A stretch of DNA of 64,000 nt from Bremerella sp. P1 (GTDB taxonomy: Bacteria; Planctomycetota; Planctomycetia; Pirellulales; Pirellulaceae). The translations under genes and the position numbers were made by a program. Under the pieces are notes generated by a model that made no database searches, was not told the origin of the DNA, and worked only from the letters and a program-made list of their open reading frames with translations. The stretch lies in the NCBI RefSeq assembly GCF_028748185.1, contig NZ_CP118164.1:2604001-2668000 (forward strand), written 5' to 3'. Of this stretch, positions 1 through 64,000 are shown in pieces; the stretch's first letter is position 1, and each line of letters opens with the position of its first letter.

Positions 1-1077
1 GTAAGTGGCCATCACATCGTAGGCGTTGAAGGTGATGCCAGACTCGGTGCCGGGTGCGATCTTGCCGGGCCAGACGGCGATGAACGGCACGCGGATGCCG
101 CCTTCGTAGACGGTTCGCTTGTATCCCTTGAGCGGGCCGTTGCTATCGAAGAAGTCGACCTTGTGTCCCCCTTCCTGATGCGGGCCATTGTCGGAAGTGA
201 AGATCAGCAGCGTGTTGTCTTCGATCTTCAGTTCCTTCAAAAGGTCGCGCAGCTTACCGACGTCGCTGTCCATGTGCGTGACCATCGCAGCGAAACCTTT
301 TTCCGGTGCGGGCCAATCCTTGTCGGCGTACTGACCGTAGCTGGGCACCTCGCTGCCGTTGCCGGTGACGCGGCCCCCTTCGTTGTTGGCATGCGGGATC
401 GTCCAGTGAATGTGTAGCAGAAACGGCTTGTCGGCATTGCGGCGAACGAAGTCGAACGCTTCCTGGGTCATCACGTCGTGCGAGTAGGTCTTGCGGGCAT
501 CGAGCTTGGCCACACGGCCGCGGGCATTCTTGTCGTCCATCAGGACATTGCCCGGCAAGGGAAGCTCTTCGACCTTGTCCCCTTCGCAGCGCCAGATATT
601 GGGCGGGTAATAGTTGTGGGCGTTGCTTTGGTTGAGGTACCCGCACCAGAAGTCGAAGCCGTGATAGATCGGTTCGCCGCCGCTGCCAGGCTCACCCATC
701 GCCCACTTGCCGACGCCGCCGGTGGTGTAGCCTTGCTCTTTCATCAGCTCGGCGATCGTGTGATCGGACGGCTTCATCGTGTACGGTTTGTTGTCGTTGA
801 TCGGCTGATGCCCCAGACTTCGACCGGTCCACAGCACCAGCCGCGAAGGACGACAGACCGTGCAGCCAGCGTAGAAGCTGGTCAGCTTCATCCCATCGCC
901 GGCCATCTGATCGAGCTTCGGCGTCGCGATCTTCTGCTGGCCGAAACAGCCCAGGTCGCCATAACCGAGGTCGTCGACGTAGATGAAAATCACGTTCGGC
1001 TTGGCATCATCCGCCGCACGCGCGACCGAAGGAACCAAGAACAGCAAACCAGCAAGCAGCAAAACCAAACGATGCAT
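1..1077 (-). CDS. Secreted sulfatase, C-terminus cut by window edge
   Basis: Formylglycine-dependent sulfatase that would hydrolyse sulfate esters, probably on sulfated polysaccharide outside the cytoplasm. The 359 visible residues begin with a signal peptide (MHRLVLLLAGLL... ending ARA, about residues 1-22), followed by the metal-binding VDDLGYGD block near residue 35 and the catalytic C75-R-P-S-R79 motif, where Cys is converted to formylglycine. TSDNGPHQ and EGGIRVPF blocks typical of the arylsulfatase family lie towards the window edge. The gene runs off the left end, so its C-terminal domain is missing here. Start chosen at the ATG directly before the signal peptide. A promoter match lies about 60 bp upstream. 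Substrate cannot be read from the sequence. Confidence 0.93.
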   Translation of the reverse strand, partial: MHRLVLLLAGLLFLVPSVARAADDAKPNVIFIYVDDLGYGDLGCFGQQKIATPKLDQMAGDGMKLTSFYAGCTVCRPSRLVLWTGRSLGHQPINDNKPYTMKPSDHTIAELMKEQGYTTGGVGKWAMGEPGSGGEPIYHGFDFWCGYLNQSNAHNYYPPNIWRCEGDKVEELPLPGNVLMDDKNARGRVAKLDARKTYSHDVMTQEAFDFVRRNADKPFLLHIHWTIPHANNEGGRVTGNGSEVPSYGQYADKDWPAPEKGFAAMVTHMDSDVGKLRDLLKELKIEDNTLLIFTSDNGPHQEGGHKVDFFDSNGPLKGYKRTVYEGGIRVPFIAVWPGKIAPGTESGITFNAYDVMATY

Positions 1078-1135
1078 GGGAGGGACCTTCCGCGCAAGCA
1101 AGGGTCAAATCGGGGTGCCAGAGAGGTGGTTGTTT

Positions 1136-1164
1136 AGTATTGCTTGCTCCGGTGGCGGGGTCAA
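1136..1164 (-). promoter_or_regulatory. Sigma-70-type promoter of the sulfatase (TTGACC-N17-AATACT)
   Basis: On the minus strand TTGACC (1164-1159) and AATACT (1141-1136) are separated by 17 bp and precede the sulfatase start by about 60 bp. The same layout, with an ATTTGACC extended -35 region, occurs before two other sulfatase genes (19466-19494 and 23820-23848). Confidence 0.6.
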
Positions 1165-1175
1165 ATTCTCGAGAA

Positions 1176-2396
1176 TTACGGCTTTACCAGCGGTTGATTC
1201 GGCATTTCCAGCTTGTTCAAGTCTTCCAGCTTGATCTTCAGCACCTCGACGGTTTGTTTGCCTCCGGCGAAGGCCACCAGCAGGTCGCTGCCATGCTGGA
1301 TCACGTGCGGGTAGTCGACATGCCTGCCGCCGATCAGATAGCCCATCTTGGTGAAGACAACCCCATCGTCGCTGATCGAAATGGCCAGCGGATCGCGGCG
1401 CTTCGGATGCGGGTTCGAGACCAGCACGTAGCGGCCATCTTCCAGGCGAACGCCACTAAACTTCGACCGAGCATCGGGAAAGTCGGTGCGATGCGGAGGG
1501 GACCAGCTCTTGCCCTGATCTTCCGAGAACGAGCGATAGAGGTAGCCGCTTTTGTGGTTATCGCGGAACAGGGCCACCATTCGCTGATTGTCCGGCAGCA
1601 CCCACCAATACGGCTCTTCCGCGGCTAACTCAGCATCGGACTTGAAGACCGGCACCGAGTCCCACTCGTCGATCGCTTCGACGCCGCCGACCAAGAACTG
1701 CACGCCTGACTTTTTGTAGTCGTGCATGCGGCGAGACATCATCCACTGACCGGAAGGTATCTTCTTGGGCGGGAAGTTATTGATCGCGTTGTCTTGGATG
1801 ACCTGCGAATCGCCCCAGGCCTGGGCTTGGTTATCCCAACGAAACGCATGCAGCTCGAGGCCGGGCCCAAAGAAGCCAGCCGACTGATCGAGTGACGCCA
1901 GCGCGTACAGCTCGCCGTCGCGCTGCCAGAAGCCGCGAGCAATCCAGCGGAACCCATCGGGGCTGCGCGTGCCGTAGACCTTCGAGTCCTTGCCGGAATG
2001 GGGCGGCACGGGCGAAAGGAACTTGGGCTTGCTCCAGGTCAATCCATCGGGGCTGGTCGCATACGAAACGCGCTGCCCTGCCTGATCTTCAATGCCAGGG
2101 CCGTTGCTCCACATGATCCAGAACTGACCCTCGTGAAAGGCCAGGTAATTATGCTGATGAACACCTTTCGCCTTCCGCACATCACTCACCACGACATGTT
2201 GCGAAGGAACGCGCGGCAAGCGATCGAAGTCGATGTCATGCGGATGCGCGGGAACCCAGTCTCCTTTCAGCATGATCGTCGTCTGGTCGGCAGGCGTCTT
2301 CTCTTCGGCGTTTGCTGACTTAGTCGCAGCGATCCCATTGCCAACGACCATCAGCATCGCGAAACATGCCGCCAGACCCAAACGCTGTCTCATCAT
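1176..2396 (-). CDS. Secreted BNR/sialidase-like repeat protein
   Basis: Exported protein of 406 residues with a signal peptide (MMRQRLGLAACFAMLMVVG...). It carries a clear Asp-box, S-E-D-Q-G-K-S-W, and degenerate copies (SPDGLTW, ISDDGVVF), which mark the six-bladed propeller of the sialidase/BNR superfamily. The repeat family includes glycoside hydrolases and non-enzymatic propellers; I cannot identify the full sialidase catalytic set, so the activity is open. It starts 38 bp after the glycerophosphodiesterase gene on the same strand and is probably cotranscribed with it. Two adjacent ATGs at 2396 and 2393 are possible starts; the longer open frame to 2423 would add residues before the signal peptide. 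Confidence 0.8.
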   Translation of the reverse strand: MMRQRLGLAACFAMLMVVGNGIAATKSANAEEKTPADQTTIMLKGDWVPAHPHDIDFDRLPRVPSQHVVVSDVRKAKGVHQHNYLAFHEGQFWIMWSNGPGIEDQAGQRVSYATSPDGLTWSKPKFLSPVPPHSGKDSKVYGTRSPDGFRWIARGFWQRDGELYALASLDQSAGFFGPGLELHAFRWDNQAQAWGDSQVIQDNAINNFPPKKIPSGQWMMSRRMHDYKKSGVQFLVGGVEAIDEWDSVPVFKSDAELAAEEPYWWVLPDNQRMVALFRDNHKSGYLYRSFSEDQGKSWSPPHRTDFPDARSKFSGVRLEDGRYVLVSNPHPKRRDPLAISISDDGVVFTKMGYLIGGRHVDYPHVIQHGSDLLVAFAGGKQTVEVLKIKLEDLNKLEMPNQPLVKP

Positions 2397-2434
2397 TGTC
2401 TCTACCAATCGGTGAAGTTGCACTGAAGCTATTT

Positions 2435-4282
2435 CTATTGATCCGCTACTTTCGGCTCGATGCCCAAGAGGCCTGAGAACTCCAGCAGCAGTCGCTGTGG
2501 AGTGCTCATCGCGGCGCGCTGCTCGAGGACCGACCGGGCGAGCTCGGGCTTGTCGGTCAGAATGCCGTCGACGCCGCGGCTCATCATAGTCGACATGGTT
2601 GCCGCATCGTTGACCGTCCAGACGAACACCTGTTTGCCGTTATCGTGAGCTTGATCGATCAGCAGCACGTCGGCAAAGCTGGCGTTGACGGCCAGGAAGT
2701 CGGCTTCCAGCTTGCTCAGGTTGCCGGCCGCAACCGACATGAGCAGGCCCACTTTCCACTCGGGGCGAATGGCCTTCATCTTCTCGACGCCCTCTCGCTT
2801 GAGCGACATGGCCATGACCTGATCGTTCATCCCCTGCTCGTCGACGATATCGGCCACGCGTTGCTCGAGCATCTCGTCGTGACCGTAATACTTCAGCTCG
2901 ATATTCACCCCGACCTTGTCTTTGCACAGGGCCAGCACTTCGGCGAGCGTCGGCACGCGCTGGTCGGCGAAGTCGGGTGATTTCCACGTGCCAATATCGA
3001 TGTCCTTCAGATCATCCGTGGTGGCATCCCAGATTTTGAGCGGGTTCTTGCTGAGCTTCATGAAGTCGCTGTCGTGCATGATGACGACCTGCCCGTCGGC
3101 CGTTTCCTGCACGTCGAGTTCGATCCAGTCGGCTCCGTCTTCAATCGCCTGCTGAAACGCTGCCAGCGTGTTCTCAGGGGCTTTGCTGGAAGCACCCCGG
3201 TGGGCCATGATCTGCACGTTGTCTTCCAGCTTAACGGTCTCGAGCGCGGCGGCCCCGATCAAGATGGCGACCAGAACGCCAACGATCGCGAGCACGGCCA
3301 GGCGAGTGCGGGTGATCTTGGGGCCTGCGTAGTTGGCCGCTTCCTGTTCGAACTGGGTGGCCAGGTCGACCTCGGAACCGTTTCCTGGCGATTGGTACAA
3401 CGTGAACAGCATCGACGCGAAGGTCGTCGTGCCCAGCAGGTTGCTGGCCAGGTTGACCACGGTTAGCAGCAACATCGAAACACCGATCGCCACGACCAGC
3501 CAATGTAGCGACGTCGTCGAATCCGGCATCAACTGCTGACTGCACCAGGTGACAATCGCCGAGGCAATCGCCGAGACGATCACGATGGCCACGGCCCAAC
3601 CGACCAGCCAGGCGAAGATAATTCGCTTGTGGCCAAGCACACGGCGGCGACTTTCTTGCAGCGCCTCGGACGGACTGCGTTGCTCGAACAAGAGCAGCGG
3701 CAGGGCGAAGAAGTAACTGGTAATCATCCACAACAGTACACTGACCAGCCCGATCGCCAACACAACACCGATGCCCACCGAAATGCGAAACACAGGCGGG
3801 CTTTCTTTCAGATAGTAGTTGATGTCGTACTCGGTGAGCAGCGAGAAGTAGACGATCGCTGCCACCACCAGAAACGGTACCACGGCAGCAATGATCAGTA
3901 AAAGGATCCTCATCGTCAGCCGCACGACGCTTGCCGCATGGGCGACCGCGTATCGCAGGGCGCCGATCGGCGTGACCGTTCGCCCAACATGCTTGGCGGC
4001 GAGGATGCCCAGTAGCGAGGTCTGCTCGAGAAACACGATCCCCAGCCAAAGCGAACCGACAACAATCAAACACAGCCAGCCTGCCGGGCCGAGAAAAAAC
4101 ATCGCGATCTCGACGTCCGAGAGAACTTCATCTCCAAACGTCGCCAGCAGAAATCGGAACAGGCTACCCAACAGGGGAGTGAGCAGAATGAACGCGAGAA
4201 TCTTGTAGAGCAGATCGGTCGCGAAAAGTGTTTTCCAACAGGAGGAAAATGCCTGCGATGTCGCAGTGAGCCGTGAGTTCAT
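2435..4282 (-). CDS. Membrane-anchored glycerophosphodiester phosphodiesterase
   Basis: Predicted 615-residue enzyme that cleaves glycerophosphodiesters to glycerol-3-phosphate and an alcohol. Residues about 20-350 form a polytopic membrane region with six or seven hydrophobic segments, resembling the GPDPase membrane domain found fused to UgpQ-type enzymes. The catalytic domain follows: H361-R-G, E370-N-T, E388-L-D390 and H403-D match the GDPD metal- and substrate-binding residues. It ends with the usual DGILTDKPE block (VDGILTDKPELA). Start set at 4282 because AGAGGA lies at good spacing before this ATG, whereas the open frame to 4309 has none. Probably first gene of a unit with the downstream BNR protein. 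Confidence 0.9.
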   Translation of the reverse strand: MNSRLTATSQAFSSCWKTLFATDLLYKILAFILLTPLLGSLFRFLLATFGDEVLSDVEIAMFFLGPAGWLCLIVVGSLWLGIVFLEQTSLLGILAAKHVGRTVTPIGALRYAVAHAASVVRLTMRILLLIIAAVVPFLVVAAIVYFSLLTEYDINYYLKESPPVFRISVGIGVVLAIGLVSVLLWMITSYFFALPLLLFEQRSPSEALQESRRRVLGHKRIIFAWLVGWAVAIVIVSAIASAIVTWCSQQLMPDSTTSLHWLVVAIGVSMLLLTVVNLASNLLGTTTFASMLFTLYQSPGNGSEVDLATQFEQEAANYAGPKITRTRLAVLAIVGVLVAILIGAAALETVKLEDNVQIMAHRGASSKAPENTLAAFQQAIEDGADWIELDVQETADGQVVIMHDSDFMKLSKNPLKIWDATTDDLKDIDIGTWKSPDFADQRVPTLAEVLALCKDKVGVNIELKYYGHDEMLEQRVADIVDEQGMNDQVMAMSLKREGVEKMKAIRPEWKVGLLMSVAAGNLSKLEADFLAVNASFADVLLIDQAHDNGKQVFVWTVNDAATMSTMMSRGVDGILTDKPELARSVLEQRAAMSTPQRLLLEFSGLLGIEPKVADQ

Positions 4283-4353
4283 GGTGTTTTCCTCTGCACT
4301 TCTTTTCACGCCGACGGGGAGTCAGGGTCTTAGGGTTCGATGCGAACGGTTTA

Positions 4354-5319
4354 TTAGAACACGTGGTATGCCTTGGCATCTAAGGTCTTCGCCAAATCGG
4401 GATCGTTCGCCTTATCGAGCAAGTAATAGTAACCGAAGGGATACTTGAAGACATGTCCGATGCCAACCGCCTTGTCACCACGGCGTTGCCAATACTCGGC
4501 CTGGTTGGGCCGGAGCTTACTGAACGCATGGTCCTTGATCTTTCTGGCATCCGGGACGGGACCTTGCCGCGTGACGCTCACGTATTTGCGGAACGCGGTG
4601 CGGCATCCTTCGGCGAGTTCTTCGTCTCCGTCGGCAGCCAGTTCGACCATGGCCTGGCCGAAGGTGAGCATGTGCCCGGCGAACCCTTGCCCATAACCGA
4701 CAAAGCGGTCGATCGCATCACTGGCTTCCTGTAGAACGAAGCGCGAAGCGACGGCGGTATCGGAAAACGAAGGAGGCTGCACGCTTTCGTCCGGGGCTTC
4801 GTCATGCCACGGCTTGAACTTGCGGATCATCTGGCAAACGCCGTCCACGCGCTGCGGAGTCGCCAGTTCCGGCATCATGGTGAATGACTTGATCGCCAAG
4901 GCGGCGAAGATCACGTTGTGCCCCACTTCGCGGAGCGTCTCACTGCCATCGAGCAGTGCCAGGCGTACTTTCTGTACGGCTTCCGGATCGGGATCTTCTT
5001 CGGGAAAGGGCTCGCACAGCTTCGTCTTCGCCCAGTTCAAGTCGAATAGCTGCGAGATCCGCGTCATCGTTGGCTGGTCGAATCCATTCTCGACGCACAT
5101 CAAATGGGCCGAGATCATTGCCGCGCCACGATGCCCGTCGCTGAAGTAGTTCATCTTGTGGGCGCGGGCCAACGCATTCATCCCCAGGCGCACCAGGTGC
5201 TGGTCATCCAGCGGCGAGTCTTCGGCGGCCTTCAGCCAGTCGGACCACAGACTGCCGGCCAAGGTTCCGCCAGCGAGAACCACTTTTGCAAAGCGACGAC
5301 GGTCGAAAGACTTTTTCAT
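4354..5319 (-). CDS. Tat-exported protein of unknown function
   Basis: 321 residues, not assigned to a family. The N-terminus (MKKSFDRRRFAKVVLAGGTL) resembles a twin-arginine signal with an RRxF core and a hydrophobic stretch, suggesting folded export. The rest is soluble, alpha-helical looking and fairly acidic, with conserved-looking WHDE and YGQGFAGHM segments. It lies 71 bp upstream of the glycerophosphodiesterase on the same strand, so cotranscription is possible. No cofactor motif (CxxCH, HExxH, P-loop) is visible. Function unknown. Confidence 0.8.
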   Translation of the reverse strand: MKKSFDRRRFAKVVLAGGTLAGSLWSDWLKAAEDSPLDDQHLVRLGMNALARAHKMNYFSDGHRGAAMISAHLMCVENGFDQPTMTRISQLFDLNWAKTKLCEPFPEEDPDPEAVQKVRLALLDGSETLREVGHNVIFAALAIKSFTMMPELATPQRVDGVCQMIRKFKPWHDEAPDESVQPPSFSDTAVASRFVLQEASDAIDRFVGYGQGFAGHMLTFGQAMVELAADGDEELAEGCRTAFRKYVSVTRQGPVPDARKIKDHAFSKLRPNQAEYWQRRGDKAVGIGHVFKYPFGYYYLLDKANDPDLAKTLDAKAYHVF

Positions 5320-5419
5320 GGCGAACAGCCGCGGAAATGGCGAGAGAACTAAGTTGGAAGAATGGACCTCCTATTAGGATACCTGAAGATTGAGCCGGAA
5401 ACCAAAGGTTGAGGACGAT

Positions 5420-5469
5420 CAGAAACGAGTGGCCCCCCACATCCCCGTTGGGGAAACCACTCGTTTCTG
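5420..5469 (-). terminator. Perfect 13-bp inverted repeat, probable transcription terminator
   Basis: CAGAAACGAGTGG (5420-5432) and its exact reverse complement (5457-5469) enclose a GC-rich loop that itself contains CCCCGTTGGGG. It lies 21 bp beyond the stop of the propeller-like gene (5491) and before the Tat-protein gene (start 5319). No long T-run follows, so it may be a bidirectional or protein-assisted terminator rather than a classic intrinsic one. Confidence 0.55.
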
Positions 5470-5490
5470 CACTCTCGCCACATTGCCTGC

Positions 5491-6879
5491 TTAGTGATGC
5501 GTCGGTTTGCCACCTACGCACAGCACTTTGGTCGGCATGCCGCCGACTTCGTACTCGCCGTGAAATTCGAGATCGGCAAGGGATAGAAGCTGCAGCTTGC
5601 CGCTGCCTGGGTTGGTAACCACGGCCCAGCGGCCGTCGGCATCGAAATCGATCTCGTGATGGCCATAGTGACCCGTGACCTGGCTCGGTCCGATCGGTAG
5701 TTGCTTCACCATTTGGGCATCACTCAGGTCGCGGTCGGCGTTGGGATCGAGATCGACGATTACCAACTGTTCGGCAAGATCCCCTTCTTTCCGATCTTGG
5801 AACAGAAACGCGTAATTCTTGCCGGCTGCGGTCACCACGGCTGTGGGTGTCGTGAGCGAAAGCCCATCCAGCGTGTCAATCGGCAACTTGATGACCGAAG
5901 GCGCTTCGGCGGATGCATCGATCAGACAGAGCGCCGCCGCGGCGTGCTTGCCGGTCGTGCAAAGCACCCAATCGCGATGCGTAGTGAATGCACCGGTACG
6001 ATTCGGCTTATCGGACTGCTCATCTTTTCCCAGAGACAGATGATGCATCTCGATGCTTTCAGCGGAATGCTTCAAGTTCACATCGGCATCGATGTAATAG
6101 ATCCCATCCGAAGGCGCGAAGAAGACACGGCGTCCGGCGGCCGTCGCACCATGGAGACCTCCGACCGGCAGCTGGTACGAATAAGCGATTGCGTCTTCGC
6201 CTGACTTGGTTAGGTCACTCACATCGATGCGGCCGTTGTTCTCTTCATCACGAGCAGCCCACGTCGAGTAAGCGATCTTTCCTCCGACGGTCGCCAACGT
6301 GATGTGTCCACCACCGCCGCGATAAAAGTGACCGTGCTGCTGATCATCTTGCCGCAGCAGGTGCAGTGGATCGAGCTTGGTGAAGCCATTGAGCTTGTCG
6401 TTGGCCAGGTAAAACATGCCGTCGTATTGATACAGATGAGCCGGGTTTCCCTGCGACTGATCGACCACGCTGGCAAGCACGTGGGGTGGTTCGCGGTAGA
6501 CATGGTCGTCGTGATCGCCGTGCGAATGGCTCCGCACACCCATGTCGAGTGCCGCCCATCCACTTTGATACTGGCCATCGTCATCGTCTCGAATCCCCAC
6601 GACCACCACACGGCCGATACGCTCCATCTGAACCAGTTCATTCCGTTTGGTATCGAGCTGCGGGAAGCCTTCAATGGAATCGTGCTTGGTGAACTCGATC
6701 TGCGAGTCGCCCTGGGAGAACTGACCCCAACGGAGTGTCTTCGCTTCGCGGTCCTGCCAGACAATTCGCATGATGGGCGTGTTATGGGAATGTTCGGCTT
6801 GAATCGGCGCGGTGCCAATCAGCAGGACAAGGATCACAAGCAAGTTCGAGAGCAGTCGTTTCTGAGTCATCGTTTTCAT
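5491..6879 (-). CDS. Secreted histidine-rich propeller-like protein
   Basis: 462-residue exported protein with a signal peptide (LLSNLLVILVLLIGTAPIQA). It has repeated beta-strand-like segments ending in phrases such as GRWAVVTNPGSGKLQLLSLAD that look like propeller blades, and histidine clusters (HSHGDHDDH near residue 118, HGHFYRGGGGH, GHYGHHE). The His clusters suggest metal binding; zinc chaperones of the AztD type are histidine-bearing propellers, but the resemblance is my inference. It is the last gene of an operon behind a lipoprotein (27 bp away) and a DUF1559 protein. An 11-bp direct repeat before the operon may be its operator. Confidence 0.75.
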   Translation of the reverse strand: MKTMTQKRLLSNLLVILVLLIGTAPIQAEHSHNTPIMRIVWQDREAKTLRWGQFSQGDSQIEFTKHDSIEGFPQLDTKRNELVQMERIGRVVVVGIRDDDDGQYQSGWAALDMGVRSHSHGDHDDHVYREPPHVLASVVDQSQGNPAHLYQYDGMFYLANDKLNGFTKLDPLHLLRQDDQQHGHFYRGGGGHITLATVGGKIAYSTWAARDEENNGRIDVSDLTKSGEDAIAYSYQLPVGGLHGATAAGRRVFFAPSDGIYYIDADVNLKHSAESIEMHHLSLGKDEQSDKPNRTGAFTTHRDWVLCTTGKHAAAALCLIDASAEAPSVIKLPIDTLDGLSLTTPTAVVTAAGKNYAFLFQDRKEGDLAEQLVIVDLDPNADRDLSDAQMVKQLPIGPSQVTGHYGHHEIDFDADGRWAVVTNPGSGKLQLLSLADLEFHGEYEVGGMPTKVLCVGGKPTHH

Positions 6880-6906
6880 TCTTAGGTGATGGATTTGAGT
6901 TGGTAT

Positions 6907-7305
6907 TTAAAGCGCTAACTTCGGAGCAGGCACATCGAGATCGATCTCGGTTTGTTCTGCCGTCCAATCGATTTTTAAGGGAGACTTGTCCGGCGAGCGG
7001 TAGGCTTTGGGCCAGAGCATGCGGAACTCGCCAGCCGATTCAATCGTTACGCGGTAGCTGCCTGGTGGCAGATGAACGCCTTCCAGCGTCGCCTCCTTGC
7101 GAAGCTGGAAGTTCCCCTGGCGATCGCTCACGGCGAATGCCTGGGGGTGGCCGTCGTGGTCGTAGACGGTCAAGCGAACTTCACGCAGAGGCTCACCTTC
7201 ACTATGCAGCTTGCCAGGCGTGCCTCCGGGAATTGTGGGAGGTGGCCCGCAACCGATCAGTACGAAGGCGAGCAGTGTCCACTGTGTGGGTGCAAAGCGA
7301 TGCAT
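6907..7305 (-). CDS. Lipoprotein with carboxypeptidase-regulatory-like fold
   Basis: 132 residues with a lipoprotein signal ending FVLIGC, so the mature protein would be lipidated at Cys19. The remainder (REVRLTVYDHDGHPQAFAVSDRQGNFQLR, described here in parts; LPPGSYRVTIES) matches the beta-sandwich found in transthyretin-like/carboxypeptidase-regulatory domains. It begins 13 bp after the DUF1559 gene stop, the same order as in the four pairs at 10.7-17.8 kb, so this is a fifth DUF1559-lipoprotein pair. Role unknown. Confidence 0.8.
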   Translation of the reverse strand: MHRFAPTQWTLLAFVLIGCGPPPTIPGGTPGKLHSEGEPLREVRLTVYDHDGHPQAFAVSDRQGNFQLRKEATLEGVHLPPGSYRVTIESAGEFRMLWPKAYRSPDKSPLKIDWTAEQTEIDLDVPAPKLAL

Positions 7306-7318
7306 GGTCGTTGGTTAC

Positions 7319-8284
7319 TTAATAGGGCTGAGGTACTTCGCCACCGCTGCGACTGAACAGAGCTCGCCAGGTGGATAGATCGATTGTTTCGGTCACGAAG
7401 CTGACGCTTCCATCGGCGAGCACGATTTGCGTTCCTCCGGGGTGATCGCTGCGGCTGCTGGAAACGATGTACCCGTGATGCGAGGCATCAGGCTTGCGGC
7501 TGTTGGGTGGATAGAAACCGTTGATCGTGATGTGATAACCGGTCGTCCGAATCCACGAGCCGGCCCGCGTTCCGCTGTAGCTGGAAGCCGATGCGGCATC
7601 GATATCTTCGGCCGTCTTCGATCCCGGCGCGCCCCCACTGACCCGCTTGATCTGCCGCTGTGGGTCGGTCAGCACCGTCGTTGAAACCTGATCGCGACCA
7701 CCAAACAACGTTTCGGCCATCAAAATGGTGTGGCTGGTGCCATCGGTAATGTCGCGAAACGCCGTATTACTACCCCGCCAAAACAGACCGTTCGGATCGC
7801 AGGCTTCGCAGTAGTTCAGCCCGTCGCCGCTTCCCACGTTGACCATGTAGTTGGTGCCGGCCCACGTATCGGTCCCGTCGTATGTGAGGGGGTCACCACT
7901 GTCGGATGGGCACAAAAACATCTCGAGTGGACGAGCTTGAATGCCAGCATGCACAGGGTTCAACGTGACCCACGGGCCACTACCTAGCATGAGCGGCTCG
8001 CTGAAGTCGATCAGATCGTGCAGGTTGCCTTGCTCGATAAATGGCAAGATCTGCGCCTGGGTCGAGAAGCCCGTACTGGTGGATGAAATGAGCGGAAACT
8101 TCCTGTGGGTGTCGTGATAGTTGTGCATAGCCAGTCCCAACTGCTTGAGGTTGTTCTGGCATTGAATTCGACGAGCCGCCTCGCGTGCTTGTTGCACGGC
8201 CGGCAGCAGTAAGGCAATCAAAATACCGATGATGGCGATGACCACCAGCAGCTCGACGAGCGTGAACGCATGTCGTGAACGCAT
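7319..8284 (-). CDS. DUF1559 protein with prepilin-type signal
   Basis: 321 residues. The N-terminus (RSRHA then [16 protein letters not shown]) is a type IV prepilin/pseudopilin signal: cleavage is expected between Ala and Phe, with Glu at position 5. The block [20 protein letters not shown] and a C-terminal DGS segment ([13 protein letters not shown]) define DUF1559; the H-X9-DG motif is [12 protein letters not shown]. These proteins are abundant in planctomycetes and presumed surface or periplasmic pseudopilin-like factors, but no function is established. First gene of the operon with the lipoprotein and the His-rich protein. Confidence 0.93.
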
Positions 8285-8364
8285 TGAAATTCTTCCCCTT
8301 CGCGGATAACCAACGCCGTGCGAAACAATGCACGACTAAATGCCACTTGCGACTTTATTTGTTT

Positions 8365-8382
8365 TGCAAGTCTGTTGCAAGT
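8365..8382 (-). promoter_or_regulatory. 11-bp-period direct repeat before the DUF1559/His-rich operon
   Basis: On the minus strand ACTTGCA-ACAG-ACTTGCA gives two identical 7-mers with a 4-bp spacer, about 85 bp upstream of the start at 8284. The 7-4-7 layout is that of OmpR/PhoB-family binding sites. The regulator is not known. Confidence 0.4.
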
Positions 8383-8459
8383 ACATTCTTGAAAGATTTA
8401 CGCGAGGAGTGATTTTGAGGTTCAGTTCCCAGGCCAGTAACGGCTGCCAAGAACAACAA

Positions 8460-8488
8460 AAGCCCCAGCGGAAAGGCCGCCGGGGCTT
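8460..8488 (-). terminator. Intrinsic terminator of the alkaline phosphatase gene
   Basis: A GC-rich stem (AAGCCCC..GCGG paired with CCGC..GGGGCTT, small loop) lies 32 bp beyond the phosphatase stop codon and is followed on the minus strand by TTTGTTGTT. Confidence 0.7.
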
Positions 8489-8519
8489 GGATCGTTTCGA
8501 GTTTGCTCGCAGGGCGTCG

Positions 8520-10148
8520 TTACTCGCCGGTTAATACCTTGGGATCTTCAATGATCAGGTAGTGACCATGATCGGCCGTCAGAATCAGGCACGTTTCGTC
8601 CCAGCCACCATGCTTTTCGATCCATTGGGTCACTTGGTGAAAGGCTTGGTCCCCGCTAAGCACGGCTCCAATCGAGTTGTCAATGTTGTTCGAGTGATTA
8701 GCCCAGTCCACGTCGCCCGCTTCAATCATCAGCCACCATGGCTGACCCTTCGCTTCCAACACGTCGAGAGCCGCGATGCTCATCTCGGCGAGCGTGACGT
8801 TCTCGCGAACATCTGCTTCGCTGTACTTCTCGGCGGCCACCGGACCGGAACTCTTGGCACTGACAACCGGATCGTATTTTCCGTCGGCCGTTTGAAACGG
8901 CAAGTGACCGCCGCCGACGCCAAAGAAACCGAACAAGCGATGACCTTCTTTGATCGCCGCGGTGGTCCCTTCTTCCAGAACCTGCTTACCACTGCGACCT
9001 GGTGTTCGTTGCGCGATGACGTACTTGCCGCCGTGGGCAACGTCGATCGCCAGCTGATCCTCTTCGGTCAGATAAGGATTACCAGGCACGAAGTTCTGAC
9101 CTTGCTTTCCGTCCTTCTTCTTTTGGTCACCCCAACCTCCGCCAATCAACACGTCGAGTCCGGGGAGACCGCCGGGGTGGTAGACCGATGGACGTCCAAT
9201 CATGTCGCGGGTGATGTCCTGATAGTCGTAGCGATGAACGTTGTTGGCGTAGGCCGCCCCTGGTGTGGCATGGCAAATGGGAACGCTTGTTACCACCCCC
9301 ACCTTCCATCCGTCGGCTTGAAGCTGACGCGCGATGGGCAAGACTTCGCGACCCATGTAGTTCACGTTGATCGAGTTGTTGTACGTCTTGATGCCGGCCG
9401 TCATCGATGTAGCCGACGACGCGGAATCGGTAAACGCGTGAACGATGCTCTTTCCCTTGGCGATTGGATAGTTCGCGTCGGCGGGAACGCTCCAGGGAAA
9501 TTCGCCCGCCTGGCTCACGTCGTAACCGCCCTTGGTGCTCCCGCCGGGGGAAGTCACGATTTGGCGATCGACATTGACGTCGGTCCCGCTGTTATGCGGA
9601 GTCGTGACGAAATACCCAAAGTCGGTCTTCACGCCGCGGTAGTCTTGGAAATGCAAACCGGTCCCGCGACCTTCGCGATAGCCAACCTTGCCCGACTTGG
9701 AAATGGCGGCTGCCCAAGTCGTTTGCCAGTCCATGCCATCGTAAACGAACAGAATGACCCGCTTCTTGCCACTGGCCACGGCTTTCTTCTGCAAACGATA
9801 GACGTCGGTCTGGTCTAAGTATTCGGCCTGGGAATTGACTGTTTGCGCAGGCAGGTAATCGAACAGTTCTGTGAGTTTCTCTTCACTTCGATAGATACTG
9901 TCGGCACCCCCAAAACCATCCAGGTCGATGCCAAACGTGTAGATCGGGATCAAGCGGTTCGAGTGATTGCCCCAACTCGAATACTTTTCTTCGTTGGGTC
10001 CCCAATGGATGCCGTTGGGACGATTTGTCTCAGCATTATTCTGCTGCAGCGTGGAGACCGGAACGCGCTCGAGCGTTTCGGCGTGTCCCATGTTCACAAG
10101 CAGCAGACTAAGGGCAGCTACACAAATCGCAGGAAAGATCTTGAACAC
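8520..10148 (-). CDS. Secreted alkaline phosphatase (PhoA family)
   Basis: 542-residue phosphomonoesterase with a signal peptide (FKIFPAICVAALSLLLVNMGHA). The metal-binding VYDGMD (D137) block and the catalytic D241-S242-A-S-S-A-T motif, with Ser242 as nucleophile, are present; later blocks VPICHATPGAAYA, EAGDVDWANHSN and LTADHGHY supply further metal ligands of the family. It would release phosphate from organic esters outside the cytoplasm. The start is a GTG at 10148 with no clear ribosome-binding site; no ATG precedes the signal peptide. A 7-4-7 direct repeat 45 bp upstream suggests phosphate-responsive control. Confidence 0.92.
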   Translation of the reverse strand: MFKIFPAICVAALSLLLVNMGHAETLERVPVSTLQQNNAETNRPNGIHWGPNEEKYSSWGNHSNRLIPIYTFGIDLDGFGGADSIYRSEEKLTELFDYLPAQTVNSQAEYLDQTDVYRLQKKAVASGKKRVILFVYDGMDWQTTWAAAISKSGKVGYREGRGTGLHFQDYRGVKTDFGYFVTTPHNSGTDVNVDRQIVTSPGGSTKGGYDVSQAGEFPWSVPADANYPIAKGKSIVHAFTDSASSATSMTAGIKTYNNSINVNYMGREVLPIARQLQADGWKVGVVTSVPICHATPGAAYANNVHRYDYQDITRDMIGRPSVYHPGGLPGLDVLIGGGWGDQKKKDGKQGQNFVPGNPYLTEEDQLAIDVAHGGKYVIAQRTPGRSGKQVLEEGTTAAIKEGHRLFGFFGVGGGHLPFQTADGKYDPVVSAKSSGPVAAEKYSEADVRENVTLAEMSIAALDVLEAKGQPWWLMIEAGDVDWANHSNNIDNSIGAVLSGDQAFHQVTQWIEKHGGWDETCLILTADHGHYLIIEDPKVLTGE

Positions 10149-10192
10149 AAGCGGGTCTCGGCGGGAATTTCAGGGAGGGAGGAAAACGCGTC

Positions 10193-10211
10193 TTGAACCT
10201 TTATTGAACCT
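10193..10211 (-). promoter_or_regulatory. Pho-box-like direct repeat before alkaline phosphatase
   Basis: On the minus strand AGGTTCA-ATAA-AGGTTCA: two identical 7-mers with an AT-rich 4-bp spacer, the architecture of PhoB boxes, about 45-63 bp before the phosphatase start. The half-site differs from the E. coli consensus CTGTCAT, so assignment rests on architecture and gene context. Confidence 0.5.
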
Positions 10212-10623
10212 GCAAAGACTCGATGAATAAACCCCTTATAGCGCAGACGATCCTTCCGAATGCGCAGGACGCTTGAGATCTTTTTCTCTTGCGCATGAGG
10301 GTCGATCGGGACGAGGAACGACCGACTCGAACCATTAATCTCTGCTTCATCCACCCTATGGGTTAGTCGCTGCCCAGAATTAGAAGGATTCTCAATTGAT
10401 CGACCTACCACCGATGGCGTGGATGGTTAAGGAATTGCCTGTTAGCGTTCTGAGCAGGCCTGCCATCAGATTGTGCAAAAAAGAATAGAGATGGATAGTT
10501 TCTATTCACCCCTCTGGGGTGCTTGGTGTCCCGCGTCAAAATATACAAAAATCTGCCAAACTTCGAAAAACCAAGGGATTCTGATAAATCAGCAAGGACT
10601 TGATGAGTGCTCTTTTTACGGGA
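10212..10623. other. Intergenic region without a recognised gene
   Basis: Divergent region between alkaline phosphatase and the first plus-strand DUF1559 gene. It contains an imperfect inverted repeat with ATGCGCA/TGCGCAT arms near 10258-10296 but no open frame with a plausible start and ribosome-binding site. Enhancer sites for the sigma-54-type promoter immediately downstream could lie here; I cannot identify one. Confidence 0.5.
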
Positions 10624-10639
10624 TGGCACGGCCTTTGCC
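10624..10639 (+). promoter_or_regulatory. Sigma-54 (-24/-12) promoter of DUF1559 pair 1
   Basis: TGGCACG-GCCT-TTGCC matches the RpoN consensus TGGCACG-N4-TTGC exactly, with GG and GC 10 bp apart. It lies about 110 bp before the ATG at 10750. Related -24/-12 matches precede pairs 3 and 4. Confidence 0.7.
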
Positions 10640-10656
10640 TTTGCCTAGCTTGAAAT

Positions 10657-10685
10657 CGATATCCCGATATATCTCGGTGATATCG
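10657..10685. promoter_or_regulatory. Imperfect palindrome in the 5' region of DUF1559 pair 1
   Basis: CGATATC and GATATCG arms enclose CCGATATATCTCGG, giving a dyad of about 29 bp just downstream of the predicted -12 element. It contains the GATATCCC core also found near the promoters of pairs 3 and 4. Could be an operator or a leader hairpin. Confidence 0.4.
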
Positions 10686-10730
10686 CGGAACAGTCAGTTT
10701 GAGGCATATTTGTTCTTATATTTCCTTTCG

Positions 10731-10754
10731 TTAATTGGAGGCCCTCCTGATGAA
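10731..10754 (+). promoter_or_regulatory. Conserved palindromic ribosome-binding site, copy 1
   Basis: GGAGG lies 8 bp before ATG 10750 inside the palindrome GGAGGCCCTCC. A stretch of 24 bp from TTAATT through the start codon is identical to 12459-12482. The ribosome-binding site decides the ATG at 10750 over the in-frame TTG at 10735. Confidence 0.75.
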
Positions 10755-11772
10755 TTGCCGGCTCTCGAAGCATCGCGGCTTTACCCTTGTCGAATTACTA
10801 GTAGTGATCGCCATCATTGGTGTGCTGATCGCCTTGCTGTTGCCTGCCGTCCAGCAAGCTCGTGAAGCTGCCCGACGTATGCAGTGCAGCAACAATCTCA
10901 AACAGCTTGGATTGGCACTGCACAACTATCACGATACGCACCAAGAGTTTCCGATCGCTCACTTTATCACCGATCCGACCGAGCGACCCGCTAGTTGGCT
11001 CGTGCGAATTTGGCCGTTCATCGAACAATCGGCAGCTTACGAGCAGTGCACGTTTATCGGTAGTGACTGGTCTGGCCGCGGATTCGACCGCAACTGGCGC
11101 GTCACAACTAACCTCTTTGTGGAAGGACTGAACTGCCCTTCCAGCCCAATGGATCGCTTCCACTCGCAATCGGCCGGTAGCGAAATGACCAGTGATGGCG
11201 CTCCTTCGACGGTCGAATATCAAATCGCTGACTACTGCGGCGTGGGCGGAACGTACGGCGACGGCAAATCGCACTGGTATGGCTACCACGGCCGTAACGA
11301 CTACTCCGGTGTGTTCATCGCCACCGACTCGAAGAACTCGCAGGTCACCGCGTTCAAAGACATCACCGACGGAACCAGTAACACGCTGGCAATCGGCGAA
11401 CAGTCCGACTACGTCCGCATCGACAATGGTAGCGGCAACGTCGTGAAGAAAGATTACCGCGACTTCAGCTGGCACGGTGGTGCCTGGAGTGGTGGCGGCG
11501 GCGGTGAGACCAGTGACGGCTACTGGAACGGTCACTCCTCCTTCCGCGTTGGTATCAACTTTGTCGCCTCGGGCAATCACAGCCCGCACGGGATTGGTGA
11601 CTACTGGTACGGTCGCCGTGGGCATCACTCGCCATTCTGCTCGCCACATCCAGGCGGAGCTTTATTCACCCTCGCCGATGGCTCGACTCGATTCGTCAGC
11701 GAACATATGAACTTCGACACGCTCCGCAGCCTGGGCAACCGTGCCGATGGCCGTGTTGTTGGCGAGTACTAA
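10750..11772 (+). CDS. DUF1559 protein, pair 1
   Basis: 340 residues. Prepilin-like signal (KHRG then [16 protein letters not shown]), the [20 protein letters not shown] block, and an H-X9-DG tail (HPGGALFTLADGS) place it in DUF1559. The middle region is Gly/His rich ([13 protein letters not shown]). It is closely similar along its length to the pair-4 protein (shared [17 protein letters not shown] and HWYGYHG blocks), so these two loci are duplicates. Followed after 34 bp by its lipoprotein partner. Preceded by an exact sigma-54-type promoter and a conserved ribosome-binding site. Molecular role unknown. Confidence 0.93.
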   Translation: MNCRLSKHRGFTLVELLVVIAIIGVLIALLLPAVQQAREAARRMQCSNNLKQLGLALHNYHDTHQEFPIAHFITDPTERPASWLVRIWPFIEQSAAYEQCTFIGSDWSGRGFDRNWRVTTNLFVEGLNCPSSPMDRFHSQSAGSEMTSDGAPSTVEYQIADYCGVGGTYGDGKSHWYGYHGRNDYSGVFIATDSKNSQVTAFKDITDGTSNTLAIGEQSDYVRIDNGSGNVVKKDYRDFSWHGGAWSGGGGGETSDGYWNGHSSFRVGINFVASGNHSPHGIGDYWYGRRGHHSPFCSPHPGGALFTLADGSTRFVSEHMNFDTLRSLGNRADGRVVGEY

Positions 11773-11806
11773 TCGAATCACTCCAGATATCTAAGGACGT
11801 AGACCT

Positions 11807-12274
11807 ATGACGATTCGAAGATCCCTGGCAGCGATCACGCTCTTGGCCACGGTCTTACTGGTTGGATGTAGCGAATCGGGACCTGCCCTCGAGGGCGTTA
11901 CCGGAACGATCACCAAGAACGGAGTTCCCTTCGTTGGTGCCCAACTTGAGTTTTACCCGGAAGGGCCTGGTGCCGCTTCCTACGGCAAATCGGACGAGCA
12001 AGGCAACTTCAAGCTTCGCTACTCGACCGGTAAGCCTGGTGCGGTGATCGGCAATCACAAGGTTACCGTGATCGGTGGAAGCACCAATGGTGCGGAAATC
12101 GAAGAAGAGCCTGTCGAAGATCCGATCGAAGGCGAAACGGTGTTAGCCCCGGTCGCCAATCCGGAAGCTGCCGGCCGTCGTAGCCGCAGCGGCGGAGGTC
12201 CGAAATCCATCGAAGGAATTCCGGCAACCGTTAAAGAGGGTGAAGACAACCACGTCGTTATCGAACTCGACTAA
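11807..12274 (+). CDS. Lipoprotein partner, pair 1
   Basis: 155 residues with a lipoprotein signal (LLATVLLVGC). The body has a carboxypeptidase-regulatory-like beta-sandwich: GTITKNGVPFVGAQLEF, YGKSDEQGNFKLRYSTGKPG, followed by NHKVTV. The closest relative in the window is the pair-4 lipoprotein, matching the similarity of their DUF1559 partners. An acidic, Arg/Ser-containing linker near residues 95-130 separates the core from the end. Its transcript ends at the conserved 3' element and terminator just downstream. Confidence 0.85.
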   Translation: MTIRRSLAAITLLATVLLVGCSESGPALEGVTGTITKNGVPFVGAQLEFYPEGPGAASYGKSDEQGNFKLRYSTGKPGAVIGNHKVTVIGGSTNGAEIEEEPVEDPIEGETVLAPVANPEAAGRRSRSGGGPKSIEGIPATVKEGEDNHVVIELD

Positions 12275-12299
12275 CCAGGTCCTGTTCAAGACATACAAA

Positions 12300-12353
12300 T
12301 GGAACAGAGTGCTGGGTACCCTCGCGACGCCTGTGTCGCGGGGGTCCTTTTTT
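12300..12353 (+). terminator. Conserved TGGAACAGAG element plus intrinsic terminator, copy 1
   Basis: TGGAACAGAG (12300-12309) is followed after 5 bp by a strong stem built on ACCCTCGCGAC/GTCGCGGGGGT and a run of six T. The same element-stem arrangement recurs at 13954-14005 and, with a longer gap, at 17800-17862. Confidence 0.8.
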
Positions 12354-12458
12354 ACGCCTCAACCGAAGCGTTGAAGGCGGAAGAGGGATCGCCAGCCAGA
12401 TGTTGCTTGATACATCCCCTAAGCGTCACTTCGACGTACATACTTTCTTACTTCTTTC

Positions 12459-12482
12459 TTAATTGGAGGCCCTCCTGATGAA
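12459..12482 (+). promoter_or_regulatory. Conserved palindromic ribosome-binding site, copy 2
   Basis: Identical over 24 bp to 10731-10754, including the GGAGGCCCTCC palindrome and the start codon. It supports ATG 12478 as the start rather than the upstream in-frame TTG. Confidence 0.75.
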
Positions 12483-13431
12483 GCGTCCGCTTCGGAAACG
12501 CCTTGGCTTCACGCTTGTTGAGCTGTTGGTGGTAATTGCCATTATTGGGGTGTTGATCGCCTTGCTGTTGCCTGCCGTTCAGCAAGCTCGAGAAGCTGCC
12601 AGGCGAATGCAATGCACGAACAATCTCAAACAACTCGGTATCGCTTTGCATACCTACAACGACACGTTTCGGGCATTGCCGATGGGCGTGCTGGAACAAC
12701 ACAATTGGCGCGTCGGCGTACTTCCGTACATCGAACAAAACAATCTGTACGATCAGCTCGACTTCTCAGCTACCTTTCGAGGTGATCAAAACAACGCGAA
12801 TACTCCGCTGTTGAGCGGGACGGCCGTCGATACGTTTGTCTGCCCGTCGAGCCCATTGGATCCGAACATGAATCCTGGCTGGAACGGACTGAAGTATCAG
12901 TACCATCACTACATGGGCGTGAGCGGCGCGGTCGGCACAAGCGTGGGAACGTGCCAGAAGTTCTATGGCTGGAACTGTGACAACGGACCGTTCTCGGTCA
13001 ACAAGAAGGTGAAGCTGGCCGAACTTACCGATGGTACCTCCAACACGATGATCGTTGGCGAACAATCGGAACGTGTGAAGTACACCGGTTCAGGCCTCGG
13101 ATCATGGCCTTTCGCGGAAGGCAAGACGATGTCGCCAGGCGGTTACCATGCTGGCTGGGAAGGCCCAGGCAACCTCAGCCAAACCGGTTCGCAGTACGGC
13201 ATCATGTCGGGCATCGTTCCTATTCAATATGGTCCGAACGCGACATGTCCCGATCCTTGGGATTGCGGCTACAGCTATATCAACTCAACCATCCTCGCCT
13301 CCGCTCATCCTGGCGGCATCAACATCTTGCTGGCCGACGGATCGGTTCGTTTCATTGCAGAAACGATCGATCTCAACAATTTCAAATTGTTGGCACTCAA
13401 GAGTGATGGTGAAGTCGTGAAGTTCGACTAG
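12478..13431 (+). CDS. DUF1559 protein, pair 2
   Basis: 317 residues with the prepilin-like signal (RLG then [16 protein letters not shown]), the [20 protein letters not shown] block and an H-X9-DG tail (HPGGINILLADGS). Several Cys residues in the middle (CQKFYGWNCDN, CPDPWDCGY) could form disulfides outside the cytoplasm. Followed after 24 bp by its lipoprotein partner. I find no clear -24/-12 promoter upstream; it may depend on another promoter or readthrough from pair 1. Confidence 0.92.
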   Translation: MKRPLRKRLGFTLVELLVVIAIIGVLIALLLPAVQQAREAARRMQCTNNLKQLGIALHTYNDTFRALPMGVLEQHNWRVGVLPYIEQNNLYDQLDFSATFRGDQNNANTPLLSGTAVDTFVCPSSPLDPNMNPGWNGLKYQYHHYMGVSGAVGTSVGTCQKFYGWNCDNGPFSVNKKVKLAELTDGTSNTMIVGEQSERVKYTGSGLGSWPFAEGKTMSPGGYHAGWEGPGNLSQTGSQYGIMSGIVPIQYGPNATCPDPWDCGYSYINSTILASAHPGGINILLADGSVRFIAETIDLNNFKLLALKSDGEVVKFD

Positions 13432-13455
13432 GCCTAATAGCAGAGAACTACCTAT

Positions 13456-13884
13456 ATGATCCACAAAGCAATTTTCATCTCGCGATCGAACGTCGCTTGC
13501 TCACTCCTACTTCTGGGAGTGGCTGCGATGATCGGTTGCTCTAGCGATTCCAATTCGGGCGGAACCGTTGCGGGAAGAGTGACTCTCAATGGCAAACCTC
13601 TCACGGATGCCAACGTGAAGTTTCACAATCCTGACCTGGGTGTCGGCATCACTTGCGAACTAAACCCCGATGGGACTTTCGTAAGTAATACGAAGATTCC
13701 CGAGGCGACCTACAAGGTTGCGATCTCTCCGCCCAATACATCGCATGAGCCTGGGGCAGGCGGAATGCCGGTCATTCCCAAACTTCCCAAAGGCTTGCCA
13801 AGTAAATACGCATCGCCGGACACGAGTGACTTGACGGCTGAAGTCCATTCACAGCCCGTGAATGAATTCACCTTCGAGTTATAA
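13456..13884 (+). CDS. Lipoprotein partner, pair 2
   Basis: 142 residues. Lipobox AAMIGC at about residue 28, then a short beta-sandwich of carboxypeptidase-regulatory type (GGTVAGRVTLNGKPLTDANV, with FVSNTKIPEATYKVAI). Shorter and more divergent than the pair-1 and pair-4 lipoproteins; the YGKSDEQGNF block is replaced by a different sequence. Ends with FTFEL before the conserved 3' element. Confidence 0.83.
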   Translation: MIHKAIFISRSNVACSLLLLGVAAMIGCSSDSNSGGTVAGRVTLNGKPLTDANVKFHNPDLGVGITCELNPDGTFVSNTKIPEATYKVAISPPNTSHEPGAGGMPVIPKLPKGLPSKYASPDTSDLTAEVHSQPVNEFTFEL

Positions 13885-13953
13885 GCGTCTGCGACGTTAA
13901 GAAGATGAAACACATCGAACGCGACTCACTGGGTCCCGTTCGCTACCAACAAA

Positions 13954-14005
13954 TGGAACAGAGAGCCAGGTTCCCTCGCGACCCTTGTTGCGGGGGGACC
14001 TTTTT
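13954..14005 (+). terminator. Conserved TGGAACAGAG element plus intrinsic terminator, copy 2
   Basis: ACAAATGGAACAGAG followed after 5 bp by a stem GGTTCCCTCGC/GCGGGGGGACC and TTTTT. Closely similar to copy 1 in the element, its spacing and the stem sequence. Confidence 0.8.
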
Positions 14006-14248
14006 ACTTCCCAAGGCGGAGGCCGATACCAAGGGCTTGCCTTGTCCCCATGCGTCGGCGTGCCTAAATCACTGACACATTCTTCACGCTGCGCTTAAAC
14101 ACCTTGTACCCTCGGTAAGGCGCAATACGAAATACTAGTCCATTCTTGCATCTAAAAGACTGCTGAACGGCATCTTTTCTTTCATTACAGCCAATCGCCA
14201 CCCGATCTGCCCCAGGTCCGCCCGTTTCGCCCTAGGACGACCCGCGTT
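14006..14248. other. Intergenic region upstream of DUF1559 pair 3
   Basis: No supported gene. Near its end is TTCGCCCTAG (14225-14234), which recurs at 16142-16151 at almost the same distance (about 25 bp) before the -24 element of pair 4, so it may bind a regulator shared by both promoters. Confidence 0.45.
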
Positions 14249-14265
14249 TCGGTCTCTACCTTGCT
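14249..14265 (+). promoter_or_regulatory. Sigma-54-like promoter of DUF1559 pair 3
   Basis: CGG-TCTCTACCTT-GC: GG (14251-14252) and GC (14263-14264) are exactly 10 bp apart with TTGCT at the -12 side, followed by GATATCCCG. The -24 side deviates from TGGCAC. The same TCGGTCT...TTGCTGATATCCCG arrangement precedes pair 4, about 100 bp before each start codon. Confidence 0.5.
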
Positions 14266-14362
14266 GATATCCCGCTACGCCACGGCGAGTTCCGCCTTCA
14301 GCAACTCAACGCCTGGATTGTCTTCCTCGATTCTTCCTACCCAATTTCGAAAGTGATTTGTG

Positions 14363-15307
14363 ATGTTTACCAAAGGATCTTCGTCCGGCCGTTCGGCGTT
14401 TACCTTGGTCGAATTGTTGGTCGTCATTGCCATTATTGGTGTGTTGATTGCTCTGCTTCTGCCCGCTGTTCAACAGGCTCGTGAAGCGGCTCGCAAAATC
14501 CAATGCCGCAACAATCTGAAGCAGAGCGTCTTGGCGATGCACAACTATCACGACACGTTCTCGACTTTGCCGGCCTACCGCAGAGACAACACCTTCTGGG
14601 GCTGGGCTGCTCAACTCTTGCCGTTCATGGAACAGGACAACCTGAGTGAAGCGGTCGGCGTTAACTCGAATACTTTCCCTCAAGCCGTCGATGGAACGGC
14701 CGGCACGAATGCCACCGCGGCCCTGGCTACGGTCCTGCCGAACTTGCGATGTCCTTCGACGACCGCACCCGAGACCTTCGAACACAACTCGGTGCTGTAT
14801 GGCGTGATCAGCTACGCGGCCAGCCGAGGCTATGGTCAGGCAGGCTGGGACGCCGACAAGGCAGCCAACACCGGTGCCGTCAACAAAGTAGGTTTGGAGT
14901 TCTCGGCCATTACCGATGGTCTCTCCAATACGTTCGCTATCGGTGAAGCTTCGGCCAAGGCTGGTGGTTGGGAGTCGGGTCCGCGCGGTTGGGCTTTCTG
15001 GGCCGGAACACCTGGTAACGGCTACCTGGAACGTCAGAATACGCTATCGCGTTGCGTTTCCTTTCCAATGAACGCGACAGCACATTGGGGCTTCACCAGT
15101 GCTCATACCGAGGGAGCCTACTTCGCTTTTTGCGATGGCTCGGTGCAGTTCATTTCCGAGCATATCGAGTTCGATAAGAACGGCGTTTCCAATGGATGGT
15201 TCGGTGGTGATTCGGTTCATGCCGACATCTACGCCAACGCATCAGGCATGGGCGTGTATCAGTTGCTCGGCGTTCGCGACGACGGACAAACGGTAAGTCT
15301 GCCGTAG
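14363..15307 (+). CDS. DUF1559 protein, pair 3
   Basis: 314 residues. Prepilin-like signal (GRSA then [16 protein letters not shown]), REAARKIQCRNNLKQSVLAM block. The C-terminal block is HTEGAYFAFCDGS, a variant of H-X9-DG with Cys before DG. Sequence between the ends is shorter than in pairs 1 and 4 and rich in Ala/Thr. An in-frame GTG directly precedes the chosen ATG. Partner lipoprotein starts 63 bp downstream. Confidence 0.92.
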   Translation: MFTKGSSSGRSAFTLVELLVVIAIIGVLIALLLPAVQQAREAARKIQCRNNLKQSVLAMHNYHDTFSTLPAYRRDNTFWGWAAQLLPFMEQDNLSEAVGVNSNTFPQAVDGTAGTNATAALATVLPNLRCPSTTAPETFEHNSVLYGVISYAASRGYGQAGWDADKAANTGAVNKVGLEFSAITDGLSNTFAIGEASAKAGGWESGPRGWAFWAGTPGNGYLERQNTLSRCVSFPMNATAHWGFTSAHTEGAYFAFCDGSVQFISEHIEFDKNGVSNGWFGGDSVHADIYANASGMGVYQLLGVRDDGQTVSLP

Positions 15308-15370
15308 TTCCCAGCCATGATTCGCTTTTTGTTATCGATCCATAGACTTTAGACCAGAGTGTTAATAATC

Positions 15371-15787
15371 ATGTTGAATTACCGATGGATGGCCCCTGGC
15401 CTTTTACTGATCTCGCTGGCTGCTGTCGGCTGCGGTCCGACATCCCAGGTCGATATGGGAAGCGTAACGGGAACAGTGTACGTGGACGGTCAGCCTGCCA
15501 GGGCCGGACTTAAACTCGAGTTCGACCCGGTCACCAAGGGTGTCCGTGGCAGCACCGCGGTTACCGACGAGTCGGGACAATATGAAGCGGTCTACTCCCT
15601 CTCGACCAACGGCGTCCGCGTCGGAGCGTGCGACGTGAAGCTTGTCCCGCCCGAGATTGCACCGTCTGCCCCCGGCAAGAAGCGTAAGCTTCCATTCCCA
15701 GAGAAGTACTACGAAGAGATCATTCAAGTTGATATTACTCCCGGTAGTAATACGGTCGACTTGGAGATCTCGAAGTCGAAAGCGTAG
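15371..15787 (+). CDS. Lipoprotein partner, pair 3
   Basis: 138 residues with a lipobox SLAAVGC and a transthyretin/carboxypeptidase-regulatory-like body (GSVTGTVYVDGQPARAG, TDESGQYEAVYS, ending VDLEISKSKA). GTG at 15359 in the same frame is an alternative start but would lengthen the signal peptide; neither start has a strong ribosome-binding site. Ends before a long stem terminator of different sequence from those of the other pairs. Confidence 0.82.
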   Translation: MLNYRWMAPGLLLISLAAVGCGPTSQVDMGSVTGTVYVDGQPARAGLKLEFDPVTKGVRGSTAVTDESGQYEAVYSLSTNGVRVGACDVKLVPPEIAPSAPGKKRKLPFPEKYYEEIIQVDITPGSNTVDLEISKSKA

Positions 15788-15824
15788 TCCGACCCGATCT
15801 TGGGATAGCATTTCGCGAAAACCT

Positions 15825-15863
15825 AAATGGCCTCGTGACACTTGTCGCGAGGCCATTTTTTTT
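15825..15863 (+). terminator. Intrinsic terminator of pair 3
   Basis: AAATGGCCTCG/CGAGGCCATTT stem, extended by inner GTGAC/GTCGC pairing, followed by eight T. It lacks the TGGAACAGAG element. Confidence 0.85.
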
Positions 15864-16164
15864 ATGCGCTTCGAGCCGGATATTCCCGGTGAGAAAAGGC
15901 GTGGCTGGAATGAAATGCCCACTGGAATAGGCGGTTTGAAACTGCTTTGATTCTTCGCAGCAGTTCGCCTGCTTCTTCGACAGACAGCACTTCAGGTGCG
16001 CCACCCAGGCAAATTCCTACCGACAGACCGTAGAAGTCGCAATTGAAACAATGCGTCCACTATCCTTCTAATATCGACGATACCGAAACATTATTGCCCC
16101 TTAAGTGCTTTTTCCGCCCAAAATGAAATTTTCCCGCCTGATTCGCCCTAGAACTATGCGCAAA

Positions 16165-16181
16165 TCGGTCTAAGCTTTGCT
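16165..16181 (+). promoter_or_regulatory. Sigma-54-like promoter of DUF1559 pair 4
   Basis: GG (16167-16168) and GC (16179-16180) are 10 bp apart in TCGGTCTAAGCTTTGCT, followed by GATATCCCG, about 100 bp before ATG 16282. Arrangement and flanking TTCGCCCTAG match the pair-3 promoter. The rest of 15864-16164 holds nothing I can name. Confidence 0.5.
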
Positions 16182-16259
16182 GATATCCCGGTATACCACC
16201 ATTCCTAGACCACTTCACACGGTCTGATGTGGTGATACTTCCTCCATTTTTTTCCTGCC

Positions 16260-16269
16260 TGGAACAGAG
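16260..16269 (+). repeat. TGGAACAGAG element in the leader of pair 4
   Basis: Fourth copy of the decamer, here 12 bp before the start codon at 16282 instead of before a terminator. GAGAGATG adjoining the start could serve as a weak ribosome-binding site. Confidence 0.5.
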
Positions 16270-16281
16270 AGCACTCGAGAG

Positions 16282-17334
16282 ATGAAAACGAAACTGGAAC
16301 GTTCAACTCGTTCTGCATTTACCTTGGTCGAATTGCTTGTGGTGATCGCCATTATTGGCGTGCTCATCGCACTGCTACTGCCTGCCGTGCAACAGGCTCG
16401 CGAAGCTGCACGTCGCATGCAGTGCAGCAATAACCTGAAACAGCTTGGCTTGGCCCTGCACAACTATCACGACACCAACGGCGCTTTTCCGATGGTCTCG
16501 TACGTCGACAACACGAACCGGCCTGCAAGCTGGTTGGTGCGGATCTGGCCGTTCATCGAGCAATCGGCCGCCTACGACCAGTGCACGTTCCAAAGCGACT
16601 GGACGGGGATTGGCTTCGATCGTAACTGGCGCGTCACGACGACTCTGTATGTCGATTCGCTGAACTGCCCTTCCAACCCGATGGACCGCTTCCTGACGCA
16701 GACTTCCAGCATTGCGACCCAGAATGATGGTGCACCAGCGGAAGTTCAGTACCAACGTGCCGACTACGTTGGCGTGGGTGGCGGTTACAACATGTCTGGT
16801 GCGACCCCATCGCATTGGTACGGCTACCACGGGATGAACGACTACAACGGTATCTTTGTGGCGATCGACAGCCGCAACCCGACCACGACCTCGTTCCGCG
16901 ACATCACCGACGGTACGAGCAACACGTTGGCCGTGGGCGAGCAGTCGAACTTCATCCGTTCGCTCAATACATCGACCGGCGAAGTCACCTTCCATGATTC
17001 TCGCGAGTACGGACACCGTGGCGGTGCCTGGAGCGGTGGCGGCGGTCACAATGGAAACGGTTCGTGGTACGGCAACTGGGAAGGACATTCGTCCATCCGG
17101 GTTGGTATCAACTACTCACACACCAGCGGATACAACAACCCACTGGGAACCGGTAACGATCCCAACAAGGGAGGCCGCTCGGGCCACCATACGATCTTCA
17201 CGTCCGCCCACCCCGGCGGTGCCCTGTTTGTTTTGGGCGATGGATCGACGCGATTTGTCAGCGAGAACATCACGTTGGAAACGCTGCGTAACCTGGCCAA
17301 CCGTGCCGACGGCAACGTCCTCGGCGAGTTCTAA
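16282..17334 (+). CDS. DUF1559 protein, pair 4
   Basis: 350 residues with prepilin-like signal (TRSA then [16 protein letters not shown]), [20 protein letters not shown] block and H-X9-DG tail ([13 protein letters not shown]). Closest to pair 1 across the whole protein ([38 protein letters not shown]), showing duplication of the locus. Asn/Gly/Ser-rich middle region. Partner lipoprotein follows after 43 bp. Confidence 0.93.
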
Positions 17335-17377
17335 GCCCGGTTGGATCTAACTCGTAGCTTTATTCAAGGTGAATGTG

Positions 17378-17785
17378 ATGAATCGATTCCTATTATCCAC
17401 TTGCGTGGTTTTGGCATTGTCAGCGACAGGCTGCTTTTCTGGCTCGGGCCAAGAGCTGCATGCCGTTGATGGCACGATCACCAAAGACGGCGTCCCCTTT
17501 GTCGATGCGAACCTCGAGTTCGAGCCGCAAACCGCGGGCGCTCCGTCGTATGGCAAGTCGGACGAGCAAGGCAACTTCAAGCTGTACTACTCGACCGGCA
17601 AGCCTGGTGCTGCCCCAGGGCAACATACGGTGAAAGTCCTCGGCGGCCGCAAGGCGACCGACGCCAAACCAAGCGAGCCAACCTCGAAAGAAGCCCCAGC
17701 TCCTCAACTTAAGGAGTACCGGGGCAAAGAGATCGTCGTGACCATCGACCCCGATGGCGAAAACCACGTCGAGATCGAACTGTAA
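17378..17785 (+). CDS. Lipoprotein partner, pair 4
   Basis: 135 residues; lipobox SATGC, then a carboxypeptidase-regulatory-like body sharing GTITKDGVPFVDANLEF and SYGKSDEQGNFKLYYSTGKPG with the pair-1 lipoprotein. Start at ATG 17378 is supported by AAGGTGA upstream; an in-frame GTG at 17369 is less likely. Pairs 1 and 4 thus duplicated as two-gene units. Confidence 0.85.
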   Translation: MNRFLLSTCVVLALSATGCFSGSGQELHAVDGTITKDGVPFVDANLEFEPQTAGAPSYGKSDEQGNFKLYYSTGKPGAAPGQHTVKVLGGRKATDAKPSEPTSKEAPAPQLKEYRGKEIVVTIDPDGENHVEIEL

Positions 17786-17799
17786 AGTCCACCGCTTTT

Positions 17800-17862
17800 T
17801 GGAACAGAGAAGGTGGTACTTAAAAGGGCTCTCGCGGTTGCTTCTCCGCGAGGGCCCTTTTT
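17800..17862 (+). terminator. TGGAACAGAG element plus intrinsic terminator, copy 3
   Basis: TGGAACAGAG (17800-17809), a 16-bp gap, then GGGCTCTCGCGG/CCGCGAGGGCCC stem and TTTTT. The stem again carries CTCGCG, as in copies 1 and 2. Confidence 0.8.
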
Positions 17863-17912
17863 CTTTTCATTAGCACGCACGGGATGAACCGTGCTCACAA
17901 TCGCACTGATTG

Positions 17913-19412
17913 CTACTTCAGTCCGCTGGCATTGATCTTGTCGGCGTTATACTCTTTGCCAGACCAATCACCGTAGGGGCGATTCCCCTTGATGCGCTCG
18001 CCCGTCTTGCTGTCGATGTAGCCGGTCTCGCGGTCGTAGAAGTCGGTGGTGTAGTTTTCCGGGACGCTGTCGCCCGTTTCCTTTTGCCACTTGTCCATGA
18101 CCTGCCGCATTTCAACCAGGTGCTTGGCATACTCCTGGCTGCCTACCAGGTTGTTCACTTGCAGTGGGTCTTTGCTGGTGTCATACAGTTCTTCCGTAGG
18201 ACGAGGTGCCAACAGCACGTCGGCCTGGGCGTCGGTCAGTTTATCTTTCGCGTCGACGATATCTTTGTGCGAAGGAGAACTGACCGAGTCAGCCGGACCA
18301 AGCCAGGCCTTCTCAGGCCGAGCATTGCGGATGTAGAGGATCCCCTGACCTTTGCGGACCGCGCGGCCATGGGCTTCGTAGTCGTGCCAGTTGTGCTCGC
18401 TGAAAGCGTAGCCGCGTTCCGACAGGTTTTGCGTGTTTTCCAGCAGCTGAGCGAAGCTGACCCCTTGGGCCTGCTCAGGCACTTTCACGCCAGCCAGACT
18501 CAGGAATGTTGGACAGATGTCGATCACGCTAACCAGCTTGTTGTTGGTCGCGCCGGCGTCCTCAATCCCCTTGGGCCAGCTGACGACGAACGGGGTCTTC
18601 ATGCCGCTATCGTGCACACGCGTTTTGCCACGTGGGAAAGGACGACCGTTGTCGGCCATCACGATGATTAGCGTGTTGTCGAACGCGTCTTGGGCTTTCA
18701 ATTCTTCGCAGACCTGACCGATGTAATAGTCGAAACGAGTGATCTCGTTGTGGTAGGAAGCCAGGTCGTCGCGTGTGGCGGGCTCGTTCCGCATGTAGGG
18801 CGAGACCTTTACGTCGTCGGGATTGTGCTTCGGTCCATAGTTGTCGGCCTGCCACTGGCGGTCGGCATCCCAGCCACGGTGGGCATCGGTCGCTGCGAAC
18901 CAGAAAAAGAACGGCTTGTCCTTGGGACGCTTCTGAACGACATCAACCCAATGCCCTTCCCCGCCAGAGTTGCCAGGAACGTTCGTCCCCCGCTTGTCAT
19001 CCCAAACGGCCTTCTCGTCGGCGTTGTCTTGCGGCATGTGGTCCTTGCCTGCCAAAGCCGTGTAGTAACCAGCTTCTTTGAGCAACTTGGGGAACTTGAC
19101 CAGGTGCGCCGGCAATGGACGATGCAGTTCGCTGGCTGCCCCGTTGTTGTGCGGGTACCGACCGGTGATGATGCTGCACCGGCTGGGGCTACAGCTGCTG
19201 GCGGTGAGATACGCGTTGGTAAACTTCATCCCGCTGGCCGCCAAGGCATCGATGTTCGGCGTACGAGCCGTTTCGCTGCCGTAACAACCGAAGTCGTTCC
19301 AGCTGACGTCGTCGGCAATGAAGATGATGAAGTTCGGGCGATCGTCGGCCAAGGCAGGCAATGCGATAGCGCACAGCAGCAAGGCCGAAAGGAAGAAAGA
19401 GATGCGAGGCAT
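17913..19412 (-). CDS. Secreted sulfatase
   Basis: 499-residue formylglycine sulfatase with a signal peptide (FFLSALLLCAIALPALA), metal-binding IADDVSWNDFG block (residues 32-42), and the catalytic C74-S-P-S-R78 motif. The GRYPHNNGA, LAGKDHM and EHNWHDYEAHGRAV blocks resemble the N-sulfoglucosamine sulfohydrolase (heparan sulfatase) branch, an inference from memory of that family; the substrate is unproven. Preceded by a promoter match shared with two other sulfatases. Divergent from a small membrane protein gene. Confidence 0.93.
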   Translation of the reverse strand: MPRISFFLSALLLCAIALPALADDRPNFIIFIADDVSWNDFGCYGSETARTPNIDALAASGMKFTNAYLTASSCSPSRCSIITGRYPHNNGAASELHRPLPAHLVKFPKLLKEAGYYTALAGKDHMPQDNADEKAVWDDKRGTNVPGNSGGEGHWVDVVQKRPKDKPFFFWFAATDAHRGWDADRQWQADNYGPKHNPDDVKVSPYMRNEPATRDDLASYHNEITRFDYYIGQVCEELKAQDAFDNTLIIVMADNGRPFPRGKTRVHDSGMKTPFVVSWPKGIEDAGATNNKLVSVIDICPTFLSLAGVKVPEQAQGVSFAQLLENTQNLSERGYAFSEHNWHDYEAHGRAVRKGQGILYIRNARPEKAWLGPADSVSSPSHKDIVDAKDKLTDAQADVLLAPRPTEELYDTSKDPLQVNNLVGSQEYAKHLVEMRQVMDKWQKETGDSVPENYTTDFYDRETGYIDSKTGERIKGNRPYGDWSGKEYNADKINASGLK

Positions 19413-19465
19413 GAGATTTTCCGCGCTTGAGTGGAGGACTGAGGTGGGTTATGAGCTTTAGGATC

Positions 19466-19494
19466 AGTATCCTTGATGGCGTCGGAAGGGTCAA
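19466..19494 (-). promoter_or_regulatory. Sulfatase promoter (TTGACC-N17-GATACT)
   Basis: Minus-strand TTGACC (19494-19489) and GATACT (19471-19466), 17-bp spacer, within AGATTTGACC. Predicted leader of about 45 bp to the ATG at 19412. Confidence 0.65.
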
Positions 19495-19528
19495 ATCTGG
19501 GCGATTAAACCGCTCCTTTTCATGAAAC

Positions 19529-19933
19529 ATGGACGGACTATTGAGCGTCTACTTTTTAACCGTACTCCTGGCGTTCTTTCTGGGCATTTTGATTGGCCTT
19601 TTGAGCATTGGCCTAGCTATTTTGCGGCAGCCGGAAGCCAATCTGTATGGCTGGGCATGCGTGGTGGCTGGCTTTTATGTGCTGAGCTGGCTGATCACCG
19701 CCGCGTTGATCGGCAAGGGCTTTATACCCACCCCCAGTTTCTACGCGGTCTCGCTGATGCCAGCCTATCTAGGTGGAATCGCGATCCTGCTTAGCTATGC
19801 CTATCGCAATAGCCCGCCGCCAGAGAAAGGAACGTTCTCGCTGGCGTTCTTGTTCTATTTGTTCCTGGTCGTGGGAGTCTTAATCACGCTTTGCCAGATT
19901 TTGAATGCGATCGATCTTGATGCCGGCACGTGA
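19529..19933 (+). CDS. Small integral membrane protein
   Basis: 134 residues, not recognised. Four hydrophobic segments: residues about 4-28, 42-62, 70-92 and 104-124, with a short polar loop (YRNSPPPEKG) before the last. No enzymatic motif. It is divergent from the sulfatase at 19412 and convergent with the leucine-rich-repeat gene at 19980. Codon use looks normal for the window. Likely real because of length, membrane pattern and lack of a competing frame. Confidence 0.65.
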   Translation: MDGLLSVYFLTVLLAFFLGILIGLLSIGLAILRQPEANLYGWACVVAGFYVLSWLITAALIGKGFIPTPSFYAVSLMPAYLGGIAILLSYAYRNSPPPEKGTFSLAFLFYLFLVVGVLITLCQILNAIDLDAGT

Positions 19934-19979
19934 TCGCTGGCAATCTTCGACTGCATGCGATTCCAGCAATCGAGGCAGA

Positions 19980-21014
19980 TCAGTAGGTAATCCGCAGATT
20001 CATCTTCTTCGACCACAGTTCATCCGCCCCTGCTTTGGTGACTCCCGTTCTTTGAACCATCAGGATGGTTAGCTCCGGCAAATCAAGGACCGCTGGAAGA
20101 CCTGCGTCGGTCACCTTCGTATCGTCGAGCTGCAGGTTGTCGAGCGTCTTGATCTTGCAAAGCGTCTTCAGGCCTTCGTCGGTGATGTTATTGTTGTCGA
20201 GGTAAAGGTATCTGAGCTTTGGAAGTTCAAGTAAAGCATCGAGTCCCTTATCCGTAATCTTGGTGCTCTCCGCTGAGATGAGATCGATTTCTTTCAGACC
20301 GGTGAGCGCTTGCAGCCCCTTGTCTCCCACGTTCGTATTGTTCACGCTGAGCGAGCTCAGCTTTTCTAACCCTTTCAAGGCCTCGATCGCGGGGTCACTG
20401 ATGTTGTTGTCGCTCAACGTCAACAACTGGAGGTCCTTAAGCCCCTCGAGATTCGTCGCACCTCGGTTGGTCAGCTTCGTCTCGGCCAGCGTCAGACTCC
20501 AGACTTTCTTCAGGGATCCGATTTGTTTCATGCCTGCATCGTCGAAGGACAATAGCTGGACGTGCAGCCGTTCCACGTTCGGAAACTTGCCGAGCGTTCT
20601 TCCTTGGATCGGACACTCGTAGAAGTACAGACTCATCAAGTCTTTCAGCGAGGCAAGCGGCACAAGATCTTTGTCCGTAACAGCGACCTCGGTGAAACTA
20701 ATCTCGCGAATCGATTTGGCCTCGGCGAGAGCTTTCAAATCTCTTCCGGATAACGCGACCTCTTCAAACGATACTTCTTTAAGTCCCGAAAGGTGTTTGA
20801 GCCCGGAAAGATCATTCGGGGCGAAACGCATCTCTCGAAAGGAGACCGACTCGACTTGTTCTGTCAGGAAATTCTTGCTGACGAATACACCCATCTTCTC
20901 GAGCGCAGCAACCGCTTCATCGCTGTTCTTTGCTTTGCCCAAATCTTGTGAAAAACCCGATGTGGCCGCCAGGCAAACCACCATAATACTGAGTAGTGAG
21001 AAACGAAATCGCAT
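19980..21014 (-). CDS. Exported leucine-rich-repeat protein
   Basis: 344 residues with a signal peptide (FSLLSIMVVCLAATSGFS). From about residue 70 it consists of repeats of roughly 22-24 residues of the type L-x-x-L-x-L-x-x-(N/T)-x-(I/V)-(T/S)-D-x-(G/A)-L (for example LYLDNNNITDEGLKTL and LSVNNTNVGDKGLQAL), the cysteine-free LRR form common in planctomycetes. Such solenoids usually bind proteins. It starts 33 bp after the stop of a sulfatase gene on the same strand, so it may be the last gene of the two-sulfatase operon. Confidence 0.85.
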   Translation of the reverse strand: MRFRFSLLSIMVVCLAATSGFSQDLGKAKNSDEAVAALEKMGVFVSKNFLTEQVESVSFREMRFAPNDLSGLKHLSGLKEVSFEEVALSGRDLKALAEAKSIREISFTEVAVTDKDLVPLASLKDLMSLYFYECPIQGRTLGKFPNVERLHVQLLSFDDAGMKQIGSLKKVWSLTLAETKLTNRGATNLEGLKDLQLLTLSDNNISDPAIEALKGLEKLSSLSVNNTNVGDKGLQALTGLKEIDLISAESTKITDKGLDALLELPKLRYLYLDNNNITDEGLKTLCKIKTLDNLQLDDTKVTDAGLPAVLDLPELTILMVQRTGVTKAGADELWSKKMNLRITY

Positions 21015-21047
21015 CTTCTGTTCCTAAAAGTACGTACCTCATTGTTT

Positions 21048-22385
21048 CTACTGCCACGGCACGCTACCGGCCGCTTGAATCTGCTTCTGCATGGCTTGTT
21101 GCAGTTCGCGGAACTTCTGACGGTTGCTTTTGGCCAGGTCGTTTTGTTCCTGCGGATCTTCGTTCAGGTTGTAGAGCTCCAGCGGCAGATAGGGGTCGTT
21201 CTGCATCAGCTTCCAGCCGTCGCGGATGATGGCCTGGTATGCTTTGCCGCCGTAGCGCTGGCCTCCTTCGCGGCGGACGAAGTAGAGATCGCGCGACTTC
21301 TTGGGCATCGGTTTCCCATCGAATAGTGGCACGAGGCTCACCGCATTCAGGTCTGCGGCCGGAGTACCGCCAGCCAGTTCGACGAACGTGGGAAACACAT
21401 CAAAGTTCATCCCTTGGTAGTCGCTGGTGCTGCCAGGCTGAATGTGGCCAGGCCAACGCACGAAGAACGGAACCTTCAGGCCGCCGTCGTAGTGGCTTTG
21501 CTTGCCGTCTCGCCACGGGTCGTTGTTCTGAGCATGGGGCAGGCTGCCGCCGTTGTCGCTACCGAAGTACACGACCGTATTCTCGGCCAGGCCGAACGTA
21601 TCCAAAGCCTTCAGCACCTTGGCGACCGCATCGTCCAAGTGCTGAACGAACGCGACGTTCTTGGCCCGTTTGTCATCGAGCTCTGGCTTCGCCTTCTTCA
21701 CCGCGTCGAGGTATTCCTTCGGCGGTTCGATTGGGAAGTGAGGTGCGTTGAAAGCCAGGTACAGGAAGAACGGCTCTTCCTTCTTGGCTCCGCGGGTACA
21801 GATGTATTGATGCGCCCACTGAGCGAACAAATCGGTCGCGTGCCCCTCAGGATCAATTTCACGATCGTTGTACCGCATGTAGTTGTTCCCTTCGCGGCGA
21901 TGGGTGATGTAGCTATCCATCATGTCGCCCAGGAACCCATGGAAGTGATCGAAGCCGCGCTCGTTGGGTGTGTTGGGAGACTCCAACCCCAGGTGCCACT
22001 TGCCGATGCACGCGGTGGCGTAGCCTTGCTTCTTCAGTTCGTCGGCCAGCGTTGGCACGCCTTGCTTCAGAAAGCCCCACGAGTTGTCCGGCTTGGTACG
22101 AATCACCCCAGGCACACCAACCAGGTCTGGGTACCGACCCGTGAGCAGCGCCGCACGGGAAGGAGAGCACACCGTACAGTTGGCCCGCATCTGCGTGAAG
22201 GTCATCCCTTCGGCGGCCAGCTTGTCGATGTTGGGCGTGGCCACGTCCGAGTCGTGATAGGTCGAAACGTCCCCGTAGCCGAGGTCATCGGTATAGATGA
22301 TCAGAAAGTTCGGCCGCTTCGGTTCGGCAGCGAAGATCGATGCTGTGACAGTTAGTAAGGCGAAAATCGAGAGAAGGGATTTCAT
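21048..22385 (-). CDS. Secreted sulfatase, second gene of a sulfatase operon
   Basis: 445 residues. Signal peptide MKSLLSIFALLTVTASIFA, IYTDDLGYGDV metal block, catalytic C73-S-P-S-R77, then IGKWHLG and SDNGGSLPHAQ blocks of arylsulfatases. The open frame extends upstream to 22604 but overlaps the preceding sulfatase and has a highly basic, implausible N-terminus; ATG 22385 immediately before the signal peptide is the supported start. Lies 44 bp after the neighbouring sulfatase. Confidence 0.93.
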   Translation of the reverse strand: MKSLLSIFALLTVTASIFAAEPKRPNFLIIYTDDLGYGDVSTYHDSDVATPNIDKLAAEGMTFTQMRANCTVCSPSRAALLTGRYPDLVGVPGVIRTKPDNSWGFLKQGVPTLADELKKQGYATACIGKWHLGLESPNTPNERGFDHFHGFLGDMMDSYITHRREGNNYMRYNDREIDPEGHATDLFAQWAHQYICTRGAKKEEPFFLYLAFNAPHFPIEPPKEYLDAVKKAKPELDDKRAKNVAFVQHLDDAVAKVLKALDTFGLAENTVVYFGSDNGGSLPHAQNNDPWRDGKQSHYDGGLKVPFFVRWPGHIQPGSTSDYQGMNFDVFPTFVELAGGTPAADLNAVSLVPLFDGKPMPKKSRDLYFVRREGGQRYGGKAYQAIIRDGWKLMQNDPYLPLELYNLNEDPQEQNDLAKSNRQKFRELQQAMQKQIQAAGSVPWQ

Positions 22386-22429
22386 GGGTGGGGCCGTGTG
22401 GAAAAGAGAATAGGGAGTGGATACTGTCC

Positions 22430-23773
<1,344 letters not shown>

Positions 23774-23819
23774 GGAACGTGGAACCTAGGGGGAAACGGA
23801 AGGATATCGATGGCCTTTT

Positions 23820-23848
23820 AGTATCCTCCACTGGAAATGGCCGGTCAA
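23820..23848 (-). promoter_or_regulatory. Promoter of the two-sulfatase operon (TTGACC-N17-GATACT)
   Basis: Minus-strand TTGACC (23848-23843) and GATACT (23825-23820) with 17-bp spacer, within AGATTTGACC; GTGGAGGATACT matches the 19.46-kb copy beyond the hexamer (AAGGATACT). Confidence 0.65.
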
Positions 23849-24002
23849 ATCTCCCCCGTTTGGAGCCCCCAATGGGAATGAATTAGTAGAAGCGGTGATC
23901 TCTTACTAAAATATCGAACTGCCTGCCTGTTGTCTCCGATTGACCTGGGATCCGCTGCTGATGTGTGGCGAGACCAGGCCCTCTTCCTCCGGATTATTGA
24001 GC

Positions 24003-26306
24003 ATGCGAATTCAAGCTGGTTCGTCGATTCGATTGCTGCTCGGGATTGCCGTGTCGTGCATGCTGCCACTAGGTGGACAAGCCATTGCCGCGGACGACGC
24101 CCCAGAAGAACGTTGCCCAGGCCTGGCGTCCAGCCAAGCTGCTATCGACCGATTCTCACGCGATGTCTGGGCTAAAGTTGGCGGGCTGGAATGTATCAAG
24201 TGCCACAAGTCGGGTGGCGACGCGGAAGATAGCCGCTTCATTCTGCACGACCCGACACTTGCTCGAGGCGATCAGCGACTCGATTTGATGTGTCGCAATT
24301 ACGTTGCGTTTCGTCAGATGGCTGGCTTGAAGGCCGACGGCAAACCACTGTTGCTGGCAAAAGTGACAGGCGAGATCGACCATGGCGGAGGGGAAGTCTT
24401 CGCGAAGGATTCGACCGGTTTCCGCCTTCTGGAAGAGTTCATCCACCGAATGAATTCGTCGCCCGGCAAGCCATCCGACGCGGTCACCGAGACACCCTTC
24501 TTTGATGGCGTAGTAATGTGTGACGACCGGCAACTGCTCCGACGAGCGACGCTGTCTCTGGCCGGACGACTACCAACTGACGCCGAACTCGCCGCCGTCA
24601 CCGAACAGGGACTCTCCGCGATACCAGAAATCCTGGACAAGGTCATGACCGAAGAAGCTTTCTTCGAGCGGATTCGAGAAGGCTTCAACGACGTCTTTCT
24701 CACGCTCGGTGTCGATGGGAACCCTGATTCTACAGTCCTGTCCTACGAACACTTTGAGAAGTCGCGAGGCTGGTATCAGAAGTTTGACCTGAGCCATATC
24801 GAAGATGAAAAAGAACGACGACAGGCCGGGTACAAGCTCGCCAATCAGTACCGAGCCGCGCTGTTGGACGAACCGATGCGGCTGGTCGAATACATCGTGC
24901 GGAACGATCTTCCTTTCAGCGAGATTGTCACGGCCGATTACATCATGGTGTCCCCCTATACTGCCAGGGGCTATGGCATCTTTGATCGCATGAAAGATCA
25001 GTTCCACGATCCAGAAAATCCCTTTGAGTACGTCCCCGTCAAACTCGAAGCCCTCAAAGGACGCAACAAGAAAGAGGATCAGGACTCCGCAACTGGTTTC
25101 TATCCCCATGCGGGAGTGTTAAGCACGTTTCAGTACTTAAGCCGCTATCCAACCACCGAGACGAATCGAAACCGTTTGCGGGCGCGGATGTACTATCAGC
25201 ACTTTCTGGGTGTTGATGTGCTGGAACTCGCGGCACGCGTCTCGGATGCCGCTTCGGTCTCGGCGAAGTTTGAGGTTCCCACGATGGAGGCCTCCGAATG
25301 CGTGATCTGCCATAAGACGCTCGATCCGGTTGCCGGGCTGTTTCAAGACTATTGGCGATTTGATCGCAACTTCGCCATTTACGGGAAACGCCACGAGGGC
25401 TGGTTTACCGACATGTTCTCTGCTGGCTTTGAAGGTGAGGATTTGCCGGACGAAGAACGATGGCGGGCACTGCAGTGGCTGGGGGAGCGCACCGTGGAAG
25501 ATCCTCGTTTTGCCACGGCGATGACCGAGCATGCCTATTATCTTCTGACAGGTCGGCGTCCGCTGCTCGCGCCGAAAGACTTAGACGATCCACTATTCGA
25601 ATCGCGATATCGTGCCTATCAAGAACAGCGCCGAGAAATCGAAGACATCGCCGCTCATTTTGTCGAGAGTGGATTCAACTTCAAAATGGTGATTAAGGAT
25701 TGGATCGTCTCCGATTTTTATCGAGCCGATGGACTGGCATCGCCTTTGGAGACAACTTCGCGGCGGACTGAATTGGAAGACATCGGTGTTGTCCGCATGC
25801 TCTCTCCTGAACAGTTGGATCGCAAAGTTGCGGCGGTCTTTGGCAAACCCTGGGGAAGATTGAATGATCAGACCGCGATGTTATACGGTGGGATCGACTC
25901 GAAAGAAGTCACCGAACGAGCGGTCGACCCGAGCGGGGCGATGGGAGCCATTCAACGCATCCTGGCCAACGACGTTGCGTGCAAAAACGTGGCTCTCGAT
26001 TTCAGTCGACCTGCTTCCGAGCGGATACTGTTCGCAGGCATTGAGCCTGATGTTCTGCCACGCGTTTCGACCGAGGATGACACACGAATCCGCAAGACAA
26101 TCGTGCATCTGCATGAGCGGATACTTGGTCGCTACGACAAAGTGACTGCCCCGGAAGTTCAACGAACATTCGATCTCTTCGCCGGCATTGTCGCAGATGC
26201 TCACAAGCAGGGGCGCTTCGAACAGCAAGAGATATGGGTCGACAGGGGCTCCATCAACCGGTGCCTGATCCGCATTACACGGTACGTGCCTGGCGGGCCG
26301 TCGTAA
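24003..26306 (+). CDS. Planctomycete cytochrome-like exported protein with two haem c motifs
   Basis: 767 residues. Signal peptide (RLLLGIAVSCMLPLGGQAIAA), a CxxCH haem-binding motif C64-I-K-C67-H68, a long helical middle with TPFFDG...LPTDAELAAVTE blocks that resemble DUF1549/DUF1592-type proteins, and a second motif C433-V-I-C436-H437 followed by KTLDPVAGLFQDYWRF. Similar two-haem proteins in planctomycetes are encoded beside Tat-exported DUF1501/DUF1552 partners, as here (30 bp to the next gene). The exact reaction is unknown. Start at ATG 24003 precedes the signal peptide; the frame is open to 23940. Confidence 0.82.
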   Translation: MRIQAGSSIRLLLGIAVSCMLPLGGQAIAADDAPEERCPGLASSQAAIDRFSRDVWAKVGGLECIKCHKSGGDAEDSRFILHDPTLARGDQRLDLMCRNYVAFRQMAGLKADGKPLLLAKVTGEIDHGGGEVFAKDSTGFRLLEEFIHRMNSSPGKPSDAVTETPFFDGVVMCDDRQLLRRATLSLAGRLPTDAELAAVTEQGLSAIPEILDKVMTEEAFFERIREGFNDVFLTLGVDGNPDSTVLSYEHFEKSRGWYQKFDLSHIEDEKERRQAGYKLANQYRAALLDEPMRLVEYIVRNDLPFSEIVTADYIMVSPYTARGYGIFDRMKDQFHDPENPFEYVPVKLEALKGRNKKEDQDSATGFYPHAGVLSTFQYLSRYPTTETNRNRLRARMYYQHFLGVDVLELAARVSDAASVSAKFEVPTMEASECVICHKTLDPVAGLFQDYWRFDRNFAIYGKRHEGWFTDMFSAGFEGEDLPDEERWRALQWLGERTVEDPRFATAMTEHAYYLLTGRRPLLAPKDLDDPLFESRYRAYQEQRREIEDIAAHFVESGFNFKMVIKDWIVSDFYRADGLASPLETTSRRTELEDIGVVRMLSPEQLDRKVAAVFGKPWGRLNDQTAMLYGGIDSKEVTERAVDPSGAMGAIQRILANDVACKNVALDFSRPASERILFAGIEPDVLPRVSTEDDTRIRKTIVHLHERILGRYDKVTAPEVQRTFDLFAGIVADAHKQGRFEQQEIWVDRGSINRCLIRITRYVPGGPS

Positions 26307-26336
26307 CCTACCTGCTGCGACAAGAGGAGTTTATTT

Positions 26337-27641
26337 ATGAGTAAGCACCACGCGTCGCGACGAAACTTTCTGAAGATGTGGGCCAGTGCAGGGCTAGGTA
26401 TTGCTGCTCCGATGACAGTCCCCTTGTTGTCACATGCTCAAGAGACAGCCGAGCTACCGGCCTACGAAGGTCCCTACTACATCGTCTTCAACGCTGCCGG
26501 AGGGTGGGATACGACTTACCTGATGGATCCCAAAGGGATCGATGGAATCAACCGTCTGTACGAACAAGGTGAGATCCTCACCGAAGGCAACCACCGGTTT
26601 GCTCCGACCGCCAGGCACAAGCAAGACGGGATGAGCAACGAAGATTTCTTTGCCGAGTTTGGCCAGGAACTGCTCGTCTTCAACGGGCTGGATTACTCTG
26701 TGAACAACCACGCGCCCTGTTCACGCTACATGGCGACGGGCAAACTCGATAGCCTTGCCTATCCCACGTTTGCCGCGCTGGTGGCTGCCTGTCAGGGACC
26801 CGCCTGTCCGCTTTCGTTTTTGACGTTCGGCAACTATTCGGCCACCGGCAACTTGGTTGCCATGTCGCGTGTCCCCTACCTGCCATCGCTGAAACGGATT
26901 GCGAGTGCGGACTCGATCGATGGAAATGAACGTGCTCCCTATCACGATGATTTCGCACTGAACCGAATCGAACAGGCACTTGCCGACAAGCAGCGTAGTC
27001 TTGAGTCGCAACCAGTACTGCCGCGTCGTGAACGGGCAGAGAACATCCTGTACGCGGCGCAAGTGAATTCAAAGTCGCTTCTCCGCATCACGCCCCACAT
27101 TCCCAAAGAGATTCCCAAGGCTCGTCTCGCGCGGCAAGCCGAGGTGGCACTCGCGTCTTTCAAAGCCGGCGTTTGCGTTTCGGCAAATCTTTCGATTGGC
27201 CAGTTCGATAGTCACGCCAACAACGACAAGGATCAGATGACCCTGATCCCCGAGCTATTAGAGGGAGTCGCCTACGTCCTCCGTCGGGCTGAGGAACTGC
27301 AGATACGCGAGAAGCTGGTCGTGATTGTGCAGAGCGAAATGGGGCGGACACCCAACTACAACAAGGGGAATGGAAAGGATCACTGGTCGATTGGCTCGAT
27401 CATGTTTATCGGCCCCGGAATCAAGGGAAACCGTGTTCTTGGTGCCACCGATGACAAACAGTTTGCCGTCCCTTTCGATCCAAAGACCCTCGCGACCAGT
27501 GCGACAGAAGGGGTTCGTATTCGCCCTGAGCATATTCACACCTCTCTGCGCCAATACGCCAAGATCTTCGATCATCCGCACAGTCAGAAGTTTCCCCTGG
27601 GGGTCGCTGAGGCGGAACAACTACATGGATTCTGGGGATGA
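26337..27641 (+). CDS. Tat-exported DUF1501-type protein
   Basis: 434 residues. Tat signal S-R-R-N-F-L-K near residue 8, then a predicted alkaline-phosphatase-superfamily-like fold (FNAAGGWDTTYL; IGQFDSHANND; VVIVQSEMGRTPNYN; GKDHWSIGSIMFIGPGIKG). These DG/SH and EMGR-TP blocks are typical of DUF1501. Function unestablished; partner of the upstream cytochrome-like protein, possibly forming an exported complex. Confidence 0.85.
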   Translation: MSKHHASRRNFLKMWASAGLGIAAPMTVPLLSHAQETAELPAYEGPYYIVFNAAGGWDTTYLMDPKGIDGINRLYEQGEILTEGNHRFAPTARHKQDGMSNEDFFAEFGQELLVFNGLDYSVNNHAPCSRYMATGKLDSLAYPTFAALVAACQGPACPLSFLTFGNYSATGNLVAMSRVPYLPSLKRIASADSIDGNERAPYHDDFALNRIEQALADKQRSLESQPVLPRRERAENILYAAQVNSKSLLRITPHIPKEIPKARLARQAEVALASFKAGVCVSANLSIGQFDSHANNDKDQMTLIPELLEGVAYVLRRAEELQIREKLVVIVQSEMGRTPNYNKGNGKDHWSIGSIMFIGPGIKGNRVLGATDDKQFAVPFDPKTLATSATEGVRIRPEHIHTSLRQYAKIFDHPHSQKFPLGVAEAEQLHGFWG

Positions 27642-27692
27642 TGGCCGGATCCCATCGATCGGGTGAGCCTACAATTTCTTTCGCCTATTTCA

Positions 27693-27720
27693 AAGTGAAT
27701 CGCTCACGCTGGATTCACTT
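27693..27720. promoter_or_regulatory. 9-bp perfect inverted repeat upstream of the RraB-like gene
   Basis: AAGTGAATC (27693-27701) and GATTCACTT (27712-27720) with a 10-bp loop. No T-run, so an operator or leader structure is as likely as a terminator for the DUF1501 gene. Confidence 0.4.
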
Positions 27721-27783
27721 GTCGATTCGAGCATGACTAGAATAAGGCGCATCACAACTGCCACCGCACAAGGACTTGCCACC

Positions 27784-28119
27784 ATGTTCGACCCCGAAGC
27801 AAAAGCGGTTACCGCTCAGGCCTTGAAGCAAATTGAGGAGGATGGATCGGATTTGTCGAAGCCGATCGAGATGGACTTCTTCGTGGCCGTACCGAGTCAG
27901 GAATCTGGCGGGCAAGTCGCCCAGGAGGCTCGCAAGATTGGATTTGAAACGAGTGTCGAGCAAGATGAAGAGTCGGGCGAGTGGACCTGCTACTGCACTA
28001 AGACGATCGTAGCGACCGTCGATACGGTGTTCGATATCGAAGAGAACCTGGACGATCTGGCCGATCCATTTGGGGGCTACAGCGACGGCTTCGGTACGTT
28101 TGGTAACCAGGACGACTGA
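27784..28119 (+). CDS. RraB-like (ribonuclease E regulator) family protein
   Basis: 111 residues. The pattern KPIEMDFFVAVPSQESGGQVAQEA (split here), GFETSVEQDEESGEWTC, CTKTIVATVDTVFDIEENL and the terminal GGYSDGFGTF follows the RraB fold, where a conserved GG-x-YDGWGT-like end is typical. In E. coli RraB binds and inhibits RNase E; whether this protein targets an RNase is inference. Start taken at ATG 27784; the frame is open to 27733, which would add a basic stretch without a ribosome-binding site. Confidence 0.75.
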   Translation: MFDPEAKAVTAQALKQIEEDGSDLSKPIEMDFFVAVPSQESGGQVAQEARKIGFETSVEQDEESGEWTCYCTKTIVATVDTVFDIEENLDDLADPFGGYSDGFGTFGNQDD

Positions 28120-28150
28120 CCCAAGGCCGTCACTTCTAACACCGGGGTTC

Positions 28151-29146
28151 CTATTGATTACGGATCATTCCTTGAACCGTTTCCGGGAAGAGGTTCAAGA
28201 TATCTTCGATGTCGCGGGGTAGACGTCCCACGAACTCTTCGGCGCCTGACTTCGTGGTGTATTGAGCTCCCTGCTTAACCGGAACCTGAAGCTGCTGGGG
28301 TTTGACCGGCGTCTCGAAGTCGGCTTCGTCGAAGTGATGCATCGTTACGTGGCAGACATCTTCAGGCAGTAAATTAAAGTTAAGCACGAGCTTGGGCATC
28401 TGAAAGCGGCACGTATCGCTGGACGGCTGCAGGTAGCAATACAACGAACAGTTGAACACCTGATGATTCTTTTTGTCGACCGCTACGGTGGCCAGGATGG
28501 CGTCTTGGTCGAGATCGACAAGTAGCCAGTTCTCGTACTGCGGAGACTCGATGACACGAAACGTTTGCCCCGCCACTTCTCGCCGCTGGTAAGGACCTTT
28601 CAGTACCCGGGCGTCGCGAGACAAAACTTCGCCAGGGACGAAACTATCCCCTTGTCGCGGCCCGGGAACGTTATGAACAATCGACTGATAGTCGCCATTG
28701 CGATTCACAAAAATCTGCGAGACCGGCGAGCGTCCATACGTAAACTCGGTCGTGTCGTAGGAAGTGCGATCGACGAAGGAATCTTTCGTGAAGTCATAAA
28801 TGGTGGTCGTCCAGGCTGGACCTTGAATCAGTTCGATTTTCACGCCTGGGGGGGACGGCGGAATCTCGTGCTTAACGACGGTAAAGCCGAGCTGGTCGAG
28901 GAACTTCCATTTCAGAATTGCCTCGCGATCGTAAGGAATCGTTTCCAACTGCTGGCGCAGCTTCACGACATCGGCCACCGTCTGAAGCTGAATTCCATCG
29001 AGATCGGCGATGATCGCCCGCTGAAGTTCCAGATGCCCTTGCCCTGGGACGGTCAGTCGATCAAGCAGTTTGGGCTCTTCGGCCAAGGCCGTTTCGGTCG
29101 AAGCGAGTGCGAACAGTACCAGCAGAAAGAATCGTCGACCGAACAT
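28151..29146 (-). CDS. Exported protein of unknown function
   Basis: 331 residues, not recognised. Signal peptide MFGRRFFLLVLFALASTETALA; the mature part is soluble with beta-rich segments (VNRNGDYQSIVHNVPGP; EVAGQTFRVIESPQYENWLLVD) and one Cys pair region (FNCSLYCYLQPSSDTC). No known catalytic signature. Start at ATG 29146 precedes the signal peptide; an in-frame start at 29176 would add ten residues. Convergent with the RraB-like gene. Confidence 0.75.
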   Translation of the reverse strand: MFGRRFFLLVLFALASTETALAEEPKLLDRLTVPGQGHLELQRAIIADLDGIQLQTVADVVKLRQQLETIPYDREAILKWKFLDQLGFTVVKHEIPPSPPGVKIELIQGPAWTTTIYDFTKDSFVDRTSYDTTEFTYGRSPVSQIFVNRNGDYQSIVHNVPGPRQGDSFVPGEVLSRDARVLKGPYQRREVAGQTFRVIESPQYENWLLVDLDQDAILATVAVDKKNHQVFNCSLYCYLQPSSDTCRFQMPKLVLNFNLLPEDVCHVTMHHFDEADFETPVKPQQLQVPVKQGAQYTTKSGAEEFVGRLPRDIEDILNLFPETVQGMIRNQ

Positions 29147-29238
29147 GGACCGTTCTCCGAGTGACAGAATGGACACCCATTAGCGTAATTGAAAACACGC
29201 GATCAATCACGTCTATCCCCGCAGGCCAGCGAAAGAAC

Positions 29239-30663
29239 TCACAGTTTGTAGATCGGATGCTCGCCATGTTCTTTCCGCATGATGGCCTTCATCTTTTCTA
29301 CCAGCTCGGGATGCTCGACGGCGATGTCGTGCTCTTCCCCAATGTCGGTATCGAGGTTGTACAGTTCCAGCTTCCCGTTCCAGCCACCTTTGCGGTAGGC
29401 CTTCCACTTGCCCATGCGAACCGACTGCTGCTTGGCTCCTTCGTAGAACTCGAAGTAGATGTATTCCCGCGAAGACTGCTCGGATGGCTTTCCAGCTAAA
29501 GTCGGCAAAATCGAGATGCCATCCATTTCGGTGGTGATCGGCTGACCGCCAGCGTCGGCCAAGGTAGGCATGATGTCAATCTGCGTCGTGATTACGTCCG
29601 ACGTGCTACCCGGTTTGATCGTGCCGGGCCATGCAGCGAACATCGGTGCCCGAACACCTCCTTCGTACAGAGACCGTTTCATCATGCGATAAGGACCATT
29701 TCCATCAAACGTATCGGTTCGCTTGTAGTAGCTGTCCTCATCGCCGTTGTCCGAGGTCCAAATGACAATCGTATTCTCGGCCAGGCCCAAGTCCTCAAGG
29801 GCTTTTCGAATGCGGCCGACGTTGCGATCGTGCCGCGTGAGCAGGGCGCAGTACACCTGTTCGTGAAGCGTAAGCCCTTCGACCTTGTCGTAGCCTTCCA
29901 GCGAAGGAACCCGCATTCCTCCTGGAGGGCCACCGTGCGGGACTGTGGATGCAAAGTAAACGAAGAACGGTTTGTCCTGGTTGGTAGTGATGAACTCGAT
30001 AAGCTTGTCGGTGTAGAGATCTTCGATGAAGGTCCCCTTCCCTTCGCCAACCACGCCACTGCCACCACCGATGAGCGATGTCCCTTTCAGAACATCTGGC
30101 GTGTTCGCCAGCAAGTCGATTTGCTTGCCGTTTTCCCAGATCTTGGCGGCGTAGTAATCGCGACAATCGATGTGCCCAAGAAAGCCGAGCCAGTAGTCCC
30201 AGCCACATTCGGTGATCTCCTCGGGCGTGCTTGTTCCGCCGGCACTCAGTTTGCCAAAGCCAGCGGTCGTGTAGCCGGCACTGCGCGCGACTTCGCCGAG
30301 TTGCGGAGTTTTAGGAGGCCACAACTCCTCAGGCATCTTCGCTCGATTAGCCCGCCAGACGGCGTTGCCGGGGTGCTTACCCGTCAAAAGCGAACAGCGC
30401 GACGGTCCACACACTGCATTGCCGCAGTAGGCATTGGTGAAGGTCATCCCATCGGCGGCCAGCTGATCCAGATTCGGTGTCTTGATGATCCGCTCGCTGG
30501 CTGGGTCCATCTTCAATGCTGGAACCTTGCCGATGCCCCAGTCGTCGGTATTGATGTAGATAATGTTCGGCGGCCGCGAAGGATCGGCCGCTTGAGTCAG
30601 CGTTGGTTGAGCCAGTGCGTAAACAAACGTAACGAGCAGCAGTGCTCGGATCGGCGAACTCAT
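29239..30663 (-). CDS. Secreted sulfatase
   Basis: 474 residues. Signal peptide (IRALLLVTFVYALAQPTLTQA), INTDDWGIGKV metal block, catalytic C85-G-P-S-R89 (Gly rather than Ser at the second position, which is allowed by C-x-P-S-R), TSDNGDEDSYYKR and EGGVRAPMFAAWPG blocks. The region upstream has TATACT (30699-30694) as a possible -10 but not the TTGACC-N17 promoter seen before other sulfatases. Confidence 0.92.
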   Translation of the reverse strand: MSSPIRALLLVTFVYALAQPTLTQAADPSRPPNIIYINTDDWGIGKVPALKMDPASERIIKTPNLDQLAADGMTFTNAYCGNAVCGPSRCSLLTGKHPGNAVWRANRAKMPEELWPPKTPQLGEVARSAGYTTAGFGKLSAGGTSTPEEITECGWDYWLGFLGHIDCRDYYAAKIWENGKQIDLLANTPDVLKGTSLIGGGSGVVGEGKGTFIEDLYTDKLIEFITTNQDKPFFVYFASTVPHGGPPGGMRVPSLEGYDKVEGLTLHEQVYCALLTRHDRNVGRIRKALEDLGLAENTIVIWTSDNGDEDSYYKRTDTFDGNGPYRMMKRSLYEGGVRAPMFAAWPGTIKPGSTSDVITTQIDIMPTLADAGGQPITTEMDGISILPTLAGKPSEQSSREYIYFEFYEGAKQQSVRMGKWKAYRKGGWNGKLELYNLDTDIGEEHDIAVEHPELVEKMKAIMRKEHGEHPIYKL

Positions 30664-30781
30664 GACATAACCCGGAAACGAGGTTTGCGCGAAAGTATAG
30701 GTATTGGTGTGCCTGTATCTTAGTCAGATCGAGCGAGTACCTAAACTGGTTTCCGGGGAAAAATGCAGGGGCAAACGGTCG

Positions 30782-31810
30782 TTACACGCCATCGTAGCTT
30801 TCGACGGCCTTGGTGATCTCACTGATCTCAGCATCGCTGAGTTCAATGCTGCCGGCCTTGGCATTATCGACTGCCTGCTGCGGCGTACGAGCACCACACA
30901 GCACGTGCGAACAACCCCGTTGGGCCAAGGTCCAGGCCATCGTCAACTGAGCGAGCGTGGCATCATGTTTTTCGGCGATCGGTCGCATTGGCTCGAGCAT
31001 CGCTTGAACCTTGCGAACATTCTCGGCCTCAAAGCGAGGCTTGAAGTTGCGCTGGTCCCCTTCTTCGTACTTGCGATCCGGGGTGATCTTGCCGGTGAGC
31101 AAACCTTGACTCAAAGGGCTATAGGCGAGGAACGCGAGGTCCTGCTTCGCGCAGTAGTCGAGATTCGTCTTTTCCAGATCGCGGTCGAGCATCGAATACT
31201 TTTCCTGATCGGTATCCAACTCGCCGAACTGGCGATAGGCGTTCATCTCTTCCTGGGTGGCGTTGCAAACACCAATCGCGCGGATTTTGCCTTCCTTCTT
31301 CAGTTCCATGAGCGTTTCCATCCGCTCACCGATCGGCGTGTTATCCATTTGCCAGTGCGTCTGGTACAGGTCGATCACGTCCGTTTGCAGCAGTTTCAAG
31401 CTCCGCTCGACCTCTTCACGAATGCCGTCCTTGCCGCTGTAGATGTAGACGTCGAAGCTCTCTTCGGTCTTTTCGCCGCTCCAGTCGACATTTTCCTTGG
31501 TCGTGCTGAAACGCTTGGTGGCTCGCTTCTTCTGGGCGTCGGTCAGATCCCATCGCATGCTGCACTTGGTCGCGACGAGCACTTTATCGCGACGATCGGC
31601 GATGGCCTTGCCGACGACTTCTTCGCTGCGGCCAAAGCCGTACATGGGGGCGGTATCGATCAAGTTGCCGCCGGCATCGAGATAGGCGTGAATGGCCGCG
31701 ATCGATTCCTTCTCGTCGGCCCCACCCCAAGTCCATCCACCGATTGCCCAGGCCCCAAAAGCGACGACGGATGCTTCGATGCCTGATTTTCCGAGAGGAC
31801 GTGTCTTCAT
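30782..31810 (-). CDS. Aldo/keto reductase
   Basis: 342-residue NADPH-dependent oxidoreductase of the (beta/alpha)8 AKR fold. FGAWAIGG near residue 18, NLIDTAPMYGFGRSEEVVG (Asp and Tyr of the catalytic tetrad), KVLVATK (Lys) and LYQTHWQMD (His) are present in order, and LAYSPLSQGLLTGK and the nucleotide-binding C-terminal block follow. It probably reduces carbonyls; substrate unknown. It follows a zinc-type dehydrogenase gene by 62 bp on the same strand and may be cotranscribed with it. Confidence 0.92.
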   Translation of the reverse strand: MKTRPLGKSGIEASVVAFGAWAIGGWTWGGADEKESIAAIHAYLDAGGNLIDTAPMYGFGRSEEVVGKAIADRRDKVLVATKCSMRWDLTDAQKKRATKRFSTTKENVDWSGEKTEESFDVYIYSGKDGIREEVERSLKLLQTDVIDLYQTHWQMDNTPIGERMETLMELKKEGKIRAIGVCNATQEEMNAYRQFGELDTDQEKYSMLDRDLEKTNLDYCAKQDLAFLAYSPLSQGLLTGKITPDRKYEEGDQRNFKPRFEAENVRKVQAMLEPMRPIAEKHDATLAQLTMAWTLAQRGCSHVLCGARTPQQAVDNAKAGSIELSDAEISEITKAVESYDGV

Positions 31811-31872
31811 GATGCTCTTTCTGTTCTGGGGTTTTTGGCTGGATGCTCGGCAAGAGAGAGTGCGATCGACGA

Positions 31873-32868
31873 TCAGATCCGCAGCACGATCTTACCGAAT
31901 TGTTCGCCTTGTTCCATCCGGGACAACGCTTCGTTGCCCTGGGCGAGACTGAAGACTTGATCAATCACCGGACGAATCTCGTGCTTGTCGACGAGATTTA
32001 ACATGCCGCGGAAATCGGCGGTGGAGCCCATCGTCGTACCGATTAACTTCAATTGATTCCAAAAGACTTTGAACATATCGATCGTTTCCGGGGGACCGGT
32101 CGTGGCGCCGTAGTTCACGATGCGTCCGCCAGGTGCGGCCAGTGCAATCAGGTTCGCGTATCCTTTACCGGCCGCGCTATCGACAATCAGATTCGGTCGA
32201 CCGAACTCTTCGGCCGCTTTCTTGTGCCAGTTTTCCTCGCGGTAGTTGTAGCCGGCGACCGCGCCCAGTTCTTTCGCCTTGGCCAGCTTCTCAGGCTTCG
32301 ACGACGTCACGGCAACCTCGGCCCCTATCGCGACGGCAAATTGCAGCGCGAGCGTGGCGACGCCGCCGCCGATACCGCTGACCAAGACCTTTTCGCCGGG
32401 ACGCAGTTGTCCCTGAGACATCGTCGCCCGAAACGCGGTCACACCGGCCAGGGGCAGCGCGGCCGCTTCTTCCCAGCTGAGATGTTTGGGCTTGGGCCGC
32501 AGCGTTTCGACCGGCACATGCATGTGACTGGTAAAGGTCCCGTTGTGAGGCATCCCCAGGATGGTGAAGTCGGCGGATTGAGCCGCCTCATTGGTCCCCC
32601 AATCCCAACCAGGATTGATGATGACCTCCTGGTTAAGCCAACTCTTGTCGTCATCGCTACCGACCTCGGTGACGATGCCAGCCCCGTCCGAACCGAGGAC
32701 CTTGGGCAGTTCGATCCCGGGGTACATGCCTTGCGTGATCCAGTAATCACGGTGATTCAGTGCCGCCGCCTTCACTTCGATTTTGGCGTAACCTGGTTTC
32801 AAATCCCCTAAATCGTAATCAGACAGTTCTAAGGGGGACTTAAGCTCTTTAATCATCAATCCAGGCAT
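31873..32868 (-). CDS. Medium-chain (zinc-type/quinone) oxidoreductase
   Basis: 331 residues. GroES-like N-terminal domain (LNHRDYWITQGMYP, LGSDGAGIVTEVG) and Rossmann domain with GEKVLVSGIGGGVATLALQFA. The structural-zinc Cys cluster is not visible, so it may belong to the quinone-reductase-like, zinc-independent branch. Start at ATG 32868 has AAAGGA eight bases upstream; the open frame to 32943 is not needed. Divergent from the DUF1592-type gene at 32953. Confidence 0.9.
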   Translation of the reverse strand: MPGLMIKELKSPLELSDYDLGDLKPGYAKIEVKAAALNHRDYWITQGMYPGIELPKVLGSDGAGIVTEVGSDDDKSWLNQEVIINPGWDWGTNEAAQSADFTILGMPHNGTFTSHMHVPVETLRPKPKHLSWEEAAALPLAGVTAFRATMSQGQLRPGEKVLVSGIGGGVATLALQFAVAIGAEVAVTSSKPEKLAKAKELGAVAGYNYREENWHKKAAEEFGRPNLIVDSAAGKGYANLIALAAPGGRIVNYGATTGPPETIDMFKVFWNQLKLIGTTMGSTADFRGMLNLVDKHEIRPVIDQVFSLAQGNEALSRMEQGEQFGKIVLRI

Positions 32869-32952
32869 GGGGTTATCCTTTCCCGGTTTCGGTCGTGGGT
32901 TGGGGCAAGCTGCGGAGTGAAACCTTTGGCCCGTTCGGGTCATACGAGTAGA

Positions 32953-35433
32953 ATGAATGATCGCCCATCCTTCTACTCTCCTTTGCTAGATCCCTCTCGC
33001 GTGATTCGTACGTTTCAATTCTTCCGGCCAATCTTTGTTTGCATCCTAGGCCTCGGATGCGCTTGGGCAACGCTTGGTTACCCGGCGTGCGCTGATGAGT
33101 TCGCGACGCCGCAGCTTGAGCAAAGTGCCGAACAGTTCCACGCGGACGTCCTTCCTATTCTCGATCAATATTGCCTGCACTGCCACACGACCGATGCCCC
33201 AAGCGGCAATGTCACCCTAGATCGGTTTGACTCACCGCAGCGGATGTTCGCTCATGTGCGGACTTGGCTGAAGATGGCCCAGTCGCAAAAAGACCAATTC
33301 ATGCCGCCTAAAGACGAAGACCAACCTTCGGAGGCAGAGCGGAAGGTACTGGTCACTTGGGCTGAGTCGCTGGGCAAACATCTAGACGAGAAGCCCCCGA
33401 GCGATCCCGGTCAGGTTGTCTTTCGCCGCTTGAACCGCTTGCAATACAACCACACGATGCGCGACCTATTGGCGGTCGACTACGATGTGGCCACCGCAGT
33501 GGGGTTGCCCGAAGATCCTGTGGCCTTCGGATTCAACAACATAGGAACCGCGCTGGAGATTCCCCCGCTGCAACTCGAAAAGTACCTGGCCGCGGCCGAC
33601 GAGATGCTTTCGCGGGCGGTCGATACGAAGCCGAAGTCGTTTTCTTTCGACATGACGAAAGTTGATTTCGATCTCGAAGGCGAGATGCCTGAAGGTCCTG
33701 GGAAAGATGGCCCCATTCCTCCGGCAACGGAAGTGGTCAACGGCTATCGCCTGTTCCGCTTGAGCAGTACCCATCATTTCCCTTTGCAGATCGAAAAAGC
33801 AGGCACCTATCGGTTAACGCTTGCCGCATGGGGACACAAGGGACCGAAGTGGGCCAAGTGGCAGCCTGATCTGGCGATTGCCGTCAACGGCCAGGTACGC
33901 AAGTCTATCTCAGTGCTCAGCGATCGTGAGAATCCCGGTGAGGAAGTACTGACGTTACAACTGCCAGCTGGCAAAATCGATCTTTCGATCGAGTTCGTCA
34001 ATGCCGAGCTTGGCCCGAAGTGGGCCGAGAACGATCATCGCTTCAAGCATCTTGGTTGGAAGTCGCTGGAGGTCGCCGGTCCCGTTTCCCCGCAGGGAAT
34101 CGTGCCCAGCCAAAAAGCCCACGAGAAGATCTTTATCGCCCAGCCAAGCGACACGCTTCCGCCGAAAGAGGCGGCTCGGCAGATCCTCACGCAGTTCGCC
34201 AAGCGAGCCTTTCGTCGTCCGGCAAAGCCAGAAGAGATCGACCGGTTGTTGATGATCTTCGACATGGCGCAAACCGAGGGTTCGACCTTTGAAGAAAGCA
34301 TTCGGTACAGTTTGAAGGCGGTTCTCGTCTCGCCGCAGTTCCTCTTTCGAATCGAACAAACGCCGGCGGGAAGCGATCCGCAGCGGGTAACCGACTACGA
34401 ACTGGCTTCGCGGCTGAGCTACTTCCTGACCAATACGATGCCTGACGAAGAGCTGTTTCGCCTGGCTGACGAGAATCGGCTGCATGAGCCAGAAGTCTTG
34501 AAGCAGCAAGTCGCACGGCTGCTGAAGAATGAGCGTTCGCAGGTCTTTGTGCACGACTTTGCCGAGCAGTGGCTGCACCTGGATGAACTGGATCATGCCC
34601 TGCCGAGTGAAGAGTTCTTCCCTGAATTCACGGCCCGTACTCGGCATGCGATGCGAACCGAAGTGCTGATGTTCATGGATCACCTGGTCCAGGAGAATCG
34701 CAGCGTGATCGAGTTGTTGGATTCCGATTACTCGTTCACCAACCGCGATCTGACCCCTATCTATCGCTACGGCGGCTATCAACAGGAATTCCAAAAGGCC
34801 GAGATCAACAAGCGTCGCAACCCGGAACGGGGCGGTCTGCTCGGAATGGGTGGCATCCTGGCGATGACCTCGCACGTCTCGCGAAACAGCCCCACGCGGC
34901 GCGGTAAATGGGTGTTGGATGTGCTTGTTGGCGATCCGCCGGCACCGCCACCACCAGATGTCGAGCAGATCGACGAGGGATCGGACAAGAACCAGGCCAA
35001 GAGTTTTCGCGAGTTGCTATCGCTGCATGCGGATGAATCTTCGACCTGTGCCGGCTGTCATCGTAAGATGGATCCACTCGGCTTCGCGCTCGACGAATTC
35101 AACCCGATCGGACGTTTCGAACGCGAACGTCAAGGAGAGCAAGTCAATGCGACCGGCGTACTTCCAGGCGGACGTGAGCTGAACGGCATTGTTGAGCTGA
35201 AAGGGATTTTACTGGAGCAGAAGTCCCATTTCGTGCGAAACTTAACAGAGCAGATGATGACCTACGCCCTGGGACGCGAACTCACCTATGAGGACCGCCC
35301 GGCAGTGGCTGCCATCGTCGATCGTCTTGAAGAGAACGACTTCAAGATGCAAGAGTTAATTTACGGCATCGTCGAGAGTTACCCCTTCCAATACCAGCGC
35401 GGGGCGGAACAACCGCTTGCGTCGAATCCTTAA
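32953..35433 (+). CDS. PSCyt1/DUF1587-DUF1595-DUF1592-DUF1588-DUF1585 protein
   Basis: 826 residues with the full planctomycete domain string. A haem motif C74-L-H-C77-H78 after a signal/anchor (residues 25-48); DUF1587 (RRLNRLQYNHTMRDLL, near 155); a beta-rich insert; DUF1595 (FAKRAFRRPAKPEEIDRLL); DUF1592 (SLKAVLVSPQFLFR); DUF1588 (GLLGMGGILAMTSHVSRNSP); a second haem motif C699-A-G-C702-H703; DUF1585 at the C-terminus (YALGRELTYEDRP). Presumed exported redox protein; the family's reaction is unknown. Immediately followed by a DUF1552 partner. Confidence 0.9.
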   Translation: MNDRPSFYSPLLDPSRVIRTFQFFRPIFVCILGLGCAWATLGYPACADEFATPQLEQSAEQFHADVLPILDQYCLHCHTTDAPSGNVTLDRFDSPQRMFAHVRTWLKMAQSQKDQFMPPKDEDQPSEAERKVLVTWAESLGKHLDEKPPSDPGQVVFRRLNRLQYNHTMRDLLAVDYDVATAVGLPEDPVAFGFNNIGTALEIPPLQLEKYLAAADEMLSRAVDTKPKSFSFDMTKVDFDLEGEMPEGPGKDGPIPPATEVVNGYRLFRLSSTHHFPLQIEKAGTYRLTLAAWGHKGPKWAKWQPDLAIAVNGQVRKSISVLSDRENPGEEVLTLQLPAGKIDLSIEFVNAELGPKWAENDHRFKHLGWKSLEVAGPVSPQGIVPSQKAHEKIFIAQPSDTLPPKEAARQILTQFAKRAFRRPAKPEEIDRLLMIFDMAQTEGSTFEESIRYSLKAVLVSPQFLFRIEQTPAGSDPQRVTDYELASRLSYFLTNTMPDEELFRLADENRLHEPEVLKQQVARLLKNERSQVFVHDFAEQWLHLDELDHALPSEEFFPEFTARTRHAMRTEVLMFMDHLVQENRSVIELLDSDYSFTNRDLTPIYRYGGYQQEFQKAEINKRRNPERGGLLGMGGILAMTSHVSRNSPTRRGKWVLDVLVGDPPAPPPPDVEQIDEGSDKNQAKSFRELLSLHADESSTCAGCHRKMDPLGFALDEFNPIGRFERERQGEQVNATGVLPGGRELNGIVELKGILLEQKSHFVRNLTEQMMTYALGRELTYEDRPAVAAIVDRLEENDFKMQELIYGIVESYPFQYQRGAEQPLASNP

Positions 35434-35458
35434 GAGCACTCATCCACCGAGTACCGCT

Positions 35459-36904
35459 ATGAGCATGAAACCGATCTCCCGTCGAACGCTGCTGAAAGGA
35501 ACCGGCGCCGCCTTGGCTTTGCCGTGGCTGGAATCGATGGTGACTAGCAAGGCCCTGGCTGCTTCCCAGAGTGTGGCCCCGATGCGGATGGGTATTTACT
35601 CGACGGTCGGCGGTACGGTGATCGAATCGTGGAAGCCAGAAAAGGCAGGTACCCTGAGCGAGCTTCCCTCCATCCTGCGGCCGATGGAAGCCCACAAGGA
35701 TAAGATGCTCGTTCTGTCAGGCCTGGCCAACCATGGTCGCTCGAAGAATGTGAACGCCCACGAGCACTGTGCTTCGATGCACCTGACCGCGGCAGCGGAG
35801 GTCGGCAAAGAGAACGGTGTGCCGGTGACGAGCATCTCGGTTGATCAGATGGCCGCCAAGCATCTCGGTTCGCAGACCTACCTGCCTAGTCTTGAGATGA
35901 CAACGACGCCCGATGAATGGAAGTATTCGTATCGCGACAAGGGCGAGCCGGTCCCTTATGAAATGAATCCGCGGGTTGTCTTCGATCGGATGTTCCGTGG
36001 TCGCGAACCCATGGCCCCGGATTGGTCGGCCCGGGCCAAGCGTCGCGCGGAGAATCAAGCCAAACAAGCCAGCGTGCCCGCTGAGAAGTCGATCGATCGG
36101 CACATCCTCGACATGGTGATGGAAGACGCTCGACGGCTGCAGAAGAAGGTCGGCAAGTTCGACCAGCAGAAGCTAGAGCAGTATCTGGCCAGCGTCGAAT
36201 CGGTCGAGCGGCGGATTGCGTTGGTTGAAGCTCAAGCGGCCGAGATGATGGCCGACGGCATGGGTGTGCCGGCCGAGATTCCCAAGGGGCTGCCTGCCAA
36301 TGCCAAAGAGTGGGACCCGATTCATCAGGTATCATCGCAAGACCCGGAAGTCCAATCGCAGGTGATCGACCTGATGGGTGATCTGTTTGTTCTGGCCCTG
36401 CAAACCGACTCGACCCGCGTGGCCACGATGGCTGTCGGCAGCGACGGTTCGATGATGCCAGGCGTGGTGACGGTCGGTTTCGAGCGGCACTTTCACACGC
36501 TCGAACACCAAGGAGGCAACCCCGATCCACGCCGCAGCGATCCGATCGCTCGCGAGGCTTGCCGCCAGGTAAGTCACTGGTTTGTCCAGCACTTTGCCCG
36601 CGTAGTCGATAAGATGGCAGCCATTGACGAGGGGGGTGCGAGCCTATTGGATAACACGCTTCTGCTGTTTACCAGCTACATGGCCGACGGGGGCCACCAC
36701 CGCGAAGACTACCCGGCGATGCTGGTTGGTAACGCTCAAGGCACCCTCAAAACCGGTCGCCACATCGCCTTCCCGCAAGGAACCCCGATGGCGAACCTCT
36801 TCATCGAAATGCTCGACCGAGTCGGGGTGAAAGTGGGCGAGTTCGGCGACAGCGTCACGTCGCCCGGTGCCGCATTCGGCGGGCGGCTTCCCGATTTGGT
36901 CTAA
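35459..36904 (+). CDS. Tat-exported DUF1552 protein
   Basis: 481 residues. Tat signal S-R-R-T-L-L-K-G then ALALPWLESM; SGLANHGRSKNVNAHEHCASMHLT and HFHTLEHQGGNPDPRRSDP-type blocks, rich in His, characteristic of DUF1552. It pairs with the DUF1592-type cytochrome gene 25 bp upstream, a coupling repeatedly seen in planctomycete genomes (family knowledge). Start ATG 35459; the frame is open to 35417, overlapping the upstream gene. Ends 6 bp from the convergent decarboxylase stop. Confidence 0.88.
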   Translation: MSMKPISRRTLLKGTGAALALPWLESMVTSKALAASQSVAPMRMGIYSTVGGTVIESWKPEKAGTLSELPSILRPMEAHKDKMLVLSGLANHGRSKNVNAHEHCASMHLTAAAEVGKENGVPVTSISVDQMAAKHLGSQTYLPSLEMTTTPDEWKYSYRDKGEPVPYEMNPRVVFDRMFRGREPMAPDWSARAKRRAENQAKQASVPAEKSIDRHILDMVMEDARRLQKKVGKFDQQKLEQYLASVESVERRIALVEAQAAEMMADGMGVPAEIPKGLPANAKEWDPIHQVSSQDPEVQSQVIDLMGDLFVLALQTDSTRVATMAVGSDGSMMPGVVTVGFERHFHTLEHQGGNPDPRRSDPIAREACRQVSHWFVQHFARVVDKMAAIDEGGASLLDNTLLLFTSYMADGGHHREDYPAMLVGNAQGTLKTGRHIAFPQGTPMANLFIEMLDRVGVKVGEFGDSVTSPGAAFGGRLPDLV

Positions 36905-36910
36905 CGCCTA

Positions 36911-38596
36911 TCAAACATTCGCTCCCAATCGGTGGCTCAACCGATGCAGGGTTGGACTGGCGTCATCTTCTGGCAAGTGGACGTGAATGATGCTCATTGC
37001 ATCGCGATCGTCCCAGGCTTGGTGCAGGGCCGCGTGGAATTCTTTTTCGGTGCTGACTTCGTACCCTTTGCCGCCGCGCAGGACTTCGGGCAGTTTGCTG
37101 TACGACCAAGGGTGTATCTCGTTGTACTTCCAGTCGCCTGGGTGTAGCCAGCGCTCGGTTCCGTAGCCGTGATTGTCCAACACGATAATCACCGGGTCGT
37201 AGCCAAGCCGGACGATGGTCGACAATTCCATGCCGGTCATCTGGAAAGCCCCGTCACCGATCACAGCCACGATGCGAGCATCGCGGCGGGCCGTCTGGGC
37301 ACCGAGCGTGGCCGGTACGGCGAATCCCATGGACGTGTAGTAAGCAGGGCTCAAGAATTCGCTGCGTCCCTGGGTGACCAGTTCCGTCGCGGCAAAGAGC
37401 GAATCACCGATATCGGCAATGACAACCGTTTCGTCATCCAGCAGAGGATTGATCATCTGCATCATGCGCTGTGTGGTGATCGGATTGTCGGTGATGTCGC
37501 CGACCGGGGGCATCTGCATGCGGATCCCTTCGGGCAGCGTGCGTTTGGCACATGTGATGTTTCGCTGGGCAAGCTGCCGTACAAATTCAGGAAGCGTGAT
37601 GCCGTGATAGTGATGATGCTTCAGGCGAAGTTGCTCGCTGGTCGCATAAATGCACTTCGACGGATCGAGGTTCGCCGTGAAGACGCCCATGTTGATGTCG
37701 GTCATGAACGTCCCCAGCAGCAGCACCAGGTCACTCTCTTCGACAAACCGGGTCACTTCTTCCCGGCCAATCGCCCCTTCGTAAAGACCGACATACAAGG
37801 GATGCGTTTCTCGAATGACACTTTTGCCCAGCACGGTAGCCGCGACCGGAATCTGGGTATGCTCAGCTAGGGCAACCAGTTCATCCTGGAGATGAAAGCG
37901 GTGCAGCTCGACGCCGGCCAGAATCACCGGCTTCTCGGCATTTTCAATCAACTGCGCCGCTTCGCCGACGGCTTCGGTCAATGCCTGTGGATCACTGGTG
38001 TTTTCCTGAGAAGGAAAGACGTGGCTGATATGCGGAACGACATTCACCATGTCGCGCGGCAGTTCAATGTAGCCAGGCCGCTTGAAACGCACGACCGCAT
38101 CCAACACGCGATCGATCTCACGGAAGGCACTCACCGGGTCCGAGAGTTCCGCGCCGGCGATGCAAAGCTTCTCGAAGACATCTTTCTGCGTGTTGAAGTC
38201 GCGCACCATGTGGTGCAAAAGAGGATTGTTGTTGCGTTCTCGCAGGCCGGGCGAACCGGTCAGAATAACCACGGGGGACTTCTCGGCGTAGGCTCCGGCA
38301 ATGCTGTTACAAATGCTAAGACCGCCGACACAGTACGTCACGCAAACCGCACCCAGTCCTTTCACGCGTGCATAGGAATCGGCCGCGAAGCCTGCACAGT
38401 CTTCCCGGGTACAGCCCACCACGTTGATGGGACTCTTCTCGAGCATGCCGTAGAAGGAAAGGATATAGTCGCCAGGAATGCCAAAGATGTCTTCCAGGCC
38501 ATATTCCTGCAGCCGCCGAATGAGATACTGGCCGATCGAAACACCGCTCACAGTTTGCGAGACAGGCACACTCGGGGAAGGGGCGGAACGATTCAT
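36911..38596 (-). CDS. Thiamine-diphosphate-dependent 2-oxoacid decarboxylase
   Basis: 561 residues of the pyruvate/indolepyruvate decarboxylase family, releasing CO2 from a 2-oxoacid to give an aldehyde. Seen: GIPGDYILSF with the catalytic Asp of the GDY motif, TRED with the Glu that activates the cofactor, the paired His of LLHHMVRDF, the cofactor GDGAFQ...LDN block and the Glu of NHGYGTE, all as in known decarboxylases. Cytosolic, no signal peptide. It stands alone between convergent and divergent neighbours. Substrate (pyruvate, phenylpyruvate or indolepyruvate) cannot be told. Confidence 0.9.
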   Translation of the reverse strand: MNRSAPSPSVPVSQTVSGVSIGQYLIRRLQEYGLEDIFGIPGDYILSFYGMLEKSPINVVGCTREDCAGFAADSYARVKGLGAVCVTYCVGGLSICNSIAGAYAEKSPVVILTGSPGLRERNNNPLLHHMVRDFNTQKDVFEKLCIAGAELSDPVSAFREIDRVLDAVVRFKRPGYIELPRDMVNVVPHISHVFPSQENTSDPQALTEAVGEAAQLIENAEKPVILAGVELHRFHLQDELVALAEHTQIPVAATVLGKSVIRETHPLYVGLYEGAIGREEVTRFVEESDLVLLLGTFMTDINMGVFTANLDPSKCIYATSEQLRLKHHHYHGITLPEFVRQLAQRNITCAKRTLPEGIRMQMPPVGDITDNPITTQRMMQMINPLLDDETVVIADIGDSLFAATELVTQGRSEFLSPAYYTSMGFAVPATLGAQTARRDARIVAVIGDGAFQMTGMELSTIVRLGYDPVIIVLDNHGYGTERWLHPGDWKYNEIHPWSYSKLPEVLRGGKGYEVSTEKEFHAALHQAWDDRDAMSIIHVHLPEDDASPTLHRLSHRLGANV

Positions 38597-38969
38597 CCTG
38601 GTCGACTCCCAATCAAACGGTACGTGTGAAAAGCCAGCTACCTACATTGTAGAAATTCGATCCTTTCGCGGCAGGTAATTCTTGTTCGTGATAGCTGATG
38701 GCTACCCTACCCCCACCCCATGCCCCCACAGTATGGCAAAGCACCTATTTCGTCAGAAGGGGCAAAAGCGTGTGATATCGGGGGGTTTGCGAGATCCAGG
38801 ACATTTTATAGGTGAAATGAGAGATTCCTCACAGATTACTGGTTAAAGCGTTACTTAAACTTCGGTTCTGTTTTTTTAACCACTTAATTTCGCGAGTTAT
38901 CCGACAGTCGGGCAGCGGCTGTCAGGAGCTTGGGTTGGGGGGTGAAATGGACTGCAGCCTCACTGCCCC

Positions 38970-39000
38970 GAGGCGAAGGTCGTTTCGCCTCCCCCCTTTT
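38970..39000 (+). terminator. Hairpin in the leader region before the 54-residue gene
   Basis: GAGGCGAA/TTCGCCTC stem with a 6-base loop, followed by CCCCCTTTTCTT. An upstream GGGGGG tract (about 38936-38941) could pair with the C-run and compete with this stem, as in an attenuator. The remaining sequence 38597-38969 shows no gene. Confidence 0.45.
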
Positions 39001-39110
39001 CTTACCTACAGCAATGGTCGGCGCACTGTTTGCTTCTTACCTCTTCAGGAAAGCCCGTGAGCAAAGCGGCTCACCCGAGAATTTCTCGTTAGACATTCGA
39101 GGAGAATACC

Positions 39111-39275
39111 ATGACCAAACAACAAGAACTTGATCGAGGTTATCCACATTCCGATCCTGATGCTAAATCACCCCCGGACGTTGTCTCCTGGTTGGCCGTC
39201 GCAATCGTCGGCCTAGGATTGATCGCCGGACTTCTTATCTTGGGACCCGCGTTGGCGTTGTGGCAGGCAAACTGA
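39111..39275 (+). CDS. 54-residue membrane protein
   Basis: Small gene with a strong ribosome-binding site (GAGGAGA six bases before the ATG). The product has a polar N-terminus (TKQQELDRGYPHSDPDAKSPPD) and one transmembrane helix (residues about 25-50, VVSWLAVAIVGLGLIAGLL). The LGPALALWQAN end resembles the LGPIASALLQVREN that follows the helix in the next protein, 52 bp downstream, so it may be a duplicated anchor segment. The leader contains GTGAGC/GCTCAC and CGAGAA/TTCTCG hairpins. Confidence 0.65.
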   Translation: MTKQQELDRGYPHSDPDAKSPPDVVSWLAVAIVGLGLIAGLLILGPALALWQAN

Positions 39276-39327
39276 TTTAATGGGCGGCATAGTCCTTGTT
39301 TAGCCTACTGATTCGCCGCCTAGCACC

Positions 39328-40314
39328 ATGTCCCAATTGAATTCTGATTCCGATCCGTCGCTTGCTGAAGTGAATGACCAGCGTGATCGATCTCGAACAC
39401 CTCTGATTGTTGGAGGTGTTCTCTTTTTGGTCCTACTTATCGGCTGCGTCGTTCTCGGTCCGATCGCCTCGGCCCTTTTGCAAGTCCGAGAAAACGCACG
39501 GCGAACGACCTGCATGAATCATCTGCGGCAGTTGGGCGTTCAGATCGAGGACTACTATGTGGTCCACAATGCGTTCCCGCCTGGGTGGGAAGTGCCGATG
39601 GATGAAGCGCCTTCGCTGCCAACATGGGGATGGCCTTCCAAACTGGTCAGCATGACCGACATCACCTATCCCACGCCGCAAGATTTAGAGACGCCACTGG
39701 CCGAAGTCTTGATCGCCGATGATCAGCGTATGGAGTTCGTACAAACTTACTTTCAAGAATACTTGTGTCCTTCGGACGATGCCCTGGCTTACAACGGCGA
39801 AAACCACCCCGACCGACGCTGGGTTCACGATGGCAATCCGGTCCCTTTCGGGCTGAGCATGTACGTCGGCAACGCTGGGCACCGTCATGATGCCGTCGGC
39901 AGCCAAGTGAACACCGGCATCTTCTACGGAAACTCTGCGGTGACCCTGGCCGATGTGACCGATGGGGTCAGTCACACCATCATGCTCGGCGAACGTGATT
40001 TAACGCGTTGCCGTGCCGGCAGTTGGCCTGGTGTGCCTGACCCGATGAAGCACGACGGTGGGCCGTCGATCTGGAATGTGGTTGCTGGGGCCAAGCCAAA
40101 GATCAATGCACCACCCTGGGATGGCGATATGCTGTGCGGCGAAGGCTTTTCAAGTCTGCACCCCGGCGGGGCTAACGTGCTGCTGGTCGACGGATCGGTT
40201 GAGTTTCTCACCACCGATACGGATACGCAGTGGCAGCCTGAACCGACGGCAGGCAAGATGGGTGTTCTTCAGCAGATGATGATTCGCAACGACGGAGAAA
40301 AGAACGATCCCTAG
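39328..40314 (+). CDS. DUF1559-like protein with a plain membrane anchor
   Basis: 328 residues. The body matches DUF1559: RENARRTTCMNHLRQLGVQIEDYY, TLADVTDGVSHTIMLGE and an H-X9-DG tail (HPGGANVLLVDGS). Unlike the other five in the window, its N-terminus has no FTLVE prepilin signal but a 25-residue polar head and a transmembrane helix (residues 25-50). It also lacks a lipoprotein partner; a 54-residue membrane protein precedes it instead. Its stop codon overlaps the convergent gene's stop (CTAG). Confidence 0.88.
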   Translation: MSQLNSDSDPSLAEVNDQRDRSRTPLIVGGVLFLVLLIGCVVLGPIASALLQVRENARRTTCMNHLRQLGVQIEDYYVVHNAFPPGWEVPMDEAPSLPTWGWPSKLVSMTDITYPTPQDLETPLAEVLIADDQRMEFVQTYFQEYLCPSDDALAYNGENHPDRRWVHDGNPVPFGLSMYVGNAGHRHDAVGSQVNTGIFYGNSAVTLADVTDGVSHTIMLGERDLTRCRAGSWPGVPDPMKHDGGPSIWNVVAGAKPKINAPPWDGDMLCGEGFSSLHPGGANVLLVDGSVEFLTTDTDTQWQPEPTAGKMGVLQQMMIRNDGEKNDP

Positions 40315-41294
40315 TTGTTCTGCGTAATCATCTTCAACCAACTAATCGCCATGGGAATGCCGGGGTCGAGCATTGGCTCGAAGTGACCACCTCTCGGGAC
40401 ACGGACGACCGTGACATCGCTTCCCATTTCGCGAAGCTTTTTGCCGAACGAATCGGCCGGCCCGGTGATATCAGGCCGATCGTCACCTGCGATGAATAGA
40501 AACGTAGGTCGGCTTAAGCGATGGATGTGGGTGATCGGCGAAATTTCATTGACGTAAATGCCAGCCTCCGGCACGATCTCGGCATTCTGCACGTAGGTGA
40601 TCCCATCGACACCCAAAGAAGCGCGGATATCAACCGCTGGCATAAACGCGATGGCTCCTTTCACCTGAGGTTCCATCTCGGCGACGTAGAGAGCCATCGT
40701 CCCGGCAGAACTATGACCGGCGGTGTAAAACTGTTGGGGATCGACAAATGAGACTTTCTCCCGGGCGTAGGCCATGGCGACCTGCGCGTTGAGAAGTCCT
40801 GACTTGGCCTGGCGGAATTTCTCGGCAGCCGACTTTAACTGGTCATCTGACGAAGTCTGAGCGTCCGCATTGCCACTAAGTTCGTACGCAACCACTGCGA
40901 AGCCAGCTCGTGCCCACGGTAAGTGTTCGGGAGTATCTCCATTGGCAAGTTGCAGGCCGTGGATCATCATCGTTCCGGCTGGGGCAATGAAGACGCACGG
41001 TATCTTCGTCTGAGGCAGCGGATCCGGATGATAGATCCACAGTGTCATCGATTGTCCGTTGGGAAGCTTCGTCTGCACGACCGCTTTACGAACACCACCA
41101 CCTCGCTCCACTCTGAAAACGGCGTCGGGAGCCTGCCTGGCGATGTTGCTCAGGTAATTCGCCGGGGCGAGCAGTTGGTCGGCGAACTCGGATTCCACGA
41201 GCGTTTCGGTGACCGGCTGGTTTTGGGAACAGCCCAAACCAAAGCACGTGGTGACCGAAAATCCAACGAGCACTACAAACAAGCGGTACGACAT
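40311..41294 (-). CDS. Lipoprotein alpha/beta hydrolase
   Basis: 327 residues. Lipoprotein signal with lipobox FGLGC; then an alpha/beta-hydrolase core: oxyanion region FIAPAGTMMIHG, nucleophile elbow G-H-S-S-A-G, the acid in FIAGDDRPD and the His in RGGHFEP. Probably an esterase or peptidase on the outer face of a membrane. ATG 41294 precedes the signal; the frame is open to 41315. Convergent, overlapping by 4 bp with the DUF1559-like gene. Confidence 0.85.
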   Translation of the reverse strand: MSYRLFVVLVGFSVTTCFGLGCSQNQPVTETLVESEFADQLLAPANYLSNIARQAPDAVFRVERGGGVRKAVVQTKLPNGQSMTLWIYHPDPLPQTKIPCVFIAPAGTMMIHGLQLANGDTPEHLPWARAGFAVVAYELSGNADAQTSSDDQLKSAAEKFRQAKSGLLNAQVAMAYAREKVSFVDPQQFYTAGHSSAGTMALYVAEMEPQVKGAIAFMPAVDIRASLGVDGITYVQNAEIVPEAGIYVNEISPITHIHRLSRPTFLFIAGDDRPDITGPADSFGKKLREMGSDVTVVRVPRGGHFEPMLDPGIPMAISWLKMITQNN

Positions 41295-41446
41295 TAAGGC
41301 AACCTGATAAACCAATCGGGGGAACAGGCCTATTGTAACTCGGGGGAGATCGAGATTGAAACAGCGGCTTGCTCTCCAAGGTCGTCCGGTTGTCAGGTCA
41401 AACGAAAAGGCTAACCTTGGGGTTTTCGCCTATCCGAAGTTCCCCC

Positions 41447-42571
41447 ATGCCACGCACCAAGTCGAAATCTCGCTCGAAACCAGAGAATTCTTCGCCTGTG
41501 GGCGGGTCGCTGGCTGCGTTTCAATCGCACGTATTTGCCTGGTTCGCGGCCCACAAACGGGATTTGCCGTGGCGGAAATCGCAGGACCCTTATCGCGTCT
41601 GGATCAGCGAAATCATGCTTCAGCAGACGCAAGTCGCGACGGTCAAAGAATACTTCCGCCGATTTACGGCCGAGTTTCCGCACGTGAGCGACCTGGCCGA
41701 GGCCGAAGAACAACAGGTACTACTGCTTTGGGAAGGGCTTGGCTACTATCGCCGGGCTCGCCAACTGCACGCCGCCGCCAAGGAAATTGTCGAGCGTTAC
41801 GACGGCAAGTTCCCGCAGACGGTCGACGAGATCCAAAGCCTGCCTGGTATCGGCAGATATACGGCGGGGGCGATCGCTTCGATTGCCTATGGTCTCAAAG
41901 CTCCGATCCTGGAAGCGAATACGCAGCGACTGTTTGCCAGGCTCATCGGTTGGGACCAGGTACTTACAACCTCAGCAAGTCAAAAACGGCTATGGGAATT
42001 CGCGGAAGAGATTCTTCCCGATCATGATGTCGGTATCTTCAACCAGGCCCTGATGGAGATCGGCAGCCTGGTCTGCACGCCCAAGAATCCCAGTTGTTCG
42101 CAATGTCCTTTGGTTGCCCACTGCGAGGCGTATCAGCAAGGCCGGCAGGATGAGATTCCGCAGCCTAAGAAGAAGATCGAATTTATTCCTATCACCGAGA
42201 TCGCCCTGGTCGTACGCCGTAAGAACGAGGTCCTCGTGCGGCAATGCGGGCAAGACGAACGCTGGGCGGGCCTATGGGATTTCCCCCGGTTCTCTGTGGA
42301 GAACCAAGAAGAACTGAACGTGGTGGAAGCCCAACTGAAAGAGGCCTCGGGAATTGAGGCCTCGTTGGGTTCTCACGTGACGACGATCAAGCATGGCGTC
42401 ACCAAGTATCGCATCACGCTTCTGTGTCACGAGATGGCTTACAAGAAAGGTCGCCTTCGCCCCGAGGCTGGCCCCGATGGCGAGCCCCGCGTATGGCAGT
42501 GGCGCGATGCTTCGCACCTGACCGATCTACCGTTATCGACGACCGGCCGGAAGTTAGCCAAGCTGGTGTGA
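41447..42571 (+). CDS. mutY: A/G-specific adenine glycosylase MutY
   Basis: 374 residues. Removes adenine mispaired with 8-oxoguanine in base-excision repair. Seen: W-I-S-E55-I-M-L-Q-Q-T-Q (catalytic Glu), helix-hairpin-helix LPGIGRYTAGAI (132-143), iron-sulfur ligands C210, C217, C220, C226 with 6-2-5 spacing, and a NUDIX-like C-terminal domain (IALVVRRKNEVLV...GLWDFPRF). Odd: the conserved catalytic Asp of the L-D-(G/A)-N segment is Glu156 (PILEANTQR). Start ATG 41447 agrees with family length; the frame is open to 41369. One bp from the convergent metallopeptidase stop. Confidence 0.93.
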   Translation: MPRTKSKSRSKPENSSPVGGSLAAFQSHVFAWFAAHKRDLPWRKSQDPYRVWISEIMLQQTQVATVKEYFRRFTAEFPHVSDLAEAEEQQVLLLWEGLGYYRRARQLHAAAKEIVERYDGKFPQTVDEIQSLPGIGRYTAGAIASIAYGLKAPILEANTQRLFARLIGWDQVLTTSASQKRLWEFAEEILPDHDVGIFNQALMEIGSLVCTPKNPSCSQCPLVAHCEAYQQGRQDEIPQPKKKIEFIPITEIALVVRRKNEVLVRQCGQDERWAGLWDFPRFSVENQEELNVVEAQLKEASGIEASLGSHVTTIKHGVTKYRITLLCHEMAYKKGRLRPEAGPDGEPRVWQWRDASHLTDLPLSTTGRKLAKLV

Positions 42572-42572
42572 T

Positions 42573-43250
42573 CTATCGCCGTCCGTGGGAGTCTTCGGAT
42601 TGGACGAACTCATCCCACAGCTGTTCGACGCTCTTCCCGGTTGTCTCGCGAATCATGGCGTTCTGATATTCGTGCTTCCGAATCGCTTCGTTGATCTTCT
42701 GCACGATGCCAGGATGTGTCTTATCCAACCATGCAACAAACTGGGCACTGGTACGGTAGCCGTCGCGGTAGCTTTGCCGCTCGGGATTAATACCGCGAAG
42801 ACGTGTCTGTGGTTCGTACTTATAGAAACGAATGTAGTCGGCAATCCCTTCGACCAACCAGAAGGGGCCTCCACGAGGATAAGCTTGAATCACGTGCGCC
42901 AGTTCATGCACGACCATGCCGGAATCTTCGGGATGCTGCTTTACCCAATCGCCGGCGATCACGATCTGATTGCGAATGGTATGGGCGACCCCCTTCATGT
43001 CCTTCTTGAAGACGACGCGAACTTCCTGGGGCGGCGTGAAGCCTTCTTGCTGTAACATCTCGGCGACCTTGGGATGCCACTGTTCGATCAGCTTGGCGGC
43101 GTTATCGCCCCATTCTTTCAGTTCGGGGACTTCCGTCGTATCGACGATGACCTTCACCTTGGGTGGCGAAGGCTCTTGGGTAGTGTCATTGGCGAAGACC
43201 GTTGTGGGAGCTAACAACAACCCAGTGAGTACTAGCAGAGAGAATCGCAT
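42573..43250 (-). CDS. Secreted basic-secretory-protein-type metallopeptidase
   Basis: 225 residues. Signal peptide MRFSLLVLTGLLLAPTTVFA; zinc-binding H-E-L-A-H within VVHELAHVIQAYP and a downstream WLVEGIADYIR with the third-ligand Glu/Asp region. These are the marks of the plant basic secretory protein (BSP) family of zincin-like peptidases, also found in planctomycetes. Start at ATG 43250 precedes the signal; the frame is open to 43316. Confidence 0.85.
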   Translation of the reverse strand: MRFSLLVLTGLLLAPTTVFANDTTQEPSPPKVKVIVDTTEVPELKEWGDNAAKLIEQWHPKVAEMLQQEGFTPPQEVRVVFKKDMKGVAHTIRNQIVIAGDWVKQHPEDSGMVVHELAHVIQAYPRGGPFWLVEGIADYIRFYKYEPQTRLRGINPERQSYRDGYRTSAQFVAWLDKTHPGIVQKINEAIRKHEYQNAMIRETTGKSVEQLWDEFVQSEDSHGRR

Positions 43251-43325
43251 CGAGTGGCCTCTTCGGTTGCGAAAGGAGAACATAGGGGACGAAAATATTG
43301 CCCCCATCGTAGCCAACGGAAATCT

Positions 43326-44045
43326 CTATCGCATTGAGGTCCATTCCGAATTTGTATATTTTTCCGCAACTAGTTGAGCAGTCGCTTCGCGGGGCCAATC
43401 GACCATCTCGCCGTCTGTTTCCCAGGCTTCAATGAGCCGTTGGCGGATGATTTCGCGGGCGATGGGTACGTTGGTAACAAACGATTCGTGCGGACGACGC
43501 TCGCGATAATCGGGCATTCGCGGTGGCGTGCGGAGCAGTTCCGGTATCAGCTTTAAATCAAAGTCGTAGAGAAGCGTACCGTGATAGATGAGATGCGTGC
43601 GCTTACACCTTAGGCTATTGCCAGAGAATTTTCGCCCGTCGAGCGTCAGGTCGCACGTCCCTTGAAAATCGATCTCAGGCACCTCGCGGGCGAGCGAAGT
43701 TTGTAGTCGCCCCATGACGTACTGATGACAGACATCGAGTGCTGCCAGCTCGGGGTGTAACTCGTAGCTGAGGACAACGGCGTACATCAAACAGCCGCGG
43801 CCTGTTACCACCGAGGCACCACCACTGGCCCGACGAAGAAAGCGAATACCGCGCTGTTGGCAGACCTCGACGTTGACTTCTTCGTGGAGCTTGGAAGCAC
43901 GGCCGATGACCACCAGCGGCTCAACCGGTTCCCAGATTCGCAAAACTTCAACCGGCTGGCTGCCGGCTTCGGCTTCACTGAGCAAAGCTTCGTCCAGCGC
44001 CAGATTCTCTTCAGGCGACGGCAGGGTGAGATCGAGAAGTTGCAT
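43326..44045 (-). CDS. Lipoate-protein ligase/octanoyltransferase family protein
   Basis: 239 residues. BPL_LplA fold: LRIWEP..LVVIGRASKLHEEVN, RRASGGASVVTGRGCLMYAVV, and DLTLDGRKFSGNSLRCKR with the ligand-binding Lys. It attaches lipoate or octanoate to carrier proteins such as 2-oxoacid dehydrogenases. LplA proper also needs an accessory domain, which is absent, so it could be a LipM-like transferase. Downstream of a membrane-protein gene by 18 bp in one operon. Confidence 0.85.
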   Translation of the reverse strand: MQLLDLTLPSPEENLALDEALLSEAEAGSQPVEVLRIWEPVEPLVVIGRASKLHEEVNVEVCQQRGIRFLRRASGGASVVTGRGCLMYAVVLSYELHPELAALDVCHQYVMGRLQTSLAREVPEIDFQGTCDLTLDGRKFSGNSLRCKRTHLIYHGTLLYDFDLKLIPELLRTPPRMPDYRERRPHESFVTNVPIAREIIRQRLIEAWETDGEMVDWPREATAQLVAEKYTNSEWTSMR

Positions 44046-44063
44046 GGACCGGTTTGCTTCAGC

Positions 44064-44603
44064 CTAGCTGGTGCTCTTGCCAGGAAATGCAAATGCACCG
44101 CCCATCAAAATCAGACCCAGGACAACGCCAGCAACCGAGAGCATCAAGAATGTCTGCCGCGACTCGTAGACGTCGAGTACGTAGCGATCCGTGGAAGCGT
44201 TTCCGCGCATATCGCCCAGTGCCCGACCACTGGTAGCAAACGCCCAGAAGCTGAGCGTATCTTCCATGGTCCACTTTTCGACGTCCCCTTCGATCAGTTC
44301 GATCGGGACTTCGCGGGCCTTGTCCAGCGACTCGAGCGGAGTGATGCGATACAAAGCGACCGAACTGACCGAGCACCCTAACAGTAGAAGCAGGCCCACC
44401 ACAAAGAGGATCGATTGACCAACCGACCATTCTCGCCGCGCTGGGGCTTCTTCTTTTTCAACCAGCGGCAGCTTCTTGAGTTCGCGAAGCGTAGGGACTT
44501 CGACCGTCTTGCCACTGGCCGTGGTAATCGTTTCACCGGCTTGCGAGGACTCGACATGAACCTCTTCGCCATCAGGGGTCGTCAGCAGATAAGTTTGAGC
44601 CAT
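44064..44603 (-). CDS. Two-helix membrane protein of unknown function
   Basis: 179 residues, not recognised. Polar N-terminal part (residues 1-60) resembling a GYF/FHA-like small domain, which I cannot confirm; a first transmembrane helix (SILFVVGLLLLLGCSVSSVALY, about 63-84), an acidic periplasmic-type loop (85-148) and a second helix (FLMLSVAGVVLGLILMGGAFAF, about 151-172). Likely cotranscribed with the lipoate ligase-like gene. Confidence 0.7.
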   Translation of the reverse strand: MAQTYLLTTPDGEEVHVESSQAGETITTASGKTVEVPTLRELKKLPLVEKEEAPARREWSVGQSILFVVGLLLLLGCSVSSVALYRITPLESLDKAREVPIELIEGDVEKWTMEDTLSFWAFATSGRALGDMRGNASTDRYVLDVYESRQTFLMLSVAGVVLGLILMGGAFAFPGKSTS

Positions 44604-44754
44604 AGCTTCTGTGCGGTCGCGAGTGATCTATCTAAACGGGAAACAAGCTCATGGAAACCATTTAGTCTACTCCCCCGACCGCTCGGTGGGAAAACGACAG
44701 GCAGGAATGAGGCCGATTTTTGAAAATCTTTACCGTTGCGATCTACTTGCAGCG

Positions 44755-45549
44755 TTAGCTAGGGGCAGCTCGACCGGTCTTGCCCCACCAAGGGAGTGAG
44801 ATTCCACCGTCGACCAGAAGTGTGGCTCCGGTCGTGTAGCTGTTTCTCGGACTGCTCATGTAGCAGATCGCTTCGGCCATTTCCTCGGGCGTTCCGAGAC
44901 GACCTGCGGGGATCTTGGAACCCCCTTCTTCCAGAACGTCATCGGTAGCGAATTTGCGTTCGCCAGGCGTGTCGGTCCAGCCAGGCTGTACGATGTTCAC
45001 GCGGATCTTGAAATCGGAAAGTTCAATCGCTGCCGTCTTGGCCATATGCTCGATGGCCGCTTTCGACATGTTGTAGGCCATGGCCTTAGGGGCTGGAATG
45101 AATGCATGCGGCGAACTGATGATGGTGATGGCACCGGGCGTTTTCTGGGCGATCATTTGCCGCGAAGCTGCCCTGAGAAGATGAAACGCACCCCACATGG
45201 TGACTTCGATCGTGCGGCGGAATCCGTCCATATCGGCTTCGTAGAAGAATTCGCGATCGCTGTAGACCGCATTCGAGACCGCGATGTCCAGCTTGCCGAA
45301 TCGCTCGACACCCTGGGCGACCATCGCTTCGACCCCTTCGTAGCTCGAGACATCACATTTTACCGCGATCGCTTCGCTGCCCAGCTTTTCGATTTCGGCA
45401 ACTACCTCTTCGGCCTTCGCCGGGCTGCTGTGGTAATTGACGATGACCTTGGCGCCTTGCCTGGCAAACTCGATCGCGGCCGCTTTGCCGATACCTTGGC
45501 TGGAACCAGTCACCAGGACCACTTGTCCTTCGAAATCTCGCTGCGTCAT
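44755..45549 (-). CDS. Short-chain dehydrogenase/reductase
   Basis: 264 residues. Classical SDR: nucleotide-binding T-G-S-S-Q-G-I-G (14-21), VSNAVY segment in place of NNAG, catalytic Ser in TIISSPHAF and the Y-N-M-S-K motif, then PGWTDTPGERK. Probably NAD(P)-dependent oxidoreductase of the glucose 1-dehydrogenase-like group; substrate unknown. ATG 45549 is used because upstream in-frame sequence has no SDR similarity and no ribosome-binding site; that of 45549 is also weak. Confidence 0.88.
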   Translation of the reverse strand: MTQRDFEGQVVLVTGSSQGIGKAAAIEFARQGAKVIVNYHSSPAKAEEVVAEIEKLGSEAIAVKCDVSSYEGVEAMVAQGVERFGKLDIAVSNAVYSDREFFYEADMDGFRRTIEVTMWGAFHLLRAASRQMIAQKTPGAITIISSPHAFIPAPKAMAYNMSKAAIEHMAKTAAIELSDFKIRVNIVQPGWTDTPGERKFATDDVLEEGGSKIPAGRLGTPEEMAEAICYMSSPRNSYTTGATLLVDGGISLPWWGKTGRAAPS

Positions 45550-46879
45550 GATTTTGTTTTTCCGGGCTGATCGAGGTAGGAATATTCGCAGAAGAAGGAT
45601 CTTCCTGTGGGGTAATGCTAACGGGGCAACCCACGGGCCGCAATTCACGGATTGGCCCCGCGACGAGTGCCAGGGGGAATTGTCTCAAAATCGATCGATC
45701 AATCTCACGAGAGTTGAGATTCAGGCCAAAAATGTGGTGTTTTCACGCCATTTACGGAGTGTCCCACGATGTAAAGGGGAAACAGCCAACCGGAAAAAAG
45801 AACACATGTTGCGGCGACGCATCGCACTGGGGCAATCCTCCCCCAGGAATGACGCTAAGGGGAAAGAATTCCCAGCACCTGGAAAATGCTGACATAGACT
45901 GTGGTTGTCCGTAGATCGAAAAGGAGCGGAAACTCCTATTTTCCCGCATGAAAGTCTGGACCCTGGTTAGCGTCCAGTTAGAATTGGGTGAATTCAATCG
46001 ACGAACGGATGCTCGATGGCGCAGGCCCAAATTTCGTATCCTCCAAACCCTCCATCTCTTGCACGAACACCTTGCCCCCACGGTCTAAATTTTCCGTGGT
46101 CCGAAGACGGAATTCTATTTGTCGTGAAACGAGTTGAGGTTTGGTTGACATATGTTACTGCGGAGTGTTTGCCCAAATCGCAACATGGAGACACTTCGAT
46201 CCGTAAGGGAACCTGAGTGACATAGACGACCTCCTATTCAAAGAACTCGATCGTTCGATCGCATAACAGAGCATGGCGATCTTTACTTTGGATAGACTAC
46301 GGACTTTAGGCAATTGATAGCACGCTTCCGGACCTTTTTCCAGACCAGTAACCTCGCCGATAAGCGGCAAAGTTCATGGAATTGCGGCATTCCGGTTGAT
46401 TACACTAGGTGATGAGACCGATTTTTAGGGAGTTGAAAGTCTGGTCGTAAACAAGGGTTAGAGTGATTCTTCGGCACAGCAAGAAGCTGAGTCGCCCAGT
46501 AGCAGGACAGGACTTGCTGCTGGAGGAAAGGGGCACGGATTACCAACTGACACGTTGCACGCTGCCGGCCATGTCCGTTTGCTGCTTCGATGCCGCGAGA
46601 GGATTCGCAAGATTGGCGAAACTCCGCTTGGCTCAGCACAGAACTTTCGGGATTGGGCAAGCTAAGCAGGCCGCAAGCACGCGTTAAATGTAATCTCTTT
46701 CCAAATATCCACGGAAGGCAGTCATCCGCGCGTTAGGTGGTAGACTTGCGAAGTTTTTCATCGCAATGAATGCCACAGAAAAGCACGCGGATAGGGCGGG
46801 ACGACCGCAGAACTTTTCCCGTCACCCATGGGTTAAATCAGAAGAATACGAGCCTCACTTTGGCGAGTGAAGGAGTGAT
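45550..46879. other. 1.3-kb region without a supported gene, upstream of the sigma factor
   Basis: Longest gene-poor stretch in the window. No open frame has both a plausible start and protein-like composition. No tRNA clover-leaf or T-loop was found by eye. Several GC-rich inverted repeats occur, for example GGAGCGGAAACTCC near 45922-45935. It may hold promoters and leader of the sigma-factor gene or an unrecognised RNA. Confidence 0.5.
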
Positions 46880-48433
46880 ATGTTGTACGATTCGTTGATT
46901 GACGATTTCGAAGATGATGATGCACGAGTACGTCCGCGTAGCTTCGACGATGCTGCCGTCGATGTGATCGATGATTCCGACGACGAACGCATAATGAACT
47001 CGGATGATATGTCGAATGATTCGGCAGACGATTCATCCGATGAGTTCAGCGAAGATAGCGAAACCTGGTCCGATGACCCGGTTCGGATGTACCTGACGCA
47101 AATGGGCGAGATTCCTTTGTTGACCCGCCAACAGGAAATCTTCCTCGCTCGTAAGATCGAACAAACGCGAGCCAAGTTCCGACGCTTGCTCTTGGAGTGC
47201 GACTACGTCGCCCAAGATTCCTTTAAGGTTTTGCAGCGCGTACAGGATGGCGAACTCCCGTTCGATCGTACGGTCCAAGTTTCGGTGACCGATCGCCTGG
47301 AAAAAGAACAGATCATGGGCCGCATGCCGATGAATCTGGTTACCATCGATCGCCTGCTGAAGCGAAACCGTCGTGACTACATTACCGCGCTAAGCAAGTC
47401 GGCATCGGCTGACAAGCGTGCCGCTGCATGGCGTCGCTTGAGCTACCGCCGTCAGCGCGTGGTGAAACTGATTGAAGAATTGGGTCTACGTACCCAGCGA
47501 ATTGAGTCGAAGATCGGCGTGCTGGAAGAATTCTGCCGTCGCATTAACGAGCTCAAAGCTCGCCTGGACGATCACAAAGCGGCCAACACGCCGATGGAAG
47601 ATCGTCAGCCGCTGCTGGCCGAATACCGCAACCTGCTGATGGCCACGCAAGAGACTCCCAAGAGTCTGAACCGTCGCTGTCAGGCCGTCAAAGCGATCTA
47701 TTCGGAATACCAGCAAGCCAAGCGTGAGTTGTCCGAAGGGAACTTGCGTCTGGTGGTCTCGATCGCCAAGAAGTATCGCAACCGTGGTTTGAGCTTCCTG
47801 GACCTCATCCAGGAAGGTAACGCCGGTCTGATGCGTGCGGTCGACAAGTTTGAATACCGTCGTGGTTTCAAGTTCTGTACGTACGCCACCTGGTGGATTC
47901 GTCAGGCCATTACCCGAGCGGTTGCTGACCAAAGCCGAACCATTCGTATCCCGGTTCACATGGTCGAAACCATGTCCCGCGTTCGCAATGTGGCGCGTCA
48001 GCTGCTGCAGGAAAAAGGCCGCGAACCGACCATCGAAGAAACGGCACGTCGTGCTGGTACCACGGTGGAAGAAGCCCGCCGCGTGCTGGCTATGAGCCGC
48101 TATCCGATCTCGCTCGACCGCCCTGTCGGTAACAGCGAAGACAGCCAGTTCGGCGATCTACTTCCCGATGGCGAAGCCGAAAGCCCAGCCAACGGTGCTG
48201 CTCAGGAAATGCTGCGTGGTCGTATCGGTCGCGTGCTCAAGACCCTCAGCTACCGCGAACGCGAGATCATCAAGCTGCGTTACGGTTTGGGCGATGGCTA
48301 CAGCTACACCCTGGAGGAAGTCGGTCACATCTTCAAAGTGACTCGCGAACGTATCCGCCAGATCGAAGCCAAGGCCGTCCGTAAGCTGCAACAGCCTAGC
48401 CGCAGCCAAGACCTGGTCGGCTTCCTCGACTAA
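46880..48433 (+). CDS. Primary-type RNA polymerase sigma factor (RpoD/SigA family)
   Basis: 517 residues. Directs promoter recognition. Residues 1-65 are extremely acidic (Asp/Ser-rich) and replace region 1.1. Region 1.2 ([22 protein letters not shown], split as needed, about 66-90), a long non-conserved insert (about 95-280), region 2 ([39 protein letters not shown]), region 3 and region 4 ([35 protein letters not shown]) are intact. AAGGAG precedes the ATG closely. Long non-coding region upstream; strong terminator downstream, so it is probably monocistronic. Confidence 0.93.
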
Positions 48434-48464
48434 GTCAAAGCGACGATCACTTTCGAAATTCAAG

Positions 48465-48494
48465 AGCCGGACTCACATGGGTCCGGCTTTTTTA
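48465..48494 (+). terminator. Intrinsic terminator of the sigma-factor gene
   Basis: AGCCGGAC/GTCCGGCT stem with an 8-base loop and a run of six T, 31 bp after the stop codon. Confidence 0.9.
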
Positions 48495-48610
48495 TTGTCT
48501 CTTTCACCTGTGGAAAACTATTCACTAACCTGTCAGTATGCTGTCGGTAACCCGTCGACAGCCATTTGATAAGATGTTGATACCTGTCGATAACCTCTCT
48601 AACTGCTTGC

Positions 48611-49132
48611 ATGACTGAACCTTCAGAATCGAACCCGTTTACTTCTCCACATGGCGACGATCAGCCGTCATCGCCGGAGTTGTCGTCGATTCCTGGTCCA
48701 TTGGCCGTGGCGGTACTCTTAGGGCTGCTGCTTACGGCCTGGCAAATTGGCGAGTTCTTCGTCATTGGCTACACCGATACATCGCAACAATTCAGCCTGT
48801 TGATCGGGGCCGCGTTTTCGTGTTTGATCTCGCTGGGACTCATTGCCCGCAGCAGTCCGACGTGGGCGGTCGCTCGGTTTTACTTTCTGTTCCATGGGAT
48901 GATGGCCGTCGGCTTTTGCGTGATGGCGTTCGTCTTTTTGAAGCCCCCGCTGGCAATCGTCTCGGGACTGGTGCAAGCTGGACTTTGTCTGGCGATCTTC
49001 TCGTCCCTGGGAAGAGAGACCGTCCGCAAGTTTCATCGCCTTCAATGCCCCCACTGCGACCATGTAAACTCCAGTGGGGATGACCTGCTATGCTTCCAGC
49101 GGCGCTGCACTCGGTGCGGCTTTCGCTGGTAA
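48611..49132 (+). CDS. NPFxSP membrane protein 1 with C-terminal zinc ribbon
   Basis: 173 residues, function unknown. N-terminus carries NPFTSP (residues 8-13); four transmembrane helices follow (about 29-54, 61-79, 86-110, 114-133); the C-terminus has C146-P-H-C149 and C166-T-R-C169, a zinc-ribbon arrangement. It leads a row of five genes whose products all bear NP[FY]xSP near their start. The next gene begins 5 bp after its stop. Confidence 0.75.
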   Translation: MTEPSESNPFTSPHGDDQPSSPELSSIPGPLAVAVLLGLLLTAWQIGEFFVIGYTDTSQQFSLLIGAAFSCLISLGLIARSSPTWAVARFYFLFHGMMAVGFCVMAFVFLKPPLAIVSGLVQAGLCLAIFSSLGRETVRKFHRLQCPHCDHVNSSGDDLLCFQRRCTRCGFRW

Positions 49133-49137
49133 CGAAA

Positions 49138-49560
49138 ATGCCCAACTCATCACGCGACAACCCGTATCAATCCCCGACTGCGCCGACGGACCGAAAGTCG
49201 ACGCCCTATCGCGATGTCCGCAGTCTCGTCTCGCTCACGTGGGGATTGTTTCTCGCAGCCGGTGGTCTCCACGTTATTGCTGGGCTGATCGCTGGCAATC
49301 GCGTTCAATTGTTGGTCGGCTTTTTGAGTCTGGCCGTGGGGTTTAGTGTCTTGTTGCCGTCGATCATGACGTGGCTGATCGCACTGGCCTACGCGACACT
49401 GATGGCGGTTCTTTCCGTCGGCGTAATGACCACGGGTATCGTCGGAGATCGTCCACTGATGGCCATCGGCCTGGTTCCGCTTCTGCTATACATCACCATC
49501 ATGGTGCTGCTGATTCAAACCTCCAGTAGGTACTACTGGCGAGGAAGACCCAAAAAGTGA
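49138..49560 (+). CDS. NPYxSP membrane protein 2
   Basis: 140 residues, unknown function. NPYQSP at residues 8-13 (after MPNSSRD), about four transmembrane helices between residues 28 and 126, and a basic C-terminus SSRYYWRGRPKK. The frame is open to 49090, inside the previous gene, but the motif position in its neighbours favours ATG 49138. Its stop overlaps the next start by 4 bp (GTGA). Confidence 0.75.
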   Translation: MPNSSRDNPYQSPTAPTDRKSTPYRDVRSLVSLTWGLFLAAGGLHVIAGLIAGNRVQLLVGFLSLAVGFSVLLPSIMTWLIALAYATLMAVLSVGVMTTGIVGDRPLMAIGLVPLLLYITIMVLLIQTSSRYYWRGRPKK

Positions 49561-49982
49561 CTCAGCTACCTGACAATCCGTTTGAGTCGCCAAGCATCCT
49601 TGAACAGGTTCCCACCGCGGAGGTAGTTTCTGACGAACCGGCGCACCAGATGTCGGTCCTGGTCTTTGTGGCTTGGTGCCTGTTCATGCTGATTGCGATG
49701 TTCCACTTCGGCGTGTGCTGGGTTTTGCAGGACGTGATCAACGGCATCCTGTTTTGCATCACCGGCGTGGTCGGGATCATTCTGATCATTCCTACCCGCG
49801 GCACCGTGGCCCTGGCCACTGTTTACGCGTTCGCCGTGAGCATCAGTTGCGCGACGCAGGCAGCGATTTACGAGAAGGGTTATCAAACGCTCTGCCTACT
49901 CGGCTTTGTTTTGGCGTATGCGATCATCGCTGTCATCCTGGGGTATATTGAATACCAGGAAAGGTCGAAGACGCATGGATGA
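49557..49982 (+). CDS. NPFxSP membrane protein 3
   Basis: 141 residues, unknown function. Starts at GTG 49557 overlapping the previous stop; NPFESP at residues 7-12; an acidic linker to residue 30, then four transmembrane helices. The C-terminus (YIEYQERSKTHG) lacks the YYxR motif of its neighbours. The start overlap suggests translational coupling. Confidence 0.75.
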   Translation: MTQLPDNPFESPSILEQVPTAEVVSDEPAHQMSVLVFVAWCLFMLIAMFHFGVCWVLQDVINGILFCITGVVGIILIIPTRGTVALATVYAFAVSISCATQAAIYEKGYQTLCLLGFVLAYAIIAVILGYIEYQERSKTHG

Positions 49983-50406
49983 GAATCCATTTGAATCCCC
50001 TGATACGATCGAAGAACCACCGGTTGAGCCGGAAGTGGTCGAAGAACCTGCCGACCCTCGCGCCATGCGTGTGCCAGGACAGGTCGCTTTGGCATGGCTA
50101 TTTAGCCTGATGCTGGCTGTTGGCTTGGTCGCCTTGGTGGAAGGTCCCTTCGGACCGATCACCGGACTGTTAGCGATCGCCGCCGGATTTCTCTTGTTCT
50201 ACAAGCAGTTCTGGGCCTACCGGGTGTCAGCCAATTACTTCGCGGTCCTCTTTCTGATCATGATTGCCGGCACCGCGTTGGCGATGCTCGAGCAAGAATG
50301 GTGGCGGGCGCTGCGAGGAGGCTTGGTCCTGCTGCTCACCACGCTTATATTGCTTCTCTTGATGCATCCGCAATCGCGGAGGTTTTACTATCGCAGCCCC
50401 GAGTGA
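49975..50406 (+). CDS. NPFxSP membrane protein 4
   Basis: 143 residues, unknown function. MDENPFESP at the very start, Pro/Glu-rich linker to residue 30, transmembrane helices at about 36-56, 61-75, 82-100 and 106-127, and a C-terminus QSRRFYYRSPE. Start overlaps the previous stop in ATGGATGA (8 bp). The upstream open frame to 49906 is ignored because the motif must sit at the start. Confidence 0.78.
   Translation: MDENPFESPDTIEEPPVEPEVVEEPADPRAMRVPGQVALAWLFSLMLAVGLVALVEGPFGPITGLLAIAAGFLLFYKQFWAYRVSANYFAVLFLIMIAGTALAMLEQEWWRALRGGLVLLLTTLILLLLMHPQSRRFYYRSPE
50378..50392 (+). promoter_or_regulatory. Ribosome-binding site preceding an ATC start codon
   Basis: GGAGG (50378-50382), seven bases, then ATC (50390-50392). 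Spacing is ideal. No ATG, GTG or TTG occurs in this frame between the stop at 50360 and the NPFESP segment. Confidence 0.6.
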
Positions 50407-50842
50407 AAACCCGTTTGAGTCGCCCAAGGTTGTCGACGAAGAGCCTGTCCAGGCAACCCTGGCCGAACCACTGCAGCGAAAGAAGAAAGACCTGGCCCCG
50501 ACGCCGGTGGTGATGGCCATGGTCGTCGCCATGTTTCAATCCCCTTTGGTTCCCTTGGGCACCTTCTGGCTAGGCAGCCTCATGTGGCAGCCGATGGGTT
50601 TGAGCTTTCTTTTCAGCATGTTCTTTCTCGTGCGGTCTCCGGCAATCTGGTGGACTGGCATCCTGTGCTATTCGGGTCTGCTCGTCTCTTTCACCGTGGG
50701 AACGTTCCTTTGCGATGGTTGTATTCCAGCTCCATTTCAAGGTTTTGGCCCAATCGGAATCCTTTCTTCCGCAGGGATCCTTTGGATGTTTTCCCTGCAG
50801 TCAGCGAGACGTTACTACTTTCGCAAGCCAAAGACGATCTAA
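50390..50842 (+). CDS. NPFxSP membrane protein 5, probable ATC start
   Basis: 150 residues if begun at ATC 50390: (M)AAPSENPFESP, a polar linker, then four hydrophobic segments and the C-terminus QSARRYYFRKPKTI. Standard start codons in this frame occur only from about 50501 onward (GTG, ATG 50507), which would delete the NPFESP motif and linker conserved in all four neighbours. The start overlaps the previous gene by 17 bp. Alternatives are a sequencing error (ATC for ATG) or use of the shorter form. Confidence 0.65.
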   Translation: MAAPSENPFESPKVVDEEPVQATLAEPLQRKKKDLAPTPVVMAMVVAMFQSPLVPLGTFWLGSLMWQPMGLSFLFSMFFLVRSPAIWWTGILCYSGLLVSFTVGTFLCDGCIPAPFQGFGPIGILSSAGILWMFSLQSARRYYFRKPKTI

Positions 50843-50870
50843 CGCTCAGCTGATAAACTAACGTCAGCCA

Positions 50871-51728
50871 ATGCCCCGTTTCTCCGATGAATTCAGGATC
50901 AAGCCGTTGACGAACCCTCACGAAAACTCGCCTGCCAAGAAGCATAACCAGGGTGCCTGGGATCGAATGGCTCGGGGTGGGCATCGGTTTGCTCAACCAG
51001 CGAAGGATGAGGAGTTCAAGAATCCGCTCAAGACACTAGATCGCTGGGGATGGTTGGGCAAGAGCATCTATGGGCAGCGCGTGTTGTGCCTGGCCGCTGG
51101 GGGTGGTCGCCAAGGTCCACTGTATGCCGCGGCCGGTGCGGTGGTTACCGTCGTTGATATCAGTGGTGCCCAGCTCGAGATCGATCGACGCGTGGCAAAG
51201 GACCGCGGGCTTCAGCTACGTACGGTGGAAGCGTCGATGGACGATCTCTCGATGTTCGCCCCGGCCGACTTCGATATCGTCATTCACCCTGTCGCGACGT
51301 GCTATGTGCCGGATGTCGCTCCTGTCTTCCGCGAAGTCGCGAAGGTGCTGTGCAGCGGGGGAATCTATATCAGCCAACACAAGACACCCACAAGCCTGCA
51401 AGCTGAAGTCCACCGCAGCGAGCATGGCTACGAACTGACCGAGCCTTACTATCGCACGGGCCCCTTGCCTGAGGTCCGTGGCAGTCGCCACCGTGAAGAA
51501 GGCACGCTGGAATACCTGCACCGCTGGGAACAACTGCTGGGCGGCATGTGCCGTGCCGGGCTGGTGATCGAAGACCTGATCGAGCCGCTGCACGCCAAAG
51601 AAGACGCCGAGCCCAACACCTTCGAAGACCGCAGCAAGTACATCGCCCCGTACGTGCGGATCAAGGCTCGTCGAGTGGGTCAGGAGCAGGCTCAGACCGA
51701 GGCAGGCTCTCTGTGGCTGCCAGGTTAG
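50871..51728 (+). CDS. Class I SAM-dependent methyltransferase
   Basis: 285 residues. Motif I V-L-C-L-A-A-G-G-G-R-Q-G and the acidic VVDIS strand, then ASMDDLSMF and FDIVIHPVATCYV form a Rossmann methyltransferase; the Gly-rich loop is a variant of the usual G-x-G-x-G. Substrate unknown; a small-molecule (biotin/quinone-like) methylase is possible. Its 3' end overlaps the convergent membrane-protein gene by 68 bp. Confidence 0.85.
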   Translation: MPRFSDEFRIKPLTNPHENSPAKKHNQGAWDRMARGGHRFAQPAKDEEFKNPLKTLDRWGWLGKSIYGQRVLCLAAGGGRQGPLYAAAGAVVTVVDISGAQLEIDRRVAKDRGLQLRTVEASMDDLSMFAPADFDIVIHPVATCYVPDVAPVFREVAKVLCSGGIYISQHKTPTSLQAEVHRSEHGYELTEPYYRTGPLPEVRGSRHREEGTLEYLHRWEQLLGGMCRAGLVIEDLIEPLHAKEDAEPNTFEDRSKYIAPYVRIKARRVGQEQAQTEAGSLWLPG

Positions 51729-52440
51729 GATCGCACTGGTTGGCAGTTCCAAGTTTCACCAGCATCAACACATATCCTCCTATTGCCATCGTCAACGTTT
51801 GCGCCATAACGGAGAGCCAAATCTCCGTGGCTTTGGTAGCGAGCATCCACCCCGCGCCGATCAAAAGGACAATGAATGTCATGCACGCAAGATAGGCGCG
51901 TTTTTGCGTTAGTACACCAACCAACAGGCAACCGATCGCTGAAGGAGCAACCAGCAAGAGCCCAACTCCAATGGCCACTAAGATGAAGCCATTTGTCAGG
52001 GACGCAACAACAATACTGATACCGACCAGCGTCATCAGCAACATGATGTGCAGAATCGAGAACTGAAATCCTCGCTTCGACGTGAATGATCGGAAAACGA
52101 ACGTCGGCAACAAGTTCGTCGCAAGACAAACGCCTGCGATGATCAATGCGAATAAGAGAATGTATCCGGCAACATCGGCCTGATTAAAAACGACCGGCAG
52201 GAGACCTGAAGCACTGACAAGTAAAGCAAGCCAACCGATGGCCCCCTCGCGCAGGCTTTCGTTTCTCAAAATTGCCGCGCAGCCCAAGCTGAACTGTCCG
52301 ATCAACGTTCCGATCAGAATTGCCGTGATGGTTCTATCCATAGGGTCCTGAAACAAGACCAACAGGGCAAGAAAGAGATCGCCTATCAAGAATGCGACGG
52401 CCAATCTCCCAACGGACCGTTTTGCCGAATCCTCATCCAT
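51661..52440 (-). CDS. Eight-helix membrane protein, array member 4
   Basis: 259 residues, unknown function. About eight transmembrane helices; between helices 4 and 5 is GFQFSILHIMLLMTLVGI, a form of the (Q/R)FSL-x5-L-x-x-T signature of planctomycete membrane proteins. Acidic/Pro-rich cytoplasmic tail. Start overlaps the previous stop by 8 bp through ATGGATGA, the same junction as in the plus-strand array. Confidence 0.72.
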   Translation of the reverse strand: MDEDSAKRSVGRLAVAFLIGDLFLALLVLFQDPMDRTITAILIGTLIGQFSLGCAAILRNESLREGAIGWLALLVSASGLLPVVFNQADVAGYILLFALIIAGVCLATNLLPTFVFRSFTSKRGFQFSILHIMLLMTLVGISIVVASLTNGFILVAIGVGLLLVAPSAIGCLLVGVLTQKRAYLACMTFIVLLIGAGWMLATKATEIWLSVMAQTLTMAIGGYVLMLVKLGTANQCDPNLAATESLPRSEPAPDPLDEP

Positions 52441-53200
52441 CGTTCAGCTCGCAAGATGATTCGTCTGGCAGTCCTACCACTTCTGGTCGGTCACTCCCCA
52501 GCCCCAGGGATATCAACAAAATCCCGCCCAACCACAGCACCACAATCTGAGCGATGTACATGCCGAAGGATGGGGCACTCATCGGTTCGATCAAGGCCAG
52601 TAAAATGCAAATCGTTAAGCTCGCAAACATCACCCAGCTGTAGCTAGTCACGTCGATCGCTTTCGCTAACAGATTGCTGGCAATGACCGAGGGTAGTGCC
52701 AACACAAATACGCCCAGCGCAATCATGACGGCGACCAGGATCGGGACGTACATCACAATCGCACAAGCAAATGCCACCAATGTGATCGCGATCAACATCT
52801 GATGAAGCGTATAACGGTTCTCCAGCCCGGGCGAAGATAGCCAGTTGGCCAATGATCGCGGTCCCAAACAATAGAGGGTCGTGAAACCCGCCAACAGAAT
52901 CACGATACCCACGAACATTTGATTCGTCGCGTCTTGGATGGTTGGCATCAAGACCCAGGTCGCCGTGATCGGAATAAGCAACATACCGATGTAGGCATAG
53001 TATCGCATCGCGCGAAAACGAAGCCGCAAGCTGCAGCACAAACCGAACTGCCCCCACAAGAGTCCCACAAAGACGAAGTGCCACAGCATCACAGGCGCAT
53101 TCGGTTTGCTGGTATAGACAGCGATCCCCACGACGGCGTCCAGGCCCACGTTGATTCCGATGAAGATCAGCAGCGGCACGATAATTGAGGATCGGTCCAT
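52433..53200 (-). CDS. Eight-helix membrane protein, array member 3
   Basis: 255 residues, unknown function. Eight hydrophobic helices; signature NRYTLHQMLIAITLVAF between helices 4 and 5 is the most divergent of the four. Acidic Asp/Glu-rich tail. Same organisation and length as its neighbours, so a tandem duplication followed by divergence. 26 bp after the preceding member. Confidence 0.72.
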   Translation of the reverse strand: MDRSSIIVPLLIFIGINVGLDAVVGIAVYTSKPNAPVMLWHFVFVGLLWGQFGLCCSLRLRFRAMRYYAYIGMLLIPITATWVLMPTIQDATNQMFVGIVILLAGFTTLYCLGPRSLANWLSSPGLENRYTLHQMLIAITLVAFACAIVMYVPILVAVMIALGVFVLALPSVIASNLLAKAIDVTSYSWVMFASLTICILLALIEPMSAPSFGMYIAQIVVLWLGGILLISLGLGSDRPEVVGLPDESSCELNDG

Positions 53201-53226
53201 GTCGTTAGCATAGCCGATCCAGGCCT

Positions 53227-53970
53227 CTAGAGCTGGGAAATCGTTTCCGGCTCAGTTTGCTTAATGGCAACCGCTTCGTCATTCGCAATGGCTTGCAGTG
53301 CCACGATGCCAGCGATCAACAGGTAGAAACTCTCCCAGGCAATTACCAGCGGCAATCGATTCCAGAGCGCCGGCAGCATCCACGCTGCGGTTAACGAGAT
53401 GGCCAGGATGGCACCCACGCCGATCACCAGCTGGCGTTGGCGGTCTTCTTTGGTTTCGGAAATACTCAGAGCAACCACCATCGTCGGGCAGCTCCATACC
53501 ATCAAACCTGGTAGCGCGACAGGGAGTTCCTGCCAGGGGAAATCACTTTGCAGCACGGCAAAGCAAACCAAGGTCGCTGCGGTCGTGAGAGCAAAGATGG
53601 CGGCTAACGAGAACTGCGACTTTGCTTCGCGTCGACCGATCCGGTAGATCATGGGCAAGGCCACACATAGCACGGCAAACACGCCCAGTACGATTGCCCA
53701 GTGCAGCAGAGGAATCTTTTCGATGGTTCCCAGTAGCACGCTCCCCAGGGCGATACTTCCCAGCATCGCCATCGACCAAACCGGCCATGCGTCCGGTCGG
53801 CGAATCCAGCCGGTTGCCATCAGGCCGATCTGCCCAAGCATCAGACCCAGCATGCAACCAAATAACGCTTCCGATGGCTGACCGCCCTGGAAGTTTGCCG
53901 CCAGCGCAATGTCGAGGCAGATGCTGGCTGCGGCGAGAAGGGAAAGCAGAAATCGTCCGGGAGTAATCAT
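53227..53970 (-). CDS. Eight-helix membrane protein, array member 2
   Basis: 247 residues from ATG 53970 (an in-frame GTG at 53991 would add seven). The shorter form aligns at its N-terminus with array member 1 (ICLDIALAA against LCLDIVLAA). Helices as in the others; signature AKSQFSLAAIFALTTAATL between helices 4 and 5. Ribosome-binding sequence GGAGGG lies unusually close to this ATG, so the start is uncertain. Function unknown. Confidence 0.7.
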   Translation of the reverse strand: MITPGRFLLSLLAAASICLDIALAANFQGGQPSEALFGCMLGLMLGQIGLMATGWIRRPDAWPVWSMAMLGSIALGSVLLGTIEKIPLLHWAIVLGVFAVLCVALPMIYRIGRREAKSQFSLAAIFALTTAATLVCFAVLQSDFPWQELPVALPGLMVWSCPTMVVALSISETKEDRQRQLVIGVGAILAISLTAAWMLPALWNRLPLVIAWESFYLLIAGIVALQAIANDEAVAIKQTEPETISQL

Positions 53971-54070
53971 CCCTCCATGGTGATTGGCCACCGCGGCGAT
54001 TGCACACTGAACTGAGGTTGCCTGATCACGAATTCAAACCCCACGATGACGTTTGTACCGATTGAAACTA

Positions 54071-54844
54071 TTAGTCGGCTGCGAGCGGGTCTTCCTTGGG
54101 CTGTGGTGATTCCGCTTGCTGAGGCACGGTGCGCTGCTTCGCGTCTCGCAAAAGCACATGTCCGCCCAAACCAAGATACAGAGACATGAATCCGCAAATC
54201 TGGATCACCAAGCCAATGTCCCTCATGGAATCTTGATAAATGCCCATGAAAACCGCACAGACGAGGAACAGCGACAACATGATGATGACGAACCAGCGGA
54301 TCGACGCCGTCCGCGGGCCAACTAGCATGAACCCGGCCAATGGGATCGGAACGGCCGAGCAGATGAAGAAAAAGAGATACGTCAGAAACCATCCCCAATC
54401 GACATCCATCTGAACAACGACAGCACACACGACGGTCATCAGCGTCATTAAGCCGAAAAGGACCGACAGAGAAAACTGCACCTGCATGCCAACGAAAACC
54501 ACACGGTATATCGCCACCGGAGCGATTCCGAAAAACAAGGTCACTAACAGGATGACAAAGATCCGATCAAAGTCCGCACCTCTTTCATGCAACGAAATGG
54601 TAAGCCCAAAGAAAAACGAGATGACCAGTGCCAACAGGACGGACGGCCACAGGGAAACGTCTCGCATTAGCAAAATGAGGCCGAGCGCCATCTGCCCGAG
54701 CGAAAGCCCCAGAATGCACGTTGTCAGGAAAATGGTTCTGGGACCTAGCCCAAACCCGATTTCCACCGCTGCCAGTACGATGTCTAAGCAAAGCGTAAAG
54801 AGCATCAAGATGAGGATTGACCGGTGATCCCTGGCTATGTTCAT
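54071..54844 (-). CDS. Eight-helix membrane protein, array member 1
   Basis: 257 residues, unknown function. First gene of the four-gene minus-strand row, divergent from aroE. Eight helices, signature MQVQFSLSVLFGLMTLMTV in the middle, polar Gln/Pro-rich tail ending PKEDPLAAD. No catalytic residues visible. Confidence 0.72.
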   Translation of the reverse strand: MNIARDHRSILILMLFTLCLDIVLAAVEIGFGLGPRTIFLTTCILGLSLGQMALGLILLMRDVSLWPSVLLALVISFFFGLTISLHERGADFDRIFVILLVTLFFGIAPVAIYRVVFVGMQVQFSLSVLFGLMTLMTVVCAVVVQMDVDWGWFLTYLFFFICSAVPIPLAGFMLVGPRTASIRWFVIIMLSLFLVCAVFMGIYQDSMRDIGLVIQICGFMSLYLGLGGHVLLRDAKQRTVPQQAESPQPKEDPLAAD

Positions 54845-54974
54845 GTTCCAAGCATCTCATTTTATTCAGTCCGATGCACCTACTTGCCGCAGGATCACGT
54901 TGCAAAACTTCTTGCTGCCCGGCAAAATTGAGCCTGACAATTCCCTCCTCAGGACACACCGACGCGCGCACGTA

Positions 54975-55823
54975 ATGACTCACGAATCACTTCAGGAAAT
55001 CGTCTGCTGCATGGGGCAGCCAGTGGCTGGAAACCCATCTCAGTTCATGATGGAACGGGCTTTTGCTGCCGCTGGTTTGGATTGGCGATACCTTACCTTA
55101 GAAGTCTCACCCGAACACCTTCCGGCTGCCGTTGCCGGTATGAAAGCGATGGGGTTCCGCGGCGGAAACTTCACCATTCCGCACAAGGTCGCTGTGATCC
55201 CTCACTTGAAACGCTTGACCGAAGCGGCCGAACTGATGGGAGCGGTCAATTGTATTTTCGCGGAAGAAGATGGCTTCGTTGGTGAGAACACCGACGGCAA
55301 GGGTTTCGTTTCCGCGCTGAAAGAAGTCACCGAGCCTGAGGGCAAAAAGGTGGTCCTGTTCGGTGCCGGCGGAGCTGCCCGAGCCATTGGGGTTGAACTG
55401 GGTTTGAACAAAGTGGCCAGTATCGACATCGTCAATCGTGATGCAGGTCGCGGTCGTGATTTGGCGAATCTTCTATCGCAGCGGGTCGGGATCGAGTCGA
55501 AGTGGATTCCTTGGAATGGAACACACGATTTGCCTGAAGATGCCGATCTGGTGATCAATGGAACGAGCATTGGTTTGAACGATGCTTCGGCCATGGTGCC
55601 CGTGAACCCAGATACGTTCCGCGAGTCGATGCTGGTGGCGGACGTGATCTTCAATCCACCCCACACGGCGTTTCTGCAAGCTGCGCAGGATGCCGGATGC
55701 CAAACGATTGACGGACTGGGAATGCTGGTCAATCAAGGTGCGATCGGTTTCAAGATTTGGACCGGCATCGAGCCTGACCAAGCTGTCATGCGAGAAGCGT
55801 TGGAAGAGTATCTGGGAATCTAA
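54975..55823 (+). CDS. aroE: Shikimate dehydrogenase AroE
   Basis: 282 residues. NADP-dependent reduction of 3-dehydroshikimate in aromatic amino-acid synthesis. Seen: N-F-T-I-P-H-K71 with the catalytic Lys, AVNC (N92), ENTDG with catalytic D107, nucleotide loop F-G-A-G-G-A-A-R, and GLGMLVNQGAIGF at the end. Odd: the substrate-binding S-x-S of the usual HSxSPxxHN segment is replaced by VAGNPSQFMME at residues 17-27. ATG 54975 gives the family length; the frame is open to 54837. Confidence 0.92.
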   Translation: MTHESLQEIVCCMGQPVAGNPSQFMMERAFAAAGLDWRYLTLEVSPEHLPAAVAGMKAMGFRGGNFTIPHKVAVIPHLKRLTEAAELMGAVNCIFAEEDGFVGENTDGKGFVSALKEVTEPEGKKVVLFGAGGAARAIGVELGLNKVASIDIVNRDAGRGRDLANLLSQRVGIESKWIPWNGTHDLPEDADLVINGTSIGLNDASAMVPVNPDTFRESMLVADVIFNPPHTAFLQAAQDAGCQTIDGLGMLVNQGAIGFKIWTGIEPDQAVMREALEEYLGI

Positions 55824-55829
55824 CCCCAT

Positions 55830-55865
55830 AAAAAAAACGAGGCCCCAGTCTTGCCCGGGGCCTCG
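55830..55865 (-). terminator. Terminator between aroE and the superoxide dismutase gene
   Basis: CGAGGCCCC/GGGGCCTCG stem with a 10-base loop; on the minus strand it is followed by a run of T (AAAAAAA at 55831-55837), so it mainly serves the dismutase gene, but the stem could stop both transcripts. Confidence 0.85.
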
Positions 55866-55916
55866 CTCGAATCATTCCGAACAATCACTGTCGTTCGGTC
55901 ATATTTTCATCTTTAC

Positions 55917-56498
55917 TTACTCGCTAGGCTTGGCAATGCCAATCACGCCAACACCGACGCGAGGACCTGCGTCACCCGATGGTTGGCTCTTCAAGTCGTC
56001 GGCCTTGGCATGCACGACGATCGAACGGCCCAGCACGATGTGCAACTTCAGACCTTCGGCCTTGGTATCGATCTTGGCAACGCCACTTTCGTCAGCCGTG
56101 ATGTTACCCAAGTCGCCAGCATGGCTTTCGGAACCCGGGGCACCATGTTCGTGGCCATCGGGATTGAAGTGACCACCCGCGGCGGTACCGTCGGCCTTGG
56201 TCAGATCGCCGAATTCGTGAATATGGAACCCATGTTCGCCTGGTTCCAAATTGATCACTTTACCGGTCAGGTGAACGTAACCGTCTTCCTGCTTCAGCAT
56301 AATGACGCCCTTCACGTCGCTACCGCTGGTGGAAGCTAAAACAGCGACGGCAGCCGTGGGCAGATCCACCATTTCGTGGGAATGCTCATGCGCGTGTTCT
56401 TTTTCGTGTGCGTCTTCTTTGGCACCTTCGTCTTGGGCCATGACCAGGCCAGGAATTGCCAATAGCAGAATGCTTAGAGTCAGGATGGTCGATTTCAT
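55917..56498 (-). CDS. sodC: Secreted Cu/Zn superoxide dismutase
   Basis: 193 residues. Signal peptide (ILTLSILLLAIPGLVMA), a His/Glu-rich stretch HEKEHAHEHSHE (31-42) that could load metal, then the dismutase fold: H92 and H94 in HGFHIHEFGD, H110 and H118, H126 and D129 in HAGDLGN, H163 in VVHAKADD and R180. Both disulfide cysteines are absent (no Cys in the mature protein; Val183 stands where Cys is usual). Converts superoxide to peroxide outside the cytoplasm. Confidence 0.92.
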   Translation of the reverse strand: MKSTILTLSILLLAIPGLVMAQDEGAKEDAHEKEHAHEHSHEMVDLPTAAVAVLASTSGSDVKGVIMLKQEDGYVHLTGKVINLEPGEHGFHIHEFGDLTKADGTAAGGHFNPDGHEHGAPGSESHAGDLGNITADESGVAKIDTKAEGLKLHIVLGRSIVVHAKADDLKSQPSGDAGPRVGVGVIGIAKPSE

Positions 56499-56697
56499 AT
56501 TGTTGTCTTCTCCTGCGGGGCGATTGGTTTATAGCTTCGGTCGGCGAGAACCGTTCTACCGACGTCATTACTCTTGAGTGAGTCGTTGCGCCCATTGTTA
56601 CGTATTGAGATGCGCCAATCCACCAAGGGTGAAAACTTTGTCGCTGCGTCACAGGCAATCTCAATTGATCATGCACGACACTTGGGCGGATGAAACA

Positions 56698-57288
56698 TCA
56701 CGCAGCTTGCTGGACTTTTTCGGCCACCAGTTGTTTCATGCGGGCGGCAGAATCGCGCGCAAACTGTTTTTGAAGTTTTCGCATGTACGGATGGAGTAGC
56801 CAGACGATCCACCGTTTAGGTCGCGAGAAAGCCAGAATGTCGTACCAGACATCGCCATATTCGTCCATTTCGACGAGAAAGCGTTCCTCGCCGGTTTCCA
56901 TATGGGCCGGAAGTGTCCCATACGCAAACCCAAACCTGGGCGTGTTCAGCCGGTCATCGATCACGTACACAATGCGTGCCGCATTGAGCCAATAGAGACC
57001 GCCTGCCTTACCGATCACGCACACCGATTCTCCTTCCCGGATCGTGGTGGTAATCGGCCTGGCCGAGACCCAGCCCAGTTCGAATTGCTGCCACTTCCCG
57101 AGGGCCTCTTTCGCCCTTTCAAAGGTACCGATCCCGTGACCAAGCTTCACGCGGGTATGGTCAACTTGGAAACCTTGGGGAGGCGTGCTGTTAGTTTTCC
57201 CCTGATGACAATAAGAATACTTCCGCTCGCGCTGCGTACTGAGAAACCGCTCGACGGAGGTAGCATCAGGTGAATGAAAGCGAAACAT
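56698..57288 (-). CDS. DUF1990 family protein
   Basis: 196 residues. The layout ...YSYCHQGKTN, LGHGIGTFERAKEALGKWQQFELGW, VCVIGKAGGLYWLNAARIVYVID, FGFAYGTLPAHMETGEERFLVE matches DUF1990, a small SRPBCC-like family of unknown function often found with NAD-binding epimerase-like proteins; such a gene lies divergently 106 bp away. No signal peptide. Confidence 0.85.
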   Translation of the reverse strand: MFRFHSPDATSVERFLSTQRERKYSYCHQGKTNSTPPQGFQVDHTRVKLGHGIGTFERAKEALGKWQQFELGWVSARPITTTIREGESVCVIGKAGGLYWLNAARIVYVIDDRLNTPRFGFAYGTLPAHMETGEERFLVEMDEYGDVWYDILAFSRPKRWIVWLLHPYMRKLQKQFARDSAARMKQLVAEKVQQAA

Positions 57289-57394
57289 TGCGGTTCTAAC
57301 TAGTCTCTGAGAAAATACTTCCGATCAAATGGTGAGAACCGTAAAATCGAAAACCAAGCAACGTCGATTGGCCCGATTTTTACCCTAGCACGAT

Positions 57395-58324
57395 ATGACC
57401 TCTGACGATTACCCCTTCAACAACCGACAGAAAACGGTGCTCGTAACCGGTGCTACCGGCTATGTGGGGAGCCGCCTTGTCCCCCGAATTTTACCTCACT
57501 ATAAGGTTCGCTGCCTGGTTCGCGACCCAAGCCGACTGGACAAGGCAATTCGGGATCAAGTTGAGGTCGCTCAAGGGGATGTCATGCATTCCCACTCGCT
57601 TCAAGAGTGCTTGCAGGGGGTCGACGTCGCGTTCTATCTCATCCATGGCATGGGTTACGGGGACGACTTTCAGAAGAAGGATCGTATCGCGGCCGAGAAC
57701 TTCGTTGCTGCGGCCAAAGAAGCCGGCGTCTCGCGCATCATTTACCTGGGCGGCTTGGGGGACGATGCGGACCCAGATCTTTCGCCCCACCTGAAGAGCC
57801 GTCACGAGGTGGGTCAGATTTTTCTGTCCAGCGACGTGCTAACCATCGAACTGCGCGCCTCGGTGGTACTCGGACCGGGTAGCCTCTCCTACGAACTCAT
57901 CCGTTCCCTGACGCAGCGACTTCCCATGATGATCTGTCCGAGATGGCTGGCGACGCCAACGCAGCCGATCGCGACTGAGGACGTTCTGGCGTACCTGGAG
58001 GAATCGATCGAGCTGCCCCTGGAGAAAAGTGAAGTCTTCGAGATCGGCAGCCAAGACGTGGTCACCTATGGCGGGTTGATCAAGATGTACGCGAAGGAAC
58101 GAAACCTGACACGGATCCTGGTCAGCGTTCCGCTGCTGACGCCGTACCTTTCAAGCCTTTGGCTGGGACTCGTCACACCGACCAGCGCCGACGTCGGACG
58201 GCACTTAATCGAAGGGCTCAGAAACCCAACTGTCGTGCGTGACGATCGTGCTCGAAAAATCTTTTCGCATCAGCCAATGACCACCCAAGAGGCCATTCAT
58301 CAGGCAGTACAACAAGAAGCATAG
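57395..58324 (+). CDS. NAD(P)-binding atypical SDR/NmrA-like protein
   Basis: 309 residues. Rossmann start V-L-V-T-G-A-T-G-Y-V-G-S-R (15-27), CLVRDPSRL, GDVMHSHSL, AFYLIHGMGYG and YLGGLG blocks fit the extended/atypical SDR group. These often pair with DUF2867 or DUF1990 proteins, as seen here with the divergent neighbour. No catalytic YxxxK in the usual position, so reductase activity is unsure. Confidence 0.88.
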   Translation: MTSDDYPFNNRQKTVLVTGATGYVGSRLVPRILPHYKVRCLVRDPSRLDKAIRDQVEVAQGDVMHSHSLQECLQGVDVAFYLIHGMGYGDDFQKKDRIAAENFVAAAKEAGVSRIIYLGGLGDDADPDLSPHLKSRHEVGQIFLSSDVLTIELRASVVLGPGSLSYELIRSLTQRLPMMICPRWLATPTQPIATEDVLAYLEESIELPLEKSEVFEIGSQDVVTYGGLIKMYAKERNLTRILVSVPLLTPYLSSLWLGLVTPTSADVGRHLIEGLRNPTVVRDDRARKIFSHQPMTTQEAIHQAVQQEA

Positions 58325-58839
58325 CTGGCAAATTTCCTATTTCGGCCAGCAACGCAAGCATCGACTTGTGAGCATTGAAAACCCACTGCTGTCTGAAAAC
58401 GGAACAGTTCGCACCACAAACTCGCCTCGATGTTTCGATTTCGCAACATGCGTGTTGGTCGGGCAACGTCCAGTTCGATCGGACGATGCATTGGGGCAAC
58501 TTTTCCTTCTGGTTAAGCTAGCTGGTAGCAACCTTTCCTAATGCGTTCACTTTGCCAGAAAAGAGGATTAGTTCGTCGGCAATTAGCAACGAAATCTTGA
58601 AAGAATTTCGTTTGATGTAAGACTAGATGAGGTATGCTTTTCCAGCGGAAAACGATCATGGTGGTAAACTTTTATGTTTGCCAGGCAGCACGATTTTTGC
58701 GAGTCTAATAAGACTCACACGCGTGGAAGAGGCGCCCCGTTTAAGGGAGTAGAACCGATCTGGAGCGAGATGGATTTCGTCGGCGGAATAGGCCTCGGTG
58801 GTCGTATTCGATAACCAACTTGGTCAGGAAACTTGAACC
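58325..58839. other. Intergenic region upstream of the YTV protein
   Basis: No gene seen. A 6-bp perfect hairpin GAGTCT-AATA-AGACTC at 58701-58716 lies in the probable leader. AT-rich segments near 58600-58640 could hold the promoter but no single pair of hexamers stands out. Confidence 0.5.
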
Positions 58840-60261
58840 ATGAAACTCGCTCATCTCAAAAAGGTATTCATCGCCCCGGCGCTGTTAAGCGTAGTGGGAA
58901 TGAGTATCGCGCCAACGCCATCGTTCGCCCAATGTGGCGGATGTGGGCCATCGTACAAAGTCGTCACTCAGACCGTCTATGAGGAACAACCCGTAACCGC
59001 CTACCGGACGGAATATGAACGGGTTGAAGTTCCCAAAGAGGTCACCACCTATCGCCCCGTCTGGGAAACCCAGAGTCGCGAGCGAACCGTGACCGTTGCT
59101 AAGCCGGTTACGGAAACTTCCGAGCGTGAAGAACGCTACACCGTCATGAAGCCGGTCTGGAAGGAACGCGTCGAAGATCGTAGCTACAATCAGACGCGCT
59201 ACGTTACCGAGACCGAAATGCGAGAACAGGTAAACACCGTTCTTCGCCCCGTGACCGAAACGCAGTACTACGATCAACAAACGGTCGTGCGTCGTCCGGT
59301 TACCGAAACCGTGATGCAGAACCAAACGGTCACCATGTATCAGCCGCAAACCGTTTGCCGTACCCAGTACGTCGATCAGGGCGGTTATCAGACCACGCAG
59401 GTCTATACGCCTGGTCCGACTCGGAACCGTTTGCGTTGGACCACCGGTCAAACGTATTTCGATCCAGCCACTGGTCAGTACCAATACGACCGTGGTGGTC
59501 TGCACTGGATTCCTGAACAACGCCCTGGCAGCGTGAGCAACGTCACCAACTACGTTCCTAACGTGGTGGCTCAGCAAGTTCCGGTTACCCAGTACGTGCC
59601 TACGCAGGTCACGCAGCAAGTTCCTGTTCAACGTGTTCGTTACGAAGACGAAGTCCAGGTTCGCCGCATCCCTTACAACGTGACTCGCTACGAACAAGTC
59701 CAGCAAGTCCAGCAGATTCCGGTTACCGTTCAGAAGCCTGTCACCGAGCGGGTCGAGAACATGGTTACCGTGAAGTACTGCGATTGGGTTCAGGAAGAAG
59801 TCGTTCGTAAGGTGCCGATCAGCACGACCAAGATGGTCTACGAACAACGCGTTGAACCTTACGAAGTGAAGGTCCAGAAGTGGGTCGCAGAGACGAGCAC
59901 GGTGACTGAAACCAAATTGGTTCCCAAACGGGTTCAGTACACCTATACCCGTCGTATCCCACGTACGGTGACCATGCGTGTTCCTCTAGATTCTTACGGC
60001 AACCCAGTGTACTCGGCTCCACCAGCGACTTCGCGTCGTGTTATCCTGCCACCGACTACGACTGGTCCGACGCTCGCTGCCCCAAGTAGCGTGGTCGAGA
60101 AGCCGCCAACGATCATCCAGAGAAGCATCGTGACACCTTCCGAACCACCACCGGCTCCAAGCAAAGAAGAGGAATCGGCTGATTCGGAAGATAAGGCTAC
60201 CAAGGACGAATCGACCACGTCCCCCAGCGACGATGACCCTACCGGTCAACCGAAGCTGTAA
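58840..60261 (+). CDS. YTV-type repetitive envelope protein
   Basis: 473 residues. Signal peptide then CGGCGP, followed by about 350 residues extremely rich in Tyr, Thr, Val, Gln, Arg and Glu, with repeated segments like RPVTETxxxxQTV, YxxVEVPKEVTTYRPVW, QQVPVTQYVP and YTRRIPRTVTMRVP. This composition fits the YTV domain of planctomycete cell-surface proteins (described in Rhodopirellula). The C-terminal 90 residues are Pro/Ser/Glu/Asp rich and probably unstructured. Likely a structural cell-envelope component. Monocistronic with its own terminator. Confidence 0.82.
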   Translation: MKLAHLKKVFIAPALLSVVGMSIAPTPSFAQCGGCGPSYKVVTQTVYEEQPVTAYRTEYERVEVPKEVTTYRPVWETQSRERTVTVAKPVTETSEREERYTVMKPVWKERVEDRSYNQTRYVTETEMREQVNTVLRPVTETQYYDQQTVVRRPVTETVMQNQTVTMYQPQTVCRTQYVDQGGYQTTQVYTPGPTRNRLRWTTGQTYFDPATGQYQYDRGGLHWIPEQRPGSVSNVTNYVPNVVAQQVPVTQYVPTQVTQQVPVQRVRYEDEVQVRRIPYNVTRYEQVQQVQQIPVTVQKPVTERVENMVTVKYCDWVQEEVVRKVPISTTKMVYEQRVEPYEVKVQKWVAETSTVTETKLVPKRVQYTYTRRIPRTVTMRVPLDSYGNPVYSAPPATSRRVILPPTTTGPTLAAPSSVVEKPPTIIQRSIVTPSEPPPAPSKEEESADSEDKATKDESTTSPSDDDPTGQPKL

Positions 60262-60284
60262 ACGCTACGTTCAAGTTGGTTATC

Positions 60285-60317
60285 AAAAAAGGCCCGTCGC
60301 AAGACTGGGCCTTTTTT
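60285..60317 (+). terminator. Terminator of the YTV gene
   Basis: AAAAAAGGCCC/GGGCCTTTTTT, an 11-bp stem with an 11-base loop and terminal T-run, 24 bp past the stop codon; symmetric, so able to act in both directions. Confidence 0.9.
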
Positions 60318-60498
60318 CATGGGCCAACCGCAAATTCGATCTTTTGAGATCTAATAACGCGAGGTGTGTCTGTTTCAAATTACCTAGCGTACGTAGAATA
60401 AGATTTCTTATCCTGCCTCATCTATCTCGGGGAAATATGAGCAGGGGGCAACTTCTTTCCCTAGGCAACTAATTTGTTGTTCTACTTTACGGTCAGGC

Positions 60499-62889
60499 AT
60501 GAACTTCTTCTTGAACTTATTGGATACGTCCGACTTTCCCCAGCGTTGGCATTGCGGGGAATGGTCCGCAGGGCATGGCTGGCTGCACATTCTCTCGGAT
60601 ATTGGCATCTGGGCAGCTTACTTTGCGATACCTGGACTGCTCGCTTACTTTCTCTCGCAGCGGAAAGACCTCCCCTTTCGACGCGTGTTCCTGCTGTTTG
60701 TCGCGTTCATCATGCTGTGCGGCTTGACCCACCTGATGGACGCCACCATCTTCTGGTGGCCCGCCTATCGGCTGTCTGGCCTGTTAAAACTCTCCACGGC
60801 AATCGTTTCCTGGGCGACTGTCGTGGCGATTGTCTACAACATTCCGGAGGTCTTGCGGCTGCGAAGCCCAGAAGCACTGGAGCGTGAGATCGAAGCTCGC
60901 AAGCAGGCCGAACAAGCCCTTCGCGAGTCGAACGAAGTCCTCGAGCAGCGCGTTCAAGAGCGGGTTGAGCAGCTTGAAAAAGCCAATGCAGAAATCAAAG
61001 AACGCGACGCCCGTTGGCGTAAGTTCGCCAGCTCGAACATCATCGGTGTTGGCCTGGCCGATGCGGACGGAAACTGGTTGGAAGTCAACGGCGAACTGCT
61101 ACGCATGCTTCGCTGTTCGGAAGAAGAGTGGCAAAGCGAAGGCCTCCGCTGGTACGACATGACACCGCCTGAATACTTGCCGCGGGATGTCGAAGGAATC
61201 GAGACCGCCGACAAAGAAGGCGCATGCCCAGCCTACGAAAAGGAGTACATCACCAAGGACGGAACACGCGTACCGATTACGCTGGGCTACACCCCAGTCG
61301 AAGATCGCCCCGGGCAGTACATCTGCTTTGTGCTCGACCAATCGCGACTCAAGGAAACCGAACAAGCCCTCAAGCAGAGTCAGGCTGAGTTCTTCCAACT
61401 TGCCGACGCCATTCCCCAGATGGCCTGGATGACCCGCGCCGATGGCTACGTCGATTGGTTCAATCATCGCTGGTACGAGTACACAGGTCTGACCCAGGAA
61501 GATTGCCTTGGCTTGAATTGGAAGCAATGTATCGATCCGGATGATTTGCCTCAGGTACAAGCGGCTTGGGAAAAGAGCATCGAGACTGGGGAGCGACTCG
61601 ATATTGTGGCCCCTATCCGAGGTGCCGATGGAATCGTGCGTCCCTTCCTGACGCGTGCCCTGCCGTTGAAGAATGACGAAGGGGAAATCGTGCGTTGGTT
61701 TGGAACAAACACCGATATCAGCGAGCAGCAGCAGATCCAGGAAGAGTTACGAACCGTCGCCGCTCAGCTTTCTGACGCCGATCGTAAAAAGGATGAGTTT
61801 CTAGCAACCTTGGCACACGAACTTCGTAATCCACTCGCTCCGATCCGAATGGGCTTAGAGCTGATGAAAATGGCGGGCGATGACCCCGAACTGCTGGACG
61901 AAACTCGCGAGACGATGGAACGCCAAACCAAGCAGTTGATCTCGCTAGTTGATGATCTGTTGGACGTTTCTCGAGTGACGCGTGGCAAGCTGACTCTTCG
62001 CAAAGCAGACGTCAAGATATCTGATGTCATCAAAAGTGCGGTCGAAACTTCTCAGCCACTGATTGAAGACTCGGAACACTCGCTCGAGGTGGTCAACAAC
62101 AACGACATCACAATCCATGCCGACCCGAATCGGTTGGCCCAGGTCGTCTCGAACCTTTTGAACAATGCCGCCAAATATACGCCTGACGGTGGAAAGATTA
62201 AGCTTTCGGTTGATCAGCCAGACCCCAATCACGTTGCCATCCATGTGCAAGACACCGGAATTGGGATACCAGCCGACATGATCGATAGCATCTTTACGAT
62301 GTTTACCCAAGTCGATCGTTCCATGGAACGTCGTTTCGCAGGCCTAGGCATCGGCCTGACCCTCGTTAAATCGCTGGTCGAGATGCACGGAGGAACGGTC
62401 TCGGTAACCAGCCAGGGGCAAGGCAAAGGAAGTGAGTTCACAGTTACCTTGCCGGTGCGAGAGGAAGATCAACCGTCTCAGAACAAGGATCTGCCGACCG
62501 AGGGTTTCTCGCTGAAGCAAGGTAAGCACCGCGTTCTTGTTGTCGACGACAATAAGGCCGCTGCCGAAATGCTCAGCAAAGTAGTCAAGATGCTCGGCAA
62601 CACGGTCGAGATGGCCGAAGATGGACAGCAAGCGATTGAAGTCGCTCAGCAGTTCCAACCCGAAATCATTCTCATGGATCTTGGCATGCCCAAAATGAAC
62701 GGCTATGAAGCCGCTCGGTACATTCGCCAACAAGAATGGGGAAAGGACATCCTGCTGATTGCACTCACCGGCTGGGGGCAACAGGAAGACCGTGACCGTA
62801 CCAAAGAGGCTGGCTTCGATCATCACCTGGTCAAACCGGCCGAACCTGCGGAAATCCAACGGATCATCAACCAAGGTAGGGATAACTGA
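60499..62889 (+). CDS. Hybrid histidine kinase with ethylene-receptor-like sensor
   Basis: 796 residues. Residues 28-125 form three transmembrane helices matching the ETR1 ethylene-binding domain: D34, Y41, I44, P45, I71, C74 and H78 align, at a constant offset of nine, with ETR1 D25, Y32, I35, P36, I62, C65 and H69, including the copper ligands Cys and His. Then a coiled coil (about 130-170), two PAS domains (about 170-285 and 290-415), the HisKA box with phosphorylated H440 (AHELRNPLAP), ATPase N and G boxes (NNAAKY, DTGIGIP, GLGIGLTLV) and a receiver domain with D727 and the Lys of KPAEP. No output domain. Confidence 0.92.
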   Translation: MNFFLNLLDTSDFPQRWHCGEWSAGHGWLHILSDIGIWAAYFAIPGLLAYFLSQRKDLPFRRVFLLFVAFIMLCGLTHLMDATIFWWPAYRLSGLLKLSTAIVSWATVVAIVYNIPEVLRLRSPEALEREIEARKQAEQALRESNEVLEQRVQERVEQLEKANAEIKERDARWRKFASSNIIGVGLADADGNWLEVNGELLRMLRCSEEEWQSEGLRWYDMTPPEYLPRDVEGIETADKEGACPAYEKEYITKDGTRVPITLGYTPVEDRPGQYICFVLDQSRLKETEQALKQSQAEFFQLADAIPQMAWMTRADGYVDWFNHRWYEYTGLTQEDCLGLNWKQCIDPDDLPQVQAAWEKSIETGERLDIVAPIRGADGIVRPFLTRALPLKNDEGEIVRWFGTNTDISEQQQIQEELRTVAAQLSDADRKKDEFLATLAHELRNPLAPIRMGLELMKMAGDDPELLDETRETMERQTKQLISLVDDLLDVSRVTRGKLTLRKADVKISDVIKSAVETSQPLIEDSEHSLEVVNNNDITIHADPNRLAQVVSNLLNNAAKYTPDGGKIKLSVDQPDPNHVAIHVQDTGIGIPADMIDSIFTMFTQVDRSMERRFAGLGIGLTLVKSLVEMHGGTVSVTSQGQGKGSEFTVTLPVREEDQPSQNKDLPTEGFSLKQGKHRVLVVDDNKAAAEMLSKVVKMLGNTVEMAEDGQQAIEVAQQFQPEIILMDLGMPKMNGYEAARYIRQQEWGKDILLIALTGWGQQEDRDRTKEAGFDHHLVKPAEPAEIQRIINQGRDN

Positions 62890-62902
62890 CCGAGGCTGAG
62901 GT

Positions 62903-63901
62903 CTACTTTGCTTGATGCAGCATCAGCTCGTTGAACGAGTCAATCACATCCGCCGGGTCCACACCATCCGCCAAAGCGGAGACGTACTCGTGACGAGGAT
63001 TATCAATTTGCTCGCGCCACTCGTGGGTGCCGTTGGGGAAAATGTGGTTGTGTCCCTGGGTGACTAGCTTCCAAGGATGGCCTGTCCCGCGTGCGGCGAC
63101 CATCACGGCAATTTGATCGGCACTATGTCGATCGTTCACCTTCCCGCCGAAATAGAGTTCATAAACTCGGCGAACCGGATTGTCTTCGGGCAATTCCGTC
63201 AGACGCTTTCCAGTAGAAATCAGACTGGCAAATTGACCGCCGCCGGTGAAGGTGATCTTGGTTGGCCACTTCTCTATAGCAATCACCGTTGAATCAGCAT
63301 CCGGTTTGAAGTTGCCCCACTTACCGGGATCCAAATCGGCTGGATAACGGCTTCCCATGCACACACAATGAGCCACCTTCTGTTTCACAAGCTGCTGCCC
63401 GGTTAATGTACTGATGTCATCACCTGTAGACTCAATCAAATAGCGCAGGTTGGTCAGGTCTCCCACCGTCAGAATCGTCACACTACCATCAGCTTGAGCG
63501 GACAGAATCTTGCGATACAGCTTGGTCGCGTCCGGGGCATCTTCATACGTGGGGCAATCATGCGGGAACTTCTTGGCGATCTGCTCAGCGTATTTCGATT
63601 TCTGCTGAATGCCGGCCTTTCCTTTGGGCACACCAATCGGCAGATCCGGTCGACCGTAATAGGTATTGATGGCATCGGTACACGGAGCAGACCAAGGGTA
63701 CTTGGCCGAAACCATCGTACCCAGAAGTTCGATCTCTCCGCGATCGGCCAGCGCGTGGAGCATCGCCAGGGCAGCCGCATCGTCGCAGTCGCTTTCCATG
63801 TCGGTATCGAACAGGATTTTTAGAGGCGCGCGTGGTTCTGCCGAGAAGCTCATACCTGGAATACTCGCAAAACATAGTATCACAAAAAGAAGCCGATACA
63901 T
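62903..63901 (-). CDS. Secreted nucleoside hydrolase
   Basis: 332 residues. Signal peptide MYRLLFVILCFASIPGMSFSA, then the calcium-binding and catalytic FDTDMESDCDDAAALAML block of inosine/uridine-preferring nucleoside hydrolases, with later SVTILTVGDLTNL and MGSRYPADLDPGKWGNF segments. Releases bases from ribonucleosides, here outside the cytoplasm, suggesting nucleoside scavenging. Convergent with the hybrid kinase gene by 13 bp. Sequence downstream to 64000 shows nothing further. Confidence 0.88.
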   Translation of the reverse strand: MYRLLFVILCFASIPGMSFSAEPRAPLKILFDTDMESDCDDAAALAMLHALADRGEIELLGTMVSAKYPWSAPCTDAINTYYGRPDLPIGVPKGKAGIQQKSKYAEQIAKKFPHDCPTYEDAPDATKLYRKILSAQADGSVTILTVGDLTNLRYLIESTGDDISTLTGQQLVKQKVAHCVCMGSRYPADLDPGKWGNFKPDADSTVIAIEKWPTKITFTGGGQFASLISTGKRLTELPEDNPVRRVYELYFGGKVNDRHSADQIAVMVAARGTGHPWKLVTQGHNHIFPNGTHEWREQIDNPRHEYVSALADGVDPADVIDSFNELMLHQAK

Positions 63902-64000
63902 GGCGGGTCTTCCTGAACTTGCGATAGCGAAAGTGTGCTGAAAGCGGAAGGGACTTTAGTCGTCTACAACAACTAACAAGGGGCCATGTGATGTAGTCCA

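Follow-up and report, generated by a model that had tools for sequence, protein, structure and literature searches.

An ETR1-type ethylene-binding domain in a hybrid histidine kinase of the planctomycete Bremerella sp. P1

Does a planctomycete carry a true counterpart of the plant ethylene receptors and, if it does, is there anything exceptional about it? The question is raised by an open reading frame at 60499-62889 on the plus strand of a 64,000-nucleotide stretch of the Bremerella sp. P1 genome (the window). The frame starts with ATG, has no internal stops and encodes 796 amino acids, which an initial annotation had read as an ethylene-binding domain (EBD) fused to two PAS domains, a kinase core and a receiver. 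Pfam finds the EBD, kinase core and receiver in that order. Residues 26-121 (60574-60861, +) match ETR1_N (PF25487) with 125 bits against a curated cut-off of 27, HisKA (residues 431-495) and HATPase_c (residues 542-654) make up the kinase core (residues 431-654; 61789-62460, +), and the receiver spans residues 679-790 (62533-62868, +). As to the two PAS domains, there is a strong one at about residues 297-411 (61387-61731, +); the other is more weakly supported, the PAS_4 profile matching two stretches of the kinase. No GAF domain was found in the kinase by the Pfam scan. The positions that we take to be the acceptor positions of kinase and receiver are all filled, as checked letter by letter: H440, the phospho-acceptor of the kinase core, and D683/D684, D727 (the receiver phospho-acceptor), T757 and K779. 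With HisKA, HATPase_c and a receiver all present, acceptor residues included, the protein is by its domain content a hybrid histidine kinase.

The case for an ethylene receptor began with seven residues of ETR1 that were said to recur at a constant offset of nine. All seven letters are where they were claimed to be: D34 (60598-60600, +; ETR1 D25), Y41 (60619-60621, +), I44-P45 (60628-60633, +), and I71, C74 and H78, the counterparts of ETR1 I62, C65 and H69 (codons I71 to H78, 60709-60732, +). BLASTP of the kinase against residues 1-134 of Arabidopsis ETR1 aligned 110 columns at 35% identity (E 3e-18). The alignment begins at kinase residue 32 and passes through the seven residues ungapped, which confirms the offset of nine there; a three-residue gap follows kinase residue 94. 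A search of 14 control genomes with the ETR1_N profile returned no match. The 125-bit profile match, the ETR1 alignment and the silent controls together argue that the domain identity is not due to chance, and with ETR1_N above its cut-off and the seven residues in place, the domain is by sequence a member of the ETR1-type ethylene-receptor family. C74 and H78 are the proposed Cu(I) ligands.

An EBD model built from a 49-row alignment shows three long helices (residues 24-54, 61-83 and 90-120) with a mean pLDDT of 93.5, in agreement with the three-helix N-terminal domain first described, and the three are predicted transmembrane helices. On helical wheels, five of the seven residues (D34, Y41, I71, C74 and H78) deviate by no more than 36 degrees from the conserved side of the helix they sit in, and I44 and P45 by no more than 55 degrees. 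A conserved side as strong was seen in 17, 829 and 1136 of 5000 shuffles for helices 1, 2 and 3, respectively, in a test that is partly circular, as the seven residues are themselves conserved. The idea that C74 and H78 face the same helix core as D34 and Y41 is consistent with these wheels, the conserved side exceeding the shuffles in helix 1 but not in helices 2 and 3. The model would not settle the geometry of the site, because models of the ethylene-binding domain, by AlphaFold and others, differ from one another even in the case of ETR1, with neither kind in full agreement with the EPR data (PMC13012798). No solved structure matched the EBD by sequence or by fold (best E 2.4), and a full-length fold predicted without an alignment was disregarded (mean pLDDT 47).

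How special are the seven residues? We compared 110 distinct relatives that had been found with patterns from the window protein or fetched from its family, leaving aside the window's own copy. All seven are kept in 101 of the 110; singly, I44 is kept in 110, D34, Y41 and H78 in 109 each, P45 and C74 in 108 each, and I71 in 104. The helix-3 lysine of ETR1 (K91) has K97 as its counterpart in the alignment; position 97 is lysine in 62 relatives and arginine in 45, and threonine in the ortholog of another genome of the genus (G532). A salt bridge from a conserved aspartate to a conserved lysine has been described for the ethylene-binding domain (PMC13012798). Ahead of helix 1, and not covered by the ETR1 alignment, is an RWxCGxW stretch (60544-60564), in which R16, W17, C19, G20 and W22 each occur in at least 109 of the 110 relatives. 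Because the relatives were picked by patterns or family of the window protein, we regard this stretch as a trait of its nearer kin, not of the whole ETR1_N family. C19 is the single N-terminal cysteine and a candidate for the disulfide of a linked dimer; it is found in 109 of the 110 relatives and is glycine in the G532 ortholog.

Of 149 genomes sampled from the host's family, 41 have an ETR1_N match, which exceeds the cut-off in 40; for the phylum, the count is 42 of 392. A scan of a genome collection gave 106 relatives, the best 80 of which come mostly from Planctomycetota and Bacteroidota, with one each from Chthoniobacteraceae (Verrucomicrobiota), Brasilonema (Cyanobacteria), Ignavibacteria and Vampirovibrionales. 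In a tree of EBDs (n=99), built on few columns and with many poorly supported forks, the window domain groups with the orthologs of its own genus and then with Planctomycetota. With planctomycete versions this common and the seven residues this widely kept, the window kinase is not unusual, and we rejected the notion that its conservation is.

Pfam architectures were obtained for 41 hand-chosen relatives; a weak match to the type VI secretion protein Tse3 among them was taken as chance. The EBD also occurs apart from a kinase. In Maribacter sedimenticola (L112:7989-10408) and Gramella sp. AN32 (L106:7989-10412) it is a stand-alone protein of 159 amino acids; 9-10 bp further on comes the gene of a PAS histidine kinase that has a hydrophobic N-terminus of its own, and after that a receiver gene. 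By gene content, these loci are split, three-gene ethylene-receptor-like clusters. A Bacteroidota bin encodes an EBD protein of 190 amino acids without a kinase domain (L062:7986-8558), and the next open reading frame downstream is not a kinase by sequence.

The best-known relative, Arabidopsis ETR1, has the same order of EBD, kinase and receiver, and its seven residues align ungapped with those of the window kinase. We take ETR1 to be located in the ER and to have a GAF domain where the window kinase has PAS. The excerpted text of PMC6682694 gives ETR1 two N-terminal cysteines, whereas the window kinase has one, C19; the same text gives a single one to the cyanobacterial proteins SynEtr1, GeiEtr1 and GeiEtr2. 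It also describes GeiEtr1 and GeiEtr2 as having an EBD with the seven residues. By the same account, GeiEtr2 is like the window kinase a hybrid kinase that has PAS and a C-terminal receiver next to its EBD, and in all three proteins a GAF domain separates the EBD from the kinase, unlike in the window kinase as seen by Pfam. When expressed in yeast, the first 130 residues of SynEtr1 bind ethylene (PMC6682694, excerpted text), as do residues 1-130 of AzoEtr1, which has the same seven residues (PMC11819568). From the excerpted text of the latter paper, AzoEtr1 of Azospirillum brasilense resembles the window kinase in its N-terminal three-helix EBD, the seven residues, PAS and histidine kinase, but is 525 amino acids long and has one PAS domain, no receiver and a regulator gene that overlaps the kinase gene. 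These published proteins bear out the remark in the initial annotation that ethylene-receptor-like proteins are known in bacteria, and the excerpted text of PMC7700396 states that many proteobacteria and cyanobacteria carry genes for such proteins, with widely varied output domains. A search of the open-licence literature found no study of a planctomycete ethylene receptor; PMC4558063, in its excerpted text, cites ETR1 solely to illustrate signalling in plants.

Does the window kinase have a partner next door? Upstream lies a gene for a YTV-domain protein (58840-60261, +; Pfam and synteny), a domain typical of planctomycetes; a planctomycete host is also indicated by the nearest named relatives in the EBD tree. 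The gene is present in all nine genomes of the genus, each of which has three lower-scoring matches elsewhere; it is a syntenic neighbour, with no functional link implied. Between it and the kinase gene, sequence reading and folding reveal an intrinsic-terminator-like hairpin with a U run (60285-60317, +; -19.9 kcal/mol, z -5.9, 0 of 200 shuffles as stable), which a simple terminator scan did not report. On the other side is a convergent gene for a nucleoside-hydrolase-like protein (62903-63901, -; 31.7 bits in Pfam, below the cut-off of 34.2), whose stop is 13 bases from the kinase gene and which is found there in only some genomes of the genus. Since the hairpin separates the YTV gene and the downstream gene is convergent, neither is a likely operon partner, and we rejected that idea; the layout suggests that the kinase gene is transcribed alone. 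No sigma-70-like promoter was found in 58300-63200 (0 against 2.4 in shuffles), and no RNA family reached its gathering score in 54000-64000. A gene for a Cu/Zn superoxide dismutase (Pfam Sod_Cu, 134.9 bits) is located about 4 kb upstream on the minus strand (55917-56498).

The same genome (G000) has a second EBD kinase (L122:9138-10724), of 528 amino acids, with EBD, PAS and kinase domains and no receiver. The gene of a 143-residue single-domain regulator overlaps its end by four bases, the layout reported for AzoEtr1 in the excerpted text of PMC11819568, and an open reading frame of 347 residues with a further receiver comes after the regulator (cluster L122:9138-12202, G000:C1:4173137 onward). 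Split-type kinases are also present in G043 and G114, each with an overlapping regulator, and G533 and G532 have kinases that belong to this type by sequence. G129 has a third type of EBD kinase with 924 amino acids and a receiver. In G140 the second EBD gene is an open frame of just 111 residues that breaks off after helix 1 (L118:9769-10071, around G140:C1:5109843), apparently a decayed copy.

We asked how often EBD proteins have a regulator gene within 300 bp downstream, using a receiver profile seeded with 15 sequences (the window's receiver and 14 neighbours that were later counted). After exclusion of six proteins that ran into contig ends and of two truncated genes (L118, L129), 92 closed proteins remained, the window's included. 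An adjacent regulator was found for 4 of 34 proteins with a fused receiver (none for 30) and for 35 of 58 without one (none for 23; Fisher p 3.5e-6). For Planctomycetota, sorted by hand from titles and kinship, the counts were 4 of 33 fused and 9 of 10 unfused (p 1.1e-5), and once near-copies were removed, 22 of 26 fused versus 1 of 7 unfused had no adjacent regulator (p 0.001). These p-values are too small, because the proteins counted share ancestry and some of the sequences had gone into the profile; the pattern is in part phylogenetic. Given that proteins with a fused receiver tend to lack an adjacent regulator gene, and vice versa, the receiver of the window kinase is probably the built-in form of the neighbouring regulator, standing in for the regulator gene.

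Within the genus, six of nine genomes (G000, G090, G140, G534, G533 and G532) have the window kinase gene, each time with the same YTV gene next to it. In G043, G114 and G129 the YTV gene is there and the next genes follow directly; tblastn with the kinase gave nothing across the surrounding 6.2-6.5 kb (L170, L171, L172), and the sole EBD genes of these genomes are elsewhere, on another branch of the EBD tree. The kinase gene occurs in closer as well as more distant members, and its identity drops roughly in step with that of its neighbour, a pattern more in keeping with an old gene that has been lost two or more times than with one newly acquired. All six orthologs, the window's included, keep the seven residues. 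In five ortholog pairs, several with synonymous sites saturated or nearly so, pN/pS is 0.09-0.22 for the whole gene and 0.08-0.25 for the EBD, near the values of the other domains. The gene is under purifying selection.

Each of the nine genomes, one of them 68% complete, has at least one EBD gene, and each of the three types is missing from some. This raises the possibility, which we hold tentatively and with more doubt than confidence, that the genus maintains ethylene sensing through interchangeable EBD kinases (fused-receiver, split kinase-plus-regulator, and the third, longer type). The frequencies of the three types alone would give nine of nine with a probability of 0.28, and the claim that the genus keeps an EBD more than by chance was dropped. 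If that is so, ethylene would be a relevant signal for heterotrophic bacteria without a known plant link.

What, then, would the window kinase do? We consider it likely that it is a bacterial sensor of the ethylene-receptor type, in which Cu(I) and ethylene binding is signalled from H440 to D727. The three-helix membrane domain would most likely hold Cu(I) via C74 and H78 and bind ethylene or a similar small olefin. Binding would alter the autophosphorylation of H440 in one direction or the other, with the PAS domains tuning the response, and the phosphate would then go to D727 in the kinase's own receiver. As this receiver has no attached output domain, the phosphate would most likely move on to one of the genome's HPt proteins, and so to some physiological output, or else the receiver would act as a brake on the kinase. 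There are 14 HPt matches in the genome, none of them tied to the window kinase, and an HPt partner is a guess.

The proposed copper ligands could also mean that the domain is primarily a sensor of Cu(I) or of copper status, for which ethylene is not the natural signal. C74 and H78 are indeed almost invariant, and the superoxide dismutase gene upstream could be read in terms of copper, but nothing ties that gene to the kinase, and the six neighbouring proteins that were scanned lack copper-transport and copper-resistance domains. Moreover, the counterparts of the ethylene-binding residues of ETR1 (D34, Y41, I44 and P45) are kept just as well as the copper ligands, and AzoEtr1 and SynEtr1 bind ethylene. 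We therefore think a copper sensor unlikely. The binding of ethylene by these two bacterial relatives, and a binding site made of the residues of ETR1, likewise speak against a natural ligand that is some other small unsaturated or diatomic gas (acetylene, CO or isoprene, for example), with ethylene incidental. That reading gains something from the residues of the RWxCGxW stretch, which the nearer bacterial kin share outside the ETR1-aligning part, and we rate it as rather improbable.

A sensor domain that is vestigial, with the PAS domains as the real inputs, might be suspected from the absence of the gene in three of nine genomes and from the shrunken EBD gene of G140. A vestigial EBD would hardly evolve as slowly as the other domains or retain all seven residues in every ortholog, and we give this explanation very little credence. 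The reading as an ethylene-receptor-type sensor remains the one we favour.

The answer to our opening question is that, judged by sequence, the window kinase is a genuine, well-conserved and ordinary member of a known ethylene-receptor-type family that is widespread in bacteria. What is known of this family is unchanged by the finding. Its worth lies in the material it offers: natural pairs of genomes with and without the gene inside one genus, and a single genome carrying both receptor layouts. If the kinase binds ethylene, the role of ethylene as a microbial signal could be tested genetically in a planctomycete too, alongside the cyanobacteria and Azospirillum.
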